DNA from: Paracoccus sp. (in: a-proteobacteria)
Lineage (GTDB): Bacteria; Pseudomonadota; Alphaproteobacteria; Rhodobacterales; Rhodobacteraceae
Assembly: GCA_030538425.1 (NCBI GenBank)
Contig: JAUNTZ010000019.1
Location: 1-48,353, forward strand
Reading direction: 5' to 3'
DNA: 48,353 nt
A program made the position numbers and the translations under genes. The notes below the pieces were generated by a model. That model was given only the letters and a program-made list of their open reading frames with translations, had not been told where the DNA came from and did not search any database. Each line of letters opens with the position of its first letter. The stretch's first letter is position 1. Below, piece after piece: positions 1 to 48,353 of this stretch.

Positions 1-1
1 G

Positions 2-262
2 TCGTCGAACAGCTCGAACAACTCGTCGAGCAATTCGTCCAGCAACAGCTCGTCGAACAGCTCGAACAACAGCTCTTCGAACTCGTCCTCGAACAGCAGT
101 TCGAACAGCTCGTCCAACTCGTCCAGCAACAGTTCGTCGAATTCTTCGAGCAACAGCTCGTCGAACTCCTCCTCGAACAGCAGCTCGAACTCGTCCAGCA
201 ACTCTTCCTCGAACAGCTCGGATGACGACGATGATGACGGCAGCAATGACGACGACGATTGA
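2..262 (+). CDS. C-terminal end of a Ser/Asn-rich low-complexity protein (partial)
   Basis: The gene enters from the left edge. The frame starting at base 2 reads about 70 codons of almost pure Ser and Asn in SSN/SSSN repeats. It then reads a short acidic tail of Asp with Gly, Ser and Asn, and stops at TGA 260-262. All three forward frames are open across most of this stretch; frame 1, rich in Glu/Gln/Leu/Val, runs to a stop at 223-225. The reading frame is therefore not proven by openness. I prefer frame 2 because it ends in the acidic tail and is followed closely by a strong hairpin. The family is not recognised. Ser/Asn repeats of this kind are usually disordered linkers or surface tails, but without the N-terminal part no function can be given. 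Confidence 0.5.
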   Translation, partial: SSNSSNNSSSNSSSNSSSNSSNNSSSNSSSNSSSNSSSNSSSNSSSNSSSNSSSNSSSNSSSNSSSNSSSNSSDDDDDDGSNDDDD

Positions 263-279
263 TCCGTCCTGACCGCCTT

Positions 280-305
280 GCGGGGCCGCGCCTTTGCGGC
301 CCCGC
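280..305 (+). terminator. Strong GC hairpin after the Ser/Asn-rich gene
   Basis: A perfect 10-bp stem (280-289 with 296-305) closes a 6-base loop, 18 bases after the stop at 262. No clean T-run follows, so it may be a weak or Rho-assisted terminator, or a 3' stabilising hairpin. Confidence 0.55.
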
Positions 306-333
306 GCCCTCCCTTTAGCCAGTGGACAGCCCG

Positions 334-1074
334 ATGTTTTCTTTCCTGCGCAAACCCCAGCCCGCCGCCCCGGCGCCCGAGATCCGCTTTCTGTGTGAGC
401 CGCGCGATGAGGCGGTGATCGCCAAGCCCTTTCCGGCCAAGCGGCATATCCCCGACTGGTTTCGCAAGTTGCCTGCGGTGGATGAAAACGTCGCGGGTCT
501 GAACGATACCGGGCTGACCGTCAAACGCTGCATGCCCTTTCTGGATGCGATGAATACCGGATGGATCATTCCGCTGGCCGCTGAATTGCGCCTTGAGATC
601 TCGAATAGCGGGACTGAGGTTGTCGGCGGCTGGGATTTCGACCGCACGCTGATGTCGAACCACGGCGAAAACCAGGTCGCGGGCAATCCGTGGAAGGCGA
701 TTGGCGGGCCGCGTCCGCCGCGAAAGTTCCATAATTACTGGTCTATCGTGACGCCGCCCGGCTATTCCTGCCTGTTCATCAACCCGCTCAACCGTCCCAA
801 TGGCGTGTTCGAGATCGTCGCCGGAATCGTCGATACCGACACTTACCCCGCCCATATCAACTTTCCGTTTTTCGCCACGGCCGAGGACGGGCTTTATGTG
901 CTGGAGAAAGGCACGCCGCTGGCGCAGGTGATCCCGTTCCGCCGCGATGATGCCGATATGGCCGCCTTTATCGGCGCTGAGACCAAGCCCGAGGCCGCAA
1001 CGCGAGAGGCCGCGCATCGCAACACCAAGGCCGCCTCCGGCTGGTATCGGACCGAGGCGCGGGCCAAGCGCTAA
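334..1074 (+). CDS. Uncharacterised protein, about 246 aa
   Basis: I do not recognise this protein with confidence. It begins MFSFLRKPQP and has a short Pro/Ala stretch. A conserved-looking central part follows, with Trp- and Pro-rich segments such as IPDWFRKLP, a Cys-Met-Pro motif near residue 67 and GWII soon after. The Lys/Arg/Ala-rich C-terminus looks disordered. There is no signal peptide or membrane segment. The RCxP...GW pattern faintly recalls the DUF6065 group, but that is a guess. ATG 334 is chosen over the in-frame GTG at 322; neither has a good Shine-Dalgarno. The gene stands 54 bases before the M20 amidohydrolase on the same strand and could be co-transcribed with it. Confidence 0.7.
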   Translation: MFSFLRKPQPAAPAPEIRFLCEPRDEAVIAKPFPAKRHIPDWFRKLPAVDENVAGLNDTGLTVKRCMPFLDAMNTGWIIPLAAELRLEISNSGTEVVGGWDFDRTLMSNHGENQVAGNPWKAIGGPRPPRKFHNYWSIVTPPGYSCLFINPLNRPNGVFEIVAGIVDTDTYPAHINFPFFATAEDGLYVLEKGTPLAQVIPFRRDDADMAAFIGAETKPEAATREAAHRNTKAASGWYRTEARAKR

Positions 1075-1128
1075 GGTCGCTTGCGCCCGCCGGAATAAGG
1101 CGCGAAGCTGTGGGCAAAGGAGAACCCG

Positions 1129-2295
1129 ATGCCCGTCAAGAACCGCTTTGCCGAAATGCTGCCCGAGATCACTAAATGGCGGCGTGATTTTCACCGCCAC
1201 CCCGAACTGGGCTATGACGTTCACCGCACCGCCGGGCGGGTGGCCGAATTGCTGCGCGCCTTCGGGGTGGATGAGGTGGTCGAAGGCGTGGGCCAAACTG
1301 GCGTTGTCGGCGTGATCCGGGGCCGCAGCGACAGCGCGGGCCGGGTGATCGGACTGCGCGCCGATATGGACGCGCTGCCGATTATTGAGCAGACCGGCCT
1401 TGACTATGCCTCGACCACGCCCGGCATGATGCACGCCTGCGGCCATGACGGCCACACCGCGATGCTGCTGGGCGCGGCCCGCTATCTGGCCGAGACGCGC
1501 AATTTCGACGGCACCGCCGTGGTGATCTTCCAGCCCGCCGAAGAGGGCGGCTCGGGCGGGCTTGCGATGATCGAGGACGGGCTGGCGGAGCGCTGGAACA
1601 TCCAGGAATTCTACGGGATGCACAATATGCCGGGCATCCCGGTGGGTGCCTTTGCGATGCGCGAAGGCGGGATCATGGCCGCCGCGGATGAGTTCAACAT
1701 CACCATCACCGGCAAGGGCGGCCATGCTGCCAAGCCGCATGATTGCGTCGATCCGGTGCTGATCATGGCGCAGGTGATTACCGCGCTGCAATCGCTTGTG
1801 TCGCGCAATGTCGATCCGCTGCGTGAGGCGGTGGTGTCCTGCTGCGCCATCCAGACCGATTCCACCGCGCATAACGTGATCCCGCAGGTGGTCAAGATCC
1901 GTGGGACCGCGCGCAGCCTAGACGCCGCCGTGCGCGACCAGTTGGAGGCCGGGATCAGCCGCGTGACCAAGGGCATCGCGCAGGCCATGGGCGCCGAGGC
2001 GGAGGTCGATTACCGGCGCGGCTATCCGGTGACGGTGAACCATCCGGCCAATACCGCCTACGCGGCCGAGGTCGCGCGCAGCATTTCCGCCGATGTGGAC
2101 ACCAATGTCGAGCCGATGATGGGCGGCGAGGATTTCAGCTTCATGCTCAACACCCGCCCCGGCGCTTATATCTTTGTTGGCAACGGCGACAGCGCAATGG
2201 TCCACCACCCGGCCTATAATTTCAACGACGAGGCGATTCCCTTCGGTGCAAGCTGGTATGCGGGGATGGTCGAGGCGCGGATGCCGGTTGGGTGA
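1129..2295 (+). CDS. M20 family amidohydrolase (hippurate hydrolase / N-acyl amino acid hydrolase type)
   Basis: This is a 388-aa cytoplasmic metallo-hydrolase of the M20D group, which cleaves N-acyl amino acids such as hippurate. The normal family landmarks are present: RRDFHRHPEL at 18-27, GLRADMDALP at 75-84, and HACGHDGHTAM at 102-112 with metal ligands Cys104 and His106. They continue with PAEEG near 136-140, His165 in FYGMH, GGEDF at 332-336 and the final ligand region HHP at 359-361. Length is typical and the ORF is intact. ATG 1129 is preceded by AAAGGAG at good spacing. Substrate cannot be told from sequence. Its last 80 or so codons are repeated in a decaying tandem array directly after the stop codon (2296-3672). 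Confidence 0.93.
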   Translation: MPVKNRFAEMLPEITKWRRDFHRHPELGYDVHRTAGRVAELLRAFGVDEVVEGVGQTGVVGVIRGRSDSAGRVIGLRADMDALPIIEQTGLDYASTTPGMMHACGHDGHTAMLLGAARYLAETRNFDGTAVVIFQPAEEGGSGGLAMIEDGLAERWNIQEFYGMHNMPGIPVGAFAMREGGIMAAADEFNITITGKGGHAAKPHDCVDPVLIMAQVITALQSLVSRNVDPLREAVVSCCAIQTDSTAHNVIPQVVKIRGTARSLDAAVRDQLEAGISRVTKGIAQAMGAEAEVDYRRGYPVTVNHPANTAYAAEVARSISADVDTNVEPMMGGEDFSFMLNTRPGAYIFVGNGDSAMVHHPAYNFNDEAIPFGASWYAGMVEARMPVG

Positions 2296-3672
2296 GGGGT
2301 GCTTGCAAAAGCCAAGAGCGCGCAATGGCTCGGGGGCAGGGTTTGCGGCCTGATTTGCTCTGACTCGGCGGCCGAGGGTTTCAGCTTCTTGCTCGGCGCA
2401 CGCCCCGGCACAGATACTTTCGCATGCCAATGGCGACGGCGCTATGGTCGACCAACCGGCCTATAGTTTCAACGACGAGCCCATCCCTTTGCCGCACGCT
2501 GATGCGCGGGGATGGCTGGCGGGCGAATGCCGGTTGGGTGAGGCAGGGGTGTTTGGCGTAGCAGACGCCAAGCCGCGCATTTCGTTAGGAATGGGTTTGC
2601 AGAAAGTTTTCCTCTGAACCGACAGCACGAGGATTTCAGCTTCATGCTCAACACCGGCCCCGGCAAAGATACGTTCGCATGCCAATGGCGACGGCGCTAT
2701 GGCCAACCCACCCGCCTATAGTTTCAACAACGAGCCCACCCCTTCGCCGCACGCTGCTCTGCGGGCATGGTCGAGGCTCGGTCGCCGGTTGTGTGATGGT
2801 AGTCGCGAGGATTGGTGCAGTTGGGGCGACGATCACGCTTGGTTCAAGGGAGGGGTTTGCGGCATGTTTGCTCCGACCCAGCGGGCGAGTATTTCCACTT
2901 CATGTTCAACGCCTGGCCCTCAACAGATATCTTTGCGGGCCAATGGCGACAGCGCAATTATCCTCCACCCGGTCTATAATTTCAACGACGAGCCCACCCC
3001 TTCGCCGCACGCCGCTCTGCGGGCGTGGTTGAGGCGCGGGTGCCGGTTGTATGAGGGCGGGTGCCGGGTATTGGCACTGCAAAGCCCAGAGCGAGCATCG
3101 GTCAGGCCATAGGAGGCGCGCGTCGTTGTTGCTCTGATAGGGTGGGGTGGAGTGAGGGTTTCCACTTCACGCTTAACGCCCGGTCCGGCGGCTATATCTT
3201 TGTCAGCAACGGCGACAGCGCGATGGTCCACCGCCCGGCCTATAATTTCAACGACGTGCCCATTCCTTTCAGCGCAAGCCGGTGCGCGGACATGGCCTAG
3301 GCGCACATTCGGCTGGCTGACGGCGGTGCCACGGATTGGCGCAGCAGATGCCAAGGCTGGGCATTGGTTCGAGGATGGGATTCGCGGTCCGTTTGGCTCC
3401 GATCCCATGGGGCGAGGATTTGAGCTTCATGATCGAAACCCATCCCGGCACCACCTTCTTCTCAGATAAATTGCGACCGTGCGATAGCTCACCACCGTGC
3501 CTATAATTCCAAGGACGAAGCGATTCCCTTCGGCGCAAGTTGATATGTGGGCAAGGTCGAGGCGCGGATGCCGGTTGTGTAGGGCGGATTCCGAGGATTG
3601 CGCAGTAGAGGCGACGAGCGCATGTTGCCTCCCCGATGTGGTTTGCGGTCCGTTTTTTGCTCTGATCGGCAT
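2296..3672 (+). repeat. Tandem array of decayed copies of the M20 gene 3' end
   Basis: Six further units follow the gene's own terminal segment (about 2050-2295): 2296-2541, 2542-2796, 2797-3054, 3055-3320, 3321-3582 and a truncated one 3583-3672. The spacing between equivalent stop-codon positions is 246, 255, 258, 266 and 262 bases. Anchors recur in each full unit. Words like gag-gatttcagcttc lie at 2128, 2374, 2629, 2887, 3154 and 3414; CCTATAATTTCAACGACG-like words and GCGGATGCCGGTTG-like ends follow. The first 80 or so bases of every unit resemble each other and, more weakly, the gene around 2050-2127. Most units carry frameshifts and stops. The unit with its anchor at 3154 stays aligned to the gene without gaps for 49 codons (about 82% identical by hand count). 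No other gene is credible here. Confidence 0.9.
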
Positions 3673-4041
3673 GTGGCGTTGGTCCTTGAAGCGTTTTTCA
3701 AAGCAGCGCTGACGGCATCGGAGGCGGGCCATAGCGCGGTCTGCCTCGCCAAAGCTGCGGTTTCACGCGGCGCCTTATGCAGCGAAGATAGCAAGCCCAG
3801 CCTCGACCATCTTTGTTGCGGCATGTCTCGGGGGCTTTCACGGGCTGTTATCCGCGTTGCGTGTAACCGCGCCCGCGATGATCACGGCGCGCACACCTAC
3901 GGATGCTTTACCGCACCAGCTGCATTGCGCGGGGCCAACGCCCTCATATCGCTTCACAAAGACGCTATGTCGCTGAAATAAATGCGCCGTCGGGCGGTCT
4001 CTGGGCTAGGCTGGGCGTGAGAGTGGTTTGACGAGGTTATC
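3673..4041 (+). other. Non-coding or decayed stretch between the repeat array and the next gene
   Basis: About 370 bases without a convincing gene. An open frame runs through to 3981 on the plus strand, but its Cys/Arg/Ser-rich translation and poor codon pattern look like chance. The resemblance to the M20 tail units fades after about 3670. The promoter of the downstream exported-protein gene should lie near the right end. I saw no clear consensus boxes and no mobile-element signature. Confidence 0.4.
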
Positions 4042-4584
4042 ATGAAACAGGTTTTTTATGCCATCGCGCTGTCAGTCCCAGGTCTGGCATTTGCTGCACC
4101 GGATCAGGCGGTTATCGACCTTATCCCCGAACAGCTTGGCCAGCAAAAGCTGTTCGAGGCGCGTTATGACAATGCGCCTGCGCTGCTGGCCTATGCCGCG
4201 TTTGACGACACTCCGCCGGATCGTCTGGGACCGCCATATCCCTTCGTGGGCACGACGGTGCTTCTCTATGACTGGCCGGGCGGCGATGAGGCCGCAATGT
4301 TGGCGCGGATGGACCGGCACGACTTTCCCGCCGATGGTGAGATTCTGGGCAAGTTCGAGATGTCGGCAGGCGGCGCGCCGCTGAATTGTGTGCTAGGCAC
4401 CATACCCGAAGGTGACCGGGCGGCGCCTGCGTCAAGCTGCACGGGCTTTGCGCAGGGCAGCTTTGTCGAGCTGATCGCGACCGATGACTGGGTCTCGGCG
4501 GGCGACATGCGGGCGATTGGGGCCAGTCATCAGCAGATGATGCAGAACGCGGTCAGCTTTATTTCGACGATCGCGGGGAATTGA
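4042..4584 (+). CDS. Exported protein of unknown function, 180 aa
   Basis: The first 19 residues form a clear Sec signal peptide (MKQVFYAIALSVPGLAFA, then APDQ), so the mature protein should be periplasmic. The rest is soluble and mixed alpha/beta in look. It has a Gly/Pro-rich DRLGPPYPFVGTTVLLYDWPG segment near 53-73 and three Cys residues in the second half (CVLG, SSCTG), two of which could form a disulfide. I do not recognise the family. It converges on the DUF808 gene, with only 6 bases between the two stops, so the two transcripts must end in or across each other. Confidence 0.75.
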   Translation: MKQVFYAIALSVPGLAFAAPDQAVIDLIPEQLGQQKLFEARYDNAPALLAYAAFDDTPPDRLGPPYPFVGTTVLLYDWPGGDEAAMLARMDRHDFPADGEILGKFEMSAGGAPLNCVLGTIPEGDRAAPASSCTGFAQGSFVELIATDDWVSAGDMRAIGASHQQMMQNAVSFISTIAGN

Positions 4585-4590
4585 CGCGTC

Positions 4591-5571
4591 TCAGGCGCGC
4601 CGGAACATGCCGCTGATTGCCCCGAAAGCCGGGGCGATTACGCGGTCGGCCAGGGGGATCAGCGCCATCCCGATCACCAGACCGACAATGCCGTCAAAGA
4701 ACGCGGTCACCGCCCATTCGATGACGCCTTGCGCCGTGCCGATGGCGGCGGCTGCGGCGACGGCCTGATGGTGAATCCACTCATACGGGGCGTGCCAGCC
4801 CAGTTCATGCAGCCCGTGGATCACGATATTGCCGCCGACCCAGATCATCGCGGCGGTGCCAACCACGGTCAGCACCCGCATAAAGCCCGGCATGATCCGC
4901 ACGATCCATTCGCCAAACCGCGCGGTGGCGCCTTGGCGGGTGGTCGCCAGATGGACGCCGATATCGTCGGCCTTGACCACAAGCGCGACAAATCCGTAAA
5001 CCGCCACCGTGATCGCAATCGCAACCACCGCCAGGACAAAGGCGGTCATCCAGATCGTCTGATCGGTCGGGATCTGCGAGAGCGCAATAGTCATGATCTC
5101 GGCTGACAGGATGAAATCGGTCTTGATCGCACCGGCCACGCGGGCCTCTTCCAGGGCCGCGCCATCGCCCTCGGGGTTGGTGTGTTCCTCGGAATTATGG
5201 ACGTCGCCCGGTTGATGCGGGGTCAGCCAGTGCTTGACCTTATGCGCGCCCTCAAGACACAAATAAGCGCCGCCAAGCATCAGCAGAGGCGGGATCAGCC
5301 CGGGCAGAAAGCTGGAAAGCAACAGCGCGGCGGGCAGCAGGATCACCAGCTTGTTGAAAATCGAGCCCTTGGCGATTTTCCAGACAATCGGCAATTCGCG
5401 GTCGGGCTTGAAGCCATGGACATATTTCGGCGTCACGGCGGCATCGTCGATCACCGCGCCCGCCGCCTTCGCGCCTGCCTTGGTCGCCATCGCGCCCACA
5501 TCATCCAGCGACGCGGCCGCAACTTTGGCAATCGCCGCCACGTCATCCAATAGCGCAATGAGACCGCTCAT
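4591..5571 (-). CDS. DUF808 family inner-membrane protein (YedI-like)
   Basis: The 326-aa product begins with MSGLIALLDDVAAIAKVAAASL, the usual start of DUF808 proteins. A soluble part with an Asp/Glu/His-rich stretch (about 130-150) is followed by several hydrophobic segments: roughly 80-110, 185-215, 235-260 and 280-315. E. coli YedI belongs to this family; its function is unknown. ATG 5571 is preferred to a GTG 12 codons upstream because the family starts at this Met. The gene is a single unit facing the exported-protein gene. A short direct repeat (AACCGTCAAG twice) lies just upstream at about 5588-5610. Confidence 0.92.
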   Translation of the reverse strand: MSGLIALLDDVAAIAKVAAASLDDVGAMATKAGAKAAGAVIDDAAVTPKYVHGFKPDRELPIVWKIAKGSIFNKLVILLPAALLLSSFLPGLIPPLLMLGGAYLCLEGAHKVKHWLTPHQPGDVHNSEEHTNPEGDGAALEEARVAGAIKTDFILSAEIMTIALSQIPTDQTIWMTAFVLAVVAIAITVAVYGFVALVVKADDIGVHLATTRQGATARFGEWIVRIMPGFMRVLTVVGTAAMIWVGGNIVIHGLHELGWHAPYEWIHHQAVAAAAAIGTAQGVIEWAVTAFFDGIVGLVIGMALIPLADRVIAPAFGAISGMFRRA

Positions 5572-5736
5572 CCGTTTATCCGTTCGAAAACCGTCAAGAA
5601 CCGTCAAGGCGACGTATTGCAGAAAGCCGCAGCCGGTGGTTTTGTTCCCGACCGCGATAAAAAATGTTGATCGGCGCGGGGCCGCTATTGGTTACTCGCA
5701 GGTGCGACGAGGCCGCACCCGGCGCGGTCTTGCAGG

Positions 5737-5766
5737 GCAGGCTGCGGAGCGGGCCCCGCAGCCTGC
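5737..5766 (-). terminator. Hairpin downstream of the chemoreceptor gene
   Basis: An 11-bp perfect stem (5737-5747 with 5756-5766) and an 8-base loop lie 12 bases beyond the chemoreceptor stop on the minus strand. No T-run follows, so efficiency is uncertain. Confidence 0.5.
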
Positions 5767-5777
5767 ATCGCCCATCG

Positions 5778-8027
5778 TCAGGCGGCGCTGCGCGGTGCGG
5801 CCTCGTCCGATGCGCCGATCTGGTCGTCGGGCGCCTCGGTTTCGGTGTTGAACCGCGCCACAGCCTCGACCAGTTCGCGGCTTTCGTCGGCCAAGGCGCG
5901 GGTCGCCGCGGCGCTTTGATCGACGACGCCGACGCTGGCCTGCGTTGCCTGATCAAGCTGGCCGATGGCGGTCGAGATCTCATCCAGCCCCACCGCCTGT
6001 TCCGAGGCCGAGGCCGAGATGTCCTTGACGTGATCCGAGATCTGCATCACCGAATCGACGATCCGCATCAGCGAGCCGCCCGCCTCATCCACCAGCTTGA
6101 CGCCCGCAGCGACATGGCCGCTGCTGGCGGCGATGAGCCCGGCGATTTCCTTGGTCGCCTCAGAGGAGCGTTGGGCCAAGGCCCGCACCTCGGAGGCCAC
6201 GACCGCAAAGCCGCGCCCGGTATCGCCCGCCCGTGCCGCCTCGACACCGGCATTGAGCGCCAGAAGATTGGTCTGAAAGCTCAGCCCCTCGATCACCTCG
6301 ACAATGGCGGAAATCGCCTTGGATGAGGTCTCGATCCGGCGCATCGCCTCGACCACGCGCTCAATATCGCCGCCGCCGGCCTGAGCCGCGCTGCGCGCCT
6401 CATCGGCGATCTGACGCGCGGTCTGGGCCGCCGCAGAGGCCGATTTGACTGCCGAGGTCATCTGCTCAATCGCCGCCGCCGATTGCTCAAGGGAGGCGGC
6501 GTTCGATTCGGCGCGGGCAATGAGATTGGCGTTCGATTCGGTCAGCGCGCTGAGCTCGGCATTGATGCGCCCCGCACGACCGCCGACCGCGCCGATGGCG
6601 TCGGACAGCTGTTCAAGCGCGCTGTTATACGAGCGGCGCAGATCTTCGTATTCGCCGGGCAACGGCTCTGTGATGCGATGGCCCAGATGGCCTTCGGCCA
6701 ATGCCTCAAGTGCTGCGGCAAGGGTGCGCACGACATGGCGCTGTGCCTCGACGCGGGCCTCGGCCTCATCGGCCTCGGCGCGCAGCCGGGCCTGCTCCGC
6801 CTCGGCATGGGCGATGTCGGCGGCCTGCTTTTCGGCGGCGATGCGGGCCTTATCTTCGGCGGCCTGACGTTCGGCATCGCTGCGGGCGATGCGCTGCGCC
6901 TCGGACCTCGCCTGTTCGTCCTGCATCGCGGCGGCCAGTTGCTCACGCTCAATCATGCTGTCGCGGAAACGGACAAGCGCGCGGGCGATCTGCCCGACCT
7001 CATCCGCGCGGTCGCCGCCCGCAATCTCGATCTGCGTATCGCCGCGCGACAAGGCAGCGGTCGAGCCCACCACACCATCAAGCGACCGCCCGATGGCCCG
7101 CGCGATGAAGAACGCCGCGCCGGTGGCAATCGCCATGGCGACGGCAAGCGCGGTCAGCATCACCGTCAGTTCGTTGCGGATCAGCTGCGCCACGAAACTG
7201 GCCGGCGATGAGACCGTGAACACGCCCGCCACATCGCCCGAATAGTCGCGCACCGGGACCGCGCGGACAAAGTGATCGACCCCGCCGATCTGGCGGCGCA
7301 GCGACATCGCCTCTCCGCCCGCCAGCGTGGTGATCTGGGCCATATCAAGCAGTTGGGCGGCGTCAAACGTGGCCGCCACCCGCGCCTCTTCCGGGGCCGC
7401 CTCAAAGGTTTCGACACCCTCTTCGGGGAAGGCATAGAATTCGTAATGACGCCCGGTATTGCGGGCCAGAGCGGCCAGATATTCGGCCCCCAGATCAAGC
7501 CCGACCTCAACGGTGCCGACATGGCGTCCCTGCCACCGCACCGAGGCGACGCCGCGCGCGCCCATGCCCGCACGGCCGCGTTCAAGACCCTGCACCGATT
7601 GCGCGCCGGTATTGGCGTCAACCACGGTGCGGCGGAAGGCCGACAGATCGTCGCCCCGCCGGCCCAGTTGATGCACCCGGATCAGCGAGGTTGCGGGCGC
7701 GATATGGAACTGCAACTGCGCAATTCCCGTGCGTTCGGCCATTTCGGGATAGGAGGCCGCCATGATTCGTTCAATCGTGGCATCGTCCCGCCTCGCGACG
7801 GCCTGTTGCAGGTCCGCCATGCTGGCGATCAGTTCCGCCCGCGCCAGAGCGTCGCTGACGGTTTCGTCGATGGCATGGGCCAGAACCTGTTCGGCCATGT
7901 CGTTTTCGTGCTGTTCCAATGTGCTGCGCAGGTCGCCCGCCAGCTTGGCCATGCCAAGCGCCACAAGAATGGCGACCAGAATCACGGCCCCCATCGGCAG
8001 CAGCATAATCTTTTGTCTCAGTGTCAT
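5778..8027 (-). CDS. Methyl-accepting chemotaxis protein
   Basis: A 749-aa transmembrane chemoreceptor. A first membrane helix (about 8-30) leads to a periplasmic sensor of roughly 260 residues whose [15 protein letters not shown] and [14 protein letters not shown] segments fit a dCache_3-type domain. A second membrane helix (about 290-315) is followed by HAMP, a long Ala/Glu/Arg coiled coil, a second HAMP-like stretch, and the signalling domain. That domain carries the highly conserved hairpin tip [20 protein letters not shown]. There is no C-terminal NWETF-type tether; the protein ends in an Asp/Ala-rich tail. The ATG at 8027 follows AAAGGTG. The frame stays open upstream, antisense to cobS, but that part has no receptor features. 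Ligand unknown. No other chemotaxis genes are nearby. Confidence 0.93.
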
Positions 8028-8213
8028 CTTTTCACCTTTGGCAAAGAGCTTGCGGCATGGATCATGGCATGAGAGGTTTAAGATCTGACTAATACGGACA
8101 GGAAAAACCGAACCGCTCAGACTACTTTGCGCGGGCCCGCCGCAAAGCCCGCCCATCTTGCACCCACCGGGCGAATCCTGCATCAAGCGGGGACAAATCG
8201 AAGGGGCAAGGCC

Positions 8214-9185
8214 ATGCTGGACAAAGACGCGAAACCCACCGAAGAGATCGACCTGCGCGAGGTGTTCGGCCTTGACAGCGACATGAAGGTGCGTGGCTTT
8301 GCCGAGCGCACCGACCGCGTCCCCGAAATCGACTCGACCTATAAGTTCGACCCCGACACGACCATGGCGATTCTGGCCGGGTTCGCCTATAATCGGCGGG
8401 TGATGATTCAGGGCTATCACGGCACGGGCAAATCCACGCATATTGAGCAGGTGGCGGCGCGGCTGAACTGGCCCTGCGTGCGGGTGAACCTTGACAGCCA
8501 TGTCAGCCGGATCGACCTGATCGGCAAGGACGCGATCAAGCTGGTCGATGGCAAGCAGGTCACGGTTTTCCATGAGGGCATCCTGCCCTGGGCACTGCGC
8601 AACCCGACCGCGATTGTGTTTGACGAATATGACGCGGGCCGCGCGGATGTGATGTTCGTCATTCAGCGCGTGCTGGAGGCTGACGGCAAGCTGACCCTGC
8701 TTGACCAGAATGAGGTGATCACGCCAAACCCCTATTTCCGCCTGTTTGCCACCGCCAACACCGTGGGTCTGGGCGACACGACCGGGCTTTACCACGGCAC
8801 GCAGCAGATCAACCAGGGCCAGATGGACCGCTGGTCCTTGGTCGCCACGCTGAACTATCTGTCCCACGACGCCGAGGCCGCCATCGTGCTGGCCAAGGTG
8901 CCGACCTATAATAACGAAAAGGGCCGCAAGATCATCGGCCAGATGGTGACGCTGGCGGACCTCACCCGCACCGCCTTCATGCAGGGCGACCTCTCCACCG
9001 TCATGTCGCCGCGCACTGTGATTGCTTGGGCGCAGAACGCGCGGATCTTTGACAATGTGGGCTATGCGTTCCGGCTGACCTTCCTCAACAAATGCGATGA
9101 GCTGGAGCGCCAGACGGTGGCCGAGTTCTATCAGCGCCTGTTCGACGAGGAACTCCCCGACAGCGCGGCGGCCAAGGCGGGCTGA
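8214..9185 (+). CDS. cobS: Cobaltochelatase subunit CobS
   Basis: CobS is the AAA+ ATPase subunit of the aerobic CobN-CobS-CobT complex that inserts cobalt into hydrogenobyrinic acid a,c-diamide during B12 synthesis. The 323-aa product shows Walker A GYHGTGKS at 67-74, Walker B IVFDEYD with Asp137-Glu138, and the sensor segment [21 protein letters not shown] typical of CobS. ATG 8214 follows AAGGGGCAAG. An upstream in-frame ATG at 8127 would add 29 residues unlike the family. Its partner cobT lies about 2.3 kb downstream on the same strand, separated by three other genes; cobN is not in the window. Identification is firm. Confidence 0.97.
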
Positions 9186-9271
9186 GGCGGGCCGCATCGG
9201 CGGAGATTGACCCAAAGGGCGCAGTCATTTGTCTGATTTGTTGACATCGGGCCCGGCGTCATCAATCTGTC

Positions 9272-10225
9272 ATGATGCATGGCGAACCTTTGGACATCGA
9301 CCGGGAAAGCGCGGTCCTGCGGCTCGCGCGGGCGGTTCGGGCGCTGTTCGGATATCGTGTCAAGATCGCCCGGCTTGAGGCTGAATGCGCCCGTCTGGCT
9401 GGGGTTGCCAAGGCGCGGGAACAGCAGATCGTAGCCTTGATGGTGGAACGCGACGGCGCGCAATCGGCGCTTGATGCGCTTGTGCCTGAGGCACGGTTGG
9501 GTGGCAACGGGCTTGCGCCGACGCCAGCCCTGCGCGCGCTTCAGATGCAGTTGCGCGATGCGCGCTCTGAGATCGTTTTTCGCACCGGGTTGTGGCGGGC
9601 CGCTGTTGAAGGTGCCGGTGGGCCGGATGCGGCCGCGCTTGGCTTTGCCCCGTTGCGTCTGCGCGGGAACCCAAAGGTCGCGCCGGATGCGCCATGCTAC
9701 GTCAAGACCTATCGAGACCGGCTGTCGGTCAGCGGGCTGGAGGCGCATCGCGCCTGCTGGCTGGAGCTTGAATGCCTTGCGCGGCTGCAATCTCTGGACC
9801 CTGAATCCGCGGCGCATTTCCCCCGGCCTTTGGCGCTTGAGCCGGAGCGGCCCGAACTGACCCTCTCCTGGCAGGGGTGGAGCCTTGATTGCGTGCCCCC
9901 TGATCGTCAGGCGGGCATCGCCGCGCGGCTGGCGCCCCGGATCGAGGCCCAGACCGCCGTGATCGTCGCCGCGCTGGAACGGGCGGGCGTGGTTCATCTG
10001 GACCTGAATTATAGCGGTGACAATCTGGCCGTGGATGAAGAGGGGCGGGTCTCGCTGATCGACTTTGATATCGCGGCCTGTGACGAAACCCCGATCAGCG
10101 CGCCGCTGATCCGCCGTCTGAACGGTTGGCGATCAAGTGGCGGTTATGACCAGACCGCGATGCTGATCTCGCGGTTGCTGCGCCATTTTTGCGACTCGGC
10201 AACAGAGAAGCCCGCGCCGCGTTGA
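9272..10225 (+). CDS. Kinase-fold protein with N-terminal coiled coil
   Basis: The first 75 residues are a likely coiled coil (RVKIARLEAECARLAGVAK and following). The rest resembles a small atypical kinase of the lipopolysaccharide-kinase or phosphotransferase type. It has a Lys in CYVKTY (about 150) that could be the ATP-anchoring lysine, the catalytic-loop-like HLDLNYSGDNL (about 250-260), and LIDFDI about 10 residues later in the place of DFG. The catalytic Asp (HLD), the Asn of DNL and the metal Asp are all present, so it may be active. Substrate unknown. It sits between cobS and cobT but nothing else ties it to B12. Two ATG codons in tandem (9272, 9275) make the exact start ambiguous. 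It converges on the minus-strand gene at 10283. Confidence 0.7.
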   Translation: MMHGEPLDIDRESAVLRLARAVRALFGYRVKIARLEAECARLAGVAKAREQQIVALMVERDGAQSALDALVPEARLGGNGLAPTPALRALQMQLRDARSEIVFRTGLWRAAVEGAGGPDAAALGFAPLRLRGNPKVAPDAPCYVKTYRDRLSVSGLEAHRACWLELECLARLQSLDPESAAHFPRPLALEPERPELTLSWQGWSLDCVPPDRQAGIAARLAPRIEAQTAVIVAALERAGVVHLDLNYSGDNLAVDEEGRVSLIDFDIAACDETPISAPLIRRLNGWRSSGGYDQTAMLISRLLRHFCDSATEKPAPR

Positions 10226-10282
10226 TCCCGCTCACGAGGAAGAACCGGCGCATCAGGCTGGCCTTTAGGGGTGACAGCGGCC

Positions 10283-10684
10283 TCAGCCGCTCACATAATC
10301 CATCAGCGCGTCGAACAGTTCCGGCGGCAGGTTTTGCGGGTCGTGGATGGTGATGGTGCTGCCTTGGGGGATGGCGGCTTGGGCGGGCGCGCTGACCGGC
10401 GCGGCAGGTGGCGGCGTGTATTCGAACGGCAAACCCCCGCTTTGCGCATCCGCCAGCGAGGATTGCAGCGCGCTGCTGTTTTGTTCGTGAAGCGCCTGCA
10501 ACTGCGCATCGACCTGCGCCTGAACCTGAGCGACCACGGCGCTATGCCATTCGGCAAGCTGAGCATTGGCCTCATCAATCCCGGCGGCATAGCCCGCCTG
10601 CCATGCGTCTCGGCAGGCATCCTCTTGCGCAAACCCAGGTGCGGCAAGGCAGGCGATCAGGGCGGCGGCGGTGTATGTTCTCAC
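10283..10684 (-). CDS. Small exported protein with a Gln/Ala-rich helix
   Basis: The 133-aa product begins with a Sec signal peptide (MRTYTAAALIACLAAPGFAQ). A predicted long helix follows, rich in Ala, Gln and Val (about 35-75), then a Pro/Ala linker and the terminal segment TITIHDPQNLPPELFDALMDYV. The family is not recognised. It is a single gene, convergent with the kinase-like gene. Its promoter must lie in the 129 bases shared with the divergent exported-protein gene at 10814. Confidence 0.7.
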   Translation of the reverse strand: MRTYTAAALIACLAAPGFAQEDACRDAWQAGYAAGIDEANAQLAEWHSAVVAQVQAQVDAQLQALHEQNSSALQSSLADAQSGGLPFEYTPPPAAPVSAPAQAAIPQGSTITIHDPQNLPPELFDALMDYVSG

Positions 10685-10813
10685 GAGTTCATCCTTCTTT
10701 TCAGAACAACGCCCCTCGCGGGGACCCGGTTTCTCCGCACGCGAAACCGTGGCTTGACTTGATACGCCAAAGCGCCAAGCCTGCCTGTATCACAACCCGA
10801 AAAAGGACAGCCC

Positions 10814-11437
10814 ATGCGCGCCATTGCTTTCGCGACAGCCCTTGCCGCCTCGCTTGCCCCAGCCTATGGGGGCGATGATCCGCTCTCGCGCGTTCTGGCC
10901 ATGATCGAGGTGGATCTGGAGCCCGAGGTGATCGGCGCCGAACGCGCTTTGCTGGTGCGGGCCGATGGGCAGGATGGCGATGTCGATTTCTACCTCTACG
11001 CGGGCGTGCCGGACGACCGAGAGGGCGAATTGCTGCTGCATGTCCCCGCAATCGCCTGGGCCGGGCCGATGGCGGGCCAGAGCCCGGAATTTGATCTGGC
11101 CGAGAACGGCAGCCTGATCCTGCGCGAGATGCAGATCGGGATCGGACGCAACCCATGGGACAGCGCGCTGACCATCGCCAATCGGGGCGGCAAGATTATC
11201 GTGGCGGGCTATTCGCTGAACGTGTGGGACCGGGTGAGTGCCAGTTCCTCGGTCTGCGACTGGAACCTGCTGACCGGGCGGTGGTCGCGCGTCTGGGAAC
11301 ATCCATCCGCATCGGGTAACCAGGCCCATGGCGGCGAGGATACCGGCCGCGACATGCAGCACGTCCCCCTTCGCGACTGGCCTGCGCGGCCTGAGCGGCT
11401 TACCGCAAAATGCGACCCTCAGTTCCCCGATGACTGA
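10814..11437 (+). CDS. Exported protein of unknown function upstream of cobT
   Basis: The 207-aa product has a short signal peptide (MRAIAFATALAASLAPAYG). The mature part looks beta-rich, with Cys in SSSVCDWN and near the end (TAKCDPQ) that could pair. No catalytic motif or family is recognised. The gene ends 57 bases before the cobT start on the same strand, so the two may share a transcript. That proximity alone does not make it a B12 gene. Confidence 0.7.
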   Translation: MRAIAFATALAASLAPAYGGDDPLSRVLAMIEVDLEPEVIGAERALLVRADGQDGDVDFYLYAGVPDDREGELLLHVPAIAWAGPMAGQSPEFDLAENGSLILREMQIGIGRNPWDSALTIANRGGKIIVAGYSLNVWDRVSASSSVCDWNLLTGRWSRVWEHPSASGNQAHGGEDTGRDMQHVPLRDWPARPERLTAKCDPQFPDD

Positions 11438-11494
11438 TTGGGTGGGGGCGCTTCCCCCCTCGACAGTGGCGGCGGATTGGCCGAAAACAGGGTT

Positions 11495-13360
11495 ATGAAA
11501 AAGACCGACAACCCTGCCGATCCGTTCAAGAAGGCGCTGACCGAGGCGACCCGCGCGCTTGCGGATGAACGCGAACTGAACGTGACCTTTTCCGCTGACC
11601 CTTCGGGCGTGGCGGGCGACACGATGCGCCTGCCGCAGGTCAGCCGCCGCATGACTCGCGATGAGGTCGTCCAAGCGCGCGGGACCGCCGACGCGCTTGC
11701 GATGCGGATGCGCCATCACGATGCGGAAACGCATGCGCGGCTGGCCCCCTCGGGCGCAATGGCGCGTGAGATCTATGAGGCGTTGGAAACCGTCCGCTGC
11801 GAGGCTCTGGGTGCGCGCGACATGCCGGGCGCGCTGTCGAATATCGACGCCAAACTGGGTGCCGAGGCCGAACGCAAGGGCTATGCGCAGGTCACCCAAG
11901 CCGCCGATATTCCGCTGGCGGTCGCGGCGGGCTATCTGCTGCGCGAGGCGGCGACGGGGCGCAAACTGCCGCCCGCCGCCGCCCATGCCGCCGATCTGTG
12001 GCGCGGCTTTGTCGGCGAACAGGCGGGTGCGACGCTGGAACAGGCGCAGGCTTTGCTGGACGATCAGGCCGGGTTCGCGCGTCTGGCGCGGCAGGTCATT
12101 TCCGATCTGGGCTATGGCGACCAGTTGGGCGATGACCCCGACGAGGCGCAGGACGACGCCGACGACAATGCCGAACAGGAAGAGGAAGCGGGCGACAACC
12201 AGTCCCGCGACCAGTCGGATGAGGACGAATCCGAGGCCAGCCCCGAACGCTCGCAGGAACAGACGCAGGATGAGCGGCAGGCGCAGGTCTCATCCGACGA
12301 CATGGCCGACAGCGAGATGGCCGAAGAAACCGAGATGCAGGACGCCGAGATGCCGCCGGACCTGCCCCCGCCGGTCAGCGAGGCAAGCGCCGATTACCGC
12401 GTCTATACGCAGGCTTACGATGAGGAGATCCGCGCCGAGGATCTGGCCGATGCGGCGGAACTGGAGCGGCTGCGCGCCTATCTCGACAAACAGCTTGAAC
12501 CTTTACGCGGCGCGGTCTCGCGGCTGGCCAACAAGCTGCAGCGCCGCCTTCAGGCGCAGCAGAACCGCAGCTGGGAGTTCGACAAGGAAGAGGGCGTTCT
12601 GGACGCGGGTCGCCTTGCGCGGGTGGTGGCGAACCCGACGACTCCGCTGTCCTTCAAGGTCGAGAAGGACACCGAGTTTCGCGACACGGTGGTCACGCTC
12701 TTGATCGACAATTCCGGGTCCATGCGCGGGCGGCCGATCTCGATTGCCGCGATCTGCGCCGATGTGCTGTCCCAGACGCTGGAGCGGTGCAGCGTCAAGG
12801 TTGAGATTTTGGGCTTCACCACCCGCGCCTGGAAGGGCGGCCAGTCGCGCGAGGCGTGGCTGAAGGACAACCGGCCCGCCACGCCGGGGCGGCTGAACGA
12901 CCTGCGCCATATCATCTACAAGCCCGCCGATGCGCCATGGCGGCGGGTGCGGCCCAATCTGGGGCTGATGATGAAAGAGGGTCTGCTGAAGGAGAACATC
13001 GACGGCGAGGCTCTGGAATGGGCGCATCGCCGCCTGACCCGCCGGAGTGAGGCGCGCAAGATCCTGATGGTGATCTCGGACGGGGCGCCGGTGGATGATT
13101 CGACGCTGTCGGTCAACCCCGCCAACTATCTGGAACGGCACCTGCGCGACGTGATTGCCATGGTCGAGAAACGCCGTCAGGTCGAATTGCTGGCCATCGG
13201 GATCGGCCATGATGTGACCCGCTATTACGAACGCGCGGTCACGATCACTGATGCCGACCAGCTTGCCGGTGCGATCACGGAACAGCTTGCCGCGCTGTTC
13301 GACGCCGACCCGCGCAAACGGGCGCGGGTGTTGGGGATCAATGCGATGCGGCGGGCGTGA
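11495..13360 (+). CDS. cobT: Cobaltochelatase subunit CobT
   Basis: CobT is the von Willebrand A-type subunit that pairs with the CobS ring in the cobalt-inserting complex. The 621-aa product has the usual N-terminal helical domain. A strongly acidic Asp/Glu/Gln-rich linker follows (about 210-310). The C-terminal VWA domain has the metal-ion adhesion site DNSGSMRG at 405-412 and SDGAPVDDS further on. ATG 11495 starts [15 protein letters not shown]; the frame is open upstream to 11438 but that leader lacks family similarity. Length is normal. Confidence 0.96.
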
Positions 13361-13452
13361 GGGGTGCCGGTTGACCACGCGTCATTCTTCGGGGGGCGCA
13401 GTGGTGCGCGAACGAGGCGGTCGTGGCAAGCGGAACAAAAGAAGGAACCAAG

Positions 13453-15231
13453 ATGACCGCGCAATTCCAAAGCTTCGACGCCTCGACCAACCCCGCTGAC
13501 GGGGGGCCGCGCCTTGCCGCCTTGCGCGCTGAGATGGTCCGCGCGGGCGTCGACGCCTTCATCGTGCCGCGCGCCGATGCGCATCAGGGCGAATATGTCG
13601 CCGCAAGCGATGCGCGGCTGGCATGGCTGACCGGCTTCACCGGCAGCGCGGGGTTTGCGGTGGTGACGGCGGATCGCGCGGGCGTGTTCATCGACGGGCG
13701 CTATCGCGTGCAGGTGCGGGCCGAGACCGACCCCGCCCATTTCACCCCCGTGAACTGGCCCGAGACGCAGCCCGCCGACTGGCTGGCCGAGGCTCTGCCC
13801 AAGGGTGCGAAGGTCGGCTTTGATCCTTGGCTGCATACCGTCGCGCAGGTCGAGGCGCTGCGCAAGCGGGGGATCGAACTGGTCGCGGTCGATAACCTTG
13901 TCGATGCGGTCTGGCCGGACCGGCCCGCGCCGCCGGTGGGTGCGGTGCGCCTGCATCCGGACGATCTGGCGGGGGAGACAGCCGCCGAGAAGCGCGCGCG
14001 TATCGCGCGAGCGCTGCGCGAGGCGGGGCAGGGGGCGGCGGTGCTGACTTTGCCCGACTCGATCTCTTGGCTGTTGAACATCCGTGGCCGCGACCTGCCG
14101 CGCAATCCGGTGGTGCAGGGCTTTGCGCTGATCCATGATGATGCGCGGGTGGATCTGTTCACCGACCCCGCGAAATTCGACGATGCCACACGCGCCGCCT
14201 TGGGCAATGAGGTGACGATCCATCCGCCCCATGCCTTTGCGCCCGCGCTGACGGCGCTGAAAGGCGTGGTGCGGCTTGATCCGGCAAGCGCGCCGCAGGC
14301 GGTGGCGGATCTGCTGCAAGCCGATATTGCGCGCGGGGACGACCCTTGTGTTATGCCCAAGGCGATCAAGAACCCCTCTGAAATTAAGGGGATGCGCGCC
14401 GCCCATCTGCGCGACGGGGCGGTGATGGTGCGGCTGCTGGCCTGGCTGGATGCGCAGCCATCCGAAAGCCTGACCGAAATCGACGTGGTGCGCCAGCTTG
14501 AGGCGCTGCGGCGCGAGGCTGGCGCCTATGATATCAGTTTCGACACGATCTGCGGGGCCGGGCCGAACGGGGCCATCGTGCATTACCGCGTGACCGAGGG
14601 CACGAATCGCGGCGTAGCGCGCGACGATGTGTTGCTGATCGATTCGGGCGGGCAATATGCCGATGGCACCACCGACATCACCCGCACCGTGGCCATCGGC
14701 ACACCCCCGGACGAGGCGCGGGCGGCGTTTACCCGCGTGTTGCAAGGCATGATCGCCATGTCGCTGCTGCGCTTTCCGAAAGGGCTGGCGGGGCGCGATA
14801 TTGACGCGGTCGCCCGCGCGCCTTTGTGGATGGCGGGGCAGGATTACGACCACGGCACCGGCCACGGCGTCGGCGCGGCGCTTTGCGTGCATGAGGGGCC
14901 GGCGCGGCTGTCGCGCATCTCGGACGTAGCCTTGGCCGAGGGGATGATCCTGTCGAATGAGCCGGGCTATTACCGCGAGGGTGCATTCGGCATCCGGATC
15001 GAGAACCTGATCGTGGTGACAAGGGCCCGCGCCGAGCCGGGGCGCGAGATGCTGGGCTTTGAGACGCTGACCTTCGCGCCCATCGATCGGCGCATGATCG
15101 ACGCCGATGCGCTGAGCTGGGCGGAGCGCGACTGGCTCAATGACTATCACGCCGCCACCTTTGCGCAGCTCTCGCCGATGCTCGACGGTGACGCGCTTGA
15201 CTGGCTGACCCGCGCAACAGCGCCCCTCTAA
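13453..15231 (+). CDS. Xaa-Pro aminopeptidase (aminopeptidase P, long form)
   Basis: A cytoplasmic M24B metallopeptidase that removes N-terminal residues preceding proline. The 592-aa product has the long three-domain layout: two creatinase-like N-terminal domains and a C-terminal pita-bread domain. All five metal ligands are visible: Asp397 (IDSGGQ), Asp408 (TTDITR), His471 (HGTGHGVG), Glu503 (SNEPGYY) and Glu517 (IRIEN). ATG 13453 has AAGGAA at good spacing; the in-frame GTG at 13423 is less likely. It ends 5 bases before a strong terminator shared with the convergent transporter gene. Confidence 0.94.
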   Translation: MTAQFQSFDASTNPADGGPRLAALRAEMVRAGVDAFIVPRADAHQGEYVAASDARLAWLTGFTGSAGFAVVTADRAGVFIDGRYRVQVRAETDPAHFTPVNWPETQPADWLAEALPKGAKVGFDPWLHTVAQVEALRKRGIELVAVDNLVDAVWPDRPAPPVGAVRLHPDDLAGETAAEKRARIARALREAGQGAAVLTLPDSISWLLNIRGRDLPRNPVVQGFALIHDDARVDLFTDPAKFDDATRAALGNEVTIHPPHAFAPALTALKGVVRLDPASAPQAVADLLQADIARGDDPCVMPKAIKNPSEIKGMRAAHLRDGAVMVRLLAWLDAQPSESLTEIDVVRQLEALRREAGAYDISFDTICGAGPNGAIVHYRVTEGTNRGVARDDVLLIDSGGQYADGTTDITRTVAIGTPPDEARAAFTRVLQGMIAMSLLRFPKGLAGRDIDAVARAPLWMAGQDYDHGTGHGVGAALCVHEGPARLSRISDVALAEGMILSNEPGYYREGAFGIRIENLIVVTRARAEPGREMLGFETLTFAPIDRRMIDADALSWAERDWLNDYHAATFAQLSPMLDGDALDWLTRATAPL

Positions 15232-15235
15232 CGCA

Positions 15236-15270
15236 AACGACCGGGGAAAGCCCCGGTCGTTCCGCTTTTA
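15236..15270. terminator. Bidirectional terminator between convergent genes
   Basis: A perfect 11-bp stem (15236-15246 with 15251-15261) closes a 4-base AAAG loop, followed by CCGCTTTTA. It lies between the stops of the aminopeptidase (plus) and the transporter (minus) and can serve both. Confidence 0.85.
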
Positions 15271-15281
15271 TAAAGGCCAAG

Positions 15282-16595
15282 TCAGGCGAACCAGAACACG
15301 CCGCCGATGATAAAGCCGCTGACGACAAGGACAATCAGGCAATAGCCCATGATGTCCCGCGCCTTCAGCCCGGCAATGCCCAGCAAAGGCAGCGCCCAGA
15401 AGGGTTGCAGCATGTTCGTCCAGCTATCGCCCCATGCGACCGCCATCGAGACCTTCTCCATGCTGGCGCCAAGCGCCTCGGCGGCGGGCAGCATGATCGG
15501 GGCCTGAACCGCCCATTGACCACCGCCCGAGGGGATGAAGATGTTCACGATCCCGGCTGAGATGAACGACCAGAAGGGCAAGGTCTCAGCCGTGGAGATC
15601 GAGACAAAGGCGTTCGACAGGCTGGCGGCCAGACCGGAATTGACCATGATCGCGGCAATGCCCGCATAGAAGGGGAACTGGATCACGATCCCCGCGCCGC
15701 CGCGCACCGCCTCATCCAGAGCGGCCAGCACATTGCGCGCCGAGCCGTGCAGCGCCAGCCCCGCGAACAGGAAGAGGAAGTTCACCACATTCAGGTTCAG
15801 CCCGCCGCCATTCCAGAAATAGCTGACAAGCCATGCGAAACCCGGCAGCGCGACCAGCCAGATCAGCAGCGGCGCGGCCTCCATCCGCTCGGCGGGCGTG
15901 GCCAGCGGGCCAAGCGGCGGCAGCTCGGCCTGCTGTTCGATCTTGGCGGGATCGACCAGCACGGTTTCATCCTCACGCGGCATCATCATGCGGTTGACGA
16001 AGGGCAGGATGGCGAACAAAAGCCCGCAGATCAGCAGGTTCCACCACGCAAACATGGTGGCCGAGGTCGGGATGACACCAAGCTGATCGACCCAGTTATG
16101 GCCCTCGGTCGCGATGGCAAGCGGCACCGAGCCCGACAGCCCGCCATGCCAGATCACAAAGCCCGAATAGGCCGAGGCGACCAGCAGCCGGTAATCGACC
16201 CGGATCTGGCGCGCCAGTTCCTTGGCAAAGATTGCGCCGACGACCAGCCCGAAGCCCCAGTTGATCCATGCCGCCGCAAGCGAGACGAAGGTGACCAGAA
16301 TAATCGCCTGACCGGGCGTCTTGGCGATGCCCGCCAGCCGCGCCAGCAGTCGCCGCACCGGCGGCGATGAGGCCAGAATATAGCCCGTGACCAGCACCAG
16401 CAGCATCTGCATCCCAAAGCTCAGCAGGCCCCAGAACCCGTCCCCCCACATCTGGACCACGGCCATCGGGCTGTTGCCTTCGTAAAGCACGGCTGCGGCG
16501 AATGCGATCATGGTCAGGATCAGCACGAAGATAAAGGCATCCGGCAGCCATCGTTCGACCATACGGGTCGCAGGCCGCGACAGGAATCTGAGCAT
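15282..16595 (-). CDS. Short-chain fatty acid transporter, AtoE family
   Basis: A 437-aa inner-membrane carrier with about ten to twelve hydrophobic segments, matching the AtoE/short-chain fatty acid transporter family, members of which are linked to acetoacetate or butyrate uptake. Family-like segments include the N-terminal ATRMVERWLPDAFIFVLILT, the glycine-rich WINWGFGLVVGA (about 110-121) and FIPSGGGQWAVQAPIM (about 353-368). It is a single gene flanked by terminators. The nearby 3-hydroxybutyryl-CoA dehydrogenase and etf genes fit a short-chain acid metabolism setting, but they are not in the same operon. Confidence 0.88.
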   Translation of the reverse strand: MLRFLSRPATRMVERWLPDAFIFVLILTMIAFAAAVLYEGNSPMAVVQMWGDGFWGLLSFGMQMLLVLVTGYILASSPPVRRLLARLAGIAKTPGQAIILVTFVSLAAAWINWGFGLVVGAIFAKELARQIRVDYRLLVASAYSGFVIWHGGLSGSVPLAIATEGHNWVDQLGVIPTSATMFAWWNLLICGLLFAILPFVNRMMMPREDETVLVDPAKIEQQAELPPLGPLATPAERMEAAPLLIWLVALPGFAWLVSYFWNGGGLNLNVVNFLFLFAGLALHGSARNVLAALDEAVRGGAGIVIQFPFYAGIAAIMVNSGLAASLSNAFVSISTAETLPFWSFISAGIVNIFIPSGGGQWAVQAPIMLPAAEALGASMEKVSMAVAWGDSWTNMLQPFWALPLLGIAGLKARDIMGYCLIVLVVSGFIIGGVFWFA

Positions 16596-16672
16596 TGGGT
16601 GTCCCTCCCCCTGATTATCATTGCGTCAAGTTTTGCCGATTGGCACCGGCCCTTCAAGCCGGTTTGCACAGG

Positions 16673-16695
16673 AAAACGGCCCCGCAGGGGGGCCG
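16673..16695 (-). terminator. Terminator of pckA
   Basis: A 7-bp GC stem (16677-16683 with 16689-16695), read on the minus strand, is followed directly by TTTT (16676-16673). It lies 25 bases after the pckA stop. Confidence 0.75.
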
Positions 16696-16719
16696 CACTC
16701 CGTCGCGTCGCAGATGCGC

Positions 16720-18318
16720 CTAGCCGATGGCGGCTGCGCGCACCTCATCGTCGATATGGTCGAGATATTGCGCGAAATTGTCGGCGAACATCTGCACCAG
16801 CTTTTGCGCCTGCGCGTCATAGGCGGCGGTGTCGGCCCAAGTCTGGCGCGGGTTCAGCAGCACATCCGACACGCCCGTCACCGACAAAGGCACCTCAAAG
16901 CCGAAATTCTCATCGCGGCGGAACTCGGCCTCGTTCAGCGCGCCGGTCAGGGCGGCGGTCAGCAGGGTGCGGGTCGCGTTGATCGGCATGCGTGAGCCGG
17001 TGCCGTAAGCGCCGCCGGTCCAGCCTGTGTTCACCAGCCAGCAATTCGCACCGCTTTCCGCGATCTTCTGTTGCAGCAGCTTGCCATATTCCTCAGGCCG
17101 GCGGGGCATGAAGGGCGCGCCGAAACAGGTCGAGAAGGTCGGGATCGGCTCGGTCACGCCGACCTCGGTGCCCGGCGTTTTCGAGGTAAAGCCGGACAGG
17201 AAGTGATACATCGCCTGCGCGGGCGTCAGCCGAGCGATGGGCGGCAGCACGCCGTAAGCATCGCAGGTCAGCATGATAACATTTTTCGGCACCCCCGCCA
17301 TGCCCGTGGCCGAAGCGTTGGAAATATAGTGCAGCGGATAGGCGCAGCGCATATTGTCGGTGATCGAGTTGTCGCGGAAGTCCAGCTCCAGCGTGTCTGC
17401 GTCGAACACCATATTTTCGATCACGGTGCCGAATTTCTTGGTCGTGGCGTAGATTTCCGGCTCGGCTGCGGCGGAGAGGTTGATCGTCTTGGCGTAGCAG
17501 CCGCCCTCAAAGTTGAACACGCCCTTGTCGGACCAGCCATGTTCATCATCCCCGATCAGCGTCCGCGAGGGGTCCGCCGACAGCGTGGTCTTGCCGGTGC
17601 CGGAAAGACCGAAGAACACGGCCACGTCATCGGTATCGTCATGCGCGTGGTTGGCCGAGCAATGCATCGGCATGACCCCGCGTTCGGGCAGGATATAGTT
17701 CAGCAGGGTGAACACGGATTTCTTGTTCTCACCGGCATATTCGGTGCCGCCGATCAGGATCAGCTTTTTGTCGAAGTTCAGCGCGATCACGGTCTCGCTG
17801 CGGCAGCCATGCTTGGCCGGATCGGCCTTGAAGCTGGGGCAGTTGATGATGGTGAATTCAGGCGTGAAGCCCTCCAGCTCAGACGCCTCGGGGCGGCGCA
17901 GCAGGTGGCGGATGAACAGGTTGTGCCATGCCAGTTCCGACACCACGCGCACATCCAGACGCTGTTCGGGGTCAGCGCCCGCATACAGATCCTGCACGAA
18001 ATACTCGCCCCCCTTCATATGGGCCAGCATATCGGCATGCAGCGCATCGAACGCTTCGGGGGTCATGGGCGCGTTATTCTCCCACCAGATCGAATCCTCG
18101 ACCGAAGCGGTGCGCACGACGAATTTATCCTTGGGCGAACGCCCGGTATGCTTGCCGGTCGAGACAAGGAAGGTGCCGCCCTGACCCAGCTTGCCCTCAC
18201 CGCGGGCGATGGCGCGTTCGATCAGGACCGGCTCCAGCAGGTTATAGTGAACCTGGCCCAGACCTGCGATTCCCTGATCTTCAAGGCGGAAATTGGGGTT
18301 GACGCGCGGCTGCGACAT
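16720..18318 (-). CDS. pckA: Phosphoenolpyruvate carboxykinase (ATP)
   Basis: PckA converts oxaloacetate and ATP to phosphoenolpyruvate, CO2 and ADP, the entry step of gluconeogenesis. The 532-aa product has the family landmarks: the substrate loop [14 protein letters not shown] at 53-66, the kinase-1a P-loop [14 protein letters not shown] at 237-250 and the kinase-2/metal motif GDDEHGW starting at 257. Length is normal. The ATG at 18318 follows AGGAG. It is divergent from the hprK operon with a 167-base gap. In related genomes the chvI-chvG two-component pair sits between pckA and hprK; here there is no room for it. Confidence 0.97.
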
Positions 18319-18485
18319 TGACGGCTCCTGTCTGGTAGGGCGAGGGTGTTGGCGCTGCTATAGCATGGCAGTTTTGTGAAAACAGAGGGAATTGGCCATG
18401 TTAACGCAAACAGGACAGGTTAGCGCCATCATAAGCCCGAATGGCGCGCCAAGTCCCGCATTTGATGCGACGAAAGGCCGATAAG

Positions 18486-18965
18486 GTGCCTGCGATTCGG
18501 GGTGAGGTGATCCATGCCAGCGCGGTTGCGCTTGACGGGCGCGGGGTGGTGATCCTTGGCGCGCCGGGGGCAGGAAAATCATCGCTGGCGATGGTGCTGA
18601 TGGCCTTGGGCGCGGGGCTTGTGGCCGATGACCGCTTGCGGCTTGAGACGCGGGACGGTGAACTCTTCGCGGCCCCCTTGGGCGGCGCGGCCACGGGCGC
18701 GGCGGGACAGGCCCGGCAGGGCGGGCTGATCGAGGCGCGGGGCGCAGGGCTGATCCCCGTCCCGCCCGTCGGCCGGGTTCCGGTGGCGCTGGCCGTCGAT
18801 CTGGACCGGACGGAAACCGCGCGCCTGCCGCCCATTCGCCACACGCAACTGCTTGGGCATCATGTTCCCCTTGTCCTTGGCCCGCCCGGCCTGCATCTTG
18901 CATCTGCGATCTGTCTGATCCTGCGTTACGGGCGGATCGACCCCGAGCGTGATTTTTGTGAGTGA
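18486..18965 (+). CDS. hprK: HPr kinase/phosphorylase, short alphaproteobacterial form
   Basis: HprK phosphorylates HPr on its regulatory serine and can reverse this. The product (159 aa from this start) is the catalytic domain only, as usual in alphaproteobacteria; the N-terminal domain of Firmicutes HprK is absent. The P-loop GAPGAGKSS is at 25-33 and VADDRLRLE follows at about 47-55. The start is uncertain. GTG 18486 has AAAGG eight bases upstream; GTG 18507 would begin at the family-typical IHAS segment; ATG 18441 and 18465 are also in frame. The gene ends 6 bases before rapZ in a tight regulatory operon with EIIA and HPr. Confidence 0.88.
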   Translation: MPAIRGEVIHASAVALDGRGVVILGAPGAGKSSLAMVLMALGAGLVADDRLRLETRDGELFAAPLGGAATGAAGQARQGGLIEARGAGLIPVPPVGRVPVALAVDLDRTETARLPPIRHTQLLGHHVPLVLGPPGLHLASAICLILRYGRIDPERDFCE

Positions 18966-18971
18966 TCTGCG

Positions 18972-19931
18972 ATGACCAACCCTCCCCCGGCCGATCCTGC
19001 GCAACAGGCCGACCATAGCGGCCAGCGTGTCGTTCTTGTGACCGGGCCTTCGGGCGCGGGGCGTTCGACCGCGATCAACGCGCTTGAGGATATGGGGTTT
19101 GAGGCCATCGACAACCTCCCGCTCAGCCTGATCCCGCGCCTGCTTGACGGCCCGCCGCGTCCGGTGCCGCTGGCCTTGGGCGTCGATGTGCGCAACCGCG
19201 ATTTCACCGTGGGCGCCTTGATTGAGATGATCGACCGGCTGACCCGCGACCCGCGTTTCCGGGTCGAGGTGCTCTATCTCGACGCCGACGCGACCACCCT
19301 GACCCGGCGGTTCAGCACGACCAAGCGCCGCCATCCGCTGGCCCCGGACATGGCCCCGCTTGACGCTGTCGCCGCCGAAAAAAAGCTGCTGGAGCCGATC
19401 AAGGCCCGTGCCGATCACCTGATCAACACATCCGAGATGTCGCCCCATGACCTCAAGGCCGAACTGAGCGTCACCTTTGCCGAGGTCGGTGGCGGGCAAC
19501 TGGCCGTCTCGGTCCAGTCCTTCAGCTACAAGCGCGGCGTGCCGCGCGGGATTGATCTGGTTTTCGACTGCCGTTTTCTGGAAAATCCGCATTGGGACGA
19601 GGCGCTTCGCCCCAAAGACGGGCGCGATCCGGCGGTTCAGGATTATGTCATGGCCGATGCCCGCTATGACGAGTTCTTTCAGCGCGTCCGCGACCTGATC
19701 CTGTTCCTGCTGCCCGCGCATCTGGATGAGGGCAAGGCCCATCTGGCCATCGGCTTTGGCTGCACCGGCGGCAAGCACCGTTCGGTGACGCTGACCGAGC
19801 GCATGGCCGACGCCTTGCTGGCAGAGGGCTGGCAGGTCACCAAACGCCATCGCGAACTTGAACGAAGCGCTGATGCGGACGCTGCGGCATCCGGCGCGGG
19901 CGGCTCTGGACAGGCTGAAAAGACAGGTTAG
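18972..19931 (+). CDS. rapZ: RNase adapter / nucleotide-binding protein RapZ
   Basis: RapZ (YvcJ) family proteins bind nucleotides; in E. coli RapZ directs RNase E to small RNAs controlling glucosamine-6-phosphate synthase. The 319-aa product has P-loop GPSGAGRST at 25-33, where Arg takes the place of the usual Lys. It also has [11 protein letters not shown] (about 40-50), LFLDA-like [14 protein letters not shown] and the C-terminal [14 protein letters not shown] Ser/Ala/Gly-rich C-terminal tail of about 20 residues looks disordered. It lies between hprK and the EIIA gene, the usual alphaproteobacterial order. The role in this organism is inferred from family only. Confidence 0.94.
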
Positions 19932-19983
19932 TTTAGTGCGTCTGTGCTGGTAACGACTCGCGAGGATTATCGGGGGTAATGAT

Positions 19984-20385
19984 TTGATCGGAATTGTGAT
20001 TGTCGCGCATGGTGGTCTTGCCCGGGAATATCTTTCCGCGGTTGAGCATGTGGTCGGCCCGCAAACCGGCATCCGCGCCATCTCGATCGAAGAGGATCAC
20101 GACCGTAGCGGCAAGCAGGACGAAATTTCGGCGCAGGCCGATGCGGTTGATGATGGTGACGGGGTGATCGTGGTGACCGACCTGTTCGGCGGCTCGCCCT
20201 CGAACCTGTCGATGCTGGCCTGTGCCGGGCATCAGCGTGTCTTGCTGACCGGGGCAAACCTGCCGATGCTGCTGAAATTGGCCAAATCGCGCCATCTTGA
20301 TCTTGCTGCGGCGGTAGAGGCTGCGACCGATGCGGGGCGCAAATATATCGAAGCCTATGACGTGCGCAGCGGGACGGGGGCCTGA
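19984..20385 (+). CDS. PTS EIIA component, mannose/fructose family
   Basis: A 133-aa stand-alone EIIA of the mannose family. The phosphorylatable His is expected to be His9 in MIGIVIVAHGG. TDLFGGSPSN (about 60-69) and the segment TGANLPMLLK are typical of this fold. The start is TTG 19984, with a GGGGG stretch about 8 bases upstream. No membrane PTS permease is present. In alphaproteobacteria this set works as a regulatory phosphorelay rather than a sugar importer. It ends 1 base before the HPr start codon, implying translational coupling. Confidence 0.92.
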   Translation: MIGIVIVAHGGLAREYLSAVEHVVGPQTGIRAISIEEDHDRSGKQDEISAQADAVDDGDGVIVVTDLFGGSPSNLSMLACAGHQRVLLTGANLPMLLKLAKSRHLDLAAAVEAATDAGRKYIEAYDVRSGTGA

Positions 20386-20386
20386 G

Positions 20387-20659
20387 ATGAGCCTGCAACT
20401 GACCCTGCCGATCATCAATGAAAAGGGGCTTCACGCCCGCGCCAGTGGCAAATTCGTGGCTTTGGTCGAACAATTCGATGCCGAGGCGCGCGTGACCCAC
20501 AACGGCATGACCGTTTCGGGCGATTCGCTGATGGGGCTCTTGACCCTTGTCGCCGGGCGCGGCAGTGAGATCGAGCTTGAGGTCTCTGGCCCCGAGGCTG
20601 AGGGGCTGGCCGCCGCGCTGGCGGAACTTGTCGCCGACCGCTTCGGCGAAGGCGCATGA
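20387..20659 (+). CDS. ptsH: HPr phosphocarrier protein
   Basis: The 90-aa HPr has the active-site His16 in EKGLHARAS and the likely regulatory serine Ser47 in SGDSLMGLL, the substrate of the HprK encoded upstream. It passes phosphate to EIIA proteins. ATG 20387 follows the EIIA stop with a one-base gap. Having HPr, HprK and EIIA in one operon points to a PTS-based regulatory circuit, probably for carbon or nitrogen control. Confidence 0.95.
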   Translation: MSLQLTLPIINEKGLHARASGKFVALVEQFDAEARVTHNGMTVSGDSLMGLLTLVAGRGSEIELEVSGPEAEGLAAALAELVADRFGEGA

Positions 20660-20663
20660 CCGC

Positions 20664-21275
20664 GTGCCGGGCCGCGATACCTATCACCACGGCAATCTTC
20701 GTGAGGCTCTGGTCGAGGCCGCAGCCGGCCTGATCGAGGCGCATGGCCCGCAAGGCTTTACCCTGACCGAGGCCGCGCGGCAGGCGGGGGTTTCTGCGGC
20801 GGCGCCCTATCGCCATTTCAAGGGCCGCGAGGATCTGCTGGAGGCCGTGGCCCTGCGCGGTTTCGGCCTGTTCGCGGAACGGCTGGATCAGGCGCTTGAC
20901 AGCGGGCGGCCCAATCCGCTGGCGGCCTTCACCCGGCTGGGATCGTGCTATCTGCAATTTTCGCGTGAGTTTCCGGGCTATTACATGGCAATGTTCGAAT
21001 CCGGCATCTCGATCTCCGGCAATTCGGATCTGGCCCGCGTCGCCGACCGGGCCAAGGCGGTTCTGGTGCGCGGCGCCGAGGCGCTGGCCGCCCGCATCCC
21101 AGAGGGCGAACGTCCGCCCGCCAGCATGGTGGCGAACCATATCTGGGCGCTGAGCCATGGCGTGGTTGAGCTGTTTTCGCGCGGCAAGCCGGGCTCTCGC
21201 GCGCCTTATAACCCTGAGGATATGCTGGAAAGCGGCGTGCTGATCTATCTGCGCGGTCTGGGGCTGGTGCGCTGA
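20664..21275 (+). CDS. TetR family transcriptional regulator
   Basis: The 203-aa product has a TetR N-terminal DNA-binding domain. TYHHGNLREALVEAA (about 6-20) leads into the helix-turn-helix FTLTEAARQAGVSAAAPYRHF (about 32-52). A C-terminal ligand-binding domain with Pfam TetR_C-like FSREFPGYYMAMFE follows. GTG 20664 is chosen because it lies 4 bases after the HPr stop and gives a normal TetR length; the frame is open further upstream inside ptsH. The tight junction suggests co-transcription with the PTS genes, which is unusual, but a separate promoter cannot be excluded. Target and ligand unknown. Confidence 0.9.
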   Translation: MPGRDTYHHGNLREALVEAAAGLIEAHGPQGFTLTEAARQAGVSAAAPYRHFKGREDLLEAVALRGFGLFAERLDQALDSGRPNPLAAFTRLGSCYLQFSREFPGYYMAMFESGISISGNSDLARVADRAKAVLVRGAEALAARIPEGERPPASMVANHIWALSHGVVELFSRGKPGSRAPYNPEDMLESGVLIYLRGLGLVR

Positions 21276-21399
21276 TCTCCATGCGCTGATCCACCGATCA
21301 TAAAAATCTCTCAGATGCTCTTGATTGGCGCGGTCGAATGTCCATCTATGTAAATGTGAATAACATTAACACCGCAACATCAGGCCATGAAAGGATGAC

Positions 21400-21813
21400 A
21401 TGATGAACAGTCTCCACACCGACTACCGCCCCGGCCCGCTTGAGCGGGTGGGCGACGCGATCACCGGCCTGCGCGACTGGCTGGACAGCAAGGGCAAGGG
21501 TGCGTGGCTGGTCGCCATGATCCTTGGCTTCGTTTTCGTCTGGCCGCTCGGTCTGGCCATCCTGTTCTATATGCTTTGGAGCAATCGCATGTTCGGCTGC
21601 AAATCCCGCAAGACCACCCGCCACAGCTTTGCCGCGCCCACCGGCAACGCCGCCTTTGACGCTTACCGCGAAGAAACGCTCAAGCGGCTGGAGGATGAGC
21701 ATCGTGAGTTCATGGCCTTCCTTGAGCGCCTGCGCGAAGCCAAGGACCGCGCCGAGTTCGAGCAGTTCATGGGCGAACGCGACCGCGACACGACACCCGC
21801 CGCGCGGGACTGA
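21400..21813 (+). CDS. DUF2852 family protein with one membrane segment
   Basis: A 137-aa protein with a single hydrophobic segment (about 40-63, AMILGFVFVWPLGLAILFYM) of the DUF2852 type, found mostly in Rhodobacterales and relatives. Its C-terminal half is a charged helix, probably coiled coil (AYREETLKRLEDEHREFMAF and on). ATG 21400 follows AAAGGATG. Function unknown. It stands alone between the TetR gene and a convergent terminator. Expected topology is a short N-terminal part, the membrane helix and a cytoplasmic coil. Confidence 0.88.
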   Translation: MMNSLHTDYRPGPLERVGDAITGLRDWLDSKGKGAWLVAMILGFVFVWPLGLAILFYMLWSNRMFGCKSRKTTRHSFAAPTGNAAFDAYREETLKRLEDEHREFMAFLERLREAKDRAEFEQFMGERDRDTTPAARD

Positions 21814-21840
21814 CAGACATCGCAGATACGGACAGAAGAA

Positions 21841-21862
21841 AAAGGGGCCGCAAGGCCCCTTT
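21841..21862. terminator. Bidirectional terminator
   Basis: A 9-bp perfect stem AAAGGGGCC / GGCCCCTTT around a GCAA loop, with T and A tracts on both flanks. It lies between the convergent DUF2852 and 3-hydroxybutyryl-CoA dehydrogenase genes and ends 2 bases before the latter's stop. Confidence 0.85.
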
Positions 21863-21864
21863 GT

Positions 21865-22740
21865 TCAGCGGGTCGGCACCGGCGTCTCGCCGCGATAATC
21901 GTAAAACCCGCGCCCGGTCTTGCGGCCCAGCCAGCCCGCCTCAACATATTTCGTCAGCAGCGGGCAGGGGCGATATTTCGTATCCGCCAGCCCGTCATGC
22001 AGCACGTTCATAATGGCAAGGCAGGTGTCCAGCCCGATGAAATCGGCCAGTTCAAGCGGCCCCATCGGGTGATTGGCCCCCAGCCGCATCGATTGGTCGA
22101 TGGACCGGACCGAACCGACCCCCTCATACAGCGTATAAACCGCCTCATTGATCATCGGCATCAGGATGCGGTTGACGATAAAGGCCGGGAAATCCTCGGC
22201 ACTGGCCGAGGTCTTGCCCAGCTTCTCAACCACCTCATGCAGCGCCTTATAGGTGGCCTCATCGGTGGCGATGCCCCGGATCAGCTCAACCAGCTGCATC
22301 ACCGGCACCGGGTTCATGAAGTGGAAACCCATGAATTTCTCGGGCCGGTCGGTGCGCGAGGCCAGCCGGGTGATCGAGATGGACGAGGTGTTCGAGGTCA
22401 GGATCGTGTCTGGCTTCAGATGCGGCAGCAGATCCTCGAAAATGGCCTGCTTGACCGTCTCACGCTCGGTCGCGGCCTCGATGATCAGGTCGGTCTGGCC
22501 CAGATCCGAGAGGTTGAGCGTGGTCTTGATCCGGCCAAGCGCCGCGTCCTTATCCTCTTGCGAGATCTTTTCGCGGCTGACCTGCCGGGTCAGGTTCTTG
22601 TCGATGGCGGACACGGCTTTGGTCAGGGCATCCTGGCTGATGTCGTTCATCAGAACATCGTAACCCGCCAGTGCAAAGACATGGGCAATCCCGTTGCCCA
22701 TCTGCCCCGCGCCGACGATACCGACCGTTTGAATCGCCAT
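21865..22740 (-). CDS. 3-hydroxybutyryl-CoA dehydrogenase
   Basis: The 291-aa enzyme oxidises 3-hydroxybutyryl-CoA to acetoacetyl-CoA with NAD(P). The N-terminal Rossmann motif GAGQMGNGIA is at 10-19. The catalytic region shows SNTSSISITRLA, the His of GFHFMNPVPVMQLVE (about 138-152) and the Asn of FIVNRILMPMINEA. Length fits the monofunctional bacterial enzymes (Hbd/PaaH). The start ATG 22740 gives the family-typical MAIQTVGIVGAG. It lies downstream of etfA on the same strand but is separated from it by a terminator and 172 bases, so it probably has its own promoter. It likely serves butyrate, polyhydroxybutyrate or beta-oxidation metabolism. Confidence 0.95.
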   Translation of the reverse strand: MAIQTVGIVGAGQMGNGIAHVFALAGYDVLMNDISQDALTKAVSAIDKNLTRQVSREKISQEDKDAALGRIKTTLNLSDLGQTDLIIEAATERETVKQAIFEDLLPHLKPDTILTSNTSSISITRLASRTDRPEKFMGFHFMNPVPVMQLVELIRGIATDEATYKALHEVVEKLGKTSASAEDFPAFIVNRILMPMINEAVYTLYEGVGSVRSIDQSMRLGANHPMGPLELADFIGLDTCLAIMNVLHDGLADTKYRPCPLLTKYVEAGWLGRKTGRGFYDYRGETPVPTR

Positions 22741-22863
22741 GAGTTCACCCCTTTGCTGTCCGGTCGAACGATAGGGGCAAGCGCATGGGCGTTCAATCGC
22801 AAAGCGACGTGGTGCTCAGCGCGTCAAGCGCCTGATCCACCGGGGTTGGTTCCGCCGCGATAA

Positions 22864-22891
22864 GAAAACGCCCCGGGCGATGCCGGGGCGT
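22864..22891 (-). terminator. Terminator of etfBA
   Basis: A 9-bp perfect stem (22868-22876 with 22883-22891), read on the minus strand, is followed by TTTTCTTA. It lies 21 bases beyond the etfA stop. Confidence 0.85.
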
Positions 22892-22912
22892 CTCGGGATC
22901 TTTCGCAAAGCC

Positions 22913-23839
22913 TTACAGCTTTTCGGTCAGCTCCGGCACGATCTGGAACAGGTCGCCCACCAGACCGTAATCGGCAATCTGGAAGATCGGGGCCTCTTCA
23001 TCCTTGTTGATCGCGACGATCACCTTGGAATCCTTCATCCCGGCAAGGTGCTGAATCGCGCCCGAAATGCCCAAAGCGACATAAAGCTCCGGCGCGACGA
23101 TCTTGCCGGTCTGGCCCACCTGCCAGTCATTCGGCGCATAGCCCGAATCGACGGCGGCGCGGGAGGCGCCCACGGCGGCGCCCAGCTTGTCGGCCAGCTT
23201 CTCGACGATCTCAAAGTTCTCCTTGGACCCGATGCCGCGCCCGCCCGAGACGACGCGCCCCGCCGAGGTCAGCTCGGGACGGTCGCTTTCGGCCACCTCA
23301 TCCGAGACCCATTTCGACAGCGCGGGATCTTCGCCCGCCGCCTGATCGGCGACCTCGGCCGCGCCACCCTCACCCGCCGCATCAAAGCTGGCGGTGCGGA
23401 TGGTCATGACCTTTTTGCCGTCCGAGGATTTCACCGTCTGGATCGCGTTGCCCGCATAAACCGGGCGCTCGAACGTGTCGGCATCGACCACCGCCGAGAC
23501 ATCCGAGATCACCATCACATCCAGAAGTGCTGCAACGTGCGGCATGATGTTCTTGGCATCGGTGGTCGCGGGCGCGGCGATATGGCTGTAATCGCCCGCA
23601 AGCGAGACGATCAGCGCGGCGGTGGGCTCCGCCAGACGGTGGCCGTAAAGCTCATTCTCGGCGACCAGAACGCGGGCCACGCCGTCGATCTTTGCGGCAG
23701 CCTCAGCGGCGGCGCGGGCGGTCGCACCGGCGGCGAGAACGGTGACATCGCCCAAGGATTTCACCGCATTCACCGCCTTGGCGGTCGCGTCACGGTTCAA
23801 TTCGCCATTGGTGACTTCGGCAAGCAGAAGAACAGCCAT
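22913..23839 (-). CDS. etfA: Electron transfer flavoprotein subunit alpha
   Basis: EtfA binds FAD and, with EtfB, takes electrons from acyl-CoA dehydrogenases and passes them to ETF:ubiquinone oxidoreductase. The 308-aa product begins MAVLLLAEV. It has the FAD-domain motifs [12 protein letters not shown] (about 197-208), [17 protein letters not shown] and [12 protein letters not shown], then [15 protein letters not shown] 23839 overlaps the etfB stop by one base (TGATG), so the two are translationally coupled. A GTG one codon upstream is a less likely start. It can serve the acyl-CoA dehydrogenase encoded at the right edge of the window. Confidence 0.96.
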
Positions 23840-24597
23840 CACACAACCCCCGCTTCTTTGAGTTTCGAGACCAGTTCATCGACCGAGCCGACCTTGATGC
23901 CAGCCTTGCGGCCCTCGGGTTCCTTGGTCGAGACGACGCTCAGGCGCGGGGTCACATCGACGCCGTAATCAGCGGCGGTTTTCTCATCCAGAGGCTTTTT
24001 CTTGGCCTTCATGATGTTGGGCAGCGAGGCATAGCGCGGCTCATTGAGGCGCAGGTCGGCGGTGACGACGGCGGGCAGGGCCACCTCAATGGTTTGCAGA
24101 CCACCATCCACCTCACGGGTGACGCGGGCGGTCTCGCCCTCGATTTCAACCTTGGAGGCAAAGGCCGCCTGACCCCAGCCCAGCAGCGCCGACAGCATCT
24201 GCCCGGTCGCATTCATGTCATTGTCGATGGCCTGCTTGCCCGCGATAACCAGCTTGGGCTGTTCCTCGTCGATGATCGCCTTGAGGATCTTGGCGACCGC
24301 CAGCGGCTCAATATCCTGATGCACGTCATCGGCGGCGACCACCAGAATCGCGCGGTCGGCACCCATGGCAAGCGCGGTGCGCAGGGTCTCGGCGGCCTGC
24401 TTGACCCCGATCGACACCGCGACGATTTCCGAGGCGACGCCCTTTTCCTTCAGGCGGATCGCCTCTTCGACGGCGATTTCGTCGAACGGATTCATGGACA
24501 TCTTGACATTGGCGAGATCGACGCCCGACCCGTCGGCTTTGACACGGGCCTTGACGTTATAGTCGATCACGCGCTTGACTGGCACGAGAACCTTCAT
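23839..24597 (-). CDS. etfB: Electron transfer flavoprotein subunit beta
   Basis: The 252-aa EtfB begins [16 protein letters not shown], typical of the family, and shows the AMP-binding/structural segments [17 protein letters not shown] and [21 protein letters not shown]. It also has the recognition loop region [21 protein letters not shown] (positions about 190-210), which docks partner dehydrogenases. ATG 24597 is chosen over the GTG two codons upstream; AAGGGGAG lies 7 bases before it. It is the first gene of the etfBA pair. The 119 bases upstream, before the adenosyltransferase gene, probably hold the promoter. Confidence 0.96.
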
Positions 24598-24716
24598 CGG
24601 CACTCTCTCCCCTTGGTTTGCGTCATCAATTCGGGTGATTTGTAACGGTTGCCGCCGTGCATTGACAGGGGGAAACCGCCGCGCGGCATTTTTATCTACG
24701 CGACGTTATCGCAAGA

Positions 24717-25301
24717 TTATTCCGTGCGAGAGGCCCCCGGCACCCATAAAATATCGCCGCCCCGGTCCAGATTCGCGGCGCGGGCGGCCACGAACAGCCA
24801 GTCGGAGAGCCGGTTCAGATAGCGGATCGCGGCGGGGTTCGCATCGCCGCCGGTCGTCTCGGCCAGCTCGGTGGCACGGCGCTCGGCGCGCCGGGCGATG
24901 GTGCGGGCCAGATGCAGATGCGCCGACAGCGCCGAGCCGCCGGGCAGGATGAAACTGCGCAGCGGTTCAAGCGTGCCGTTCATCGTGTCGATCTCACGCT
25001 CCAGCCGGTCCACCTGGGACTGGATGATGCGCAAGACCGGATAGCCCGCGCTGTCATCCGCCGCCATATCGGGCCGCGACAGATCCGCGCCCAGATCGAA
25101 CAGGTCGTTCTGGATCACCGACAGCCAGACCGAAAGCCCCGCCGTGGCATGCTGTGCGCAGAGGCCAAGCGCGGCGTTCAGCTCGTCCACGGTGCCGTAA
25201 GCCTCGACCCTCGGATCATGCTTGGCCACGCGGCTGCCATCCGACAGCGCGGTATCGCCCTTGTCGCCGGTGCGGGTATAGATCTTGTTCAGAACAACCA
25301 T
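24717..25301 (-). CDS. Cob(I)alamin adenosyltransferase, PduO type
   Basis: This enzyme transfers the adenosyl group of ATP to cob(I)alamin to make coenzyme B12. The 194-aa product starts MVVLNKIYTRTGDKGDTAL, the ATP-binding N-terminal motif of PduO-type enzymes. It also has VEAYGTVDELNA (about 34-45), LPGGSALSAHLHLARTIARR (about 118-137) and RYLNRLSDWLF (about 157-167), all family signatures. The ATG overlaps the stop of the upstream small membrane protein by one base. It complements the cobS/cobT genes earlier in the window. Confidence 0.95.
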   Translation of the reverse strand: MVVLNKIYTRTGDKGDTALSDGSRVAKHDPRVEAYGTVDELNAALGLCAQHATAGLSVWLSVIQNDLFDLGADLSRPDMAADDSAGYPVLRIIQSQVDRLEREIDTMNGTLEPLRSFILPGGSALSAHLHLARTIARRAERRATELAETTGGDANPAAIRYLNRLSDWLFVAARAANLDRGGDILWVPGASRTE

Positions 25302-25501
25302 CAGGCCCCTCGCAGGCTGACATAGATGATAATCGCGACAATCGCCGCCGCCTGCGCGATGATCCGCCAGCGCATCATGCGATTGCCGTTGCGGCGGTTG
25401 AAATCGCCGCCGCCCGCATAGCCGCCAAGGCCCACCGCCAGAACGACCAGCACGGCGCAGCACAGCACCATCGCAAAGATCAGAAAGCCAAGATCGGACA
25501 T
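25301..25501 (-). CDS. Small twin-transmembrane protein (HIG1-like)
   Basis: A 66-aa protein with two hydrophobic helices (about 5-27 and 48-63) separated by a basic loop (NRRNGNRMMRWRII). This fits the short alphaproteobacterial proteins with a HIG1-type domain, whose mitochondrial relatives are respiratory supercomplex factors. The stop overlaps the adenosyltransferase start (TGATG), so the two are translated together. That pairing is a context observation, not proof of a shared role. ATG 25501 is chosen because it begins directly before the first helix; upstream in-frame sequence is not family-like. Confidence 0.8.
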   Translation of the reverse strand: MSDLGFLIFAMVLCCAVLVVLAVGLGGYAGGGDFNRRNGNRMMRWRIIAQAAAIVAIIIYVSLRGA

Positions 25502-25570
25502 GGGGGCCTCATCGGTTCTGCGCCACAGCTTACGCTGCGCCGCGCCCGCCGTCCAGTTCAAGCCGCGCCG

Positions 25571-27226
25571 CTAGCCGATCAGCGACAGCGCCATGCCACC
25601 CAAAGCGCCCGCAAGCACAACGCGCATCGCCGGTTGCCGCCAAAGCGTCAGCATCAGAAACAGCGCGGCAGCCAGCGCGAAATCTGCGGGCCGGGCGATC
25701 CCGGTGGTAAAGATCGGCTGATAGAGTGCGGCGGCAAGGATGCCCACCACCGCCGCATTCGCGCCCGCCATCGCATGCCGCGCCAGCGGTGCCGCTGAAA
25801 TCTGCGCCCAGAATGGCAGCGCCCCCATCAGCAGCAGAAAGCCCGGCGCGAACACCGAGATCAGCGCGACAAACGCGCCCGGCAGACCGGCGGCGACCTG
25901 TCCAAGATAGGCGGCAAAGGTAAAGATCGGCCCCGGCATGGCCTGCGTCGCCCCGTAACCCGCCAGAAAGGCGTCATGACCGACCAGCCCCGCCCCCACC
26001 GTGCCCGATTCCAGCAGCGGCAAGACCACATGCCCGCCGCCAAAGACCAACGCTCCGGCGCGATAGGCGACATCCGCCAGTTGCGCCAGCACGCCCGCGC
26101 CGGTTGTCAGCGGCAGGATCAGCAACAGCGCGGCGAAACCGGCCAGCAGGGCGGCGGCAACCGGGCGGGGCGGGGTGCGCAAGGGGCTCGCCCCGCCACT
26201 CGCACCCGGCGCGGTGGCAGGCGCCAGCGCAAGCCCCGCACCCGCCACCGCGCCCAGCGCAATCGCACCAACCTGCGCCATGGCCCCCATAGGCACCAGC
26301 GAGACCAGCGCCAGCGCCGCCAGCGCCACGGCGGCCCGCGCGCCATCCGGCGCCAGCGACCGCGCCATGCCCAGCACCGCATGAGCCACAATCGCCACGG
26401 CGGTGATCTTCAGCCCCGAGACCAGCCCGCCCGCCAGCCCCGAGGCCGGCGGCGCAGCCCCCCAAAGCGCCGCAATCACGATCAGCGCCAGCGCTGATGG
26501 CAGCGTAAAACAGACAAAGGCGGCAAAAGCGCCCGCCCATCCGGCCCGGTGATAGCCGATGGCAAAGCCCATCTGGCTTGACGCCGGGCCGGGCAGGAAC
26601 TGGCACAAGGCCAGCAATTCGGCAAAGCGGTCCTGCGAGAGCCATTTGCGGTCCTCGACGACGGCCTGATGATAATAACCGATATGCGCCACCGGCCCCC
26701 CGAACGAGGTCACCCCAAGCCGCAAAAACAGCGCCGCAACCTCTCGCCAGTCTCCCGCGCCGGGTGGGGGCGCGGAGGTCTCGGGCGGGGGCGTGTGGGG
26801 TCCGTGGTCATTCCCGTGAGTTGAGTTGGGCTGGGGCGGATCGGCGTCCTGCCGCGTGGGTGGCGTCGGATCAGCCCCATGTGCGGCGGGTCGCGGGGGC
26901 TCGCGGGCGTCGGTCTCATAGCCCTGTCTTGTCGGCGGTGGGGTATCCGATCCCTGAGCATGTGGCGGCGGCGTATCGGATGCCTGCGCATCAGATCTCT
27001 GTGAGGAGGGTGTTGAGGTATCCGCGGCATGTGCAGCGGCTCGGGGCGCGCCAAGAGCGCTTGCATCATAGCCCCGGTCATTCGGCGGCGACCTATCAAA
27101 CCCAAGCGCGGGGCGCTGCGACGCGTCATCGGCGTGGCCGCCCGACCCACGTGCATCTTTCAGCGTCCCCTCGCGCCTTTCGCCCCCCGGCCCACTCGCC
27201 GCCGCGTCGCTTTCATCGGCCATCAT
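25571..27226 (-). CDS. chrA: Chromate transporter, ChrA family, with a long Pro-rich N-terminal extension
   Basis: The C-terminal 390 or so residues are a full-length two-domain CHR transporter. Each half begins with the family motif: LFLRLGVTSFGGPVAHIGYY with FLPGPASSQMGFAIGYHRAG, and AYRAGALVFGGGHVVLPLLE with ATQAMPGPIFTFAAYLG. It is expected in the inner membrane and to export chromate. Before it lies an unusual stretch of about 150 residues rich in Pro, Asp, Ala, Gln and His. This has loose repeats such as SDTPPP, TRQGYE and THGNDHG, and is likely disordered and cytoplasmic. No ATG, GTG or TTG was seen in frame close to the CHR domain, so the extension seems to be translated. ATG 27226 follows GGAAGGGG. 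Confidence 0.88.
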   Translation of the reverse strand: MMADESDAAASGPGGERREGTLKDARGSGGHADDASQRPALGFDRSPPNDRGYDASALGAPRAAAHAADTSTPSSQRSDAQASDTPPPHAQGSDTPPPTRQGYETDAREPPRPAAHGADPTPPTRQDADPPQPNSTHGNDHGPHTPPPETSAPPPGAGDWREVAALFLRLGVTSFGGPVAHIGYYHQAVVEDRKWLSQDRFAELLALCQFLPGPASSQMGFAIGYHRAGWAGAFAAFVCFTLPSALALIVIAALWGAAPPASGLAGGLVSGLKITAVAIVAHAVLGMARSLAPDGARAAVALAALALVSLVPMGAMAQVGAIALGAVAGAGLALAPATAPGASGGASPLRTPPRPVAAALLAGFAALLLILPLTTGAGVLAQLADVAYRAGALVFGGGHVVLPLLESGTVGAGLVGHDAFLAGYGATQAMPGPIFTFAAYLGQVAAGLPGAFVALISVFAPGFLLLMGALPFWAQISAAPLARHAMAGANAAVVGILAAALYQPIFTTGIARPADFALAAALFLMLTLWRQPAMRVVLAGALGGMALSLIG

Positions 27227-27455
27227 CGCCCCTTCCTGCCGTCCCGGGCCAGCTTGCCAGCATCGCGCCTGCCTCACAAGCAAAGCCCCCCTCCACAGGA
27301 TATTTTCCTTTCATGGCAGAAACATGGCAAGAAATTGCCCGTCTTGCGGGGGATTGCGGCAATCATTTCTGGCACAGGGCGCGTTATCGGGTTATCATCG
27401 CACAACAGAACCGGGCCAACCCGGACATAAGGCAGAGCAGAAACACGGTGATCGC

Positions 27456-28622
27456 ATGACCGAGATGGTCTACGGCGTCACGTCCGTCAGGGCGGGCGAC
27501 CCGATTCTTCCCAAATGGTGGCGCACCGTTGACCGCTGGTCATTGGCCTGCGTGTTCGGTCTGGTGCTGCTGGGGCTGTTGCTGGGGCTCGCGGCCTCGG
27601 TGCCGCTGGCGGAAAAGCACGGCCAGCCGACCTTCTATTACGTCTCGCGGCAGGCGGTGTTCGGCGGGCTTGCCGTCGCGGTGATGCTGTGCTTTTCGAT
27701 GCTGGGGCCGCAGAGCATCCGCAGGCTGGGCGTGATCGGCTTTCTCTTCGCCTTCGCCGCCGTGCTGATGCTGCCCTTTATCGGCACCGATCAGGGCAAG
27801 GGCGCGATCCGCTGGATGTCGATTGCGGGTGTCTCGATCCAGCCGTCCGAGTTCCTCAAGCCCGGCTTTATCGCCATCGCGGCCTGGTTCATGGCCTCGG
27901 GGCAGGCGGTGGGCGGGCCGCCGGGCAAGACCATGAGCCTTGCTCTGGCCGCCGTGATCGTCGTGGTTCTGGCCTTGCAGCCCGATTTTGGGCAGGCGGC
28001 GCTGGTGCTGTTTTCCTGGGGCGTGATGTATTTCGTCGCGGGCGCGCCGATCATCGTGCTGGGCATCGTTTTGCTGGTGGCGGCGGCGGGCGGGATCTTT
28101 GCCTATGGCGCCTCATCCCATTTCGCGGGCCGGATCAACGGCTTTCTGAACCCGGTGGTCGATCCCCAGACCCAGATCGGCTATGCGACCAACGCCATCC
28201 AGTCGGGCGGGTTCTTTGGCGTGGGCGTGGGCGAGGGCACCGTCAAATGGTCGCTGCCCGATGCCCATACCGATTTCATTATCGCTGTCGCCGCCGAGGA
28301 ATACGGGCTGGCCATCGTTCTGGTGATCATCGCGCTTTATGCGACCATCGTGTTCCGTTCGCTGATGCGGCTGCGCGATGAGGGCGATATGTTCACCCGC
28401 ATTGCCGGAACCGGGCTGGCTTGCGCCTTTGGCGTTCAGGCGCTGATCAATATGGGCGTGGCGGTGCGGCTGCTGCCGGCCAAGGGCATGACGCTGCCCT
28501 TCATTTCCTATGGCGGCTCGTCGCTGCTGGCCTCTGGGATTGCGCTTGGGATGCTGTTGGCGCTGACCCGGCATCGCCCGCAAGGCAAGATGGCTGAGCT
28601 GATCGGCAGGGGGCGGACATGA
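27456..28622 (+). CDS. ftsW: Peptidoglycan glycosyltransferase FtsW
   Basis: FtsW is the septal SEDS-family polymerase that works with FtsI. The 388-aa product has about ten membrane helices. SEDS motifs are present: [19 protein letters not shown] (about 110-128), the large periplasmic loop with [20 protein letters not shown] and [14 protein letters not shown], and the C-terminal [22 protein letters not shown] 27456 begins MTEMVYG; the open frame upstream is not family-like. The stop overlaps the murG start (ATGA). It is the first gene of the division/wall cluster here and diverges from chrA across 229 bases that should carry its promoter. Confidence 0.95.
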
Positions 28623-29707
28623 GCGGCCCGCGCTATGCGCTGATTGCGGCAGGCGGCACCGGCGGACATATGTTCCCCGCGCAGGCTTTGGCTGAGGTGC
28701 TGCTGGCCGAGGGCTGGCGGGTCAGGCTCTCCACCGATGCGCGCGGCGCGCGCTATGCGGGCGGTTTCCCGCCAGAGGTCAGCCGCGAGATCGTGCGCGC
28801 CGCGACCACTGCGCGGGGCGGGGCGGTGGGCAAGCTGGCGGTGCCTTTCGTGATCGGCTCGGGCGTTTTTGCCGCGATGCGCAGCCTGCGGGCCGACCGG
28901 CCCGATGTGGTGGTGGGCTTTGGCGGCTATCCGACCATTCCCGCGCTGTCGGCGGCGGTCCTGCTGCGCATCCCGCGCATGATCCATGAACAGAACGGCG
29001 TGATGGGGCGGGTGAATGCGCTGTTTGCGCGGCGCGTTGATCAGGTCGCCTGCGGCACCTGGCCCACGACCCTGCCTGCGGGGATCGACGCCGTCCATAC
29101 CGGCAACCCGGTGCGGCAGGCCGTGCTCGACCGGGCGGGCGCAGCCTATCAGCCGCCGGGGGCGGGCGCGCTGAACCTTCTGGTGATCGGCGGCTCGCAA
29201 GGCGCGCGGGTTTTGTCCGATGTGATCCCCGCCGCCATCGCCGCACTGCCCGAGGAACTGCGCGCAAGGCTGCGCGTCAGCCATCAGGCCCGCGCCGAAG
29301 ACGACAGCCGCGTCCGTGACGCCTATGCGAGCGCGGGCATCGAGGCCGAGATTCAGCCCTTTTTCACCGATGTTCCCGAACGGATCGAGGCCGCGCATCT
29401 GGTCATCAGCCGTGCCGGGGCTTCATCCGTGGCAGACATCACCGCGATTGGCCGCCCCTCGATCCTGATCCCCTATGCGGCGGCTGCGGGCGATCACCAA
29501 TCGGCCAATGCGCGGGCTTTGGCCGATCACGGCGCGGCGATGGTTCTGCCCGAATCGGTGCTTGACGCAGCATCCGCCATGCGCGACATCGCTGCAATTC
29601 TGACCGACCCCGCCCGTGCCACCGGCATGGCCGAGGCCGCGCGGGAACTGGGCCGCCCCCATGCCGCGCGTCATCTTTACGACCTTGTGACGGAGCTTGC
29701 CGCATGA
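28619..29707 (+). CDS. murG: UDP-GlcNAc:undecaprenyl-pyrophosphoryl-MurNAc-pentapeptide GlcNAc transferase
   Basis: MurG makes lipid II from lipid I on the cytoplasmic face of the membrane. The 362-aa product has the first glycine-rich loop [17 protein letters not shown] (about 10-26). It also has [32 protein letters not shown] and the donor-binding [11 protein letters not shown] near the C-terminal part. It overlaps ftsW and murC by four bases each (ATGA), so translation is probably coupled through the three genes. Confidence 0.96.
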
Positions 29708-31131
29708 ACGCAGCCACCAAACTGCCCGGAGAACTCGGGCCGATCCATTTCGTCGGAATCGGCGGTATCGGTATGTCTGGTATAGCCGAGGTGCTGATGA
29801 CTTTGGGCTACCACGTGCAGGGTTCGGATGCGAAGAAAAGCAAGATCACAGACCGGCTGGAATCCCTTGGCGCGGTGGTGTTCGAGGGGCAGCGGGCCGA
29901 GAATATCGGCGATGCGGGCGTGGTGGTGATCTCGACCGCGATCAAGAAGGGCAACCCGGAACTGGAAGAGGCCCGCCGCCGTGGCCTGCCCGTGGTGCGC
30001 CGCGCCGAGATGCTGGCCGAGCTGATGCGGCTGAAATCCAATGTCGCGATTGCGGGCACGCATGGCAAGACGACCACCACCACGATGGTCGCCACCCTGC
30101 TGGATGCGGGCGGGATTGACCCGACCGTCATCAATGGCGGTGTGATCCACGCTTATGGCTCGAACGCGCGGGCCGGTGCGGGCGAATGGATGGTCGTCGA
30201 GGCGGACGAATCCGATGGCAGCTTCAACCGCCTGCCCGCGACCATTGCCATCGTGACCAATATCGACCCCGAGCATATGGAGCATTGGGGGAGCTTTGAC
30301 GCGCTGCGTAAGGGTTTTCATGATTTCGTCTCGGGCATTCCTTTCTATGGGCTGGCGGTCTGCTGCACCGATCACCCCGAGGTTCAAGCCCTTGTCGGCC
30401 GCCTGACCGACCGCCGCGTTGTGACCTTCGGGTTCAACGCCCAGGCCGATATTCGCGCGATGAACCTGCGCTATGAAGACGGCATCGCGCATTTCGACAT
30501 CGCGCTTCAGGGTGAGGCGGCGCTGAACGACGGTGAGGTCCCGGTGATCGAGGGCTGCACCCTGCCCATGCCGGGCGACCATAACGTCTCGAACGCGCTT
30601 GCCGCCGTGGCGGTCGCCCGCCATCTGGGCATGAAGCGCGCCGAGATCCGCGAGGCTCTGGCCAAGTTCGGCGGCGTCGGGCGGCGCTTTACCCGCGTGG
30701 GTGAGGTGAATGGCGTCACGATTATCGACGATTACGGCCACCACCCGGTCGAGATCGCCGCCGTCCTGCGCGCCGCGCGTCAGGCGACCAAGGGCCGGGT
30801 GATCGCCGTTCATCAGCCCCATCGCTATTCGCGGCTGCACAGCCTGTTCGACGATTTCTGCACCTGTTTCAATGAGGCCGATGTGGTCGCCATCGCCGAG
30901 GTTTACGCCGCAGGCGAAGACCCGATCGAGGGCGCATCCCGCGACGATCTGGTCGCGGGCCTGATCGCCCACGGCCACCGTCACGCCCGCGCCGTGGTGG
31001 ATGAGGCCGATCTGGTCCGCCTTGTCCGCGAACAGGCGCGCCCGGGCGATATGGTCGTCTGCCTTGGCGCGGGCAATATCAGCGCATGGGCCAATGCGCT
31101 GCCCGAACGGCTGGGCGCCAAGGCGGCATAG
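29704..31131 (+). CDS. murC: UDP-N-acetylmuramate--L-alanine ligase
   Basis: MurC adds the first amino acid of the peptidoglycan stem peptide. The 475-aa product has the Rossmann start [16 protein letters not shown] (about 16-31), the ATP-binding P-loop GTHGKTTTT (about 118-126), [22 protein letters not shown], and the [10 protein letters not shown] and HQPHRYSRL motifs of Mur ligases. ATG 29704 overlaps the murG stop. Length is normal. Confidence 0.97.
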
Positions 31132-31153
31132 CGCGCGGGGGGAGGGGCTGGCA

Positions 31154-31591
31154 CTGGTCTATTTTCTGGCCTCAATCTGCATCCTGATCGGCGGGATCAT
31201 CGTCGCGCATAAAACAAACCCGCTTCGGCATCTGCGGCCTGTCTGGGTCTGGGCCGTGCTTGTCGCGCTGACCCTGTCGCCGCTCTGGTCGATGCGAACA
31301 GAGCTGGGTTTTCTGCCCCTGATCCTCGCCTATGGCTCGGTCCCCGCGCTGTTTTTGATGTTCGCCGCGCGGGGGGCTGCGGCACCTTGGCCGGTCGTGA
31401 TCTGGGTGGGTCTGCTGATATTTGCGGGCCTTGGCTTTCTCCTGCTGGATTATGCGCCGTCGCGCCAGATCATGGGCGATGCGGGCTATATGATCGGGCT
31501 GTGGTTGCACGCCGTTCCGATGCTGGTTGGTGTGACGGTGGGGATGGCGATGCGGATTATAGCCAAACCGGAATCTGCGCCCCGGGATTAA
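31154..31591 (+). CDS. Small multi-pass membrane protein between murC and murB, probable CTG start
   Basis: The product, about 145 aa, has four or five hydrophobic segments (YFLASICILIGGIIV; VWVWAVLVALTL; LPLILAYGSVPALFLMF; PVVIWVGLLIFAGLGFLLL; MIGLWLHAVPMLVGVTVGM) and a short C-terminal tail. The family is not recognised, though a small membrane-protein gene at this place is common in related clusters. No ATG, GTG or TTG lies near the expected N-terminus. GGAGG at 31141-31145 is followed eight bases later by CTG 31154, which gives a sensible first helix. The in-frame ATGs upstream lie inside murC. The sequence just after its stop looks like a decayed copy of its own 3' end. Confidence 0.7.
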   Translation: MVYFLASICILIGGIIVAHKTNPLRHLRPVWVWAVLVALTLSPLWSMRTELGFLPLILAYGSVPALFLMFAARGAAAPWPVVIWVGLLIFAGLGFLLLDYAPSRQIMGDAGYMIGLWLHAVPMLVGVTVGMAMRIIAKPESAPRD

Positions 31592-31776
31592 GCTCCGAGG
31601 CAGTGCGATTTTGGCTTCTGGGTTGAGCGGCGGTCATGCGGAAGCGGATATTCTGGGCTATGCGGAGGAGAATGGCACTTAGTGTTGCCACAAGCCCGGC
31701 TTGTGATGGATGCTGAGGCGTCGTCCCGAATGGCACTATTATCTCGACCCAACCAGAGCGATTGCCATGCGACTAA
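31592..31776 (+). repeat. Probable decayed copy of the 3' end of the preceding membrane-protein gene
   Basis: By eye, words line up with the gene at a nearly constant offset of 181-185 bases. GGGCGATGCGG (31474) matches GGGCTATGCGG (31655), ATGCG at 31452 matches 31636, and ATTATAGCCAAACCGGAA (31556) matches ATTATCTCGACCCAACCA (31738). The stop TAA at 31589-31591 corresponds to TAA 31774-31776. The copy has small gaps and no usable frame. A still weaker third copy may begin at 31777, with ATGCGG again at 31827. The call needs a computed alignment. Confidence 0.5.
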
Positions 31777-31896
31777 AAACGATAAGCACCGCGTTAGCTC
31801 TGCGTTTTCAAGGACTGTGCCAGCTAATGCGGATCGGGCGACCAGAATGTTTAACGATCTGAATGTCTCGAACATAACCGTGAGGGTGGTGCCAGA

Positions 31897-32166
31897 ATGA
31901 CAGTTTCACTAGAACACGCATTGGCGGGAACGCTTGCCGAAGTCTTGTTTCAGCTGGAAACCGCTGATGGCTCGCAGATAAACAGCGATTTTGCTGTGGC
32001 TTTGATGGAATCTGTCGGCGCATCCCTTCAGCAGATTGAAGGCTTTGAGTTGGCAAGGTTCACAGCGATCATCCGAGAAATGGCGGGAGCAGATGTCAGC
32101 GATGCTCAACGCCAGTATTTATCAGATTTTTTCGACAATTTTGGCTTATCTGGCGGCTTGGCATAA
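31897..32166 (+). CDS. Hypothetical 89-aa protein in a low-GC patch
   Basis: The frame begins MTVSLEHALAGTLAEVLFQL and is predicted mostly helical and acidic, without a signal peptide or membrane segment. Codon use is clearly less GC-rich than in the flanking mur genes, suggesting acquired DNA. I do not recognise the family. Its size and acidity would suit an immunity protein or antitoxin, but there is no recognisable toxin beside it. No strong Shine-Dalgarno is evident before ATG 31897, so it may not be expressed. Confidence 0.45.
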   Translation: MTVSLEHALAGTLAEVLFQLETADGSQINSDFAVALMESVGASLQQIEGFELARFTAIIREMAGADVSDAQRQYLSDFFDNFGLSGGLA

Positions 32167-32169
32167 TCC

Positions 32170-32520
32170 TCAATCCCCAGCTTCCTCGCTCTGATACCGC
32201 GGCATTCTGATCGGACATAGGTATCCGCCTGATATGTTCTGGATTGGAGTGGCAATCCCTGCGCCTTCGCGCCAGAATGGGTGGGCATCTTTTAGGATGA
32301 ACTGGATTGCGTCTTGGAGCCCCCGTAAGGCAGAGTTCCATCCCAACCAACCCGAAACCCACGCCTCCCAACCACTGCCCGCGCCATTGTAGATTGGGAT
32401 TCCACCCCACCACTCGCACGACCTCAAAACCGCACCAACTTGTGCAAATGTTGCGCGGTCTTTCCCCGCATATGCTGGTCGCTGTGCTGTCACGCCTTCG
32501 CTTGATGCGCGAACCTGCGC
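32170..32520 (-). pseudogene. Possible truncated gene fragment, minus strand
   Basis: In this minus-strand frame about 110 residues look protein-like: ATFAQVGAVLRSCEWWGGIP, then YNGAGSGWEAWVSGWLGW and LQDAIQFILKDAHPFWREGAG, ending at TGA 32172-32170. The codons are AT-richer at third positions than in the neighbours. There is no start codon for this part; the frame simply continues into sequence antisense to murB. It is most likely the C-terminal remnant of an acquired gene. The rest of 32167-32580 holds no other gene; the murB ribosome-binding site AGAGGA is at its right end. Confidence 0.35.
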
Positions 32521-32580
32521 AAGCTGGCATTGCGCGCAGAACCGGGGGCGGGTATCAGGTCGGGTTAAGAGGATGTTGCC

Positions 32581-33501
32581 ATGATCCAGATGCCACAAAC
32601 GCGCGGAACTCTGACCCCCGACCGCCCGCTTGACGGCCTCACATGGCTGCGCGTTGGCGGGCCTGCGGATTGGCTGTTTCAGCCCGCCGATGCCGAGGAT
32701 CTGGCCGCGTTCCTGCGCGATTTGCCGCCCGAGATTCCGGTCTTCGCCATGGGCGTGGGCAGCAACCTGATCGTGCGCGATGGCGGGATTCGGGGCGTGG
32801 TGATCCGGCTGGGGCGCGGTTTTAACCAGATCTCGATCGAGGGTCAGACCGTCGCCGCAGGGGCCGCCGCGCTTGATGCCCATGTCGCGCGCCGCGCGGC
32901 TGAGGCGGGGCTGGACCTGACATTTCTGCGCACCATTCCGGGCAGTATCGGCGGCGCGGTGGCGATGAATGCGGGCTGTTACGGAGCCTATGTCGCGGAT
33001 CATCTGATCGACGTGACTGCCATCACCCGCGACGGGCGGAGGGTCACGCTGACCCCGGACGAACTGCACTTTGCCTATCGCCATGCCGAGATTCCCTCGG
33101 GCGCCGTGCTGACCGGCGCGCGGTTCCGAGCCGAGCCGGGCGACTCCACAGCGCTTGCCGCGAAGATGGAGGATCAACTCGCCCGCCGTGACGCCACCCA
33201 GCCGACCCGTGAGCGCAGCGCGGGTTCCACCTTTCGCAATCCGGCGGGGTTTTCCTCGACCGGGCGGGCGGATGATGTCCATGACCTCAAGGCGTGGAAG
33301 CTGATCGAGGATGCGGGCCTGCGCGGCTATCGCCATGGCGGGGCGCAGATGTCGGAAAAGCACCCGAATTTTCTGCTTAACGCCGATGGCGCGACCGCTG
33401 CCGAGCTGGAAGCCTTGGGCGAGATCGTCCGCGACCGCGTGCGCGAAACTTCGGGGCATGAGCTGCAATGGGAAGTGATCCGCATCGGTGATCCGGCCTG
33501 A
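32581..33501 (+). CDS. murB: UDP-N-acetylenolpyruvoylglucosamine reductase
   Basis: MurB is the FAD enzyme that reduces UDP-GlcNAc-enolpyruvate to UDP-MurNAc. The 306-aa product has the FAD-binding PCMH-type core. [20 protein letters not shown] (about 56-75) is followed by [20 protein letters not shown] (about 118-137) and the catalytic SAGSTFRNP (about 214-222), whose Ser donates a proton. The C-terminus has [11 protein letters not shown] 32581 follows AGAGGATGTT. It is separated from the murC block by about 990 bases of unusual sequence, so it probably needs its own promoter. Confidence 0.96.
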
Positions 33502-33751
33502 GCGGCGGGTAGGGCGTCTCGCGCAATGTGGCGATGTCACCGCGAAGGTGCCCGCCTTGCTCGATGCGCATTCCGCCGGGTGGGGTGTTCCGTGCGCTAT
33601 GGTGACGTGGCTGTTGGCGGCGCGGGGGGCACCAAGGGCGTTGATCTGAGGTCACGTCGGCACGCTTGCCAATCTGTCATCGGGCTGTATCAATTCCGGC
33701 ATAGTCAGATCGGACAGTGCCGTTCCGCCCTAGAAAACAGAGGTTTCCGCC
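33502..33751 (+). other. Intergenic stretch after murB
   Basis: About 250 bases without a credible gene. Short open frames exist but are Arg/Cys-rich and look accidental. I looked for a decayed copy of the murB 3' end here and found only scattered matches. It should contain the promoter for the glycosyltransferase/epimerase pair. Confidence 0.35.
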
Positions 33752-33799
33752 ATGCCCGCTCTCGCCCTTGACCATATCAATCGGCCCGCCCATGGCTGA
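33752..33799 (+). other. Fifteen-codon upstream ORF overlapping the glycosyltransferase start
   Basis: ATG 33752 reads MPALALDHINRPAHG and stops at TGA 33797-33799, overlapping the glycosyltransferase start ATG 33792 in another frame. Purine-rich AACAGAGG precedes it, so ribosomes could load here and re-initiate at the next gene. It could be a leader peptide or simply a remnant of a lost gene's N-terminus. Confidence 0.25.
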
Positions 33800-34622
33800 G
33801 GGGCTTTATGCCGACCGCGCGGCGGCAAGCGACCGCGCCTATGTCACGCTTGTCACCAATGACGATTACGCGCTTGGCGCTCTGGCCTTGGTTAACTCGA
33901 TCAAGGCGACAGGCAGCGAGGCCGATTGCGCGGTGCTGCATACCGGCGCGCCGGGGGCCGAGGGCTTGCAGCGGCTGGCGCAGGCCGGGGCGCGTCTGGT
34001 GGAAACGGAGTTGCTTCCGACCTCGGACGCGTTCAACGCTGCCCATGCGCGCGATGCTCTGCATGGCCGCGCGCCGTTTACCAAGGGTGGCAAGCCCGTT
34101 TTTCACACGCCTCTGGACAATTTCGCCAAGCTGCGGCTGTGGCAGCTGGACTATCAATCGGTTGTCTTCATCGACGCCGATGCGGTGATGCTGCGCAATT
34201 GCGACCAGCTGTTCGGCTATCCTGAGTTCTGCGCCGCCCCGAATGTTTATGAAAGCCTTGCGGATTTTCATCGGCTCAATTCCGGCGTGTTCACAGCGCG
34301 GCCCGACCCCGCGACTTTTGACGCGATGCTGGCGCGGCTGGATGTGCCGGGCGCGTTCTGGCGCCGCACCGATCAAAGCTTCTTGCAGGATTATTTTCCT
34401 GACTGGCACGGGCTGCCGGTCTTCTACAACATGCTGCAATATGTGTGGTTCAACCTGCCTGAACTGTGGTCGTGGGAGGCGATTCATATCCTGCATTATC
34501 AATATGAAAAGCCCTGGCAGGACCATGACAAGGCGGACCGGTTGCGTCCGCTGATCGAGCTGTGGCGCGGTTTTGCGGGGCTTGGGCCACGGCTTGATCC
34601 GGCCCGTATGGCCCCGCCATGA
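33792..34622 (+). CDS. Glycosyltransferase family 8 protein (galactinol synthase / glycogenin type)
   Basis: The 276-aa product is a retaining GT-A glycosyltransferase. It begins with the nucleotide-sugar-binding strand AYVTLVTNDDYALGALAL (about 17-34). The metal-binding DxD motif is FIDADAVMLRN (about 126-136), followed by LNSGVF, DQSFLQDYF and the C-terminal HILHYQYEKPW, whose His is a likely second metal ligand. Sugar and acceptor unknown. It lies between murB and ddl, where related wall clusters usually have no such gene, and is followed 7 bases later by an epimerase-like gene. Together they suggest a small surface-sugar or storage-sugar function placed inside the cluster. Confidence 0.88.
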   Translation: MAEGLYADRAAASDRAYVTLVTNDDYALGALALVNSIKATGSEADCAVLHTGAPGAEGLQRLAQAGARLVETELLPTSDAFNAAHARDALHGRAPFTKGGKPVFHTPLDNFAKLRLWQLDYQSVVFIDADAVMLRNCDQLFGYPEFCAAPNVYESLADFHRLNSGVFTARPDPATFDAMLARLDVPGAFWRRTDQSFLQDYFPDWHGLPVFYNMLQYVWFNLPELWSWEAIHILHYQYEKPWQDHDKADRLRPLIELWRGFAGLGPRLDPARMAPP

Positions 34623-34629
34623 GGGCGCT

Positions 34630-35448
34630 ATGAGACTGGCGCTGACCGGCGCGACGGGCTTCGTGGGCCGGTTCATTCTGGCCGAGGCGCAGGCGGCGGG
34701 CGATGCGGTCACGGCGCTGACTCGTCGCGCGCCCGAGGGGGTGGATCATCGCCCCTATGATCTGGCCGGACCGCCGCCGGATCTGTCGGGCTTTGATGCG
34801 CTGATCCATTGCGGTTTCGCCCATGTTGCAGGGCGCTATCGCGGCGGCGAGGGGGACGACCCGCAGGGCTTTGCCGCGCGCAATCTGGACGGCTCGGTGG
34901 CGCTGTTTGAGGTCGCCGTGCGGGCGGGGGCGCGGGTGGTGTTTATATCGTCGCGCGCGGTCTATGACGGGCTGGGCGGGGTTTTGCGCGAGGATATGGA
35001 CTGCGCGCCAACCAGCCTTTACGGGCAGGTCAAGCTGGCGGCAGAGCGCGCCTTGCCGCGCGACGCCATGATCCTGCGGGCGACGGGCGTTTATGGCGCG
35101 GGGGCGGGGCATAAATGGGAGCCGCTTTTTCGCGACTTTGCCGATGGGCGCAGGGTTGCGCCCCGCGCGGGGACTGAACTTCATGGCGCGGATCTGGCGG
35201 CGGCGGTGCGGCTGGGTCTGCGCGGCGCGGCGGGGGTGTTCAACGCCTCGGACCTGATGCTGGACCGGCGCGATTTGCTGACCGAATGGGCGGCGATTGC
35301 GGAACAGGGCGGCCCGCTGCCCGACCGCGCGGAAACCCTGCCGGCCGAGATGGACTGCAGCCGTCTGCGCGCGCTTGGCTGGCGCCCCGGCGGGGTGGCG
35401 CGCCTGCGGGAGACGTTGCGCGAGATGGCGGATCTCCGCGCGGGTTGA
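34630..35448 (+). CDS. NAD-dependent epimerase/dehydratase family protein
   Basis: A 272-aa extended-SDR protein. The Rossmann motif TGATGFVGRFI is at 6-16. The active-site region shows FISSRAVYDG in place of the usual S-x-VYG, then TSLYGQVKLAAE with the YxxxK pair (Tyr-Gly-Gln-Val-Lys), and LRATGVYGAG. ATG 34630 is chosen because the Rossmann fold starts there. The substrate is probably a nucleotide sugar, inferred from the glycosyltransferase 7 bases upstream, with which it most likely forms an operon. Confidence 0.9.
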   Translation: MRLALTGATGFVGRFILAEAQAAGDAVTALTRRAPEGVDHRPYDLAGPPPDLSGFDALIHCGFAHVAGRYRGGEGDDPQGFAARNLDGSVALFEVAVRAGARVVFISSRAVYDGLGGVLREDMDCAPTSLYGQVKLAAERALPRDAMILRATGVYGAGAGHKWEPLFRDFADGRRVAPRAGTELHGADLAAAVRLGLRGAAGVFNASDLMLDRRDLLTEWAAIAEQGGPLPDRAETLPAEMDCSRLRALGWRPGGVARLRETLREMADLRAG

Positions 35449-35534
35449 GCGGGCGGGTGCCTCCGGCGGGGATATTTGTGGACAAAAGACAAGGCCGCGC
35501 GGCCTGCTTCTTCTGTGCGCAAATACTCCGGGGT

Positions 35535-35551
35535 CCGGGGCGGCGCCCCGG
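35535..35551 (+). terminator. Hairpin after the epimerase gene
   Basis: A 7-bp CCGGGGC/GCCCCGG stem with a 3-base loop lies 87 bases after the epimerase stop, in the 249-base gap before ddl. There is no T-run directly after it. The rest of the gap should hold the ddl promoter; no gene was seen. Confidence 0.35.
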
Positions 35552-35697
35552 TTCTGCGCCGTTAACCCTTTTCCCGCCGATCGCGTCACTTCGCCCCTTC
35601 CCAGATTCGCTGTGATTCGCTACACTTGGCCGACAAAGGTGATCCGGGCGAACCCGGACGCAGGCAAAAGCCCGGCAAACGGGCGGAAAAGGCAAAA

Positions 35698-36621
35698 ATG
35701 GCGGGCGAGTCGAGCAGGACAGCCCCGAAAGTCGCGGTCCTCATGGGCGGACCCTCGGCCGAGCGCGAGGTGTCCTTGTCCACGGGCAGTGAATGCGCAA
35801 AGGCGCTGCGGCAGGCGGGCTATGAGGTTGTCGAGATCGACGCGGGGCAGGATCTGCCCGCGCGGCTGGCCGATGCCGCGCCCGATGTCGTGTTCAACGC
35901 GCTGCATGGCCGGTTCGGCGAGGATGGCTGCGTGCAGGGGATGCTGGAATGGCTGGGCCTGCCCTATACCCATTCGGGCGTGATGGCCTCGGCCATGGCG
36001 ATGGACAAGACCCGGACCAAGCAGATCTACCGTGAGGCCGGGCTGCCCGTCGCCGATAGCGTGATCGTCCCGCGTGACGTGGCCTGTGCCAGCCACGTGC
36101 TGCCGCCGCCCTATGTGGTCAAGCCCAATGCCGAGGGCTCCAGCGTGGGCATCTATCTGGTGCATGAGGCCGCCAATGGCCCGCCGCAGCTGCCTGACAG
36201 CATGCCCGCGCAGGTGATGGTCGAGACCTATGTGCCGGGGCGTGAGCTGACCACCGCCGTTATGGGCGACCGTGCGCTTGGCGTGACCGAGATCGTCACC
36301 GAGGGCTGGTATGATTACGACGCCAAATACAAGGTGGGCGGCTCGCGCCATGTGATCCCCGCCGAATTGCCGCCCGAGATCACCGAGGCCTGCCTTGATT
36401 ACGCCCTGCGCGCGCATCGGGCGCTGGGCTGCACGGGACTGAGCCGAACTGATTTCCGTTGGGACGACCGACGCGGGCTGGCGGGGCTGGTCCTGCTGGA
36501 AACCAACACCCAGCCCGGTATGACGCCCACCTCGCTGGCACCCGAACAGGCGGCTTATGCGGGCATCAGCTTTCCCGAACTGTGCCGCTGGCTGGTTGAG
36601 GATGCGCTATGCAGGGGCTGA
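35698..36621 (+). CDS. ddl: D-alanine--D-alanine ligase
   Basis: Ddl makes the D-Ala-D-Ala dipeptide for the peptidoglycan stem. The 307-aa ATP-grasp enzyme shows [19 protein letters not shown] (about 12-30), [19 protein letters not shown] (about 64-82) and [17 protein letters not shown] (about 138-154). Its C-terminus has the metal-binding [16 protein letters not shown] 35698 lies after GCGGAAAAGGCAAAA. The frame is open to 35626, but that leader is basic and not family-like. The stop lies 13 bases inside ftsQ. Confidence 0.96.
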
Positions 36622-37589
36622 ACCACGATTCCCGGCCCGGCTTTTCGCCGCAGCCCACGCCGCCGCGCAAGGGCTGGGCGCGTCCGCAGGCGGGGCCGGG
36701 CCGTCCGCGCCGCGACCCCGCGCCCTCGCGGCTGGCTTACCGGCTCAACCGGCTGTGGCTGCGCCCGCGTGTGCGCAGGCTGGTGCGGGTCGGCCTGCCG
36801 GTTTTTGTCATTGCGCTGATCGTGCTGACCTGGGCCTCGGATGATGCGCGCCGGGCCGGGGTCTCGGGCCGGGTCAATGGCATTGTCGAGCAGATCCAGA
36901 ACCGTGAGCAGTTCCAGGTCCACCTGATGACCATCGAAGGCGCGTCCGAGCCGGTGGACCGCGCGCTGAGGGCGCTTTTGCCGGTCGATCTGCCCGCATC
37001 CAGCTTTGATATCGACCTTGAATCGCTGCGCCGCGACATTCTGGGCCTTGATGCTGTGCGTGAGGTGGATTTGCGCATCCGCCCCGGCGGGGTGCTGTTC
37101 GCCCGAGTGACAGAGCGCGAGCCGGTGCTGCTGTGGCGTCATGCGCGCGGCATCGACCTGCTGGACGGCGAGGGCCACCGGATCACCTCGATCATGTCGC
37201 GCGAGATGCGCCCCGAACTGCCGCTGATCGCGGGCGAGGGCGGCAACCGCGCCGCCGCCGAGGCGATGGAGCTGTTCCGCGCCGCCGAGCCGGTCATCGG
37301 GCGGGTGCGCGGGCTGCAAAGGATGGGTGAGCGGCGCTGGGATGTCATCCTTGATCGCGGTCAGCGCATCATGCTGCCCGCCGATGAGCCCGTCGCGGCG
37401 CTGGAGCGGGCTTTGGCACTGGATACCGCGCAGCACATGCTGGCCCGCAATATCACCGTTGTGGATATGCGCGATGCGGCCCGGCCCGTGGTGCGCATGG
37501 GGCTGGATGCGCGCAATCAGATCAGGCGGGCGCGGGGTCAGCCGGAACTGGGCCTTGACGGGCGGCCGGTCGATCAGGGGCAAGGATAA
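36609..37589 (+). CDS. ftsQ: Cell division protein FtsQ
   Basis: FtsQ links the early and late division proteins. The 326-aa product has a long basic, Pro-rich cytoplasmic N-terminus (about 1-55). One membrane helix follows (about 60-77, [14 protein letters not shown]), then a periplasmic POTRA domain ([12 protein letters not shown] and following) and the beta domain. ATG 36609 overlaps the ddl end by 13 bases, giving translational coupling. It precedes ftsA by 12 bases. Confidence 0.94.
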
Positions 37590-37601
37590 GGGGGCAGGGT
37601 G

Positions 37602-38936
37602 ATGAAAGATCTTTACCAGATGCAACGGGCGATGCGGCAGATGCGTCAGGCGGCGCTGCAACGCGGTGTGGTCGCGGTTCTGGATATCGGCAGTTCCAAG
37701 GTGGCCTGCTTTGTCCTGCAATTCGACGGCACCGGCACCTCGCGTGAGGTGGACGGGGTCGGGCCGATGGCGGGCCAAGCCAATGTCCGCGTGATCGGCG
37801 CGGCCACCACCCAGTCGCGCGGCGTCCGCTTTGGTGAGATCGAGACCATGGCCGAGACCGAACGCGCCATCCGCACCGCCGTCAATGCCGCGCAAAAGCT
37901 GGCGGGCGTGCGGGTGGATTACGCGATTGCCTGCATCGCGGGCGGACGGCCCGCCTCTTACGGGCTGGCCGGTGAGGCGGCGATCAAGGGCGACAAGGTG
38001 GGGCAGGGCGATATCGCCTCGGTGCTGTCGTCATGTGAGGTGCCGCCCTTTGGTCGCGGGCGGCAGGTGCTGCACGCGCAGCCCGTCAATTTCGCGGTGG
38101 ACGGGCGGTCGGGCCTGATGGACCCGCGCGACCATGCGGGCAAGCGGCTGGCGGTCGATATGCATGTGCTGACCGTCGATGCCGATGTGCTGGACAACCT
38201 GATCCATTGCATCCGGCGCTGCGATATGGAGCTGGCGGGGCTCGCCTCAGCCTCTTATATGTCGGCGCTCTCCTCGCTGGTCGAGGATGAGCAGGAGCTG
38301 GGCGCGGCCTGCATCGACATGGGCGGCGGCGCGACCGGCGTGTCGATTTTCGTCAAGAAACACATGATCTTTGCCGATGCCGTGCCGATGGGCGGCGACA
38401 TGATCACCCAGGACATCGCCAAGGGCCTGCGGGTGCCGATGGCGGTGGCAGAACGGCTCAAGAACGTCTCGGGCGGGGTTGAGGTGACAGGGCGCGACGA
38501 CCGCGACATGCTGTCGCTGGGTGGTGCGACGGGCGACTGGGAAACCGACAGCCGAAGCGTCAGTCGCGCCGATCTGATCGGCATCATGCGCCCGCGTGTC
38601 GAGGAGATTCTGGAAGAGGTCGCGGCCATTCTGGACGCCGCCGGTTTCGACCATATGCCCAGCCAGCAGGTCGTGCTGACCGGCGGCGGGTCCGAGATTC
38701 CGGGGCTCGACAGCCTTGCCGCGCGGATGCTGGGGCGCAATGTGCGCATCGGGCGGCCTCTGCGCATCCACGGCTTGCCGCATCAGGCCACCGGGCCGGG
38801 CTTTGCCTCGGCGGTCGGGCTGGCGCTGTTTTCGGCCCATCCGCAGGATGAGTGGTGGGATTTCGAGATGCCCGCCGAAGCCTATCCGGCGCGCAGCCTG
38901 CGCCGCGCCTATCGCTGGTTTGTGAACAACTGGTGA
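37602..38936 (+). CDS. ftsA: Cell division protein FtsA
   Basis: FtsA is the actin-like protein that tethers FtsZ to the membrane. The 444-aa product has the phosphate-1 motif VLDIGSSKVACFV (about 27-39), the SHS2 (1C) domain, phosphate-2 CIDMGGGATGVSIF (about 238-251) and VVLTGGGSEIPG (about 357-368). The C-terminus SLRRAYRWFVNNW fits the amphipathic membrane-targeting helix. ATG 37602 is chosen over the GTG directly before it. Confidence 0.96.
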   Translation: MKDLYQMQRAMRQMRQAALQRGVVAVLDIGSSKVACFVLQFDGTGTSREVDGVGPMAGQANVRVIGAATTQSRGVRFGEIETMAETERAIRTAVNAAQKLAGVRVDYAIACIAGGRPASYGLAGEAAIKGDKVGQGDIASVLSSCEVPPFGRGRQVLHAQPVNFAVDGRSGLMDPRDHAGKRLAVDMHVLTVDADVLDNLIHCIRRCDMELAGLASASYMSALSSLVEDEQELGAACIDMGGGATGVSIFVKKHMIFADAVPMGGDMITQDIAKGLRVPMAVAERLKNVSGGVEVTGRDDRDMLSLGGATGDWETDSRSVSRADLIGIMRPRVEEILEEVAAILDAAGFDHMPSQQVVLTGGGSEIPGLDSLAARMLGRNVRIGRPLRIHGLPHQATGPGFASAVGLALFSAHPQDEWWDFEMPAEAYPARSLRRAYRWFVNNW

Positions 38937-39159
38937 CAGGTGGTTGATTTCACGAAAGGGGGGGCGGATCACCGCCTTCCCCTATATGCTGCGTGTTCGG
39001 CAAGATACCGCCTGCGGCGCCCAAGTTCTCCACCATATTTTGCGTCTGAAACCCGTTTTTCGGGTGACGCGGCTGTGGGTTTTGGCTAGAGTTGGGGGAT
39101 AAACGGGGATTCGACCCGGCCTTTGCGGGGCTGGCGGCGACAGATAACAGGCGGACAGC

Positions 39160-40791
39160 ATGAACATCAATCTGATGATGAACGACGAAGACGAGCTGAA
39201 GCCGCGCATCACCGTGTTCGGTGTCGGCGGTGCAGGCGGGAACGCGGTCAACAACATGATCGAAAAGGCGCTTGACGGCGTTGAGTTCGTGGTCGCCAAT
39301 ACCGACGCTCAGGCGCTTGCCCAGTCGCGCGCGAACAGCCGCATCCAGATCGGCCCGCAAGTGACCGAAGGTCTGGGCGCCGGGGCCAAGCCCGAGATCG
39401 GCGCCCGCGCCGCTGAGGAAACCATTGAAGACATCGTCGATCATCTGACCGGCGCGCATATGTGCTTTATCACCGCCGGCATGGGCGGCGGCACCGGCAC
39501 GGGTGCTGCCCCGATCATCGCGCAGGCCGCGCGTGAGATGGGCATCCTGACCGTCGGCGTCGTGACCAAGCCGTTCAGCTTTGAGGGCTCCAAGCGGATG
39601 CGCCAGGCCGAGGCCGGGCTGTCCGAGCTGCAAAAGCATGTCGATACGCTGATCATCATTCCGAACCAGAACCTGTTCCGTCTGGCGAATGAAAAGACCA
39701 CCTTCACCGAAGCCTTCGCCATGGCCGATGACGTGCTGTATCAGGGCGTCAAGGGCGTGACCGACCTGATGGTGCGTCCGGGCCTGATCAACCTTGACTT
39801 CGCCGATGTGCGCTCGGTCATGGACGAAATGGGCAAGGCCATGATGGGCACCGGCGAGGCCGAGGGCGAGAACCGCGCCGTGCAGGCCGCCGAAAAGGCG
39901 ATTGCCAACCCGCTGCTGGACGAAATCAGCCTCAACGGGGCCAAGGGTGTTCTCATCAACATCACCGGCGGCGAGGATCTCACCCTGTTCGAACTGGATG
40001 AGGCGGCCAATGTCATCAGCGAAAAGGTGGACAGCGACGCCAATATCATCATCGGCTCGACCCTCGATCCGAACATGGCGGGCGCGATCCGCGTCTCGGT
40101 CGTGGCCACCGGGATCGACAGCCAGCCCGCCGTCGCCGACAACCCCGCGCCGCGCCGCCGGATGGAGCAGCCGCTGACCCAGAACCCGGTTCTGGACCGT
40201 CAGGACGATCTGCGCGACGCCCCGCCCGCCCGCCGCGAGCCGGTCGCCGAAGCGCGCGCTGAGCCCCGTCTTGAGCCCCGCCACGAGACCCGCCACGATG
40301 CGGCGGCTGAGCGTCCCGCCCCCCGCGCCGAGCGGTTTGAGGATGAGATGCCCGAACCCGCCTATGCGCCGCAACCGCGTGCCGCCGACAGGTCGCCGCG
40401 TGGCAATAATGCGGGCGATGATCTGGGCGATTACTATGCGCCGCGCTCGAACCGCGCGGGTGAGCCGTCGCCCGACGTTCTGGAACGGATGCGCCGCGCC
40501 GCCGCCGCTCAGCCCGGTGCCGCCGCTCGCACCCCGCATGAGCGTCAGCCCGCCGCTGAGGCCCCGCGCCACGAAAGCCGCATGGCCGGTCTGGGCCGTC
40601 TGATTGAACGGGTCACGGGCGGCGATCACGACGCGCCGCGCCCCTCGGCCTCGGCTGTTGCGGAACGAGTGTCCGAGCGTCTGGCCGTCAACCGCCGCCA
40701 GAATCCCGAGGTCGATTTCGATGATCTGGCCGATGACAAACCGTCGCAGAACAGCGATATTCCCGCCTTTCTGCGCCGTCAGGCCAACTGA
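39160..40791 (+). CDS. ftsZ: Cell division protein FtsZ
   Basis: FtsZ is the tubulin-like GTPase that forms the division ring. The 543-aa product has the T1 loop [10 protein letters not shown] at 21-30, the tubulin signature [10 protein letters not shown] at 109-118 and the synergy loop NLDFADVR. The long Arg/Pro/Ala/Glu-rich linker (about 325-530) is typical of alphaproteobacteria. The C-terminal conserved peptide [11 protein letters not shown], which binds FtsA, closes the protein. The 223-base gap after ftsA implies a separate promoter. It is followed by a strong terminator. Confidence 0.98.
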
Positions 40792-40821
40792 CCGGATCAC
40801 AGTCCTGTCATAAATCAGACG

Positions 40822-40857
40822 AAACAGGGTCGCCTTTGGCGGCCCTGTTTTCGTTTC
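40822..40857 (+). terminator. Terminator of ftsZ
   Basis: A 13-bp stem with one G-T pair (40822-40834 with 40838-40850) around a TTT loop, followed by TCGTTT, 30 bases after the ftsZ stop. Confidence 0.85.
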
Positions 40858-40978
40858 GGATCAACGGCTTGTGCGGGGGGCGGCGATGTTTCGCCGCCTC
40901 GCGCTAACCTATGTTACAGAGAGTCATAAAACTTTAATTGAGAGGCGGGGCCGGGCTGCCTAACTCATCCTCAACACA

Positions 40979-40998
40979 GTGCGCCGGTTGTGGCGCAC
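40979..40998 (+). other. Hairpin in the leader of lpxC
   Basis: A 7-bp GTGCGCC/GGCGCAC stem with a 6-base loop lies 30 bases before the lpxC start. There is no T-run and no known riboswitch fold was recognised. The AT-rich stretch around 40925-40945 upstream is a plausible promoter position. Confidence 0.3.
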
Positions 40999-41028
40999 CC
41001 CGATGAGAACAAAAAAGGCAGGCAGACC

Positions 41029-41973
41029 ATGCAGGCGACAATTGCAAAAACCGCAGCGTTTCGCGGCACGGGCCTTCATTCGGGCCGGTCGGCGCATTTG
41101 TCGATTCACCCTGCGCCCGCAGGCCATGGCATCGTGTTTGAACGCAGCGATCTGCCCGCGCCCGGCAACCGCATCGCCGCGCGTTGGGATCTGGTGACGC
41201 CCTCAAAACTCTGCACGCTGCTGGATAACGGGACGGGCGCGACGGTCTCGACGGTCGAGCATGTCATGGCCGCGATTGCGGGCACCGGCATCCATAACGC
41301 GCTGATTCGCATCGACGGGCCTGAGGTTCCGATCCTTGACGGCTCGGCCCAGCCCTTCGTGGCGGGCATCCTTGCCGCCGGGATTGAGACGCAAGCCGCC
41401 CCCCTGCGCGCGATCCGTCTGACCGGCGAGGTTGAGGTGCGCGACGGTGAGGCATGGGCGCGGCTGTCGCCTGCCGACCATCTGGAGATCGACTTTCACA
41501 TCGAGTTCGCGGATGCCGCCATCGGCCGTCAGGACAAGACGCTCGACATGGCCAATGGCGCTTTCCTGCGCGAATTGATGGACAGCCGCACCTTCTGCCG
41601 TCAGGCCGATGTCGAGGCGATGCGCAAGGCCGGGCTGGCGCTTGGCGGCACCTATAACAATGCCGTCGTGGTCGATGGCGACCGGGTGCTGTCGCCGGGC
41701 GGGCTGCGCCACGCCGATGAGGCGGTGCGCCACAAGATGCTCGACGCGATGGGCGATCTGGCCCTTGCCGGTGCGCCGCTGCTGGCGCGTTACAGCGGCA
41801 ACCGCGCCGGTCACGCGATGACCAATCGGCTGCTGCGCGCGCTGTTTGCGCAGCCCGATGCCTGGGAATGGGTCACCTGCTCGCGCGATCTGGAAGACCG
41901 CCTGCCGGGCGCGGGTGTTGCCGCCTATAGCGCGGATTCGGTGGCGCGTCCCGGTCTGGGCGCGGTGGCCTGA
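41029..41973 (+). CDS. lpxC: UDP-3-O-acyl-N-acetylglucosamine deacetylase
   Basis: LpxC catalyses the committed step of lipid A synthesis with a zinc ion. The 314-aa product has the zinc ligands His78 (STVEHVMAA), His235 and Asp239 (HKMLDAMGD). It also has the catalytic Glu77, the TLLDNG region and the DGSAQPF loop (about 105-111). ATG 41029 is chosen over 40990 because the family starts with the T-A-x-FxGxGLHSG segment. It stands between the ftsZ terminator and bamD and probably has its own promoter. Confidence 0.96.
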   Translation: MQATIAKTAAFRGTGLHSGRSAHLSIHPAPAGHGIVFERSDLPAPGNRIAARWDLVTPSKLCTLLDNGTGATVSTVEHVMAAIAGTGIHNALIRIDGPEVPILDGSAQPFVAGILAAGIETQAAPLRAIRLTGEVEVRDGEAWARLSPADHLEIDFHIEFADAAIGRQDKTLDMANGAFLRELMDSRTFCRQADVEAMRKAGLALGGTYNNAVVVDGDRVLSPGGLRHADEAVRHKMLDAMGDLALAGAPLLARYSGNRAGHAMTNRLLRALFAQPDAWEWVTCSRDLEDRLPGAGVAAYSADSVARPGLGAVA

Positions 41974-42115
41974 ACGGGCGCGCCCGCTTGCGCAGAATGT
42001 GACAGGATCACTGCATTGCCATTTTGCGCCCCTTGTTGTTCTGTGCTAGGACGACCGCGCCGCGATCCGTGCCATGGCCGGAGCTGCGGCGCTTATTCTT
42101 GACGGACAGGTTCTG

Positions 42116-42964
42116 ATGGCTGGCTTTGCGACCTCGAAAACCTTGATTGCGGCGATGGTCGCGCTGTTCATGCTGGCAGGCTGCGGCGGCGGCAATCGCG
42201 CCACCGAAACCCCGTCGGTCGAGGCTTTCACCGCCGAAGAGATCTATACGCGCGGCGAATACGAACTGGAAAACAACCGCCGCCCCAAGCAGGCCGTCTA
42301 TTACTTTGCTGAGGTCGAACGGCTTTACCCCTATTCCGAATGGGCCAAGCGCGCGCTGATCATGCAGGCTTACAGCCACCACAAGGCGGGCGATTATGAG
42401 GATGCGCGGGGTGCCGCGCAGCGCTTCATCGACACCTATCCCGGCGATGATGACGCGGCCTATGCGAAATATCTGCTGGCGCTGTCCTATTACGACCAGA
42501 TCGACGATGTGGGCCGCGATCAGGGCCTGACCTTTCAGGCGCTGCAAGCGCTGCGTGAGGTGATCGAGGAATATCCCGATACCGAATATGCGCGTTCGGC
42601 GATTCTCAAATTCGATCTGGCTTTCGACCACTTGGCGGCCAAGGAAATGGAGATCGGGCGCTATTACCTGAAACGCGGCCATTACACGGCGGCCATCAAC
42701 CGCTTCCGCGTCGTGGTTGAGGATTTCCAGACCACCACCCACACGCCTGAGGCGCTGATGCGTCTGGTTGAGGCTTACCTTGCGCTTGGCCTGACCGATG
42801 AGGCGCAGACGGCGGGCGCGATTCTGGGCCATAACTTCCAGTCCTCGCCCTTCTATGCCGATGCCTATGCGCAGTTGCGCGGGCGGGGCCTGTCGGCCAC
42901 GGCGCAGGGCGACAGCTGGCTGACGAATGTGTATCGGCAGGTCATTCAGGGCCGCTGGCTGTAA
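42116..42964 (+). CDS. bamD: Outer membrane assembly lipoprotein BamD
   Basis: BamD is the essential lipoprotein of the Bam complex that inserts outer-membrane beta-barrels. The 282-aa product has a lipoprotein signal with lipobox LAGC and Cys23. It is followed by TPR-like helical repeats starting ETPSVEAFTAEEIYTRGEYE and containing VERLYPYSEWAKRALIMQAY and FIDTYPGDDDAAYAKYL (about 105-121). ATG 42116 gives the shortest proper signal peptide. It precedes recN by 6 bases, probably in one operon. Confidence 0.95.
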   Translation: MAGFATSKTLIAAMVALFMLAGCGGGNRATETPSVEAFTAEEIYTRGEYELENNRRPKQAVYYFAEVERLYPYSEWAKRALIMQAYSHHKAGDYEDARGAAQRFIDTYPGDDDAAYAKYLLALSYYDQIDDVGRDQGLTFQALQALREVIEEYPDTEYARSAILKFDLAFDHLAAKEMEIGRYYLKRGHYTAAINRFRVVVEDFQTTTHTPEALMRLVEAYLALGLTDEAQTAGAILGHNFQSSPFYADAYAQLRGRGLSATAQGDSWLTNVYRQVIQGRWL

Positions 42965-42970
42965 GCGCCG

Positions 42971-44611
42971 ATGCTGCGCGAGCTGAACATCCGCGACATG
43001 CTGCTGATCGACCGGCTTGACCTGCAATTCGGGCCGGGGCTGAACGTGCTGACGGGTGAGACCGGAGCGGGCAAGTCGATCCTGCTGGACTGTCTGGGCT
43101 TTGTTCTGGGCTGGCGTGGTCGGGCCGAACTGGTCCGCGCGGGTGCCGATCAGGGTGAGGTCGTGGCGGTGTTCGACCTGCCGCCCGACCATCCGGGCCG
43201 CGCGATCCTGTCCGAGGCGGGGTTTGCGCTTGAGGATGAGCTGATCCTGCGGCGCGTGAACAGCCTTGACGGGCGCAAGACGGCGTGGATCAACGACCGC
43301 CGCGCCACGGGTGAGGTGCTCCGCGCGCTATCGGAAACTTTGGTTGAGCTGCATGGCCAGCATGATGACCGGGGGCTTTTGAACCCGCGCGGGCATCGCG
43401 CGCTTTTGGACCAGTTCGCCGGGCTTGATCTTGGCCCGGTGCGGGCGGCTTGGCGCGAATGGCGGGCGGCGGGGGCGGCTTTGGCCGAGGCTGAGGCCGG
43501 GATCGAGGCCGCCCGGCAAGAGGCCGAATATCTGACCCATGCGGTTGCTGAACTCGACAAGCTGGACCCGCAACCGGGCGAGGAGGCCAGCCTTGATGTG
43601 GCGCGCCGCGCCATGCAGGGGGCCGAACGCATCCGCGGCGATGTGGCCCGCGCCCTGCAAATGCTGGGCTCTGAGGGGGCCGAGGGCGCGATGCTGGACG
43701 CGAACCGCTGGCTCGAGGGCGTGGCTGACCGCGCCGAGGGTCAGCTTGATGCCCCGATTGCCGCGCTGTCGCGCGCGCTCTTGGAACTGGGTGAGGCTCA
43801 TGCCGGGGTCGAGGCCGCCTTGCAGGCGATGGAGTTCGACCCCCACGCGCTTGAGACGACCGAGGAACGGCTGTTTGCGCTGCGGGCCTTGGCGCGCAAG
43901 CATGACGTGCAGCCCGATGATCTGGCGGGGCTGGCGGGTGAGTTGCGGGTGCGTCACGCGGGCATGACTGATGCCGACGAAAACCTTGAGACGCTGCGCC
44001 GCGCGGCGCAGGCGCTTGGCGCGGCTTATGAGGATGAGGCCCGCGCGCTCAGCGCCGCCCGCCGCAAAGCCGCCGCTCGTCTGGATCAGGCCATGGCGGC
44101 TGAGCTTGCGCCTCTCAAGATGGAACGCGCGGTCTTTGAGACCCGCATAACCGATGCCGAGCCCGGGCCTGAGGGCGTCGATGCGGTCAATTTCACCGTT
44201 GCGACCAATCCCGGCGCGCCGGCGGGCCCGCTGGACAAGATCGCCTCGGGCGGTGAGCTGTCGCGGTTTCTGCTGGCGCTGAAGGTCTGTCTGGCGCGGG
44301 GCAATGACGCGCTGACGATGATTTTTGATGAGATCGACCGGGGCGTGGGTGGTGCTACGGCAGATGCGGTGGGCCGCCGTCTGGCGCGGCTGGCCGAGGA
44401 TGCGCAGGTTCTGGTCGTGACCCATAGCCCGCAGGTCGCCGCCCTTGGACAGCGCCATTTCCGCGTCGCAAAGGCGGTCGAGGACGGCATGACGCTCTCC
44501 ACCGTCACGCCGCTTGACGCCGATCAGCAGGTCGATGAGATCGCGCGGATGCTGTCGGGCGAGGAGATCACCCCCGCCGCGCGCGATGCCGCACGGGCGT
44601 TGCTGGGTTAG
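42971..44611 (+). CDS. recN: DNA repair protein RecN
   Basis: RecN is an SMC-like ATPase for double-strand break repair. The 546-aa product has Walker A GETGAGKS at 29-36, the Q-loop region ELHGQHDDRGLL, a long central coiled coil rich in Ala, Glu and Arg (about 150-360), and the ABC signature ASGGELSRFLLALK (about 425-438). Walker B with the D-loop MIFDEIDRGVGG and the H-loop VVTHSPQVA follow. Length and C-terminus (ITPAARDAARALLG) are normal. The last 59 residues plus stop codon (bases 44432-44611) are duplicated directly downstream. Confidence 0.97.
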   Translation: MLRELNIRDMLLIDRLDLQFGPGLNVLTGETGAGKSILLDCLGFVLGWRGRAELVRAGADQGEVVAVFDLPPDHPGRAILSEAGFALEDELILRRVNSLDGRKTAWINDRRATGEVLRALSETLVELHGQHDDRGLLNPRGHRALLDQFAGLDLGPVRAAWREWRAAGAALAEAEAGIEAARQEAEYLTHAVAELDKLDPQPGEEASLDVARRAMQGAERIRGDVARALQMLGSEGAEGAMLDANRWLEGVADRAEGQLDAPIAALSRALLELGEAHAGVEAALQAMEFDPHALETTEERLFALRALARKHDVQPDDLAGLAGELRVRHAGMTDADENLETLRRAAQALGAAYEDEARALSAARRKAAARLDQAMAAELAPLKMERAVFETRITDAEPGPEGVDAVNFTVATNPGAPAGPLDKIASGGELSRFLLALKVCLARGNDALTMIFDEIDRGVGGATADAVGRRLARLAEDAQVLVVTHSPQVAALGQRHFRVAKAVEDGMTLSTVTPLDADQQVDEIARMLSGEEITPAARDAARALLG

Positions 44612-44791
44612 CGGGTGTGGGGCCTTGGTGGGTGGCGCATGTGGGTGGCGAAGGCGGTGGATTATTGGGTGCCCCTCTCCACGGTCACGCCGCTTGATGC
44701 CGATCAGCAGGTCGATGAGATCGCGCTGATGCTCTCGGGCGAGGGCATCACCCCCGCCGCGCGAGATACCGCGCGGGCCTTGCTGGCCTAG
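44612..44791 (+). repeat. In-frame tandem copy of the recN 3' end (180 bp)
   Basis: The 180 bases after the recN stop are a gapless copy of bases 44432-44611, including the stop (TAG 44789-44791). The last 117 bases are about 90% identical by hand count (12 differences, 7 of them silent). The first 63 are only about 56% identical. The copy is open in the recN frame and reads the LSTVTPLDADQQVDEIA segment and ends ITPAARDTARALLA. Without a start codon or ribosome-binding site it is not an independent gene; it could be reached only by reading through TAG 44609-44611. Confidence 0.93.
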
Positions 44792-44945
44792 CGGGAGTTA
44801 ATCACTGGCGGGTCGGGCATGTGCGGGCCAAGGGCTTTTTGCAGAGAGCCGGGCAGCATTACGGAATACCGATCAAGCCCCTCGGCCTTGAGGCATCGGT
44901 CCCGCCGTCCACAAAAACTCGGCGGCACTCCAGCCCGCTTGGCAA
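44792..44945 (+). repeat. Probable third, decayed copy of the recN 3' end
   Basis: Right after the second copy, GGCGGGTCGGGCATGTGCGG (44808-44827) matches GGTGGGTGGCGCATGTGGGT in the second copy. Further on CCGATCAAG and GAGGCATCGGTCCCGCCG match CCGATCAGC and GAGGGCATCACCCCCGCCG. About 25 bases are missing relative to the full unit and the frame is lost. It resembles the second copy more than the gene. Confidence 0.55.
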
Positions 44946-44948
44946 AAA

Positions 44949-45248
44949 CTAATCCAAAACCCCATTCACCATGCGGATGATCGACAGCACCTGCCCGGTG
45001 CGCTCATCCATGCGGATCAGCCGCCCGCCGGAGACCGCATAGATGCTGCCCGGCACGTTCGGCCCCAGGCCATAGCGGCCGGGATGGGTGATGATGTGAT
45101 ATTCTCCGCGCTCCAGCCTCTCGCCCACCTCGATCTGTCGCTGTTCGGGGGTCGAGACCATCGGATCGTCGCCATGCCCCTGAAGGCCGAATGCGAAAAC
45201 GGAAATGGCCACGGTGGACGCGGCAATGAGGGCGGGCGCAAGGCGCAT
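44949..45248 (-). CDS. Small exported protein of unknown function, 99 aa
   Basis: The product starts with a signal peptide (MRLAPALIAASTVAISVFAF) and has a compact mature domain with PGRYGLGPNVPGSIYAVSGG and RLIRMDERTGQVLSIIRMV, which looks like a small beta-strand-rich fold. The family is not named here, although similar short periplasmic proteins are common in Rhodobacterales. It is convergent with recN and lies next to the recN tail copies. ATG 45248 is the natural start. Confidence 0.75.
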   Translation of the reverse strand: MRLAPALIAASTVAISVFAFGLQGHGDDPMVSTPEQRQIEVGERLERGEYHIITHPGRYGLGPNVPGSIYAVSGGRLIRMDERTGQVLSIIRMVNGVLD

Positions 45249-45326
45249 AGGGCTGCCGTAACTTGTTATAGACGTCTGACCTTAACGCGACAGGCGCGTC
45301 AAGGTTCCCGCCCGCTGCAACAAAAA

Positions 45327-46202
45327 TCAGTCCATCCGATGGCGACTGACAAAGCGCGGCAACATCGCCGAAAAATCGCGCCCGCGGCCGTCCTCATCCT
45401 CGACAAAGGCGGTGTAAAGATCGGTCGCCAGCTGCCCCATAGGCGTGTCGGCATCGGCGCTGTCGGCGGCCATCTGGCTCAGCCGCAGGTCTTTCAGCAT
45501 CAGCTCAGCCGCAAAGCCGGGCTTATAGCCGTTATCGGCAGGCGATTGCGGGCCCACGCCCTCAGCGGGGCAATAGGCGTTCAGCGACCAGCTATAGCCC
45601 GATGAGGTCGAGACCACATCGAACATCTTTTGCCGGTCAAGGCCCAGCTTGTCGGCAAGCGCGAAGGCCTCGCAGGTCGCGATCATGGTCACGCCAAGGA
45701 TCATGTTATTGCAGATCTTGGCGGCCTGACCGGCACCCGAGGCGCCGCAATGCACGGCCTTTTGGCCCATGATCTCGAACAAGGGCGCGACGGTGGCGAA
45801 ATCGGCATCCGCGCCGCCCGCCATGAAGGTGAGCGTGCCCGCCGCCGCGCCGCCGATCCCGCCCGAGACCGGCGCATCAAGCGCCCCCAAGCCCGCCGCC
45901 TGCGCCTGCGCGGCGACCGCACGGGCGCTGTCCACATCGACGGTCGAACAATCGCACAGCACCGCGCCCGGACGCATGGCGGGGATCACCTCCGCCGCGA
46001 CCGCGCGCAGGATCTGGCCGTTGGGCAGCATGGTGATGACCACATCCGCACTCTTGGCCGCCTCGGCTGCGGATGCGGCGGCGGTGATCGGCGCGGTGGG
46101 CTGCGCCACCATATCGAAACCCGCGACCTCATGGCCCGCGCGGGCAAGGTTCAGCGCCATCGGCATGCCCATATTGCCAAGGCCGATAAATGCGATTTTC
46201 AT
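45327..46202 (-). CDS. mmsB: 3-hydroxyisobutyrate dehydrogenase
   Basis: MmsB oxidises 3-hydroxyisobutyrate to methylmalonate semialdehyde in valine breakdown. The 291-aa product has the NAD-binding GLGNMGMPMALNL at 7-19 and the substrate motif DAPVSGGIGGAAAGTL (about 119-134). The catalytic Lys lies in GASGAGQAAKICNNMI (about 164-179), and KDLRLSQMAA is near the C-terminus. ATG 46202 begins MKIAFIGLGNMG. It is the last gene of a three-gene minus-strand operon, 2 bases after the hydrolase stop. Confidence 0.95.
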   Translation of the reverse strand: MKIAFIGLGNMGMPMALNLARAGHEVAGFDMVAQPTAPITAAASAAEAAKSADVVITMLPNGQILRAVAAEVIPAMRPGAVLCDCSTVDVDSARAVAAQAQAAGLGALDAPVSGGIGGAAAGTLTFMAGGADADFATVAPLFEIMGQKAVHCGASGAGQAAKICNNMILGVTMIATCEAFALADKLGLDRQKMFDVVSTSSGYSWSLNAYCPAEGVGPQSPADNGYKPGFAAELMLKDLRLSQMAADSADADTPMGQLATDLYTAFVEDEDGRGRDFSAMLPRFVSRHRMD

Positions 46203-46204
46203 GT

Positions 46205-47206
46205 TCAGTCCCTCCATTCCAGTTCGGCATCCCCAAGCGGGGCCAGCAGCGCATCGACCGCCTGCGGCGTGGCCGGGGCCTGCCATTGCGGGTTGCGGTC
46301 CTTGTCGATGATCTGGGCGCGGACGCCCTCGATGAACTCACCCTCTTGGGTCGCGCGATGGGTATAGCGATGCTCGCGCGAGAGGCTGTCCTGCACGCGG
46401 CTGTCGCCCCGCGCCGCCCGCACCGCGCGCAGCGTGACCGCCATCGACAAGGGCGAGTTCCGGCGCAGCGGTTTCAGCGCGGCCTCATCCCCCGCCGCCT
46501 CAAGCGCGGCGATGATCTCAGCCATATCGCGCCCGCCAAAAGCCGATAGATCGGCGGTTTCAAGCGCAGCCTTCGGCGCAGGATGGGGCGCGATCTCGCC
46601 CACATCGCCGGTCTCGGCCAGACGCGCGATCAGCGCGGGCCATTCGGCCTCGGGGATATAGTGATCGGCAAAGCCCGCGAAAATCGCATCGCCCGCGCCG
46701 ATCCGAGCGCCGGTCAGGCCCAGATATTCGCCCACACGCCCCGGCGCGCGGCCCAGAATCCAGGTGCCGCCCACATCGGGGATCATGCCGATACCGGTCT
46801 CGGGCATGGCGATCTGGGTCGTGTCGCCGACGATCCGGTGGCTGGCATGACCGCCAACCCCCACACCGCCGCCCATGACAAAGCCCTGCATGAAGGACAC
46901 AACCGGCTTCGGATAGTCGGCAATCGCGGCGTTCATCTGGTATTCATCGGCAAAGAACGCCTGCCCAAGCGAATGGTCGCCGTCCCGCGCCGCGTGATAG
47001 ATCTGCGCGATGTCACCGCCCGCACAGAATGCCTTTTCGCCCTCGGCGTCGATGATGACCAGATCGACGCCCGCATCCTTTCGCCAGTCGTTCAGCGCGG
47101 CGTGAATGGCAAGCGCCATGTCATGCGACAGTGCGTTCAACGCGCGGGGGCGGGTGAAGGTGATGCGGCCTGCGCGGCCCTCGCGGCGGATGTTCAGATC
47201 GTCCAT
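46205..47206 (-). CDS. 3-hydroxyisobutyryl-CoA hydrolase (enoyl-CoA hydratase/isomerase family)
   Basis: The 333-aa product is a crotonase-fold enzyme. KAFCAGGDI (about 58-66) forms one oxyanion-hole strand and SFMQGFVMGGGVGVGGHASH the second. MPETGIGMIPDVGGTWILGR (about 133-152) carries the catalytic Glu and Asp typical of HIBYL-CoA hydrolases, as does the longer C-terminal part. It releases 3-hydroxyisobutyrate from its CoA ester, feeding MmsB encoded downstream. ATG 47206 overlaps the acyl-CoA dehydrogenase stop by one base; a GTG one codon earlier is a less likely start. Confidence 0.92.
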   Translation of the reverse strand: MDDLNIRREGRAGRITFTRPRALNALSHDMALAIHAALNDWRKDAGVDLVIIDAEGEKAFCAGGDIAQIYHAARDGDHSLGQAFFADEYQMNAAIADYPKPVVSFMQGFVMGGGVGVGGHASHRIVGDTTQIAMPETGIGMIPDVGGTWILGRAPGRVGEYLGLTGARIGAGDAIFAGFADHYIPEAEWPALIARLAETGDVGEIAPHPAPKAALETADLSAFGGRDMAEIIAALEAAGDEAALKPLRRNSPLSMAVTLRAVRAARGDSRVQDSLSREHRYTHRATQEGEFIEGVRAQIIDKDRNPQWQAPATPQAVDALLAPLGDAELEWRD

Positions 47207-48353
47207 CACGCCCCCCGCTCGGCCAGCAAAGCGCGGCTGACGATCAGCCGCATGATCTCATTCGTGCCTTCAAGGATCTGATGCACCCGCAGATCGCGGA
47301 CGATCTTTTCAATCCCGTAATCGGCCAGATAGCCGTAACCGCCATGCAGTTGCAGGCACTGGTTCGCGACCTCGAAGGCCCGGTCGGTCACGAACAGCTT
47401 GGCCATGGCGCAGAACTTGGTGGCGTCGGGGGCGCCATTGTCCAGCTTCCACGCGGCTTGCCGCAGAAAGATGCGGGCGGCCTGAAGCGCGGTCTCCATC
47501 TCGGCCAGACGGAATTGCAGCGCCTGAAACTGGTCTAGCGACTTCCCGAATGCCTTGCGTTCACCCATATAGCGCAGCGTGGCGTCAAACGCCGCCTGCG
47601 CACCGCCAAGCGCGCCCGCCGAGATATTCAGCCGCCCGCCATCCAGCCCCGCCATGGCATAGGCAAAGCCGCGCCCCTCATCCCCGATCAGGTTTTCGGC
47701 AGGGATCACACAATCGTCGAACTGAACCTGCGAGGTCGGCTGCGCCTTCCAGCCCATCTTGTGTTCGTTCGCGCCAAAGGACAGCCCGCCCGTGCCAGCC
47801 TCAACCACCACGGCCGAAATGCCCTTCGGCCCCTCGCCGCCGGTGCGGACCATGGCGATATAGGCGTCCGAATAGCCCCCGCCCGAGATGAAGGCCTTGG
47901 TCCCGTTCAGCTTATAGCCTTCGTTTGTGCGCTCGGCCCGCGTCCGAAGGGCTGCGGCGTCGGACCCGCTGCCGGGTTCGGTGAGGCAATAGGAAAACAC
48001 CGTCTTCATGCTGCACAGATCGGGCAGAAGGCGGGCCTTCATCTCATCCGAGCCGAACTTGTCGATCATCCCGCCGCACATATTATGGATCGACAGGAAC
48101 GAGCCGACCGAGGGACAGGCGATCGCCAAAGCCTCGAAGACAAGCGCCGCGTCCAGCCGCGACAGGCCCGAGCCGCCATATTCCTCTGACACATAAAGCC
48201 CGCCCAGACCCAGTTCGGCGACCCGCGCCCATAACTCGCGCGGGATCGTTCCGGCCTGTTCCCAGTCGCGGGCATAAGGCGCGATCTGCTCGGCGCCAAA
48301 ATCGCGGGCCATGTCGAAAATGGCCTGCTGTTCCTCGGTCAATGCGAAATCCA
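47206..48353 (-). CDS. Acyl-CoA dehydrogenase, probably isobutyryl-CoA dehydrogenase (start cut by the window edge)
   Basis: An FAD enzyme that oxidises a branched short-chain acyl-CoA, most likely isobutyryl-CoA given the two downstream valine-pathway genes. Motifs are YCLTEPGSGSDAAALRT (about 125-141), GTKAFISGGG, RKAFGKSLDQFQALQF and LHGGYGYLADYGIEK. The catalytic-region QILEGTNEIMRL lies near the C-terminus. Reading right to left, the window ends in tg-gat-ttc-gca-ttg, so the true start is almost certainly an ATG whose first base is just outside. Only one base of the gene is missing. Electrons would pass to EtfAB, encoded earlier in the window. Confidence 0.93.
   Translation of the reverse strand, partial: DFALTEEQQAIFDMARDFGAEQIAPYARDWEQAGTIPRELWARVAELGLGGLYVSEEYGGSGLSRLDAALVFEALAIACPSVGSFLSIHNMCGGMIDKFGSDEMKARLLPDLCSMKTVFSYCLTEPGSGSDAAALRTRAERTNEGYKLNGTKAFISGGGYSDAYIAMVRTGGEGPKGISAVVVEAGTGGLSFGANEHKMGWKAQPTSQVQFDDCVIPAENLIGDEGRGFAYAMAGLDGGRLNISAGALGGAQAAFDATLRYMGERKAFGKSLDQFQALQFRLAEMETALQAARIFLRQAAWKLDNGAPDATKFCAMAKLFVTDRAFEVANQCLQLHGGYGYLADYGIEKIVRDLRVHQILEGTNEIMRLIVSRALLAERGA

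Follow-up and report, generated by a model that had tools for sequence, protein, structure and literature searches.

Decayed tandem copies of a gene end behind an M20 amidohydrolase gene: an array that appears neutral, one of many short tandem duplications across the genome of a Paracoccus lineage

Intact genes lie next to truncated homologous copies of themselves in silent-cassette loci, of which pilE/pilS, vlsE and msp2 are examples. Tandem duplication is the usual first step in gene amplification, and duplications of ~100 bases between short repeats arise in flap-nuclease mutants (yeast rad27, E. coli polA). Bacterial minisatellites (VNTR) also consist of tandem units, some of them intergenic, which grow after the first duplication. 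The natural rate and placement of tandem duplication are hard to see, because the copies get lost. Spontaneous rearrangements in Salmonella are reported at short similarities, with deletions enriched between genes (PMC3411829), and de novo tandem repeats are described as bordered by direct repeats of 3-8 bases (PMC4169377).

In this work we have analysed a window of 48,353 nucleotides of Paracoccus sp., by which we mean the whole stretch of DNA, in which partial copies of the end of an M20 family gene follow that gene in tandem. The array shares with silent-cassette loci the intact gene beside truncated copies, but, as far as can be judged from the sequence, it differs from them in showing no sign of conversion into the parent, in a parent that is not variable and in units that appear to decay neutrally; moreover, unrelated enzyme genes are affected in this genome. 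As in the short-junction tandem duplications (PMC3411829, PMC4169377), the copies are in tandem and gene-breaking events are selected against; a few young junctions, judged partly by eye, seem to have a short similarity as well. However, those are single events, under selection or in culture, whereas here dozens of duplications have been fixed, some of them multi-unit (six units at M20, about ten at polA), they are decayed and 3' ends dominate. Minisatellites have tandem units and growth after the first duplication in common with our sites, but at the latter the smallest shift ranges from 66 to 565 bases, the units are often gene tails with a stop, the copies have diverged strongly and sites are about 26 times as dense as in the relatives sampled. 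The duplications of flap-nuclease mutants are of similar size, about 100 bases, and lie between short repeats, as some of ours may do. Unlike in these mutants, PolA of our genome appears complete, all 890 positions of the family model being matched with no stop, which speaks against a missing or broken PolA as the cause. Events of this kind are known; what surprises is how dense they are here, their bias to 3' ends and the gradation of their ages within a single genome. Among the titles and abstract openings of the literature matches listed, none describes genome-wide gene-tail arrays in bacteria, which is weak evidence.

The tail array behind the M20 gene

The parent gene (Table 1) is intact, as the first-pass annotation had stated. 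Its product matches PF01546 (Peptidase_M20; E 1.3e-48) and PF07687 (M20_dimer) in the Pfam search, and full-length matches with 70-80% identity are present in 33 of 36 same-genus genomes searched. Comparison of the region with itself gave the expected series of diagonals at ~250-base spacing (offsets 244 to 1286, E down to 4e-154), and the tandem-repeat finder TRF reported a period of 255 with a score of 699. The claim that the gene end is repeated therefore stands, but the claim of a unit of 246 gene bases does not: the unit consists of ~173 bases of gene end, stop included, and 70-99 bases of 3' spacer, the tail-to-tail spacing being 243-270 bases. Homology to the downstream copies begins at about 2117-2128 of the gene. 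Among the spacers, 13 of the 15 pairs are mutually similar, no more than 1 of 500 shuffles attaining their scores; the pairs S3-S1 and S3-S2 have scores reached by 152 and 84 of 500. The gene bases 2040-2122 show no likeness beyond chance to S0-S4 (101-431 of 500 shuffles reach the score) and a weak likeness to S5 (14 of 500). Since these 83 bases before the tail have no counterpart beyond chance in S0-S4, and most spacer pairs are alike, we take tail plus spacer as the repeat unit. There are six tail units in all, U0 within the gene and five copies downstream; six downstream copies had been claimed, but the supposed truncated sixth is a spacer without a tail. The copies are adjacent and in direct orientation, as they are at recN and the other sites read, and the earlier description of them as 5'-truncated and mostly frameshifted was correct.

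Table 1. Positions of the M20 gene, its array units and the recN-like duplication in the window
Feature	Position	Strand	Basis or similarity
M20 family amidohydrolase/peptidase gene, intact, 388 aa, array parent	1129..2295	+	ORF; Pfam
U0, tail part of the unit within the M20 gene, last ~173 nt including stop	2123..2295	+	homology start
S0, spacer part of the first unit	2296..2365	+	resembles S1-S5 (0-1 of 500 shuffles)
U1, decayed tail copy, frameshifted	2366..2541	+	78% to U0
S1, spacer copy	2542..2626	+	spacer comparison
U2, decayed tail copy; frameshifting indels common to U1, U2, U3	2627..2795	+	79% to U0
S2, spacer copy	2796..2882	+	spacer comparison
U3, decayed tail copy	2883..3053	+	79% to U0
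S3, spacer copy; resembles S0, S4, S5, not clearly S1/S2	3054..3152	+	spacer comparison
U4, decayed tail copy, most of its length without frameshift	3153..3318	+	78% to U0
S4, spacer copy	3319..3412	+	spacer comparison
U5, decayed tail copy	3413..3583	+	76% to U0
S5, final spacer copy, no tail after it	about 3584..3678	+	spacer comparison
recN-like gene, 546 aa, parent of the second tail duplication of the window	42971..44611	+	PF02463 SMC_N
recN-like 3' end with stop plus spacer, two units, period 180, 81% identical	44465..44833	+	

How have the units evolved? Changes private to U1-U5, scored against the parent and its orthologue in genome G065, with changes common to related units counted repeatedly, are distributed over codon positions 1, 2 and 3 as 51:48:48 (of 272, 255 and 220 sites compared), whereas the parent and the G065 orthologue differ by 1:4:12. 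Even U4, although its frame is mostly kept, has an even distribution of private changes (9 of 54, 11 of 51 and 9 of 44 sites). The units, U4 included, show no coding constraint and look like neutral relics. U1-U3 form a clade (support 0.94) and share one extra and one missing base, and the first of these shared indel columns holds a base in U5 too; the clade and its shared indels indicate that the array grew partly through the copying of units which had already decayed. In a tree of U0-U5 and 88 distinct orthologue tails, the smallest clade containing all six units comprises 7 of the 94 tips (support 0.98). The additional tip is the G033 orthologue, at whose locus no copy of the tail was seen. 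A smaller tree gave no settled order for U5, the parent and the G065 orthologue. In seven columns where the parent has a base that is rare among orthologues, 21 of the 35 cells of the units show the parent base and 7 the common one. The units thus derive from the M20 3' end, as the first-pass annotation had it, and not from several paralogues, clustering with the parent in the tail tree. The ratio of tail to body protein identity is 1.11 for the parent against 25 near relatives and 1.06 among the relatives themselves (296 pairs); judged from these identities, the parent tail is not diversified or fast-evolving relative to its relatives.

Among 125 genomes of the genus, our own (G000) included, the array was seen in our genome only; a further strain of the same species was not found. 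In the others, coverage among the matches listed, which do not include the match of G099, falls within the first 187 of the 1553 query bases and so extends little beyond the gene tail. No M20 tail copy was found downstream of orthologues at any of 109 loci (95 loci, best chance match E 0.001; 14 loci, searched at E 1e-6), a total that includes overlaps within the same genomes; of the 97 loci in the first orthologue set, 92 have at least 1300 bases downstream. The best-matching named loci belong to Paracoccus species, which places the genome in the Paracoccus group. Within our assembly the unit occurs in this one place only. The 16 matches in plasmid records are all from Rhizobium or Phyllobacterium and none covers more than 80% of the query, the best 5 of the 16 covering about 8%. 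Just 3' of the M20 orthologue of Paracoccus luteus (L048:6334-7396) we observed fresh tandem repeats without an M20 tail copy, two copies at 100% with a spacing of 87 and about four copies at 90-97% with a spacing of 222.

Short tandem duplications across the genome

The first-pass annotation treated the M20 locus as a single oddity, a frame which proved too narrow, since many loci in this genome show such arrays. We surveyed the window and 60 other stretches for direct repeats of at least 60 aligned bases, with a spacing of up to 700 and E no higher than 1e-6, covering 1,009,256 of the 2,685,480 bases (37.6%) of a draft assembly of 92 contigs which is 86.6% complete. The survey gave 42 sites that do not lie within a single gene and 6 that do. 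The raw count for the former was 43, because a sampling boundary cut through one site (L133:19483 and L216:37), which enters the 42 once but the set of 49 sites used below for placement twice. In relatives, 1,873,849 bases held 3 sites not inside one gene (L145 of G065, L048 and L070) and 4 inside genes: 1 and 3 in 40 control stretches (657,528 bases), 2 and 0 in 80 control loci (828,107 bases), and 0 and 1 in 20 further stretches of near and draft-quality relatives (388,214 bases). The density is about 42 sites per Mb in our genome against 1.6 per Mb in relatives, for which some loci and stretches of the same genomes overlap, and the ratio to the first 1,485,635 control bases is 20.6 (p = 1e-13). 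Genes were called with a home-made codon model which was trained on our genome and also used for the controls. The best identities at our sites span 68-96%, which suggests a long-running duplication process, and the excess over the sampled relatives suggests that an unusual kind of copying error has long been at work in this lineage. At some of the 42 sites (both L129 sites, L171 and L220:16100) the copies lie well apart and not head to tail.

Gene ends are repeated at many of the surveyed sites, for example at recN, aroC and polA. The window holds a second such duplication, at a gene which we presume to be recN from its SMC_N family match. The ten parents chosen for a Pfam check are ordinary genes: chorismate synthase, an NqrA-domain protein, a 2-hydroxyacid dehydrogenase, a sodium:sulfate symporter-type protein, a phosphate acetyltransferase-domain protein, an ABC ATPase, formate-tetrahydrofolate ligase, an exonuclease-domain protein, a CobB/CobQ-like protein and RecN. 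Directly behind polA (L208:2429-3452) we counted by eye about nine copies of its 3' end, decayed but almost all with the stop, and a motif count gave nine unit ends including that of the gene itself. This array, too, is present only in G000 of the 125 genus genomes; in 106 of the others the match covers no more than about 125 of 1019 bases, and 18 have no match. The coding part of a unit has a median length of 104 bases (27 tail cases). At some operon junctions (L176, L181) the unit spans the tail of one gene and the head of the next, and both open frames are intact.

With respect to genes, the 49 sites comprise 19 with a tail only, 2 with a head only, 6 with tail and head, 1 with two tails, 1 with two heads, 14 with neither and 6 inside genes; a possible in-frame head duplication (L172:6384) was counted as inside, so that head-only sites could number 3. 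Random placement of the same periods would put 71% inside genes, compared with the observed 6 of 49. All six gene-internal shifts are multiples of three, some of them perhaps belonging to ordinary repeat proteins, while the shifts of the other 43 sites divide as 15/13/15 by their remainder modulo three. The avoidance of gene interiors, together with the frame kept inside them, indicates that selection removes frame-breaking copies and that the sites are evolutionary events, not assembly noise. Random placement yields tails and heads equally often, whereas tail-only sites outnumber head-only sites by 19:2 (p = 2.2e-4), a skew which exceeds the prediction of a simple frame filter (0.179 vs 0.180). 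Units with both tail and head are near expectation (6 of 42 vs 0.176), so heads as such seem to be tolerated. Arrays contain 24 of 700 stops but 8 of 700 starts. Are duplicated promoters and starts costly, or are 3' ends targeted? Either could produce the 19:2 skew, and the tail-plus-head counts lean slightly to targeted 3' ends.

Junctions and candidate causes

At the young junctions the shared bases number about 8 at L132 (by eye), 3 at L181:12416 and 0 at both L177 and L207:520, which is compatible with slippage or template switching; old junctions such as those of M20 are unreadable for break-point similarity. The junction of a 93% identical tail duplication at L177:14063-14266 is, by eye, a near-perfect inverted repeat. 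Hairpins after stops were rejected as the cause, as folding in the 60 bases after the stop does not differ between array genes (23; mean -21.5) and others (338; -20.9; p = 0.67). The G+C content of these 60 bases is 0.67 at array genes and 0.64 at others. Convergent neighbours are found at 11 of 24 array genes and 197 of 676 others, an enrichment that is not significant (p = 0.11). Reverse transcription of mRNA ends is disfavoured, because the units at operon junctions continue into the next gene. An all-against-all comparison, made in search of a motif or dispersed element that the break points have in common, gave scattered short matches but no sequence present at many sites. A REP-like element of ~30 bases (window 35459-35490) has 23 matches in 1.01 Mb of our genome, 3 of them inside called genes, and 1 match in 1.05 Mb of relatives, the query having been taken from our genome; it is near just 2 of the 49 repeat sites. 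A low-complexity Ser/Asn-rich coding repeat is present at the contig start (window 1-225), with a similar stretch at L128:16862-17016.

PolA, MutS, RecJ, RecG and RecA of our genome cover their models fully or nearly so and contain no stops; RecG scores below the curated cut-off, as it does in 7 of the 9 genomes searched. A gene for Ku (NHEJ) was not found in our 86.6%-complete assembly, while it was found in 10 of 12 other same-genus genomes searched. As G006 and G010 were the two in which Ku was likewise not found, its lack does not seem to be a sufficient cause, judged on one 20-kb stretch of each of these genomes.

Origin and meaning of the arrays

We think it likely that the rate of short tandem duplication has been raised in this lineage and that selection filters the products, so that the harmless ones gather at gene ends, the M20 array being no store of cassettes. 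On this reading, a segment reaching from 173 bases before the M20 stop to ~70-100 bases past it would have been copied in tandem once in the lineage; the probable route is slippage or template switching at short sequences that happen to be alike. The array would then have expanded to six units, partly from units already out of frame, as the indels of U1-U3 testify, with the extra units drifting free of codon constraint, as their even codon-position counts attest. The same process may have acted across the genome over a long time, to judge from the range of identities, and would have left the dozens of sites, many of them tail-plus-spacer arrays, that we observed in the surveyed part of the assembly. 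Gene ends would accumulate the survivors, because a tandem copy there leaves an intact gene in front, whereas inside genes only frame-keeping copies were observed. An added mutational preference for 3' ends is possible. Among the three options of the first-pass annotation, which also included a recombination reservoir and relics of tandem paralogues, a by-product of template switching or repeated duplication at the gene end is the one that fits.

In addition to whatever selection does, could the process itself be aimed at gene 3' ends, through something linked with the end of transcription (termination, R-loops, collisions)? We hold this to be doubtful, although the excess of tail-only over head-only sites and of stops over starts within arrays speaks for it, as does the near-expected number of tail-plus-head units, which implies that start regions are not strongly barred. 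Folding after stops is no stronger at array genes, however, convergent neighbours are not significantly enriched, and several units (L176, L181) enter the next coding region, that is, they do not stop at a terminator. It is likewise a tentative proposal that a process of this lineage preferentially duplicates gene 3' ends, padding the genome with stop-bearing tails, that it continues and that its cause is a change private to the lineage. It seems very improbable that the downstream units are a silent reservoir which recombines into the M20 gene end and varies the protein. An intact gene followed by partial copies that lack the 5' part would suit such a role, but the parent tail is as conserved as in relatives and not accelerated, the units mostly carry frameshifts and decay evenly over codon positions, and unrelated enzyme and housekeeping genes such as polA, aroC and formate-tetrahydrofolate ligase share the layout.

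The arrays would be an artefact if overlapping contig ends of divergent strains had been joined in tandem during assembly of a metagenome. The contig number and completeness of the draft, from which a metagenome origin is guessed, and periods within the range of read lengths would agree with this. We nevertheless regard it as highly unlikely, since false joins would ignore genes, yet the sites avoid gene interiors and those inside keep the frame; joins do not produce arrays of six and about ten units with ~70% identity, and draft relatives that are 86-90% complete showed no sites outside genes in the parts sampled (G014, 140 kb; G019, 136 kb; G132, 32 kb). We give hardly any credence to an origin of the units from several tandem M20 paralogues, once full-length, each of which would have lost its 5' part separately. 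Long direct repeats spaced by ~1200, as expected of tandem paralogues, do overlap the M20 gene at six loci (L053, L059, L081, L109, L110 and L111), but the units share both the start position within the gene and the spacer, and U1-U3 have indels in common.

The M20 array is old and apparently neutral. It belongs to a set of short tandem duplications that extends over the genome, lies most often at gene ends and is special to this lineage among those sampled. For annotators it is a warning that partial copies behind a gene are not necessarily cassettes. A genome that keeps dozens of duplications of graded age beside near-empty relatives is a natural experiment, in which the rules of break points, the filter of selection and the fate of gene-tail copies can be read directly. 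The gene which determines the rate of duplication should come to light when sister strains are compared.
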